Shown one piece after another: positions 1 through 30,443 of a DNA stretch of 30,443 nucleotides. The notes below the pieces were generated by a model that worked only from the letters and a program-made list of their open reading frames with translations, was not told where the DNA came from and searched no databases. Source of the DNA: a virus; the IMG/VR virus record IMGVR_UViG_3300008113_000400, positions 1 through 30,443 of that record. One strand, 5' to 3'. The translations under genes were made by a program, and so were the position numbers. Every line of letters begins with the position of its first letter. Positions within the stretch are counted from its first letter, which is position 1.

Positions 1-2429
1 CCTGAAGTTCCTGATGAACCTGATGTTCCGCTAGTTCCACTAGAACCTGATGTACCGCTAGTTCCCGATGAACCTGATGTTCCTCCAGTCCCTGATGTTC
101 CTGATGAACCACTAGTGCCTGAAGTACCATCAACCCCACTTACTCCAGAAGTTCCACTAGTTCCTGATGAACCTGAAGAACCACTTGAACCTGATGTTCC
201 GTTTGTACCCGATGTTCCACTAGTTCCTGATGAACCTGAAGAACCACTTGAACCTGATGTTCCGTTAGTACCTGATGTTCCACTTGAACCTGATGTTCCG
301 TTAGTACCGCTAGTTCCTGAAGAACCTGATGTTCCGTTAGTACCGCTAGTTCCTGAAGAACCTGATGTACCACTAGTTCCTGAAGAACCTGACACACCAC
401 TAGTTCCTGATGAACCTGAAGTTCCGTTTGTTCCGCTAGTTCCTGAAGAACCAGATGTTCCGTTTGTACCTGATGTTCCACTTGAACCTGATGTTCCTGA
501 AGAACCAGACTCTCCAGCAACCATAACTTCCCAATCAGGATTAGAATCAGGCGCTGCCTGTCCTGAGGATATATTATTTACAGCAACATAAGTGATATTA
601 TTATATGAAACTACATCATTAATACCATAAGCCGTTAGATTAGTCCAACCTCCCAACCAGTTAAACCCAAGTCCTGATGTACCACTTGAGCCTGATGTAC
701 CATTAGTACCTGATGTTCCTGAGGAGCCTGATGTACCACTAGTTCCTGATGAACCTGACGTTCCATTTGTACCCGAAGTTCCTGATGAACCTGACGTTCC
801 ATTTGTACCAGAAGTTCCTGATGAACCTGAGGTACCACTAGTCCCTGAAGAACCTGACGTTCCGTTTGTACCCGAAGTTCCTGACGAACCAGAAGTTCCA
901 TTTGTTCCTGAAGTTCCTGACGAACCCGAAGTTCCATTTGTACCCGAAGTTCCTGACGAACCCGAAGTTCCGCTAGTTCCTGACGAACCCGAAGTTCCGC
1001 TAGTTCCTGATGAACCGCTAGTACCATTTGTACCTGAAGTTCCTGAAGAACCCGATGTTCCATTTGTACCTGAAGTTCCTGAAGAACCCGATGTTCCATT
1101 TGTGCCTGATGTTCCACTTGAGCCTGAAGTTCCGCTAGTTCCTGATGAGCCCGAAGTTCCATTTGTACCTGAAGTTCCTGATGAACCTGATGTTCCGCTA
1201 GTTCCTGATGAACCTGAAGTTCCACTTGAACCGTTTATACCTGAAGTACCTGATGTACCACTACTACCATCAGTTCCGCTAGTTCCTGAACTTCCAGATA
1301 TACCTGAAGTTCCACTTGAACCTGAAGTACCATTTGTACCTGAAGTTCCGCTTGAACCTGAAGTACCATTTGTTCCGTTCGTACCGCTGGTTCCTGATGA
1401 ACCTGAAGTACCATTAGTTCCATTTGTACCACTAGTTCCTGATGAACCGCTAGTTCCTGATGAGCCACCAGCAACCATCACCTCCCAATCAGGATTAGAA
1501 TCAGGTGCTGCCTGTCCTGAGGATATATTTGTTATGGCAACATAAGTAACATTATTATATGAAACTACATCATTTTCACCATAGGGTGTTACATTAGACC
1601 AACCTCCCAACCAGTTAAACCCAAGTCCTGATGTACCACTTGAACCTGATGTACCATTAGTACCTGATGTTCCTGAGGAGCCTGATGTACCACTAGTTCC
1701 TGATGAACCACTTACACCACTAGTTCCTGACGAACCACTAGTACCTGATGAACCACTTGAACCGGCAGTTGTACCCGTAAAATCCACAGTCACAACACCA
1801 TATCCTTCGTCAGTTAACTCAAAACCACTAGCAAAATTAATTAATGTTGTACCCGTTATTGTTGCGGTTTCACTACTTAAAGTTAACCTATCAACTTGAG
1901 CTTTTCTCCAAGTTGCATTATCTCTATTGTAACCACCAATACCTTCAACCGTAGACCCTGTCCATGCAGCAATAAAATCCCTACCCTCTTGAGACCTTCC
2001 GTTTACAACCGTACTATAATCCGAAACTGTTATCGCAGAACTACCTGTCAAACCCGTAACAGAATTCCACAAAGCATCATAATTTGGAATATGTAGTTGG
2101 TATACAGTGTCATTTTCATGAACATATACCATCATTCCCAATCTTCTTCTACCTGAAGAAATGTTGTCAGAATTTAATGTGATAAAATCTGGTAAGGATG
2201 GAGGTGAAACTCCAATATTAAGTTGTACAGGAATAGTATTTCCTGAATACTCTACAAGACCAACAGTTGCAAGTGGAATAGTGAAGTTTAAATCTGAAAG
2301 ATTATAAACTTCCATATATCCACCAACACCTAACACGGAGAAGTGAGTACCCTGCGTTGATGTTCTATCAACCGAATTTGGTAACGAAACCTGTGATGCA
2401 GTAATCGGGTTTTTGTATGGTAACGACAT
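1..2429 (-). CDS. Collagen-like tail fibre protein, C-terminus beyond window
   Basis: An open minus-strand frame starts at the ATG at 2427-2429 (MSLPYKNPITASQ...) and stays open to base 1, giving about 809 codons with no stop seen. Residues 1 to about 220 form a non-repetitive head that probably attaches or trimerises. The rest is Gly-X-Y repeat with X and Y almost always Ser, Thr or Asn (units such as GSSGTSGTNGTSG). Two nearly identical inserts of about 53 residues interrupt it. Gly-X-Y tracts in phage proteins form trimeric fibre shafts, and the position after the baseplate genes fits a tail fibre. Proline is essentially absent from the repeats, which is unusual for a collagen helix. The DNA repeats make the gene prone to recombination and assembly error. 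A TATTTAT motif precedes the start. Fibre role is a confident inference; the receptor is unknown. Confidence 0.85.
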   Translation of the reverse strand, partial: MSLPYKNPITASQVSLPNSVDRTSTQGTHFSVLGVGGYMEVYNLSDLNFTIPLATVGLVEYSGNTIPVQLNIGVSPPSLPDFITLNSDNISSGRRRLGMMVYVHENDTVYQLHIPNYDALWNSVTGLTGSSAITVSDYSTVVNGRSQEGRDFIAAWTGSTVEGIGGYNRDNATWRKAQVDRLTLSSETATITGTTLINFASGFELTDEGYGVVTVDFTGTTAGSSGSSGTSGSSGTSGVSGSSGTSGTSGSSGTSGTNGTSGSSGTSGLGFNWLGGWSNVTPYGENDVVSYNNVTYVAITNISSGQAAPDSNPDWEVMVAGGSSGTSGSSGTSGTNGTNGTSGSSGTSGTNGTNGTSGSSGTSGTNGTSGSSGTSGISGSSGTSGTDGSSGTSGTSGINGSSGTSGSSGTSGTSGSSGTSGTNGTSGSSGTSGTSGSSGTSGTNGTSGSSGTSGTNGTSGSSGTSGTNGTSGSSGTSGTSGSSGTSGTSGSSGTSGTNGTSGSSGTSGTNGTSGSSGTSGTNGTSGSSGTSGTSGSSGTSGTNGTSGSSGTSGTNGTSGSSGTSGTSGSSGTSGTNGTSGSSGTSGLGFNWLGGWTNLTAYGINDVVSYNNITYVAVNNISSGQAAPDSNPDWEVMVAGESGSSGTSGSSGTSGTNGTSGSSGTSGTNGTSGSSGTSGVSGSSGTSGTSGSSGTSGTNGTSGSSGTSGTNGTSGSSGTSGTNGTSGSSGSSGSSGTSGTSGTNGTSGSSGSSGSSGTSGTSGVSGVDGTSGTSGSSGTSGTGGTSGSSGTSGTSGSSGTSGTSGSSGTS
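513..676 (-). repeat. Carbohydrate-binding-like insert, copy 2
   Basis: This is the second copy, in protein order, of a module of about 53 residues inside the collagen-like fibre. It reads roughly GFNWLGGW...AYGINDVVSYNN..YVA...P.S.PDWEVMV. The W...Y...D.V.Y....Y.A......P......W spacing resembles the small aromatic-rich modules (CBM5/12-like) often inserted into phage collagen-like proteins. It lies exactly 954 bases from the other copy and differs by scattered substitutions. Sugar binding is inferred from the pattern only. Confidence 0.6.
1467..1630 (-). repeat. Carbohydrate-binding-like insert, copy 1
   Basis: First copy, in protein order, of the insert within the collagen-like fibre, bounded on both sides by Gly-Ser-Ser-Gly-Thr repeats. 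It reads GFNWLGGWSNVTPYGEND followed by VVSYNNVTYVAITN and ends near PDWEVMVAGG. The aromatic spacing matches the copy at 513-676, and the two DNA copies are alike except for scattered changes, so the module was duplicated fairly recently or is kept similar by recombination. Confidence 0.6.
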
Positions 2430-2446
2430 TAGTTTTTTATTTTCTT

Positions 2447-2453
2447 ATAAATA
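2447..2453 (-). promoter_or_regulatory. TATTTAT motif upstream of the collagen-like fibre gene
   Basis: The coding strand reads AATATTTATAAGAAAAT, with 17 bases between the motif and the ATG. It is one of six such motifs found before late genes. It could be a late-promoter core or an AT-rich translation element. On the opposite strand it matches the T4 late-promoter core ATAAATA. Confidence 0.45.
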
Positions 2454-2462
2454 TTATTGTTT

Positions 2463-3509
2463 TTAAGCATGGGTATCTCCTTTAAAATAAAGTGGACTAG
2501 CAAGAGGTAAACTACCTATTGATGGTGGAATAATTGCCGCTCCTGTTATCCAAAGAACTCTATAAACACCAGCAGGTATTGCACATCCACTTGGGACAGT
2601 AACATTAATTGTTGCCAGTGATGGGTCAGATATCACACCATTACCAATATTTGTTGAGCAAGGGGTACCGTCACCTATGTTAACTGTCATATTTGACATT
2701 GAACCTCCAACACCCGCAAGAGGTATCCAAATAGAATAGAAATATTTTATATTTGGATTAATCTCAGAAGTTGCAACCTCAACAGTACCAAAAGTATATT
2801 GGTCTTGTGGGCAACCAAAAGTATCAACTCCTGAACCCGCCGATTGTCTGATAGGACCGTTAAAGTTAACAACATTAGTTATGAAATTACCATTCGAACC
2901 AGTCCACCCTGAGTATTGAACATATAGGTTCATATCGGAAGCAAAACTTGTTGTTCCTGGAATTCCACTATTAAAGTATCCAAAGAACGCTCCCGCACCC
3001 GCATTAATCATATATTGACCTAAAGCAAGTGCCGATGTTCCATCTTGAGGTTCAGGTAATAAGTAACCAGAATATAGCGAACCTGTTGAAGAAGGTGTAA
3101 CTGTTGGTGTTGGTGTTGTGGTTGGAGTTGCAGAGGAACCTGGTGTTGCGGTTGGTGAAGGCGTAATTGTGGCTGTTGGTGTATAAGTAGGTGTAACCGA
3201 AGGTGTTGGTGTAAATGTAGGAGTTACTGAAGGTGTTGGTGTTGGTGTTGCACTTGGAGTTACTGATGGTGATGGTGGAATAGTACCAAAACAAATAGTA
3301 ACTCCCGCAATCATTTCTTCTCTTGTTTGAGATGTGTAAACGGCAGTCGTTCCTGTAGAACCTGTATAAACATCAAAAGGTCCTAATGCATTACTCTGAG
3401 GTGGTATTCTTACTAAAAAACATTGGTATCCAGTTACCGTAACCTGTTGTTCAACAACGGTATCACAGCCTGAGGCACGGTTAACTACGAGAATTGTTTC
3501 TAACGACAT
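2463..3509 (-). CDS. Two-domain tail adhesin/fibre-tip protein with Pro/Thr-rich linker
   Basis: This 348-residue protein starts at ATG 3507-3509. Residues 1-77 form a small N-terminal domain, residues 78-142 are a low-complexity linker of the TPTPSVTPT type, and residues 143-348 form a Gly/Ser/Asn-rich C-terminal domain. There is no signal peptide and no membrane segment. The same type of linker occurs twice in the 1204-residue adhesin upstream, so both are probably parts of the same tail-tip apparatus. The C-terminal domain could be a receptor-binding head, but I do not recognise its family. The gene lies between the 111-aa gene and the collagen-like fibre and has its own TATTTAT motif 11 bases before the start. 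Gene call is firm; function is inferred from context. Confidence 0.75.
3084..3278 (-). repeat. Pro/Thr linker-coding repeat in the 348-aa protein
   Basis: Low-complexity DNA with ACACC/ACTCC-type periodicity encodes about 65 residues of the [15 protein letters not shown] kind. It joins two folded domains. Such linkers are extended and flexible, and the repeated DNA can expand, contract or recombine with the two similar linkers in the 1204-aa gene. Confidence 0.75.
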
Positions 3510-3520
3510 GACTTTTGATT

Positions 3521-3527
3521 ATAAATA
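3521..3527 (-). promoter_or_regulatory. TATTTAT motif upstream of the 348-aa gene
   Basis: The coding strand reads TGTATTTATAATCAAAAGTC directly before the ATG, leaving 11 bases after the motif. It belongs to the six-member set of late-gene motifs. A further copy of the 7-mer lies in the same spacer at 3569-3575, inside a weak hairpin. Confidence 0.45.
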
Positions 3528-3533
3528 CATAGG

Positions 3534-3553
3534 TATTCAACTTTCGTTGAATA
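3534..3553 (-). promoter_or_regulatory. Perfect 8-bp hairpin with GAAA tetraloop
   Basis: As minus-strand RNA this reads UAUUCAAC-GAAA-GUUGAAUA: a perfect 8-bp stem closed by a GNRA tetraloop, 24 bases before the start of the 348-aa gene. No U-tract follows, so it is not a standard intrinsic terminator. It could be an mRNA-stabilising or processing element between late genes. Confidence 0.5.
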
Positions 3554-3562
3554 AAATATGTT

Positions 3563-3579
3563 ATCTTAATAAATAAGAT
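3563..3579 (-). terminator. Weak AT-rich hairpin after the 111-aa gene
   Basis: The sequence ATCTTA / TAAGAT can form a 6-bp stem around a 5-base loop, just downstream of the 111-aa stop at 3606 and of a run of eight T residues on the coding strand. The stem is AT-only and the T-run lies before it, not after, so termination is doubtful. Confidence 0.2.
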
Positions 3580-3605
3580 TTGTAATAAAAAAAATGAATT
3601 GTTTG

Positions 3606-3941
3606 TTACGGTTCTTCCGTAATTATAACTTCGTATAAACAATCGTCTTCTGTGACAATAATATTGACAACACAATTTGCCAATTGAACCGAAATATCAA
3701 ATCCACAACCGAATGTACAGTCTAATATTTGAAATTTTTCACACCCATCATTATCAACCATAATAACCATTACAGCGGGTGCGGTATTAAATAAACTTGG
3801 TGGATAAAATCTTTCAGCAGGAGGAATTACACCCGTGTTTGTAATTGTCCCTAAAAGCGATTGATTATTGCCGTAAACGTCAGCAACGTAAACAGAAATA
3901 GGAACTGCTCCTGAAACCGCTTCTATTCTAATTTGATTCAT
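3606..3941 (-). CDS. Small late structural protein, unknown family
   Basis: This 111-residue protein starts at ATG 3939-3941 (MNQIRIEAVSGAVPISVYVA). It is rich in beta-forming residues and has five cysteines in its C-terminal half, near FQILDCTFGCGFD, LANCVV and EDDCLY. No signal peptide or membrane helix is visible. It lies between the SprB-repeat adhesin and the linker-bearing 348-aa protein, so a role in the tail-tip complex, for example as an adaptor or chaperone, is plausible but unproven. A TATTTAT motif lies 9 bases before the start. I do not recognise the family. Confidence 0.7.
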   Translation of the reverse strand: MNQIRIEAVSGAVPISVYVADVYGNNQSLLGTITNTGVIPPAERFYPPSLFNTAPAVMVIMVDNDGCEKFQILDCTFGCGFDISVQLANCVVNIIVTEDDCLYEVIITEEP

Positions 3942-3950
3942 ATTTCGACA

Positions 3951-3957
3951 ATAAATA
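3951..3957 (-). promoter_or_regulatory. TATTTAT motif upstream of the 111-aa gene
   Basis: The coding strand reads GATATTTATTGTCGAAAT followed by ATG, with 9 bases between the motif and the start. It sits in the 28-base spacer after the 1204-aa gene and is a member of the late-gene motif set. Confidence 0.45.
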
Positions 3958-3969
3958 TCAAAAAATTAA

Positions 3970-6900
3970 TTATCCTGGACAACATGGACCAGCACCACCA
4001 CAATCAAATCCAACTTGTGGATAACCTGCAATTACCTTACCATTACTATCTGTTTCCCAATATTGACATCCGTCAGATATTGGTTTAGAAATCAGTAAAC
4101 AATCCGTTGTTGTATCAACAATATACAAATCAACAGTTGACCATTGACCTGTGAATAGATAACTGTACGGATATGTTCCTCTATACCTTGTCGCAGAACC
4201 TAAACCACTTTGTACTTGGAAACAGTTTGTTGCCGCAGAACCACTATCCGCCAACATTCTACCACCATAACAGTTTCCTGATAACGTGTAGGCAAAACTA
4301 TTATTTCTACATGATGTGCAACTCGCAAAGTTTGTTCCAATATCCGTGTACCCAGGACCACTTCCCGTTGGTGTTGACGATGTTATTGTAAAACAATTTC
4401 CTTCACCATCATAATACACAAATCCCGTCTGTATTGGGAAACTTAATCTTCTAACCAATAAGTTAGTGATTGGTGGTTTAGTACCACAACAATATGTTCC
4501 ATCAACTAAAGCATAAAATTCTGAAACAGGTTCAGTTGAACTTGGAGTTACCGTAGCGGTTGGGGTTGGGGTTTTAGTTGGTGTATAAGTTGGAGTAACC
4601 GATGGTGTCACAGTGTTAGTTGGGGTTACTGTTGGAGTAACGCTATTTGTTGGTGTTACAGTCGGAGTTATCGTGTTTGTCGGAGTGTATGTTGGGGTAA
4701 CCGTTGGTGACGGTGAGATACTTGGTGTTGGTGGAACCGCATTTAAACACTCAATGTTGTAAACAATTAATAATTCAACAATAATTTCTTGTTCTGTTAT
4801 TGCACTGCCAGGATTGGCTTTGATTGTAATCTGATTTGTAAGTGGGTTTATAGTAACACTAACAATTCCCGAAATACTTTCCAACATGGATTCAATCGTG
4901 TTATACCAAAGGTTATCACTTGGTACATCAACCAAAGTATATCCTGTGTAGAATGAATTTGTTAAAACAGTATTTTGTGGTTGAACTTGAACTTTAGCAG
5001 TGAAAATCGCCTCGGTCAACACACAGTCAGTATAACCTGAAGTTAAGTCATAAAAACCATCAACAAGAATCTGATTTATTCCACACTTGGTTGGGGATAC
5101 AATGTTGAACAAATCCGAACCCATTGTATAACTTTGGACAGAGACATAAACCTTGTCACAATCGATTGTTGCCTCACGAGCCAATGAACAACCATTAGAA
5201 TCTTCAACAATTAATGTATATGTCCCACCACTCAAACCATTTACGTTAATATCTTGTGGATTACCTGAGACGTTGTCAGACCAATAAAAATTAAACGGAG
5301 GAACCCCCGATGAAATAAAGGCTGTGATTGTACCCTGACTTCCCGTACCACAAGAAGTTGAATACAAAGAGAATTCAACAGGTGGTGTAGAACCAACACT
5401 AAACGCTTTAGTAATAGAACACCCACTACCATCTGTGACAGTCATAGTGTGTTGTCCCACAGAAACATTATTAAATGTTACCACATCTAAATTACTGTCG
5501 ACGATATTTTCAATACCATCAATAGAATATGTTAATGGTAACTCAAAACCACTACCAACAGCAACATCAACTTGTCCATAAGGATTATTACAAGTTGAGT
5601 CTGTAACCCCCACTGTAAAGTCAAACTTATTGTCAGTTAAGATGGTAACTTCTTGTGTATACAAACATCCACCATTGTCTTCAACAAATACGGTGTAGTT
5701 TCCACCTGAAAGATTTGAGAACACTTCTTGTGTTTGATTACCTGTGACAATATCACTATTACCGTCAGAGTCGACCAAAGTAATTGTGTAAGGTGAAACA
5801 CCCCCAACAATATTAATTGTTATTTGTCCGTCATTGACAGAACAATAAGAATTTTGTGTTGTTACATTAACAGAGGTTATTCCATATGAACTGTTAATAG
5901 TTGTTGAGGCAACAAACTTACAAAGAGCAGCATCGGTTACTTGAATCTGATACTGTCCGTTACTTAAATTAGATAATGTGAATGTATCAGAATAACTTAT
6001 CTCAACCGTTCCTGTAGATGCAGAATAATAATACGGAACCGTTCCACCCGTGATTAAAAATGTTAGACTTCCGTTGTTGTTAAAACATGTAGGATTAACA
6101 GCTGTTATCTCCCCCAATCCAACAGGTTCCAAATTAACAATCTCGGCGGTTTCAGTTTTCTTACATCCGTAGAAATCCGTAACCTCAACCGAATATACAC
6201 CAGCAGTTAAACCTGTTATACTTGATTCCAAACTTCCATTACTCCACAAATACGTGAAAGGTGGTGTACCCGTTTGTCCCGTAACATATAGTTTTCCTAT
6301 GTTACCCGTTCCACAAGAAGCGTTTGGAACAATATACAAACCAAAATCTAACGATGAAGAATCCTCAACAATAAACGTTTGACTTGTTCCTATTCCTCCC
6401 CCACCATCAGTTGCAACAACATAATATGTTCCCGCAGACATGGATGTGAAAATAGCCTGTCCTGTGTTGGTATCAACTCGGTCAATGATTTGGTCATCCA
6501 AATCATATAAAGTGTATGTTACAACAGAGAATGATGAGTCAGAAGTTGCAGTAACAGAACCATTGTCCAATCCACAGGTTGTCGGACTTACACCCAATAT
6601 TCTAAGACACAAACATCCCGATACGGTTATGTTAATGTAAAACTCATTATTAATTGGAACAGTAGAGTCATTAGCTCTTACATTGTAAACCCCTGCAGGT
6701 AAACCCGTTTTGTAATTACCCAACCCTAACTCAGGGTCGAACCAATCAAAAGTGTATGGTGGTATTCCACCACTGGCATCAATCAATACCGCACCTAAAC
6801 CAGTCTCACAAGCCCCCGTTACATTTAAGAAATAATCAAACACACCACCGTTACCAAATGGGGGTGATGAAGACGATACAGATGGAGTTACAGTGGGGGT

Positions 6901-7584
6901 TGGTGTGATTGTTGGTGTTACTGTAGGAGTCGGAGTTACGGTGGGGGTTGGTGTAGGTGAAGGACTTGGGCAAGATGGGCAGTAACCCGAATCATCACAT
7001 CCCGCAGTTTGCACATATGAAAATGCCGGAGCCGTATCAATGTATACTGTATCACCGGTAAATCCATCAGTTGCAGTTGCACAACCTGTATAAGTACCTA
7101 AAGTTCCGGCATAATTGATGTAATAAACATTACCATCAACATAGTCATTTGACATTTCAACATCACCTCGTCTGAAACTAAATGTTGAATTGTCACAACA
7201 GTCTGTAAAAGTATAAACACAATCCGTTAAATTAGAATCAGTACACGCCCCACAGGCACCTTGTGATGTATCATTTGTAAACGGAACTACGAATGTTTGT
7301 GCCGGTGTATCGAAAGAATCCGTTCCTATGTAAGCATAACACAAACCATCTCCACTATAAATTACCGATGATATTGCAAGTTGGAATGCTGCAGTATTAA
7401 TCTCAAATGTTTTATAAACGGGGTCAGGGTCAGATAGTCCAAAACAACAACTTACAAAGTATTTGTTTGCGTAAGTTGGACATGGGTAGTTATTCTCACA
7501 CTGAGTACAGTTATCGTAAGAAGCACTATATTCAAGTTGCTGGTGGTATAAAACAACCCGCACCATGTTCATATTCACAAGCAT
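3970..7584 (-). CDS. Giant modular tail adhesin with SprB-like repeats
   Basis: The reading frame encodes 1204 residues. Order of parts: two Cys-rich units (about 42-114 and 121-205); a Pro/Thr linker (203-242); seven tandem repeats of 75-80 residues (about 250-808); a domain also found at the end of the 991-aa protein (863-947); a second Pro/Thr linker (951-1018); and a Cys-rich C-terminal region beginning with a fourth Cys-rich unit (1024-1092) and ending CCPG. The repeats carry the GG..PY.Y.WS.G / L..G.Y.V.V.D..GC pattern of SprB repeats, known from the Flavobacterium gliding adhesin. No signal peptide is seen, as expected for a virion part assembled in the cytoplasm. The listed start is uncertain: the frame overlaps the 99-aa ORF by 53 bases, and the two may be one protein separated by a frameshift. 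Receptor binding is inferred. Confidence 0.85.
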   Translation of the reverse strand: MLVNMNMVRVVLYHQQLEYSASYDNCTQCENNYPCPTYANKYFVSCCFGLSDPDPVYKTFEINTAAFQLAISSVIYSGDGLCYAYIGTDSFDTPAQTFVVPFTNDTSQGACGACTDSNLTDCVYTFTDCCDNSTFSFRRGDVEMSNDYVDGNVYYINYAGTLGTYTGCATATDGFTGDTVYIDTAPAFSYVQTAGCDDSGYCPSCPSPSPTPTPTVTPTPTVTPTITPTPTVTPSVSSSSPPFGNGGVFDYFLNVTGACETGLGAVLIDASGGIPPYTFDWFDPELGLGNYKTGLPAGVYNVRANDSTVPINNEFYINITVSGCLCLRILGVSPTTCGLDNGSVTATSDSSFSVVTYTLYDLDDQIIDRVDTNTGQAIFTSMSAGTYYVVATDGGGGIGTSQTFIVEDSSSLDFGLYIVPNASCGTGNIGKLYVTGQTGTPPFTYLWSNGSLESSITGLTAGVYSVEVTDFYGCKKTETAEIVNLEPVGLGEITAVNPTCFNNNGSLTFLITGGTVPYYYSASTGTVEISYSDTFTLSNLSNGQYQIQVTDAALCKFVASTTINSSYGITSVNVTTQNSYCSVNDGQITINIVGGVSPYTITLVDSDGNSDIVTGNQTQEVFSNLSGGNYTVFVEDNGGCLYTQEVTILTDNKFDFTVGVTDSTCNNPYGQVDVAVGSGFELPLTYSIDGIENIVDSNLDVVTFNNVSVGQHTMTVTDGSGCSITKAFSVGSTPPVEFSLYSTSCGTGSQGTITAFISSGVPPFNFYWSDNVSGNPQDINVNGLSGGTYTLIVEDSNGCSLAREATIDCDKVYVSVQSYTMGSDLFNIVSPTKCGINQILVDGFYDLTSGYTDCVLTEAIFTAKVQVQPQNTVLTNSFYTGYTLVDVPSDNLWYNTIESMLESISGIVSVTINPLTNQITIKANPGSAITEQEIIVELLIVYNIECLNAVPPTPSISPSPTVTPTYTPTNTITPTVTPTNSVTPTVTPTNTVTPSVTPTYTPTKTPTPTATVTPSSTEPVSEFYALVDGTYCCGTKPPITNLLVRRLSFPIQTGFVYYDGEGNCFTITSSTPTGSGPGYTDIGTNFASCTSCRNNSFAYTLSGNCYGGRMLADSGSAATNCFQVQSGLGSATRYRGTYPYSYLFTGQWSTVDLYIVDTTTDCLLISKPISDGCQYWETDSNGKVIAGYPQVGFDCGGAGPCCPG
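4531..4734 (-). repeat. Second Pro/Thr linker-coding repeat in the adhesin
   Basis: About 68 residues of TPTNTVTPTVTPTN-type sequence connect the domain shared with the 991-aa protein to the Cys-rich C-terminal region. The DNA repeat period is short and resembles the linkers at 3084-3278 and 6859-6978. Confidence 0.75.
5161..6837 (-). repeat. Seven tandem SprB-like domains
   Basis: Seven diverged units of 75-80 residues lie end to end within the adhesin. Each has an early Cys followed by G.(I/V/L), then a central (T/S)PP(Y/F)(T/N)(Y/F).W or related motif, then L(S/T)(A/G)G.Y.V.V.D..GC. Units 3, 5 and 7 show it best: GTPPFTYLWSNG, GGVSPYTITLVD and SGVPPFNFYWSD. The units are diverged at the DNA level, so this is an old array. 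The cysteines at matching positions suggest one disulphide or metal pair per unit. Confidence 0.8.
6859..6978 (-). repeat. First Pro/Thr linker-coding repeat in the adhesin
   Basis: About 40 residues of [17 protein letters not shown] type, running into a Ser-rich stretch, separate the N-terminal Cys-rich units from the SprB-like array. It is probably a flexible stalk. Confidence 0.75.
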
Positions 7585-7831
7585 TACAATCAGTACCTAA
7601 TCCACCAGAATAACTCGTAAAACTATTTGATAGTGTATAACCATACACGGCACCACTGTGAGTTGTAAAAGCCTCCCAACACAATGTACCATAGGTACCG
7701 TCAGTGGTGGTATAAGTTTGACCAGCAGTAAATGTACTATTTGAAGTACCATTAACCGTTGGTGTACATGGTTGTATAACAACCGAAGAGTTACTACAAC
7801 ATCTAAGATAGAGATAATTACTACAAGCCAT
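7532..7831 (-). CDS. Cys-rich tail protein or N-terminal piece of the adhesin
   Basis: This 99-residue frame starts at ATG 7829-7831, which overlaps the stop of the 991-aa gene as TAATG. It begins MACSNYLYLRCC and ends at a TGA at 7532-7534. It matches the Cys-rich units of the 1204-aa adhesin: an aromatic strand ending in CC, a central G.YGTLCW and a C..C near the end. Its last 53 bases overlap the 1204-aa frame, and a +1 shift near the TTTT run at about 7548-7551 would join the two. It is therefore either a small separate protein translated by coupling from the 991-aa gene, or the true N-terminus of the adhesin cut off by a programmed or erroneous frameshift. The coding frame itself is well supported; its independence is not. 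Confidence 0.65.
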   Translation of the reverse strand: MACSNYLYLRCCSNSSVVIQPCTPTVNGTSNSTFTAGQTYTTTDGTYGTLCWEAFTTHSGAVYGYTLSNSFTSYSGGLGTDCNACEYEHGAGCFIPPAT

Positions 7832-10806
7832 TATTCAAAACAATTCACACTTAAATTTATACCTACGGAAAGTTGAACTTGTTCTAAAGTATTCTCACTA
7901 ACCGACCTCAGGTTTGTTATAGTTAATTTATTACCATTCAATGTGTAAGTATACCCATACTGATAAACTTTGTATAAATTATTTATCAAAGTTGTTCTCC
8001 ATAAGTAATCTGATGGTGCGTCACTGATTCCATAACCACTATAAAAGAATTCATTTATAATTGTTTGGTTACCAATTGTTAATGTTAAATACCATTGAGA
8101 GTTAACAGAATTCTGAGAACATACCTCAGCATTTAAATCATTTTGAGTGTAAAAATTATTAACTCGGTTGGCTAAAATACCTGTGAAGTTTGAAACCGTG
8201 GTATCACCGTTCATCCAAGGATAAATAAAGAACTCCGTATAACTTGTGTTACAATCATAATCAAATATATTTGAAATGATAAAACATGGTTCCGCAGGAA
8301 CTGGTACAATCTGACATCCTCTTTGTCTACGGTATACAAACTTTTGTTTGTGGAATATTGAGTTTTCCAATCTAACCCCTGTCATCCATAATGTTGTTGC
8401 AGGAACCATCTGTTCAATGAGTTTCATCCAAAATGGACCCAACGCATCAACATATTCAATTAACTTTTGATATGTGTATTTGTTATTTGGTAAACCAACT
8501 GTTTGTTCAGATTGAATGTATTTCCAAAACACACTTTGAAGTGTTGGATATCCACCGGTTTTACCATCAGTAATGTACAAACGGTTACGAGTGTTAATCA
8601 TGTTCTGCCAAAAAGTTTGGTAGAATTCAAAGAATGTTTTTTTCTGAGGTTCAGGGTCAATAACCGTATCATCAATACCTCCCGGTGTTGGGAAGTTCGC
8701 AGTATATCCTGATTCAGGAATTGGGTAGTTATAATTTCTTGACTGGTCCCAAACATCATATGCAAGTCCTTGTCCGACATTCAAGAAAATGTCAACGTTC
8801 TTAACGTTTAATACCAAACTTTCATTATCGGTGAAATAATAGGCATTGTATCCTCCCTCGGTAGATACTCTTAACTTATCGTCAGTTGCAACCCATGACT
8901 TTTGGTTATCAGGAACTCTTCTTAATTTATATCCGTCCATCATATATGGGAAATCAGAATATCTTTGAAGATAGATTCCACCATAAGTGAACGGTTCTAA
9001 TGAAACTTGGTTATCTAAGTTTTGTCCGGTGTATGTTTGGTATGTTGGGACAAATTGGTCAGGACTTCTGTGTTGTGGTGTTGATTGATACCAACCAGCA
9101 CCTTCTTGGAAGAACACACCATTTGAACCCGTTGTTGCCGGTGACTTTGGTAAACCAATTTCATCAACAGGATAATCGGTACGTCTGATATTAACCGATT
9201 GGAAGTCGGATGTTGTTGTATATGCGGTAAACTGTTGTCCTCTAATTGAATAGGTAACTGCACCATTTAATGTCGGAGTTTCAGTTGCGTAGGTTCCTCC
9301 TGAAAGACTAGCCCATTGAGTGTTGAAATTCTCCATATTAATTCTTTGGTCCGCCAAATAAATAAATTCGTTATAATCAATCAAAGCATCAGGTGCTCCG
9401 ATTAATCTTAATAAGAATTCAACAGACCTTCTAGTTCCTTTACTCTTAAACAAGTAAGCGGAGTTAAGAATTAAATTTCTATAAAACTGATAGTTTAGTT
9501 CAGTTGGCGTTTGTGACCTAGCATAACCAGGATATTCAGATGTTGTTGTCCCAAAAACACTATCCAAGAAGTTCTCATTCGTAATCGGTGAGAAATTATT
9601 TGTCCACCCCAATGTTTGGGACAAATTAAATAAAAGTTGTGACGGAATATCATTACCAGGAACATAGTCCACACTATTCATCCAAGCTAATGAATCAATG
9701 AATTGTTTTATTTGGTCAAAACTTCTACCATATATCTGAAGAACCTTTTCAACTCTGTGGTCAATAGTATCAAATTCTTTAATTGAATCTGTCACCAAAA
9801 ATCTTGATACAAGATTTGTTTTATAAGTGTCTAAACTTTCAGCAGTGTCAGCAAGTTTGGTTAGGTAGTTGTCAAATCTACCTGATATGATATCTAAATT
9901 CCAAACACCATCTTTTGGCCAAGTAACTTGAACATATCCTGTGTAGAATTGTCCAGCATCATTTTGTAAAGGAACTTGAAAGTTTGCTGTGTATTCAGGA
10001 GAAATTTGACGATTTAATAAAAACTTTTCAACCTCATCAAAATCTTCAGCTAAAACCTTATCAACAATATAATCATTTGGTCTAACAATAAAATTGTCTA
10101 ATGTTGTTGAGTTTCCACTAAACGGATTACCTTGAACAATAAAAGTTAGAGTCCCAACATCCAAAGTTTGTGATGGTGTAAAACCAACAACTCTATATTC
10201 AACCCCCAAGTAAGATAAGGCATAATCCAAATAAGTTTTAGTTAAATCCCTATACTCAGAAGTTACAATCTCTCTAAACATCATGTTAGTTGTAGCACTA
10301 ACCGAGAATTCAATTTGGAATGGATTGTATACTCTTGAGACGTTAACGTCAAAAGTTGTTTCATCCTCTACAGAGTCATATACAATGTTTGTCGCAGTTT
10401 GACCTGTTGTATAGTTGGACATAGTTCTTCTAATATCCAAACCAGCAGGGAAATAATTAATAATTTTATTAATTGAAACACTAAATCTTTTCGCTAACGA
10501 ACCATACAATGAAAAGTTTAAAACTTGTGATACATCATAGTTTGGATAAACCCTAAATTGTGATTGTAAAATTCTTCTACTTTGGTCAACAGAACTAACA
10601 TCTAAATCTTCTAAACTAATTGGTTCTGAAAATGTACCAATAGAAAAAGTTCTGTTAACTTTTTCAGTAACAGAAGTTGTAAAATCAAAAACAGCATTAG
10701 TTAACCCTCCACCCTCAACAACTTGAAAACCTACAATGTTGTCAAAGGTTCCTAAACCACTACCTGGTGTTGGGGGGTAAAAAAACTTTGTTGAGTTGAT
10801 AGCCAT
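7831..10806 (-). CDS. Large tail/baseplate structural protein
   Basis: This 991-residue protein starts at ATG 10804-10806, overlapping the previous stop as TAATG, and its own stop overlaps the next start in the same way. Around residues 454-471 the segment KSKGTRRSVEFLLRLIGA resembles the K.KGT..al..lL.l.G motif of P2 gpI-type tail proteins, so this may be the component that links baseplate to fibres. That resemblance is my pattern reading only. The last 86 residues (906-991, with FFYSGYGISDAPSDYLW) form a domain that recurs in the 1204-aa adhesin just downstream. No membrane segments are seen. Its position between baseplate genes and adhesins fits a baseplate-periphery role. Confidence 0.75.
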   Translation of the reverse strand: MAINSTKFFYPPTPGSGLGTFDNIVGFQVVEGGGLTNAVFDFTTSVTEKVNRTFSIGTFSEPISLEDLDVSSVDQSRRILQSQFRVYPNYDVSQVLNFSLYGSLAKRFSVSINKIINYFPAGLDIRRTMSNYTTGQTATNIVYDSVEDETTFDVNVSRVYNPFQIEFSVSATTNMMFREIVTSEYRDLTKTYLDYALSYLGVEYRVVGFTPSQTLDVGTLTFIVQGNPFSGNSTTLDNFIVRPNDYIVDKVLAEDFDEVEKFLLNRQISPEYTANFQVPLQNDAGQFYTGYVQVTWPKDGVWNLDIISGRFDNYLTKLADTAESLDTYKTNLVSRFLVTDSIKEFDTIDHRVEKVLQIYGRSFDQIKQFIDSLAWMNSVDYVPGNDIPSQLLFNLSQTLGWTNNFSPITNENFLDSVFGTTTSEYPGYARSQTPTELNYQFYRNLILNSAYLFKSKGTRRSVEFLLRLIGAPDALIDYNEFIYLADQRINMENFNTQWASLSGGTYATETPTLNGAVTYSIRGQQFTAYTTTSDFQSVNIRRTDYPVDEIGLPKSPATTGSNGVFFQEGAGWYQSTPQHRSPDQFVPTYQTYTGQNLDNQVSLEPFTYGGIYLQRYSDFPYMMDGYKLRRVPDNQKSWVATDDKLRVSTEGGYNAYYFTDNESLVLNVKNVDIFLNVGQGLAYDVWDQSRNYNYPIPESGYTANFPTPGGIDDTVIDPEPQKKTFFEFYQTFWQNMINTRNRLYITDGKTGGYPTLQSVFWKYIQSEQTVGLPNNKYTYQKLIEYVDALGPFWMKLIEQMVPATTLWMTGVRLENSIFHKQKFVYRRQRGCQIVPVPAEPCFIISNIFDYDCNTSYTEFFIYPWMNGDTTVSNFTGILANRVNNFYTQNDLNAEVCSQNSVNSQWYLTLTIGNQTIINEFFYSGYGISDAPSDYLWRTTLINNLYKVYQYGYTYTLNGNKLTITNLRSVSENTLEQVQLSVGINLSVNCFE

Positions 10807-11714
10807 TATTGTGTTATGGTCGTGAAGTTTTTAGTATAATCAATATTACCACCTCTGTCCTGACGAACTTCATAAAGAAGTTCATTAAATTGGTCACGGA
10901 TTTCGTATAGATTGTATTGTTTGTAAATATTATTTTGAGTGTCGTACATTGTGTATACACCGTCATCAACACTCTTAGTTTGGTTACCAAACAATGCAAT
11001 TGCAAGAGATGATGTGTCGTATTCAACAATATCAACTTCAATTGTTATTGGATTGAAGAATGTATTTGTGATAATAATGTTTTGTGCCGGTTGTCCAATA
11101 AACGGAGTTGCGTTTGGTTTGTTTGTTGGGGACGATGATGGTGAAACTGTAAGGAACATCAAATTTGACACTCCGTCAACATAACGATATCTAACCGCTT
11201 TTTGTGTGGTGTTAACTTGGTTAACCACAACCGGCTCACAATAAAATGAAGATGTTACAATTCTAAAAAAGTTTGGAATTTTTGAACCATCAGAATTTAA
11301 ATATTCAATTCTAAATCCAACTAATCCTTGTGGCACAAATTTATTTCTAAATTGTTCAGGAACATTTGATAAATCAACAACAATACCTTTTACGTTAGGT
11401 AACGCACTTAACACACCACAATCTGTAATTGTTGTTCTAATTTGTGCCGGTCTAATCATTAAGGTATAAATCCCAATCTGATTAAATTCTTCGGCAGGTA
11501 ATGTTAAATTGTATAATCCTCCAAGTACCTCAATACCAGCGTTCCCACCTGTATTTGTATTATTGAAGTACGGACGCAGTACTGAAGGTGCATCCAAAGT
11601 TTTTAACACAAAATCCGTAGTTTGGTCTCTTGAAGGTGTGTAGTTAAGAATAATCTCAACATCTTCGGGAGATACATCCGCCGGTCTTATTGTTCCATAT
11701 GTTCCAACTGCCAT
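10806..11714 (-). CDS. Late structural protein, unknown family
   Basis: This 302-residue protein starts at ATG 11712-11714 (MAVGTYGTIRPADVSPEDVE). It is beta-rich with no signal peptide or long hydrophobic stretch. A short Ser/Pro/Asn-rich segment (VSPSSSPTNKPNATP) near residues 191-205 looks like a hinge between two domains. It begins a coupled group: its stop overlaps the ATG of the 991-aa gene as TAATG, so the two are probably made in similar amounts. A TATTTAT motif lies 17 bases before the start, in the only spacer between 7.8 and 20.5 kb. I do not recognise the family; a tail or baseplate role is inferred from position. Confidence 0.7.
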   Translation of the reverse strand: MAVGTYGTIRPADVSPEDVEIILNYTPSRDQTTDFVLKTLDAPSVLRPYFNNTNTGGNAGIEVLGGLYNLTLPAEEFNQIGIYTLMIRPAQIRTTITDCGVLSALPNVKGIVVDLSNVPEQFRNKFVPQGLVGFRIEYLNSDGSKIPNFFRIVTSSFYCEPVVVNQVNTTQKAVRYRYVDGVSNLMFLTVSPSSSPTNKPNATPFIGQPAQNIIITNTFFNPITIEVDIVEYDTSSLAIALFGNQTKSVDDGVYTMYDTQNNIYKQYNLYEIRDQFNELLYEVRQDRGGNIDYTKNFTTITQ

Positions 11715-11731
11715 TTTAGTTCTTTATTTTA

Positions 11732-11738
11732 ATAAATA
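11732..11738 (-). promoter_or_regulatory. TATTTAT motif upstream of the 302-aa gene
   Basis: The coding strand reads ACTATTTATTAAAATAAAG, 17 bases before the ATG, within a 26-base spacer. It is the only such intergenic motif in a 12.7 kb run of otherwise overlapping structural genes, so it may start an internal late transcript. Confidence 0.45.
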
Positions 11739-11740
11739 GT

Positions 11741-12835
11741 TTATCCCTTTTTTTCTATAAGAAAATATCCATATCCGTAATTCTCCATTTCGGACATAGT
11801 TTTAACATCACCCAACCTTCTTATCTGTTCATACGCAGTATTTTTACCACGTTCAACAAACACATCTGAAGTTATTTGTGGTTGGTCAATAACCCCCATC
11901 AAAATTGGTTCTTTTGTTATTGGTACCGCTTCAATCATATTTTCAGTTAAACCACTACTATTTTCAAAGTATATTGTGGAACCATCAACATAATCGTAGA
12001 AGTCAACATTTTGAATTGTATAGGCGGTATATGACAATCCGATATCATTAACAACACCCACAATTTGTCCACCTTGAATAACAGGTACTCCAACAATATA
12101 AGGATTGACACCATATTGTTTTAATTCAGTTAATCTTGAAGTAGAGTATCCTGAGACAACAAACGGTACTGTAGTGTATCCTGATGATACTTGTTGGGCA
12201 ACCGTGTTGTCAGCATCATAAGGATATATGTAATCGTAACTTATAGGTGTTCCTGACCAACTACCTCCAAGTGCTTGGAAGAACGCTCTACCTTTTGGGT
12301 TATAGATTACAGCATTTTTAAATGGTATTTGTACTTCTTTTGAAACTAAATTAACACCAAAAGGTGTTGTCTGTTTCATTGTTATTGTATAACCACTAAC
12401 ACCAATAGGATATGTATGTGAAATTGTTTCCCCACTAAAGATTTCATCAGGTGTGTTATCACCCCAATTTATCTTATAAGATGAAAATTCTAAAAATGAT
12501 TTACTCTTTTGTGAACTATTATAAACCGTGTAAGTGTACGGTGTTATTGTTGAAGATGTAAAGATAAAGTTAGTTACAACATCCGCCTGTTCCGCAATAC
12601 CATCAAAAGGTGTGTAATAACCCATATCAATGGTTGTCTGAGTTAACATAATTGGAACCGTAAGTCCTGTAAGTATTGACGCGCCATTTGTACCTCCACT
12701 AACAACTTGAGTCATGGATGAATACACCCCAACCTCCGCAACTAAAATATCGTTACCTTTTACGTAAGATGTAAATCCTGTTACTAAGTCAGACGTAATA
12801 AATTCGGGTGATATTTGAAACTTATAATCTACCAT
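11741..12835 (-). CDS. Late structural protein with PKD-like domain
   Basis: This 364-residue protein starts at ATG 12833-12835, overlapping the preceding stop as TAATG. Residues of about 118-162 show a PKD-like Ig fold signature: YKINWGDNTPDE, then ISHTYPIGVSGYTITMKQTTPFG. This follows the WGDG...HTY...G.YTVT pattern of surface-exposed PKD domains. Residues 1-110 are beta-rich, and the C-terminus is charged and aromatic (YGYGYFLIEKKG). No signal peptide is visible. Genes before and after are also structural. It may be a baseplate or fibre-attachment protein, but I recognise no homologue over the full length. Confidence 0.7.
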   Translation of the reverse strand: MVDYKFQISPEFITSDLVTGFTSYVKGNDILVAEVGVYSSMTQVVSGGTNGASILTGLTVPIMLTQTTIDMGYYTPFDGIAEQADVVTNFIFTSSTITPYTYTVYNSSQKSKSFLEFSSYKINWGDNTPDEIFSGETISHTYPIGVSGYTITMKQTTPFGVNLVSKEVQIPFKNAVIYNPKGRAFFQALGGSWSGTPISYDYIYPYDADNTVAQQVSSGYTTVPFVVSGYSTSRLTELKQYGVNPYIVGVPVIQGGQIVGVVNDIGLSYTAYTIQNVDFYDYVDGSTIYFENSSGLTENMIEAVPITKEPILMGVIDQPQITSDVFVERGKNTAYEQIRRLGDVKTMSEMENYGYGYFLIEKKG

Positions 12836-13644
12836 TATGGGTTAACATATTCATACCATTTTATGGGTTCAGTAGTACCAACCCTATTGAATGTTATTGT
12901 ATCATAAACATTATATTTCTGTGACGGATAATTTAAATTAACCTGATAATAAAAATTAAATAAATTGTTCGGAGAATATGAATTAGACGCTTGGATTGAT
13001 TGAGGTCTATTAATCATTCTTGTAAATGTACCGGTTTTAGCGTTCCAAAACTTACAAGACATATAAAATCTATTAACATCTATGTATTCTCTTGAATACA
13101 ACCAATAAATAAAGAAACCATTTGTATCTCCAACAAAATCTAAATTATACTTCGGTTTGTTAATATCCACCAAAGCACCTTGCATACTTGCCGGCATCTT
13201 TAAACCTTGAGTGGTTGGTAATATAATAGTTAAATAATTTTTTTGTGTGGCTTCTGATGGTGAATCATAAAAATCCAACTTGAAGAAACTTTTCTTAAAA
13301 TTATTACGGAAGTAATACACTTCATCAGTTGTAAATCCCTCATTTCTATAGTCCATTGTCCACTCAGTTTCTGATGTTAAATTACCACCTGAGTAAAAAT
13401 AAAATTCATAATTAACGTCAGTCCTTACTTTTAAATCATTCACATCTGTTGATGTGTAACCTGAGTGTGAAAATCTAATGGTTTCAAAGTCAAAACCTTT
13501 ACCAGCAACTTCAGACATTATTTCCGCTTCAATCTCACGAATTTCGTTTTCCGTATCCAACAAACTCCAATTAAATTGCACAGGTATTACAAGACCTTTG
13601 TCCTGTAAACCCAATCTTGTTATTTGAACTTTATTCACAGTCAT
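12835..13644 (-). CDS. Late structural protein, unknown family
   Basis: This 269-residue protein starts at ATG 13642-13644 (MTVNKVQITRLGLQDKGLVI), inside the end of the 563-aa gene (14-base overlap). It is rich in aromatic residues (Tyr, Phe, Trp), typical of beta-structured baseplate proteins, and has no signal peptide or membrane helix. Both ends overlap neighbouring genes, so it is translated as part of a coupled structural group. I do not recognise the family. Confidence 0.7.
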   Translation of the reverse strand: MTVNKVQITRLGLQDKGLVIPVQFNWSLLDTENEIREIEAEIMSEVAGKGFDFETIRFSHSGYTSTDVNDLKVRTDVNYEFYFYSGGNLTSETEWTMDYRNEGFTTDEVYYFRNNFKKSFFKLDFYDSPSEATQKNYLTIILPTTQGLKMPASMQGALVDINKPKYNLDFVGDTNGFFIYWLYSREYIDVNRFYMSCKFWNAKTGTFTRMINRPQSIQASNSYSPNNLFNFYYQVNLNYPSQKYNVYDTITFNRVGTTEPIKWYEYVNP

Positions 13645-15322
13645 CTATTGCCGGTTGTGTTGAAATGTTTAATCCTCCAAGGATATCTTGATAATTAGAA
13701 CCTTCAGGTATTAATCTAAATACATAGTCTCGGTATGGGTAATGAGAACGATTCAAATAAGGATAGTTAACACCCCTATCTAAATTATCAAATTCACCAT
13801 ATAAATAAGGTTCTCTCCATCTAAACTCTTCATCTATTTCAGAATAAAATGAATACCCCGGAATGTTTTCAGAATTGGCGGCAGGTGCAGTTTCAACATA
13901 ATCTGAAAATACTCTAATCGTTAATGGAATATGTGGTACATAGTAATAACCCAAAGCGTTTGGAGTTGGTGTTGATTCTGTTTTAAAAATGTCTTGGTTG
14001 AATTTAATCTTATGGATTAAAGGTGATATCACTCTTTCAACTTGTTCGTAGTCATTCCATTCACAAAAATCACCCTCTAATAAATCACCAGCACTTAACA
14101 CACGATTATAATAAAAGGTCTCAGTTACCCCACTTGTTTTAGTGTAACTATTAACAGGAATATTAGTGAACGAATATTGATTGTTATCAGACCACCAAGA
14201 ACTACTTTCTTTAGTTAGATTAAAACCCCAACCTTTTTTTAATCCAACACCATTAAATGATTTATTGAAATATCCACTATAACCTTTATTAACGACAGAT
14301 AAGAATATTTCACCAACAGGACGATTTCTATTATCTGTTACACCACTTAAGATTAAATCTTTTTTTAATGTAACGTCATAAGTGTTTGACGATGTTTTAG
14401 TTGATATTCTCGTTAAATTATTTGGTGTAATTGAACTAAATTCTAATTTCTTTTCATTGTTAAACGGGTTTAATTCAAAACCTGTTTTTGTTACATCAAC
14501 ATCATTTTCATTAAATAAAATTCTGTTTTTTCTAACATAATACTTTGACCTAGTTTCTAAGTTGGATGGATTGGAAATTCTTTTGAATGTACCCATCCTA
14601 CCATTAAAAAATGTATTACCGGTATAACCAGGATTTATAATATTAAAAACAAAATCAGAACTACCATATCTGTCGTTACCTAATGATAACACTTCAAATA
14701 TAGTATCACCGTCATAATCAAATGATAACTCAACAGATTCAAAAGGTGATAATCCATGAGACATTAAACATTGAAAAGTTAGTATATTAAACCCACCTTG
14801 ACTTGAACTTGATAAGATAAACGGTATTCCATCCTCAGCACTCCATTGTATTGTCTGACCTGAATAGGTTGCCTGCATTACGACAGCACCATCATTTACC
14901 GCAGGATATGTAAGGTAATAAGACCAGTTATATGTGTAGGCACTTTCAGGAGAATAATCAAAATGATAATCAGTAATACTAGGTCTAAAAAAATCAAACT
15001 CATAATATTGTGGATACCCTCTCCAAATAGAACTAACCGATGATTGTTCAGGATTTACATAATACAAGTTATTCAAGAACGGGATGTATTCTGTTGTACC
15101 TGTTAAGGTATTGTCATACAAATATTGTAATTTAAAAGTTGGTCTGAAAACTTCACAAGTCTGACGTTCATCGTCATACAATTGTGCCAAGTTAAGAGAC
15201 GTATTTCTAACAAACTGAGTTAACTCTTCTTGAGTCTGATTTAACCCAACATTAATTTGTTGGTCAATTGATGGTGCAGATTTAAACGCCAGTCTTGAAG
15301 GTATTATTGTATAATCACTCAT
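13631..15322 (-). CDS. Late baseplate/tail structural protein, unknown family
   Basis: I chose the ATG at 15320-15322 (MSDYTIIPSRLAFKSAP), giving 563 residues. A GTG one codon upstream is the alternative start. Either start lies inside the end of the 1741-aa gene, so translation is coupled. The protein is rich in Tyr, Phe and Asn and has no signal peptide or hydrophobic segment. In T4 the genes after gp6 and gp7 encode gp8 and other wedge parts. By order alone this could be a wedge component, but I see no sequence signature that supports a specific T4 name. Confidence 0.72.
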   Translation of the reverse strand: MSDYTIIPSRLAFKSAPSIDQQINVGLNQTQEELTQFVRNTSLNLAQLYDDERQTCEVFRPTFKLQYLYDNTLTGTTEYIPFLNNLYYVNPEQSSVSSIWRGYPQYYEFDFFRPSITDYHFDYSPESAYTYNWSYYLTYPAVNDGAVVMQATYSGQTIQWSAEDGIPFILSSSSQGGFNILTFQCLMSHGLSPFESVELSFDYDGDTIFEVLSLGNDRYGSSDFVFNIINPGYTGNTFFNGRMGTFKRISNPSNLETRSKYYVRKNRILFNENDVDVTKTGFELNPFNNEKKLEFSSITPNNLTRISTKTSSNTYDVTLKKDLILSGVTDNRNRPVGEIFLSVVNKGYSGYFNKSFNGVGLKKGWGFNLTKESSSWWSDNNQYSFTNIPVNSYTKTSGVTETFYYNRVLSAGDLLEGDFCEWNDYEQVERVISPLIHKIKFNQDIFKTESTPTPNALGYYYVPHIPLTIRVFSDYVETAPAANSENIPGYSFYSEIDEEFRWREPYLYGEFDNLDRGVNYPYLNRSHYPYRDYVFRLIPEGSNYQDILGGLNISTQPAIDDCE

Positions 15323-18300
15323 CACTTAAATACTTTTGTTTAAATTTATCAAGTGCCGTTAATCCTGTTTTTAATCCAAAGTAGAAATGGTATGGGGCAC
15401 CAACTAAAAATTTATTTTTCCAATTACCAACGTTAGGTGTAATTACACCTTGGTTGTCTTCCATGTAAATATATCCACGAGCTCTTCTATCATCTCCTTG
15501 TGTATTTGAACCAATAAAGTATGTTGGTGAAACAACGTTAGTTCTATCCAAAGATTGATATTTTTTGGAGAAAATATCATTTGTTTCTGTTGCCCAATTA
15601 TTTTCTTCACTACCAAAAATAGTAGGGTTAACTAATCTTGGGAATAGATACGTAACCAATGGTTTTCTTGGCGGATTTAACTCCCATTGATAAAATGGTA
15701 CTTCTTGTGATTTAATACCATATGAATATTGAATTGCTGAACTTGCTGGTGATGGTCTAAAATCAATCTTACCAGGTGTTAAGTAGTCTTTAACTTGTAA
15801 GTCTTCAGTTGTTGATGAGAAGAATATACCCATAACAGGTCCACTAACATTGTTACCAAGTAACTGAACCGGGTCATCTGTACCACCATAAGATTCATAA
15901 GCATCCGCAGAAAACTTAATGACACCTTGTTCTGAATTAATTGATAATAATTGAGCAGCGTCACCATCAATTCTTCTTTCCTCTCTTGAGAAAAGAATGT
16001 TAATAATATTATTATTGGTGAAGACACTTATCGCACCAATTCCTGAGGTTCTTTGTGATAATAATTGTATAAATAAATTATTTGTAATTCTTGAAATAAC
16101 AAAGAACGTTAAGATATCTGACGTGTCCCCATAACTACTAGGATTTAGTTTATTCATAACAAATCCTTTATAAGTTGGGTCTAAAGAAATTTCAGAATAG
16201 ATATCACTCTTAGGTCCCAAATTCATAATTGTTGTTGGAAATAACAAATTCAAATCGTTTATTTTACCCGCATTAGGTGTTTGTCTTTTACCTATAAAAC
16301 CTTTACTACTATTTGGATTATAAGGACTACTTCTCATATAATAGTTGTTACTATCATCATTAAAGAAAACAAACTCCTTACAATAGATTGTCTTTTTAAC
16401 CTCGTTGTTACCGTCATAAATTGACCTAACTTGGATAGGTGGTGTGTACATAGTTCCATTTATCCAATTGTTAGTAAACGTTTGTGAAACCACTCCCCTA
16501 CACAAAGCATAAAAGAATCTATATCTAATACCGTATTCACCAAAACCCTGTAAATCCTTTGCTAAACCAACCAATGGTTTTGTCATGAATCTATAACATC
16601 CGTTGTAAACAATATCATTGTTTTGACAATCCGTTTTTACTCCAAATGTTTTTCCATCACCACTGTAACAATCAATACTAACCATGTTTGAACATGAGAA
16701 TGTTTCTAAGACATTTAAATTACCCGGTATGTCACTTGTATCAGATGTTACAATATCAGAACCAGTTCCATACGCAATTGTTGAGAAATCTTCTTGGTAT
16801 TGGGTAGTTATCTCATATATCGTAAATCCTAAATTTTGTTGTAATACAGGTACAATACCATTCCACTTAGTACCTTCTAAAAAGTCAGAAGACGGAAGTC
16901 TATCCGTTCTCATAACATTTAAAGTCTTATCAGATATGTTCAGTGGTGTTGTTTGGAATTGTGGTAATAATGAAACCGAAACGTAATTACTTTCCACTAA
17001 ACTTGGCTTTCTTCCTGATTGTCCAAAAGTACCACCTTGAACATCCAACCAATAAAAATCCAAACCTGATACATCTTCTAATGAATCATATTTACCATCA
17101 TCTATTTGAGAATCAAAAAATCCATTAACATTTTTAGATGTGGTAAGTGTTACACTACTATTACTTGGGTAGTTAAAATATTTGTTAACACCATAACTCT
17201 GTAATGTTCTGTTACCACTATTTTCAAAATTCTGCCAATTAGTGTTAGAATCTAAACCACTGTAATAACCAACATTAGAAGTAGTAAATGCTGAGTAAGT
17301 TGTTCCAGGTTCAAAAAATTTACTTGGGTAAAAATAATTTGATTGAATAGTGTGGTCTTGGACTGACATTCCTCCTGATGGAAGTTTTTGTATCGGTACA
17401 TTAATTCTTGAATTAATAGTAACCGTCACATCATCCTCACTTGCAAATCCTAATATTTTTCCAATACCATATTTGTTTTGATAAAGTGGTGAATATGGGT
17501 CAACACCTCTTTGTAATATTAATATGTACTGATTTTCAAAACCTTCATATGTTGTTCTTGGTTGGTATGATGTACCGTACAAATCCCATGTAAGTCCTTG
17601 TTTTCTTGCATAACTAACCGAAACACTTGAATTTAATAATTTAAGGAATGAATTATATGTTGGTTGTAATTGACATGTTGCTCCAACAAATGATACAGTT
17701 CCATCACCGGAATCTAATGTTGGTAATGCACAAGCACAAACCTCCATGGTCTCACCAACCCATTCTTGAGCGGTTGTATCATATACGTTAGTTAGGTTAA
17801 CATATTGTGTAGTTCCATTACAAGCTTGATATGAGAAATATGCAAATAATTGACCAATAGTTGAGTCGTCACATTTTACAACATACTTTCTACAAGATGA
17901 ACACCCTGGTTGTGCAATAAGATTAAACGCAGCACTAACGGTAATTGCGGTAACCACTTGGTAATATTCAATGTCCGCAGGGAAATTATAGTTGTTTTGA
18001 GTTGACCCCGAACTTAATTGATATATCTGAGTTGATTCTGTTGTCTGTGAAGTTGCGTATTTGATAGTAATTGAACCAACACCTGGTTGTAATGTAGTAC
18101 CACTAATACCCGTTTCAGATTGTGTATTGGAACTAAACGTATAGTTCTTGTCCGTACTATTTTCAGGATTAACAAAAGATAATAGAGTACCCGCCTCAAA
18201 TGGTGATTGTGATAATACTGTTAGAGTGTTATCATAGTGTTTAACCGTGGCGTTAGATGGGTTATCAAAACTTACAGAAATTCTATTGAGACCATCAAAG

Positions 18301-20540
18301 TATTTCTTTCTACTATTAAATTGGTTAACTCTCTGAGCCATTGGTAATGATGTACCATAAGCAAAATACTTATCATTTTTAGCGTCAGGTAATCTTAATT
18401 CTGTTGATTCGGTAGATTTATACTGTCCCAATTTTTGAGACCTGACAATTCTTGAACCAACAGCCTCAGATAGCGCCAATGATTGTACTGCTCTATTATC
18501 TTCAGATGGTTGACCATCTTCATCCCCACCTTCAACATTTAAAAACTTGAGGTACCCTTCGGAAATGTTTTCATAATAAAGTGCAGGATTTGCCAATGGT
18601 GATAATAGTGAAGTACCTCCACCTTCAGAATCACCAGCAATCGTATCCCCTGGTTTACAATCACAACCTTGACACTCAGGGTATGTTAACATCGGTAAAT
18701 TAAATGCCCCAAATCTAAATCTTGTAATACTTCTAAACTTAACCGTAAATGTAATAGCCAATGAAGCTGCCAATGCACCTAATCCTAAGAATATCAAAGA
18801 TGGTGGTGGGAATATAAATGCCGCAACAAAGAATGCATAAGATAAAAACGATAACAATCCAATAAACGCAACTGTGATTGGAACCGCAAGAGTATTCCAC
18901 AAGAATGCTATGATGTGGTAAATAACAAGTAATGGTGGAAATACTAATTGGAATAGTTGGAATATTATTGAGAATAAGAAATACAATACATCAAAGTTCT
19001 TGACCGCGTCGTTTACAGGGAACTTGTTATTAACATTAATACATCCGTTATCATCAATATCTTTTACACCAATAAACTTACTTCTACCATCACCTCGTTT
19101 GTATTGGTCAATTAAACTTGAAACTGTGAATACCTTGTTGTATTCAAGTTCGTAGAAAGTATCAATACAATTAATAGCGTTGTATAGTTTTTCATTTTCA
19201 ATACTTGTTGTACTGGCATCGGTATATCCTGACCAATCAACACCAAAATAATATGAACTTTTTAAGTCTTTAAATAATAAAGGATTTGAATTGTAAATTG
19301 GGTCAATTGTTGATATCTGCCAACCATATTCTCTAATGTTTGGAACCAAGTAATATGGTCTTCTAATTTGTTCTGTAGAGTTTGGTGATTGTTGCCATTT
19401 AATTTTGAATCTGTACTTACCCTTTGTTGGAATACCTACTGATGGGTCATTAGAAAAGATTCGTGTACCATCTTCAGATGTTGTGATGTAATCCAAATTC
19501 ATTGGGACTTCCACAACCCACGTACCATCACCATCAATAACATTTCCCGAGTTTTCTATTCTATATTCCTCAAGAATTGGTCTACCCTCACTGTCTTGAT
19601 TAATTGTTTGTCTAACGGCAAGAATTTGACCGGGACCTGCAATGTTTGTACATAAACTACCCGTGTTATCTTTTGGCTTACAACCTCTACCTAATACACT
19701 TGGAGGTCCATCAGTTCTACTAGATGGTGCCCCGATTCTATACTCATCAGGACTTGAAAACATTGAACCCATGAAAATTGCCGTTGGTTCAATATCAATA
19801 TTGGCTTCTTCACGTAAATCAAAATCCACACGATTAACCTCGGCTTGACATAAACTTGGGTCCCCCCAAAATGGATTGACTTCAAAGGTCTTTGTTAATG
19901 AAACAATCTGTGGTAGACTCTCAAGGTTTGTAGATGTGTTAAACCTATCACCAGCAACTTGTGCTTCCGTCGCCCTACCCATTCTAATCAAGTCTTGAGG
20001 TGTTAGTGAGAACTCACCAATATCACTCAAGTCCAAGTCCATTACAATGGTTTGTTGTCCAAGTGGTACACCAAAAATCATGTAGTCACCACTCTCGTTA
20101 GTCTTAACAGTGTATTTGTAATACCTGTCATATACACTAACCAATGTTGGGTCTTTTAAAACCTCTTCTCTTGTTGGAAAAGTTCCAACCACGGCATGTT
20201 TTGTGTATGAAGGAACACTTGGTAATAAATTAAATCTTATACCATTGGTGTCTCTATCGTTTGGTTGTGTATATGGATAGACAGCAACAATCTCTTCATT
20301 TATTGCGTCTGTTTCCGTAATTGGGACAAATATTGAAACTTTAACATTTGGTATTCCCAATCCACCATTGGCAATCACACGACCAACAACTACACCGTAA
20401 TCGGCACAGTTTCGTGTGTAAACATCATTCTGTGAAATTTGTAATGAAAGGATTTCTAAAAACTCAAAATCCTGTTCAAGTTGAAATGAAATGTTCTTGT
20501 CTACACCAACGTCCGTTCTTATCCTATATGATTTTCCCAT
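15315..20540 (-). CDS. Very large baseplate/tail structural protein with hydrophobic segment
   Basis: This 1741-residue protein starts at ATG 20538-20540 (MGKSYRIRTDVGVDKN). Residues of about 48-170 resemble a carboxypeptidase-regulatory/prealbumin-like domain: YGVVVGRVIANGGLGIPNV early on, and TNESGDYMIFGVPLGQQTI at the end. Residues of about 517-600 are strikingly hydrophobic and could form three or four membrane helices. A compact Cys cluster, C..C.C at 623-628, follows. A second Cys-rich part (GCSSCRKYVVKC...CACA) lies in the middle third. In T4, gp7 (1032 residues) follows gp6, so by position this is a candidate gp7-like wedge protein, but it is far longer and I see no conserved gp7 motif. 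A TATTTAT motif lies 14 bases before the start. Confidence 0.75.
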   Translation of the reverse strand: MGKSYRIRTDVGVDKNISFQLEQDFEFLEILSLQISQNDVYTRNCADYGVVVGRVIANGGLGIPNVKVSIFVPITETDAINEEIVAVYPYTQPNDRDTNGIRFNLLPSVPSYTKHAVVGTFPTREEVLKDPTLVSVYDRYYKYTVKTNESGDYMIFGVPLGQQTIVMDLDLSDIGEFSLTPQDLIRMGRATEAQVAGDRFNTSTNLESLPQIVSLTKTFEVNPFWGDPSLCQAEVNRVDFDLREEANIDIEPTAIFMGSMFSSPDEYRIGAPSSRTDGPPSVLGRGCKPKDNTGSLCTNIAGPGQILAVRQTINQDSEGRPILEEYRIENSGNVIDGDGTWVVEVPMNLDYITTSEDGTRIFSNDPSVGIPTKGKYRFKIKWQQSPNSTEQIRRPYYLVPNIREYGWQISTIDPIYNSNPLLFKDLKSSYYFGVDWSGYTDASTTSIENEKLYNAINCIDTFYELEYNKVFTVSSLIDQYKRGDGRSKFIGVKDIDDNGCINVNNKFPVNDAVKNFDVLYFLFSIIFQLFQLVFPPLLVIYHIIAFLWNTLAVPITVAFIGLLSFLSYAFFVAAFIFPPPSLIFLGLGALAASLAITFTVKFRSITRFRFGAFNLPMLTYPECQGCDCKPGDTIAGDSEGGGTSLLSPLANPALYYENISEGYLKFLNVEGGDEDGQPSEDNRAVQSLALSEAVGSRIVRSQKLGQYKSTESTELRLPDAKNDKYFAYGTSLPMAQRVNQFNSRKKYFDGLNRISVSFDNPSNATVKHYDNTLTVLSQSPFEAGTLLSFVNPENSTDKNYTFSSNTQSETGISGTTLQPGVGSITIKYATSQTTESTQIYQLSSGSTQNNYNFPADIEYYQVVTAITVSAAFNLIAQPGCSSCRKYVVKCDDSTIGQLFAYFSYQACNGTTQYVNLTNVYDTTAQEWVGETMEVCACALPTLDSGDGTVSFVGATCQLQPTYNSFLKLLNSSVSVSYARKQGLTWDLYGTSYQPRTTYEGFENQYILILQRGVDPYSPLYQNKYGIGKILGFASEDDVTVTINSRINVPIQKLPSGGMSVQDHTIQSNYFYPSKFFEPGTTYSAFTTSNVGYYSGLDSNTNWQNFENSGNRTLQSYGVNKYFNYPSNSSVTLTTSKNVNGFFDSQIDDGKYDSLEDVSGLDFYWLDVQGGTFGQSGRKPSLVESNYVSVSLLPQFQTTPLNISDKTLNVMRTDRLPSSDFLEGTKWNGIVPVLQQNLGFTIYEITTQYQEDFSTIAYGTGSDIVTSDTSDIPGNLNVLETFSCSNMVSIDCYSGDGKTFGVKTDCQNNDIVYNGCYRFMTKPLVGLAKDLQGFGEYGIRYRFFYALCRGVVSQTFTNNWINGTMYTPPIQVRSIYDGNNEVKKTIYCKEFVFFNDDSNNYYMRSSPYNPNSSKGFIGKRQTPNAGKINDLNLLFPTTIMNLGPKSDIYSEISLDPTYKGFVMNKLNPSSYGDTSDILTFFVISRITNNLFIQLLSQRTSGIGAISVFTNNNIINILFSREERRIDGDAAQLLSINSEQGVIKFSADAYESYGGTDDPVQLLGNNVSGPVMGIFFSSTTEDLQVKDYLTPGKIDFRPSPASSAIQYSYGIKSQEVPFYQWELNPPRKPLVTYLFPRLVNPTIFGSEENNWATETNDIFSKKYQSLDRTNVVSPTYFIGSNTQGDDRRARGYIYMEDNQGVITPNVGNWKNKFLVGAPYHFYFGLKTGLTALDKFKQKYLSDE
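18741..18992 (-). other. Hydrophobic, membrane-like segment within the 1741-aa protein
   Basis: Residues of about 517-600 form a near-continuous hydrophobic stretch (for example VLYFLFSIIFQLFQLVFPPL, then FVAAFIFPPPSLIFLGLGAL), broken only by Pro and Asn turns. It reads like three or four transmembrane helices. Such a segment is not expected in the body of a soluble baseplate protein. Confidence 0.7.
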
Positions 20541-20636
20541 CTAAGGTTTTTATGATAAATAGTTATTTGGATTTTTTTCCAAGAAAAAACCCACTTAATC
20601 TAAAAATATACCTTAGGGTCTAATTAAATAAAGATG
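20541..20636 (-). promoter_or_regulatory. Spacer with inverted repeats and possible terminator before the 1741-aa gene
   Basis: This 96-base spacer after the gp6-like gene holds several structured elements. CTAAGGT at 20541-20547 has its inverted copy ACCTTAG at 20610-20616. TTGGA/TCCAA can form a short hairpin with an A-rich loop. On the coding strand ACCC...GGGTTTTTT resembles a weak terminator. The region may end part of the gp25-gp6 transcript and restart transcription for the 1741-aa gene. All stems are short. Confidence 0.3.
20555..20561 (-). promoter_or_regulatory. TATTTAT motif upstream of the 1741-aa gene
   Basis: The coding strand reads ACTATTTATCATAAAAACC, 14 bases before the ATG. 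It shares the extended form ACTATTTAT with the motif before the 302-aa gene and belongs to the late-gene set. Confidence 0.45.
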
Positions 20637-22475
20637 TTATGAAAAAGAAACATTTTGGAAGTTTCTAACTCTAACCTTAATATCCTTCTGAGGGTATCTA
20701 ACTTGATACACTTGGTTTGGTTGTGCAAACAAAGTATCATCAACAGGACGAATAATTTTAAGTTCAGGGTCTGAATATTGCATTGAAGTTTCCGCTGAAG
20801 AGTATTGTCCCCCCACCTTGTTATCAATCACAATATCTGCAACAGTTATTACACCATTTTGATTCTGTACAATACTTCTAAGTTCAGACAAATAAACGTT
20901 TTGACCTAACTGTCTAAATTGGGGGTCAAAGTACGTTGAGATTTTATTAACAATATCACTAATGATTTGTCCTGAGTTTTGTGTCGCATCCAACACAACA
21001 GAAATATCAATACCTAAGTCAATAACCTCAGCAGTTGTTACTTGGATGTAGTCGTTCATCATCCTGTAATTTGACAAATAATTCGCAACATTTTGTTTCA
21101 AAGTATTTGACACAATACTTGTTAATTTTCCTGAAGTATCATAAGACAACATAGATATAATAATCTTGTTGTTATTTTCTGTGATGGCAACTTTAGCCGG
21201 TGCACCGAACTCGGCTGGCATGTTTCTAAGTAATGAATCATAATCATTAACAGTAACTGCACGATTCTGAGCAGCAAAGTTAAATGTTACGTAGTTTCTT
21301 ACTTCTTCAACATTTGGTGAGTTTGCTCCACCAATAGCTGCCGTTACGTTTGTACATCTTAGTGAATTTATTACCGAACTATTAATTGTTTGTGAAGGAC
21401 CATTAACAAAGAATGATACCGTTCCAACTTGATTAATTACGTTGGTACCTAAGTTTGTTGCTAAACCACCACCAACTCTATATTGAACAAATAATGTTGC
21501 GTTTGATGTTAATGTTGAACCTAACGAGAAATTGTTAGTTATATTTTGTAATGTGATTGGAAACCCAAGATTTGTGAAAATATTAAGTTGGTCCTGAGCA
21601 GATGTTGTACCACCACCAAAAGTCATTTTACTAAAACCTTCAGGTGTAAATTCTGAAATAAAACGGTTGTTAGTTTGAATATATCTACCAACTTTTACAC
21701 CGGGTTGGTCTGATACTTTTGTTGGGTCTTCAATAAAGATTCTGTCCTCAGCTAAAGCATCCACTTCAAACCATCTATTTTCAACACCCAAGAATTCCGC
21801 AGATGTTGGTACGTTTGTATAATTGGTACCGTTCTTTAATAATACACTTGTAATACCTAATACGTTTTTATCAGGTAAAAACATTTCAAAGAATGGTTTA
21901 ACGTCGGCAGGAGTTATAACTCTTTTAAACACTTTAGTAATACCATTAACAACCAATTCTCGTTTTGTAATGGTATAGTTAACTAAATTACCAGCGGCAT
22001 CAAAGTTAGGTATTTTTAATCTGTTTGGGAAACCGGCATAATTGTATGGTGATGAAAAATCAATGTCATATTGGTTTTCAAAAACTATACCCGCTCCAAA
22101 TATCTGTGAACCTCTGTTTAAAATACCCAAGTACCTTTCATCTTCTTTGTCACCAAAAGCCGGTACTGTAATTGAGAAATCAACTAAAGATACTGAAGGT
22201 CTTTGTCCTGGTATTTTTAATCCATAAGTTCTGGCAATGTTGTAGATTGATGACCTTTGTTGTGCATATTGTAATACAGTTTCTTGGATACTTCTGTCAA
22301 TGTGGTAATGTAAATTGTCCGCAACCGCAGCGTTCAAATCCAAGAATACCGAGAAAACTGAAGCGTCGTTGAAATCTTGGATTAATTCAGGGTAGTAAGT
22401 ACGAACGTAGTTTTGTAACTCTACACGTATACCCTCATAATCTCTAACTGTGTATGAAATTCTATTGTTAGCCAT
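20637..22475 (-). CDS. Baseplate wedge protein, gp6/gpJ-like
   Basis: This 612-residue protein starts at ATG 22473-22475 (MANNRISYTVRDYEGIRVEL). T4 gp6 has about 660 residues, so the length fits. The N-terminal part (YPELIQDFNDASVFSVFLDL, then HIDRSIQETVLQYAQQRSSI) is typical of gp6/gpJ-type baseplate proteins, as is the later segment around NYVTFNFAAQNRAVTVNDYD, matching the common A.R.VT..DY motif. gp6 dimers form the ring that ties baseplate wedges together and works with gp25 and gp53. It starts 5 bases after the gp25-like gene, as expected for co-translated partners. Family assignment is strong; the exact T4 equivalence is by family and neighbour. Confidence 0.88.
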   Translation of the reverse strand: MANNRISYTVRDYEGIRVELQNYVRTYYPELIQDFNDASVFSVFLDLNAAVADNLHYHIDRSIQETVLQYAQQRSSIYNIARTYGLKIPGQRPSVSLVDFSITVPAFGDKEDERYLGILNRGSQIFGAGIVFENQYDIDFSSPYNYAGFPNRLKIPNFDAAGNLVNYTITKRELVVNGITKVFKRVITPADVKPFFEMFLPDKNVLGITSVLLKNGTNYTNVPTSAEFLGVENRWFEVDALAEDRIFIEDPTKVSDQPGVKVGRYIQTNNRFISEFTPEGFSKMTFGGGTTSAQDQLNIFTNLGFPITLQNITNNFSLGSTLTSNATLFVQYRVGGGLATNLGTNVINQVGTVSFFVNGPSQTINSSVINSLRCTNVTAAIGGANSPNVEEVRNYVTFNFAAQNRAVTVNDYDSLLRNMPAEFGAPAKVAITENNNKIIISMLSYDTSGKLTSIVSNTLKQNVANYLSNYRMMNDYIQVTTAEVIDLGIDISVVLDATQNSGQIISDIVNKISTYFDPQFRQLGQNVYLSELRSIVQNQNGVITVADIVIDNKVGGQYSSAETSMQYSDPELKIIRPVDDTLFAQPNQVYQVRYPQKDIKVRVRNFQNVSFS

Positions 22476-22480
22476 CTATG

Positions 22481-22951
22481 TTAAATATTGATAATGACGA
22501 AATCACTTTGAGCAAAGGCTAAATTATCTACGGTATAGTCAATCCTAACCTTTGCAGTATATTCGGAAGTACCTTTTCCCGGTACTCTATAAACGTAGTC
22601 TCTTGCAGTACCAGGAATTTGAGTACCTTTCGCCAATGGTACTTCTTCTAATGGGTCGGCCGGTTCTATGGTTATCTTATTTAATAACAAGTTTGGCATA
22701 AATCTTTGTACAGAATCCCTAATATCCGCTTCAATCGCATCAAATGTCAAACCGTCATATGGTTCAAAGATGTATTCATAAAGTCTTGTACCAAAATCAG
22801 GTAAAAAATATCTACTACCTTTTCTAGTCAATAATAGGTGAAGTAAATCACTTCTTATTTGTTGATACTGCGTTTCCGTAAGAGCCAAATAGTCTCCTTG
22901 AGTTGAGTCAACAAATGGAAATTCTAAACCATATGTAATTCCTTCTGCCAT
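22481..22951 (-). CDS. Baseplate wedge protein gp25-like (GPW/gp25 family)
   Basis: This 156-residue protein starts at ATG 22949-22951 (MAEGITYGLEFPF); T4 gp25 has 132 residues. Residues 40-65 carry the family signature: LLTRKGSRYFLPDFGTRLYE followed by YIFEP. A helical region (IEADIRDSVQRFMPN) and a strand (NKITIEP) follow, as in the lysozyme-like GPW/gp25 fold. The protein sits at the inner baseplate, next to the tail tube, and helps couple baseplate change to sheath contraction. The gene opens the late block: a terminator lies upstream, then a TATTTAT motif 5 bases before the start, and a weak AGGA sequence overlaps the ribosome-binding position. Confidence 0.92.
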   Translation of the reverse strand: MAEGITYGLEFPFVDSTQGDYLALTETQYQQIRSDLLHLLLTRKGSRYFLPDFGTRLYEYIFEPYDGLTFDAIEADIRDSVQRFMPNLLLNKITIEPADPLEEVPLAKGTQIPGTARDYVYRVPGKGTSEYTAKVRIDYTVDNLAFAQSDFVIINI

Positions 22952-22956
22952 ATCCT

Positions 22957-22963
22957 ATAAATA
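22957..22963 (-). promoter_or_regulatory. TATTTAT motif upstream of the gp25-like gene
   Basis: The coding strand reads TATATTTATAGGATATG, with only 5 bases between motif and ATG. If it is a promoter -10 element the transcript would be almost leaderless. It lies between the nrdA terminator and the first late gene, a logical place to start a late transcript. Confidence 0.5.
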
Positions 22964-22990
22964 TACCTTCATTTTTTTTATAAGAAATGA

Positions 22991-23020
22991 AAAAACCCAA
23001 CATACTAATGCTGGGTTTTT
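22991..23020 (-). terminator. Intrinsic terminator after nrdA
   Basis: AAAAACCCA and TGGGTTTTT form a 9-bp stem (extended by three more pairs past a mismatch), followed on the minus strand by a T-tract. It lies 26 bases after the nrdA stop. The A/T symmetry could let it work in both directions. It separates the nucleotide-metabolism transcript from the late structural block. Confidence 0.85.
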
Positions 23021-23046
23021 CATTCATTAACTATGTTTTTTGACCT

Positions 23047-24753
23047 TTATGCCTCACAAGCCACACATTGTAGGTCATTTAAATTCAACTTCTTTCTTGC
23101 GAAAGCCTGTGCTGAGTTCATTGAATGTTGGTAATACAATGTCTTAACACCCAATTGCCATGCGTCTATCAAAAGTTTGTTTACATCTTTTGTTGGTAAG
23201 TCAGGTGAAACCATAAGATTCAAAGACTGAGCTTGGTCAATATAATCTTGTCTTACCGCTGCTTGGTTGATAATGGATGCTTGGTTAATTTCAGCAAAAG
23301 TTCTAAAAACTTGTTTTTGTTCTTCAGTTAGGAATTCCAAATGTTGAACTGAACCGTCTTGTTTTTTGATACTATCCCAAGTAGACTTATTGTCTTTTCC
23401 AAGTTCAGATAACAATTTTTTCAAAACAGGATTCTTAATGGTTACTTTAAGTTTTGCAACGTCTTTAACATAACAGTTAGACCAAATAGGTTCAATTGAC
23501 TGTGAAACCTGACCAAGAATAAATGCCGATGAAGTTGTTGGTGCAATAGCATTTAAAGTAACATTTCTTCTACCATAACCCTTAAGAGTTTCAGGTTCAC
23601 CGAACATTTCCGCAAGTTCTGCAGATGCTTTATATGACTTGTCTTTAATAAGTTTAAAGACTTCAACATTCAATCTTGCAGTTTCACGACTATCAAATGG
23701 AAGACCTTTAGACTGAAGTAATGAGTGCCAACCCAAAACACCAAGACCCAAAGCTCTTTGTCTTACTGCGAAATTATAAGCTTTCTCAAGATAGAAGAAT
23801 GCTCTTTGACCTTCTAAAGTACCATTATGTCTTAGACTATCAATTTTGGTGATAAACTCACTAACCACAGCATCCAAGAAATATACCATGATTTCAACTG
23901 CGTCAGTGTCTTTCCATTCGTCATAGTGTAAAAGATTCATTGATGATAAAACACAAACGAATGATTCTTCCTCAGAGTTATGAAGAGCAATTTCAGAACA
24001 AAGATTTGAGTTGTAAATCTTCATATCTTTATCTTTGTAAACTTCAGGAGCCTTATTGTTCATAGTATCAGTAAACATGATATAAGGATATCCAATTTCA
24101 CCTCTACGTTGAATTACTTTAGCCCAAATAGCTCTCTTCTCTTTATCACCATTAACCATCGCCTCCATAAACTCATCCGTTACGGTAACTGCGTGTGTCA
24201 AATCTTGAATTGGGAAACCTTCGGTACCAATTTCCAAGAACTCCATGATGTCAGGGTGTTCTAATGGTAGATAAGGTGAGAATCTACCTCTACGTGTTGA
24301 ACCTTGAGAGATGTTATCAACAACACTTTGGAACAAGTTCATGAAGTGAACTGCTCCTGGTGCATGTCCGTTATCAGTAATTTCAGCACCACGACCTCTA
24401 AGATTACCAAAATAACCTGAGGTACCGCCACCCATCTTACTCATCTCACCAACTTCTGCCTGAGTGTATAAAATTGATTCAATATTGTCACCAACATTAG
24501 AACCAAAACAACTAACAGGTAGTCCTCGTTTTTTACCAAAGTTTGCCCAAACGGGTGAAGATAGTGAATACCATCCTTTACCCATATAGTCGTAAAATTT
24601 TTCTGCGAACCCATCAATACCTAATAGTTTTTCAGCGTGTTCAGCAATTGTTTTAATTCTCTCAATTGGTTCTTCACCTTCACTGAGATATCCTCTACGA
24701 AGGAATGTTATTGACTCGTCGTTAATCCAATCAAAAGGTTTTCTATTTTCCAT
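23047..24753 (-). CDS. nrdA: Ribonucleotide reductase class I large subunit, no ATP-cone
   Basis: This 568-residue enzyme reduces ribonucleoside diphosphates to deoxy forms for phage DNA synthesis, using the radical made by NrdB. Key residues are in place: redox Cys82 (PVSCFGSN), the N250-C252-E254 triad (NLCSE) with the thiyl-radical Cys, second redox Cys267 (FVCVLSS), the radical-transfer pair Tyr540-Tyr541 (KTLYYQHS) and the C-terminal shuttle pair Cys563/Cys566 (CVACEA). The substrate loop TTSSAFILGQVSQSIEP is also clear. The protein is short because it begins directly in the catalytic domain (MENRKPFDWINDESITF) with no N-terminal ATP-cone; allosteric control probably lies in NrdB. The ATG is 24 bases after the nrdB stop, so the two form an operon, closed by the terminator downstream. 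Confidence 0.95.
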   Translation of the reverse strand: MENRKPFDWINDESITFLRRGYLSEGEEPIERIKTIAEHAEKLLGIDGFAEKFYDYMGKGWYSLSSPVWANFGKKRGLPVSCFGSNVGDNIESILYTQAEVGEMSKMGGGTSGYFGNLRGRGAEITDNGHAPGAVHFMNLFQSVVDNISQGSTRRGRFSPYLPLEHPDIMEFLEIGTEGFPIQDLTHAVTVTDEFMEAMVNGDKEKRAIWAKVIQRRGEIGYPYIMFTDTMNNKAPEVYKDKDMKIYNSNLCSEIALHNSEEESFVCVLSSMNLLHYDEWKDTDAVEIMVYFLDAVVSEFITKIDSLRHNGTLEGQRAFFYLEKAYNFAVRQRALGLGVLGWHSLLQSKGLPFDSRETARLNVEVFKLIKDKSYKASAELAEMFGEPETLKGYGRRNVTLNAIAPTTSSAFILGQVSQSIEPIWSNCYVKDVAKLKVTIKNPVLKKLLSELGKDNKSTWDSIKKQDGSVQHLEFLTEEQKQVFRTFAEINQASIINQAAVRQDYIDQAQSLNLMVSPDLPTKDVNKLLIDAWQLGVKTLYYQHSMNSAQAFARKKLNLNDLQCVACEA

Positions 24754-24776
24754 ATTATTATTTACAGTTTTTTAAA

Positions 24777-26057
24777 TTAAAATAAATCGTTCAAAGTAAT
24801 TGACTTAGATTTTTTACTATAGTTGATACTACGCTTATTAAAGAAGTCAGTATGTTTTGTTGTTAGAATCTCATCATCAAACCATTCGGTAGTTTCCAAA
24901 ACTTTCGTATTCACAGTAAACACATCATCAATTCCAATAGAATTCAATGATAGGTTAAAACGATGTTTAATAAACTCCATAGTCTGTTCTTTAGTCAAAA
25001 AGTCCAAATCACCATTTTCAAAAATCCAATCAACAATTTCGGACTCAGCTTCAAAAGCTTCAACCGTAGAATTAATTAAATCTTGAACCAATTCTTCAGT
25101 CCACCAAGAAGGGTTTTCTTTCTTAATTAAATTAACTAAATCAAAACCAAATTCTGCGTGAATCTTCTCTTCTTTTGAAGTTGCTTCAACAGCATTACTA
25201 ATACCCTTCAACATGTTTTTGTGTTTGTTGAATGACATGATAACCAAGAATTGTGAGAATAGTGATACATTTTCTACAAACATAGAAAATAAAACCACAG
25301 ATTCAAAATAATCTTGATTCTCAATTGCCTTAGTATTTGAGATAGATTTCTCCAAGTACTTAATTCTTCTACGGATAGCAGGAACTTCTAAAAGATTTTC
25401 AAATTCTCGGTTAAGTCCCAATAATTGAATTAAATGTGAGTAAGCATCTGCGTGTCTTACTTCAGACTCTGCAAATGTTGCACCGACATTACCAATCTCA
25501 GGTTTAGGTAATTTTTTATAGATATCACCCCAAAATGTTTTAACCGCAACCTCAATTTGTGAAATCGCCAACATCGCTCTTTGTACCGCAGATTTTTCTT
25601 TTTCGTTCAAATGAACTTTAAAATCTTGGATATCAGATGTGAAATTAAACTCAGTGTGAACCCAATAAGAGTGACGAATAGCGTCAACATATTCCACCAA
25701 ATCAGGATACTCATAAGGTTTTAGATTAACTCTCTTTAAGAAGATATTTGGTCTGTGTTTAGAACGATAAATAATGTATTCTTTAGCCACATCATTTAAT
25801 CCATTGTCCATCAATTTATTCTCAACCATATCGTGAATTTCATCAACATGGGGAATACGATTTTTATCACTTCTGAAGATACTCTTCTTAGTTAATCTAG
25901 CAATTTTGTCAGCAATTTCTTCATCAACTTTGTTGATTCCTTTCATAGCCATCATAATCGCCCTTTTAATTTTCTCAGATTCAAATGGTACTTTATCACC
26001 ACTTCTTTTAATGACATATTGTGTGTCAATTTGAGTTAATTCAGTTGAATTGTCCAT
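24777..26057 (-). CDS. nrdB: Ribonucleotide reductase small subunit with N-terminal ATP-cone
   Basis: This 426-residue subunit carries the dimetal site that generates the catalytic radical. Residues of about 12-103 are an ATP-cone (YVIKRSGDKVPFESEKIKRA through VAKEYIIYRSKHRP), a domain usually found on NrdA. The ferritin-like part follows, with likely metal ligands Glu169, Glu199, His202, Glu262, Glu297 and His300. Tyr206 lies four residues after His202, matching the radical Tyr of E. coli NrdB, so a tyrosyl radical is possible. The C-terminal tail (SITLNDLF) should bind NrdA. ATP-cones on NrdB are known from Leeuwenhoekiella, where dATP drives inactive oligomers of the small subunit. Start: ATG preceded by AGGT. 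Confidence 0.93.
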   Translation of the reverse strand: MDNSTELTQIDTQYVIKRSGDKVPFESEKIKRAIMMAMKGINKVDEEIADKIARLTKKSIFRSDKNRIPHVDEIHDMVENKLMDNGLNDVAKEYIIYRSKHRPNIFLKRVNLKPYEYPDLVEYVDAIRHSYWVHTEFNFTSDIQDFKVHLNEKEKSAVQRAMLAISQIEVAVKTFWGDIYKKLPKPEIGNVGATFAESEVRHADAYSHLIQLLGLNREFENLLEVPAIRRRIKYLEKSISNTKAIENQDYFESVVLFSMFVENVSLFSQFLVIMSFNKHKNMLKGISNAVEATSKEEKIHAEFGFDLVNLIKKENPSWWTEELVQDLINSTVEAFEAESEIVDWIFENGDLDFLTKEQTMEFIKHRFNLSLNSIGIDDVFTVNTKVLETTEWFDDEILTTKHTDFFNKRSINYSKKSKSITLNDLF

Positions 26058-26107
26058 ACCTGTTATTTTTATAATTTTTGATTTTAGTAATTATTAATTG
26101 ATTGAAC

Positions 26108-27490
26108 TCAGCTAGGTTGTTGCTGTTGTTCTCTTTGTTTTCTTTTCTCAAGAAGTTCTTTAACTCGGTTTTTCTGTTTCTCTTCTTGTTGTTCTTCAAA
26201 TCCTAAGAATGTTGTTGACGATTCTGTGTCAATCTCAATAAGTTCGTTATCAAACTTACAGTTTTCAAACACGATACCATCTGAACCAATACGTGATTTT
26301 GTAATCGCAATTGTTGCCAATTTCATCTCTTTTTGTTGGAGAGTTTTTGCAACTGAGATAATCACGTGTCCAACCTGAGCCTTCTTGATTGAACCCCCCA
26401 TTTGGTCGGTAGTTACAACTTCAGATGAGATTGATGAACGGTTACCTTGAGTTGCGGTCCAACCTACAAGATTCATTTCGTGGCACATTGCCTCAAAGTG
26501 TCTCATAACTGAACCTTCAGCTTTCCATTCATCATTTCTAGTGTTCTCAGGAACAACACAATCAATGTAATCCAAAGTAACCATATCAATAGGGGTACCA
26601 TCGGCAACCATTTTTCTGATTTGGTTTTTAATCTCATTCATTGTAACAGTATCGGATGGTAACTTTTTCAAGATAAGTTTGTTGGGCATCGTATTTTTGA
26701 TTTCCTCAACTTTATCCATCACCAAATCCTTCTCTAACGCCAATTTGTCGGGTTCAATACCTGTCCAAATTGTGAAGTGTTTTCTTTGAATAATTTTTGG
26801 ATTGTCTTCAAAAAATATTTGAAGAACATTATAACCCAAGTTAAAGGCGCTATTTGCTATCTTTGTCAACACGGTTGTTTTACCTACTCCTGTTGGCGCT
26901 AAGATAACACCAATTTCTCCTTTTGCCAAACCACCTTTCATAAGTCTGTCAATTCCTGCGATTCCCATAGGAATCGGATGTCTAAAGTCATCATTAAGAA
27001 CTTCATCTAACCCTGAAAAGATGTCTGTAACACCGCCTTCACGGATACCCACTTGAAGGGCGTTTCTTACCAAACCTTCAACGGTATCGTAAGATTCAAA
27101 ATCACCTTGGTCAATGATTTTTTGCGCTTTGTTCATGACCTTTTGAAGTTCCTGTTGTTTACAGAATTTCAATGCCTTTTCTTGAACAAAGACACTCCCT
27201 TCAAATGGCGCGTCTTGTACTTGTTTTAAAGTGTCCAACACAATCTTCAATGCTAGTTCAACTGATATTTCTGCCTTGGCAATTTGCTCCAAGGTTTCAA
27301 AACCAGGTGTGGATTGATACTTTTGGTAATACTCTCTTACCATTTGTATAATCAACTTGAAGTATTTGTTGTCAAAATAACTGGGTTCTAATACATCAAT
27401 AATGGATTGTGCGAACTCTTTATCTACTATAATTTGGTTGAGTAATTGTATTTGAAATGTGTTTCCGAGATAGTCAAAATTCTTCGTCAT
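26108..27490 (-). CDS. Replicative DNA helicase, DnaB/gp41-like
   Basis: This 460-residue helicase starts at ATG 27488-27490. Residues 1-140 form a helical N-terminal DnaB-type domain, and residues 150-435 the RecA-type motor. Walker A is APTGVGKTT (198-206) and the Walker B strand is DMVTLDYID. The TQGNRSS segment and the GSIKKAQVGHVIISVAKT region match the sensor and late motifs of the DnaB/gp41 family. T4 gp41 has 475 residues, so length fits. The tail (from about 430) is charged and Gln-rich (KRKQREQQQQPS) and may contact primase or a loader. It unwinds DNA ahead of the phage polymerase on the lagging strand. Neighbouring UvsX and FEN genes support the role. No primase is visible in this window. 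Confidence 0.92.
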   Translation of the reverse strand: MTKNFDYLGNTFQIQLLNQIIVDKEFAQSIIDVLEPSYFDNKYFKLIIQMVREYYQKYQSTPGFETLEQIAKAEISVELALKIVLDTLKQVQDAPFEGSVFVQEKALKFCKQQELQKVMNKAQKIIDQGDFESYDTVEGLVRNALQVGIREGGVTDIFSGLDEVLNDDFRHPIPMGIAGIDRLMKGGLAKGEIGVILAPTGVGKTTVLTKIANSAFNLGYNVLQIFFEDNPKIIQRKHFTIWTGIEPDKLALEKDLVMDKVEEIKNTMPNKLILKKLPSDTVTMNEIKNQIRKMVADGTPIDMVTLDYIDCVVPENTRNDEWKAEGSVMRHFEAMCHEMNLVGWTATQGNRSSISSEVVTTDQMGGSIKKAQVGHVIISVAKTLQQKEMKLATIAITKSRIGSDGIVFENCKFDNELIEIDTESSTTFLGFEEQQEEKQKNRVKELLEKRKQREQQQQPS

Positions 27491-27514
27491 AGAGCCGCGT
27501 GTATCAATTAAATA

Positions 27515-27967
27515 TTACCGACTTAGGTCATAACTCATGTAGGTATGAGTTAAATTTTCACCTGAAAAAATGTCAGTCAAACCTTTCAAAATGTTTTTGA
27601 GGCTGGGACGTACATCAACCGTATATCTTACTTTTGGTGGGTATAATTTGGCGTCAAAAATTCTATGTAAAATAATTTCATCGGAAATTTTGACATACAA
27701 ATTAAAGTACTCAGGACCCTCTGTGTTTGATGTGTTAAGGATGTCTGGGTCATCAAAGATGGCATCTTGGTTGTCCATCAGATACATAACCGTTTTCATC
27801 TTCAAATCGTTTGACAACACTTCCTCAATGTGTTTAAGAAAATCAGTCAACTCAACAGACCTGCGGGCTGAAGGGTTGTAGTTCTTGACATTGTAGAAAC
27901 GTTGAACCACGATGTTGTTGTTCAAAGTCAGGAGGAACTCCATTTTAACAATTGCTTCTTCTTTCAT
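27515..27967 (-). CDS. Unknown protein made of two similar halves
   Basis: This 150-residue protein starts at ATG 27965-27967, three bases after the nuclease stop, and lies 24 bases before the helicase start. It consists of two related units. Unit A (about 10-65) has NIVVQRFYNVKNYNP, a charged helix HIEEVLSNDL and a final MKTVMYLMDN. Unit B (about 88-150) has EIILHRIFDAKLYPP, the helix ILKGLTDIFSGENL and a final THTYMSYDLSR. I do not recognise the family. The position inside the replication operon suggests a replication accessory role, but nothing in the sequence proves it. Confidence 0.75.
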   Translation of the reverse strand: MKEEAIVKMEFLLTLNNNIVVQRFYNVKNYNPSARRSVELTDFLKHIEEVLSNDLKMKTVMYLMDNQDAIFDDPDILNTSNTEGPEYFNLYVKISDEIILHRIFDAKLYPPKVRYTVDVRPSLKNILKGLTDIFSGENLTHTYMSYDLSR

Positions 27968-27970
27968 AAT

Positions 27971-28978
27971 TTAAATGTTTGATTGTTTGTATTTGCGTTT
28001 TTCTTTTCTTGTGAGTTTTGTAAAAGGTTTCATAAAATTAACAAAGGCATCATCGTCTTTTGGAAGGTATTTGAAAAAACCATCCTCCATCATAAGACGG
28101 ATTAAGTTTTTATTATCCCTTCCTTCAGGGTCTAATGTTTCTGAATAGTAGAGGGTGACAATCTCTTTTGCTTCCTCAGAGATGATGGGATTTTTAAGGT
28201 CCACAATTCGTGAATTGATTTCATAGAAATCAGAACCAAATTCTCCTTTTTTTGTTTTTCCATTTTTAATATTTTGTAGTACAACTTCTTTTCTATTTTC
28301 GGAAATTAAAATATTTGTCTTATCCAAAATATCATCAATTGTTACCAATTTATCAAGGACCTCAGGAAAAAATTTGATAAAAGTCTTTTCACCAAGTCTA
28401 TCAATACCAAAAATATTGTCAGACTTGTCACCCAAAAAAACTTTTGTAATAAAGACATTTTGATGAGGAATATGGGACTCACCAAACTTTATCTTATCAC
28501 CAAAATTATAACTGATTTTCTTGATTGGAGAGTAAATGGAAGTACTCTCCGAAATGATTTGTAGAAGGTCACGGTCTGATGAAAAAACTACCTTATCTTC
28601 ATCATTAGCAATTGAACAATAATAGGCAATTAAGTCATCAGACTCGTTTTCTTCCATTTCAACCTGACGAACAAAAGACTCCTCAAGGTATTGTTTCACC
28701 CTTGATTTCTGAAAGTGATATGACTCAAGTTTAGACTCGGTCATATCATTTCTTCGGTTTAATTTGTAGTCAGGATATAACTCACGTCTTGCCCGTGAGT
28801 TGTTTTTGCCGTCCCAAAAGACGATAACTTTGTCAAACTCGTTATCTTCCAATTGGCGACGAATGGTGTTGAGGAAGTGAAATACCCCTCCGATGTGCTC
28901 GCCTTCCACAAAAAAGTCTTTGACTCCATGGAATCCGATTTTGAATAGATTATCTCCATCAACTAGTAGGGTTTTCAC
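27971..28978 (-). CDS. FEN/RNase H-type 5'-3' nuclease
   Basis: This 335-residue nuclease uses a GTG start at 28976-28978. The metal-binding residues of the T4 RNase H/FEN family are visible: Asp7 and Asp9 (LLVDGDNL), Asp56 (VFWDGKNNSRARRELYP), Glu112/Asp114/Asp115 (NESDDLIAYY), Asp135/Asp137 (SSDRDLLQI) and Asp184/Asp187 (LGDKSDNIFGI). The helix-hairpin-helix stretch that follows (IDRLGEKTFIKFFPE) contacts duplex DNA. T4 RNase H has 305 residues; here a charged C-terminal tail is added (TRKEKRKYKQSNI). The enzyme removes RNA primers and flaps during lagging-strand maturation. It is encoded directly after UvsX and before the 150-aa gene and helicase. Confidence 0.92.
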   Translation of the reverse strand: MKTLLVDGDNLFKIGFHGVKDFFVEGEHIGGVFHFLNTIRRQLEDNEFDKVIVFWDGKNNSRARRELYPDYKLNRRNDMTESKLESYHFQKSRVKQYLEESFVRQVEMEENESDDLIAYYCSIANDEDKVVFSSDRDLLQIISESTSIYSPIKKISYNFGDKIKFGESHIPHQNVFITKVFLGDKSDNIFGIDRLGEKTFIKFFPEVLDKLVTIDDILDKTNILISENRKEVVLQNIKNGKTKKGEFGSDFYEINSRIVDLKNPIISEEAKEIVTLYYSETLDPEGRDNKNLIRLMMEDGFFKYLPKDDDAFVNFMKPFTKLTRKEKRKYKQSNI

Positions 28979-28989
28979 AAAGGTTACGT

Positions 28990-29997
28990 TTATTCGGTTG
29001 GTTCCTTTTCTTCCTTCAACACAAAATCACCGTCCGACCCGATTATTTGTTTCCAATAATCAGAGTACTCTTTCTTGTAAGTTTCAATGGACGCCTTCTC
29101 TTCAGTAGTGTCCTTACCTGCCAAGAAACCATGGGGGGTGACAATAATCTTACCATCTTCATAACCCAAACCATTAATGTGGTTTTTCATTACGGAGATT
29201 TTGGTACGAGTTGCAAACTTCACAGTTCGCTTGTCTTTTGTCGCAGTAATCTTTGTAGTGCCAGCACCTTTTTGATTACCAAACAAAAAGACCAATGATG
29301 AGTTAAGCCAAACTGATTCACCACCTTTAGCCTTAATTTTAGGCTGACCGAATGGATTATCAGGAAGTTCAACCCAAGGTTGATTCACAATGATTAGGGT
29401 ATTCTCAAATTTAGAATCAGCCTTTCTTGAACCTGAGATACGTTGGTTAATACCCATACCAATTTTATCTGACAATACTGAGGCATTGTGTTGTTTACCA
29501 CCTTTACCGTCATATGTCATTTTACATGGTACAGAACCAACAGAATCCCATAGAAAACACAATGAATAATCCAACTCACCTTTTTCTTGTGCGTCCAACA
29601 ATTCATTAATGTAATCCGTAATCTGTTCAATATAGTCAAAGTTGTTGTTAAAGATGAAGAATCCGTCCCAATCTAATTCTCCTGTCTCTGAATCAACAAC
29701 TTCTTCACACTGCAGTCCCATCAACCGCGAGTGCTCAAAACTCCACTTCTGTTCAGTAATAATGAACACAGGTAGAATTTCTTTTTTCTGAGCATCAACC
29801 GCTGTCTTAATCATTGCAGTTGTCTTACCAGTATCTGAGTGACCCAAGAACATATTGATATGTCCAATAGCCGGACCCGGTAAACCAACCGCATCTAAGA
29901 AATCAGAACCACAATCAAAAAAACGTTGTGGTTTGTATTTTGCTGAAGTTGAGAACTTCTTCTTCAGCGAATTGAAGTCATTTTTTTTAATTGCCAT
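28990..29997 (-). CDS. uvsX: RecA-like recombinase, UvsX-type
   Basis: This 335-residue protein starts at ATG 29995-29997, overlapping the end of the 73-aa gene by 11 bases. Walker A is GHSDTGKTT (52-60), the catalytic Glu is Glu82 (FIITEQKWSFEHSR), and the Walker B Asp is Asp151 (CFLWDSVGSVP). The L2-type loop region (about NPFGQPKIKAKGGESVWLNS) and the final core strand LVFLFG are present. T4 UvsX has 391 residues, so this version is somewhat short, mainly at the C-terminus. It forms filaments on ssDNA and drives strand exchange for recombination-dependent replication. An SSB encoded just upstream is its expected partner. Confidence 0.92.
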   Translation of the reverse strand: MAIKKNDFNSLKKKFSTSAKYKPQRFFDCGSDFLDAVGLPGPAIGHINMFLGHSDTGKTTAMIKTAVDAQKKEILPVFIITEQKWSFEHSRLMGLQCEEVVDSETGELDWDGFFIFNNNFDYIEQITDYINELLDAQEKGELDYSLCFLWDSVGSVPCKMTYDGKGGKQHNASVLSDKIGMGINQRISGSRKADSKFENTLIIVNQPWVELPDNPFGQPKIKAKGGESVWLNSSLVFLFGNQKGAGTTKITATKDKRTVKFATRTKISVMKNHINGLGYEDGKIIVTPHGFLAGKDTTEEKASIETYKKEYSDYWKQIIGSDGDFVLKEEKEPTE

Positions 29998-30208
29998 AAT
30001 TGTATCTGTAGAATTCTTTTAGAGTTTCTAACTTATCTTTTGCGTTTGCAAGTTTTTCAACAAACTTATCCATCTCTTCCAAATGTTGGGGATGTTCTCC
30101 AATACCAACAGCATTTTCCATATACACCATCAGAGTTGCTTCTGATTCGGCAATCTCACTTTCATACTTCTTGGTGAGGGATTCGTACATTAATTGTCTA
30201 ATTTTCAT
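29987..30208 (-). CDS. Small helical protein in replication operon, unknown
   Basis: This 73-residue protein starts at ATG 30206-30208 (MKIRQLMYESLTKKYESE). It is almost all helix: two charged heptad-like segments (about 8-28 and 45-68) flank a short turn, AVGIGEHP, so it probably forms a helical hairpin or coiled coil. Its stop overlaps the UvsX start by 11 bases, pointing to coupled translation with the recombinase. I cannot name a family. A role modulating UvsX or SSB is possible from position only. Confidence 0.75.
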   Translation of the reverse strand: MKIRQLMYESLTKKYESEIAESEATLMVYMENAVGIGEHPQHLEEMDKFVEKLANAKDKLETLKEFYRYNYGN

Positions 30209-30230
30209 TATCTATTTGTGTTTTTTATTT

Positions 30231-30273
30231 AAAAAGAAGAGCATGAACACTATGTCTATGTAAGTGTCCATGC
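30231..30273 (-). terminator. Intrinsic terminator after the SSB gene
   Basis: On the minus strand GCATGGACACT pairs with AGTGTTCATGC (11 positions with one mismatch) around an 11-base loop. The T-rich tract TCTTCTTTTT follows. The hairpin begins 9 bases after the SSB stop, so it should end or attenuate SSB transcription before the 73-aa/uvsX genes. Confidence 0.85.
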
Positions 30274-30282
30274 TCATTAATA

Positions 30283-30443
30283 TTAGAATGGTAGGTCTTC
30301 GTCAGGTTCTGAGTTAGCCTGTGGGTCACTGTAAGGAACTGCCGCTTTTCCACCACCGAAAGATTCGGTATTTTGTTCGTCATTTCCATAAACATAACCA
30401 CCCTTATCACTATCCCAACGTGGAACTTCACCACGAGCAATCG
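30283..30443 (-). CDS. ssb: Single-stranded DNA-binding protein, C-terminal fragment
   Basis: Only the last 52 codons lie in the window; the start is beyond the right edge. The frame reads IARGEVPRWDSDKGGYVYGN, then a Gly/Asn-rich linker, and ends SEPDEDLPF. The acidic DEDLPF tip after a disordered linker is the hallmark of bacterial-type SSB tails, which recruit replication proteins through the terminal Pro-Phe. T4 gp32 has an acidic tail without this LPF end. The place next to uvsX fits a replication SSB. The DNA-binding domain is not visible, so the fold (OB tetramer or gp32-like) is open. Confidence 0.7.
   Translation of the reverse strand, partial: IARGEVPRWDSDKGGYVYGNDEQNTESFGGGKAAVPYSDPQANSEPDEDLPF

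Follow-up and report, generated by a model that had tools for sequence, protein, structure and literature searches.

How contractile phages move their DNA over the inner membrane once the tail tube has arrived is not well understood, and searches for hydrophobic helices in tail proteins usually look to the tape measure. Both tape measure proteins and ejection proteins carry hydrophobic or transmembrane-like helices which are thought to meet the host membrane and to help the DNA cross the envelope. Examples come from the tape measure protein of lactococcal phage TP901-1 (PMC5099701) and from phage T5 (PMC10038345). The wedges of contractile tails contain a helical core bundle formed from gp6- and gp7-type proteins (PMC10457771, PMC6300606), and one of these, gp7 of phage T4 (L319:3061-6159), is annotated “C-terminus is predicted integral membrane domain”, the stretch in question being residues 886–904. 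Because T4 gp7 belongs to the virion and its structure has been solved (PDB entries), such a prediction alone is not proof of insertion. The stretch, VHPVGFGF.GITLLT..N.G, is nearly invariant in six gp7 proteins of 34–61% overall identity.

The window analyzed here, a viral contig of 30.4 kb, carries a T4-like baseplate cluster on its minus strand in the order gp25, gp6, a 1741-aa protein, and then proteins of 564, 269, 364, 302, and 991 aa (Table 1). The 1741-aa protein matches no Pfam or PHROGs family, and a PDB sequence search with it gave nothing credible. The position of its gene suggests a virion protein, which may be a peripheral part of the baseplate, and the labels “virion protein” and “baseplate protein” which the initial annotation attached to the product have gene position as their sole basis. 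As a candidate gp7 homologue it was rejected, since hhalign with both halves gave probabilities of 0.1–0.2 and E-values of 0.3–0.5, and the 564-aa neighbor has no similarity to gp7 or gp8. The 991-aa protein may be the true gp7/gpI counterpart; its FKSKGTRRSVEFLLRL region is hhalign's best segment against the equivalent T4 gp7 region, at a probability (0.4 percent) and E-value (0.16) that are far from significant.

Elsewhere on the minus strand, a 1204-aa protein (3970–7584) has five SprB repeats (PF13573, 1e-18), which suggest a Bacteroidota host. A class I ribonucleotide reductase small subunit (24777–26057; PF00268 5e-58) carries an N-terminal ATP-cone (PF03477 4e-22), an arrangement known from Bacteroidota. 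Positions 1–2400 encode collagen-like GSSGTSGTNGTSG repeats, and a WLGGWxNxTxYGxNDVVSYNNxTYVAV unit occurs twice there; the plus-strand ORFs at 115–1545, which are rich in proline, are antisense shadows of these sequences.

Table 1. Features of the baseplate gene cluster and of the 1741-aa protein, in window positions.
Feature	Position	Strand	Basis or remark
1741-aa protein, uncharacterized family	15315..20540	-	ORF; within baseplate gene cluster
gp6-like baseplate wedge protein, upstream neighbor of the 1741-aa gene	20637..22475	-	phrog_219 5e-23; Baseplate_J
gp25-like baseplate wedge protein	22481..22951	-	phrog_261; PF04965
564-aa protein, gene next after the 1741-aa gene	13631..15325	-	conserved alongside the 1741-aa gene in group F and part of group M
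991-aa protein, candidate wedge protein of gp7/gpI type (lead)	7831..10806	-	hhalign to T4 gp7
1741-aa protein, residues 1-516	18993..20540	-	most conserved part, beta-rich
Hydrophobic segment, residues 517-600	18741..18992	-	composition, conservation, evolution
Predicted long helix, residues 518-576	18813..18989	-	AlphaFold2, 138 sequences
Predicted second helix, residues 582-600	18741..18797	-	AlphaFold2
PECQGCDC, residues 621-628 (Cys 623, 626, 628)	18657..18680	-	invariant Cys in freshwater group
Long variable region, residues 660-1741	15318..18563	-	conservation
WxNG-type motif FTNNWINGTMYTPP, residues 1355-1368	16437..16478	-	common to distant relatives

The initial annotation drew attention to about 84 hydrophobic residues followed by a C..C.C cluster in this protein, and both are present, the first as DVLYFLFSIIFQLFQLVFPPLLVIYHIIAFLWNTLAVPITVAFIGLLSFLSYAFFVAAFIFPPPSLIFLGLGALAASLAITFTV and the second as PECQGCDC. 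The mean Kyte-Doolittle hydropathy of the 84 residues is 1.82, compared with a mean of 0.54 and a top value of 1.21 for the maxima of 2000 shuffles of the same protein, and there is no D, E, K, or R from residue 518 to 600, an uncharged run of 83 residues. By an insertion score on a simplified Hessa-type scale, which is not a validated predictor, two helices are strong (559–577 at -2.3 and 582–600 at -2.0) and two are marginal (516–534 at 0.3 and 537–555 at 0.2). The 15 other window ORFs tested all score 1.5 or higher. The count of three or four membrane helices first proposed is uncertain, because the segment forms one helix of 59 residues and one of 19 in the predicted structure and relatives extend from a single amphipathic helix to more than 100 hydrophobic residues. 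The segment has one feature expected of an integral membrane protein, namely a helix with an uncharged hydrophobic span of at least 19 residues. Weak NCBIfam transporter matches, far under cutoff, reflect hydrophobic composition only.

The AlphaFold2 model built from 138 relatives (pLDDT 85, pTM 0.70) has a beta-rich N-terminal half followed by the two helices, with a block pLDDT of 86–97 over most of their length. A shallower model, built on 41 close relatives, reached a pLDDT of only 59 and has been superseded, but it shows the same helices at 516–576 and 581–600. Foldseek and VIA-align matched the N-terminal part to common beta sandwiches only and gave no informative match for the helices, where the absence of a fold match is no evidence of novelty. 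In the model, residues ~45–250 seem to resemble a carboxypeptidase-regulatory/transthyretin-like sandwich, with a VIA-align Z of about 6, in the range that the tool labels common, to carboxypeptidase D/N accessory domains over 79–86 residues (rmsd 2.1–2.6). The corresponding Pfam domain, PF13620, appears in the region of the TNxSGDY motif in 10 of the 41 close relatives and not in the window protein itself; all of these matches lie under the Pfam cutoff, and so common a sandwich is uninformative on the hydrophobic segment.

An IMG/VR scan with the 1741-aa protein returned at least 80 matches, and further scans extended these to at least ~310 loci in three groups: F, the close relatives (L001–L155), M (L159–L238), and R (L239–L318). 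Their habitats, assigned by reading metagenome numbers and bins, span freshwater, marine, and rumen/gut environments, with F mainly freshwater and many R members from rumen or gut. The order gp25, gp6, 1741-aa-type gene holds at nearly every locus in all groups. Many R relatives lie on contigs of 200–412 kb and encode proteins of 1900–2500 aa whose C-terminal regions are unlike that of the window protein. Distant relatives also occur on four bacterial MAG contigs, which are probably phage sequence. In one distant relative (L082:1849-4386), an 845-aa DnaB-like helicase ORF has an apparent intein-like insertion after a Walker A-like GVGK, ending HN before T.

Among cultured phages, tblastn with three different members found no relative of the 1741-aa protein. 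A search with gp6 matched Flavobacterium phage immuto, Microcystis phage Mel-JY01, and a 484-kb uncultured phage, and the gp6 proteins of immuto and Mel-JY01 are the nearest cultured ones (25–27% identity over 99% of gp6 length). The BFVD entry A0A8S5LA66 from Myoviridae sp. ctPuP5, a metagenomic name, shares the fold and aligns at 35% identity over 579 columns (E 2e-49); it is uncharacterized and no function is given. The moraphages, jumbo phages of aquatic Bacteroidota (PMC12619734), may belong to the same lineage as the phages described here; the word “transmembrane” does not occur in the main text of that paper.

To see how the segment behaves at the family level, one can follow it through the three groups. 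A helix scoring at or below 1 for insertion is present in 141 of 147 non-redundant relatives (58/58 in F, 27/29 in M, 56/60 in R), and in the distant groups the hydrophobic helix lies at the same place, right after the conserved beta-rich N-terminal region. Among 41 non-redundant close relatives both flanks show strong conservation, with IGIKEID..C...NKFPVNEGFRNFD before and LPMITYPDCQACxC after, and between them the segment itself retains hydrophobicity only. Its first ~37 residues are found in all but the most reduced members, while the remainder varies from 0 to more than 60 residues, so that the hydrophobic span runs from 36 to more than 100 residues within one group. This roughly threefold range is easy to accommodate in a membrane and hard in a tight core, and it therefore favors the membrane reading. 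Helical hydropathy periodicity at 100 degrees is detected in all three groups (permutation p 0.025, 0.0004, and 0.002), and corresponds to a helix that is hydrophobic except for a narrow stripe of residues that are small or polar (Gly, Asn, Ser, Thr, Gln). In R the helix is amphipathic more than plainly membrane-spanning, since many members have lysine in the stripe and there are ~3 charges on average; a few R relatives score as non-insertable.

Other motifs are distributed differently. The cysteines of PECQGCDC are invariant in the 41 close relatives, as P-[DE]-C-x-x-C-x-C, and the P.C..C.C pattern occurs in 58/58 F, 6/29 M, and 1/60 R relatives. The WxNG-type motif of the C-terminal part is found in 55/57 F, 58/59 R, and 9/25 M long proteins.

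A few relatives dispense with the segment. L083 (747 aa) has none and keeps the conserved start, a SWINGSLY motif, and a YFYFGL...KQKFF end resembling HFYFGLK...KQKYL in the window protein; L084 (728 aa) lacks it as well; and in L161, whose frame runs off the contig, the GLKDC region is joined directly to GNRKFKLCFHDAWLNG. Such absences mean that the segment is not universally required, and the fact that other conserved parts are kept without it indicates a removable module and argues against the core of a universal fold. The segment is also unusual within a genome: in a 165-kb relative only 3 of 57 ORFs of at least 300 aa score below 0, the other two being of 319 and 431 aa, so that among the very large proteins only this family's member carries such a segment. 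When a tape measure with membrane helices was sought in that relative, no very large ORF apart from this protein had any, with the tape measure gene itself assigned without confidence.

The most telling observations come from the evolution of the segment. In comparisons with six relatives of 83–85% identity, its dN/dS is 0.10–0.30, against 0.05–0.07 for residues 1–516 and 0.09–0.12 for the variable C-terminal part, although these ratios are rough, dS being saturated (above 2) in some comparisons. Each pair differs by 22–39 substitutions in the segment, of which at most one involves charge and nearly all fall within AVILMFWCYGTPS. Columns that are always hydrophobic have a mean identity of 0.64 in the segment vs. 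0.87 in the N-terminal region (p about 1e-7), the opposite of what is usual for a buried soluble core. To judge from these alignments, fast drift with retained hydrophobicity is the pattern of lipid-facing sequence and not of a packed core; hydrophobicity kept without sequence conservation is again as expected of an integral membrane protein. The membrane-like character first noticed in the letters is thus borne out by composition, predicted helicity, and above all evolution. What was to have spoken against it, a burial in a soluble fold that homologues conserve, is not seen; length and sequence vary widely, and some relatives lack the segment. A consistent topology by flank charge and span number, another property of integral membrane proteins, is not seen: the predicted spans number 1–5 and differ between relatives, and flank charges give no consistent positive-inside signal across them.

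Taken together, it seems somewhat more likely than not that the segment contacts a membrane at some stage. A more specific proposal, which we favor only tentatively, is that it may be a membrane-contacting helical module of a baseplate-module protein, released at infection as the baseplate opens on the host. Before that, in the intact particle, the protein's own beta domains and its neighbors would enclose the hydrophobic helices; upon opening of the baseplate on the cell the helices would be released and insert into a host membrane as one or more hairpins, with the N- and C-terminal domains remaining on the same side of the membrane and the tail being anchored or the bilayer loosened as a result. 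The small/polar stripe would be the face that packs on sister helices or lines a passage. It is also important to consider what counts against this explanation, namely the charges and non-insertable scores in R, the span count of 1–5, the lack of a constant topology, the absence from L083, L084, and L161, and the predicted unbroken helix of 59 residues, which would exceed what a bilayer needs. Moreover, we know of no baseplate wedge protein that inserts into a membrane, and to our knowledge a free virion cannot expose such a hydrophobic surface. A bolder extension, in which copies of the protein (six if stoichiometric with the wedges) would join their striped helices in the host inner membrane as a ring-shaped passage or anchor for the tail tube or DNA, is a long shot. 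If it were true, this very large group of uncultivated phages would open the membrane with the baseplate itself instead of with tape measure or ejection proteins.

That the helices never touch lipid, but form the hydrophobic heart of the wedge under the protein's own C-terminal domains or its neighbors, is the strongest of the alternatives, although we consider it somewhat unlikely. T4 gp7, with its predicted membrane domain in a solved virion protein, is a precedent, and the wedges of contractile tails do contain a helical core bundle of the gp6/gp7 type (PMC10457771, PMC6300606). The polar stripe would suit helix packing on partners, and rumen relatives tolerate charges there. However, the gp7 stretch is nearly invariant, as cores are, while in the segment identity collapses and hydrophobicity is kept; members of one group differ about threefold in span length, L083 and L161 manage without the segment, and profile comparison shows no gp7 homology.

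It is less likely still that the segment is an assembly anchor, inserted into the inner membrane during synthesis as a platform for building the baseplate, and then cleaved, left behind, or retained in the particle with its helices tucked in. Co-translational insertion typically acts on segments as hydrophobic as this one, and Type VI baseplates, which are kin of phage baseplates, are recruited to a membrane complex (PMC4604203). The span count, however, changes between relatives, which would put the C-terminal 1100 residues on opposite sides of the membrane, and flank charges have no constant positive-inside pattern. An artefact of frameshift, chimera, or low-complexity translation is refuted by the relatives, in which independent contigs share the same open frame and boundaries with dN/dS well under 1, and has next to no probability.

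With the reading as a membrane-contacting module preferred, the locus presents a hydrophobic module, both detachable and constant in position, in a gene adjacent to gp6, across a large and widespread set of uncultivated phages from freshwater, marine, and rumen habitats. We know of no described case of such a module among proteins encoded in the baseplate wedge cluster, and none was found in the titles and abstracts returned from an open literature library. Should the segment meet a membrane, the baseplate would be directly involved in breaching the envelope; should it never do so, it would be an unusual buried assembly. Natural relatives with and without the module make a direct comparison possible.

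Comparison with the described systems sets the family apart in several ways. Immuto and Mel-JY01 have a related gp6 but no member of the 1741-aa family, and the large proteins adjoining gp6 in these two and in the 484-kb phage show neither similarity nor a membrane-like segment. T4 gp7, with its Straboviridae relatives, is the closer parallel, as it is large, is encoded like the 1741-aa protein directly after gp6 in the wedge cluster, and has one predicted membrane-spanning stretch. That stretch is only 19–24 residues long, lies near the C-terminus, and is conserved in sequence, whereas the segment here reaches more than 100 residues, lies mid-protein, and is variable, and its sequence differs from VHPVGFGF.GITLLT. 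The N-terminal helix-turn-helix of T4 gp7 joins the (gp6)2-gp7 core bundle; the single-chain model of the 1741-aa protein starts with strands. Tape measure and ejection proteins reside in the tube or the head and exit with the DNA; the position of the 1741-aa gene speaks against such a location and against ejection, and what we have here is a beta-rich protein encoded in the wedge cluster.
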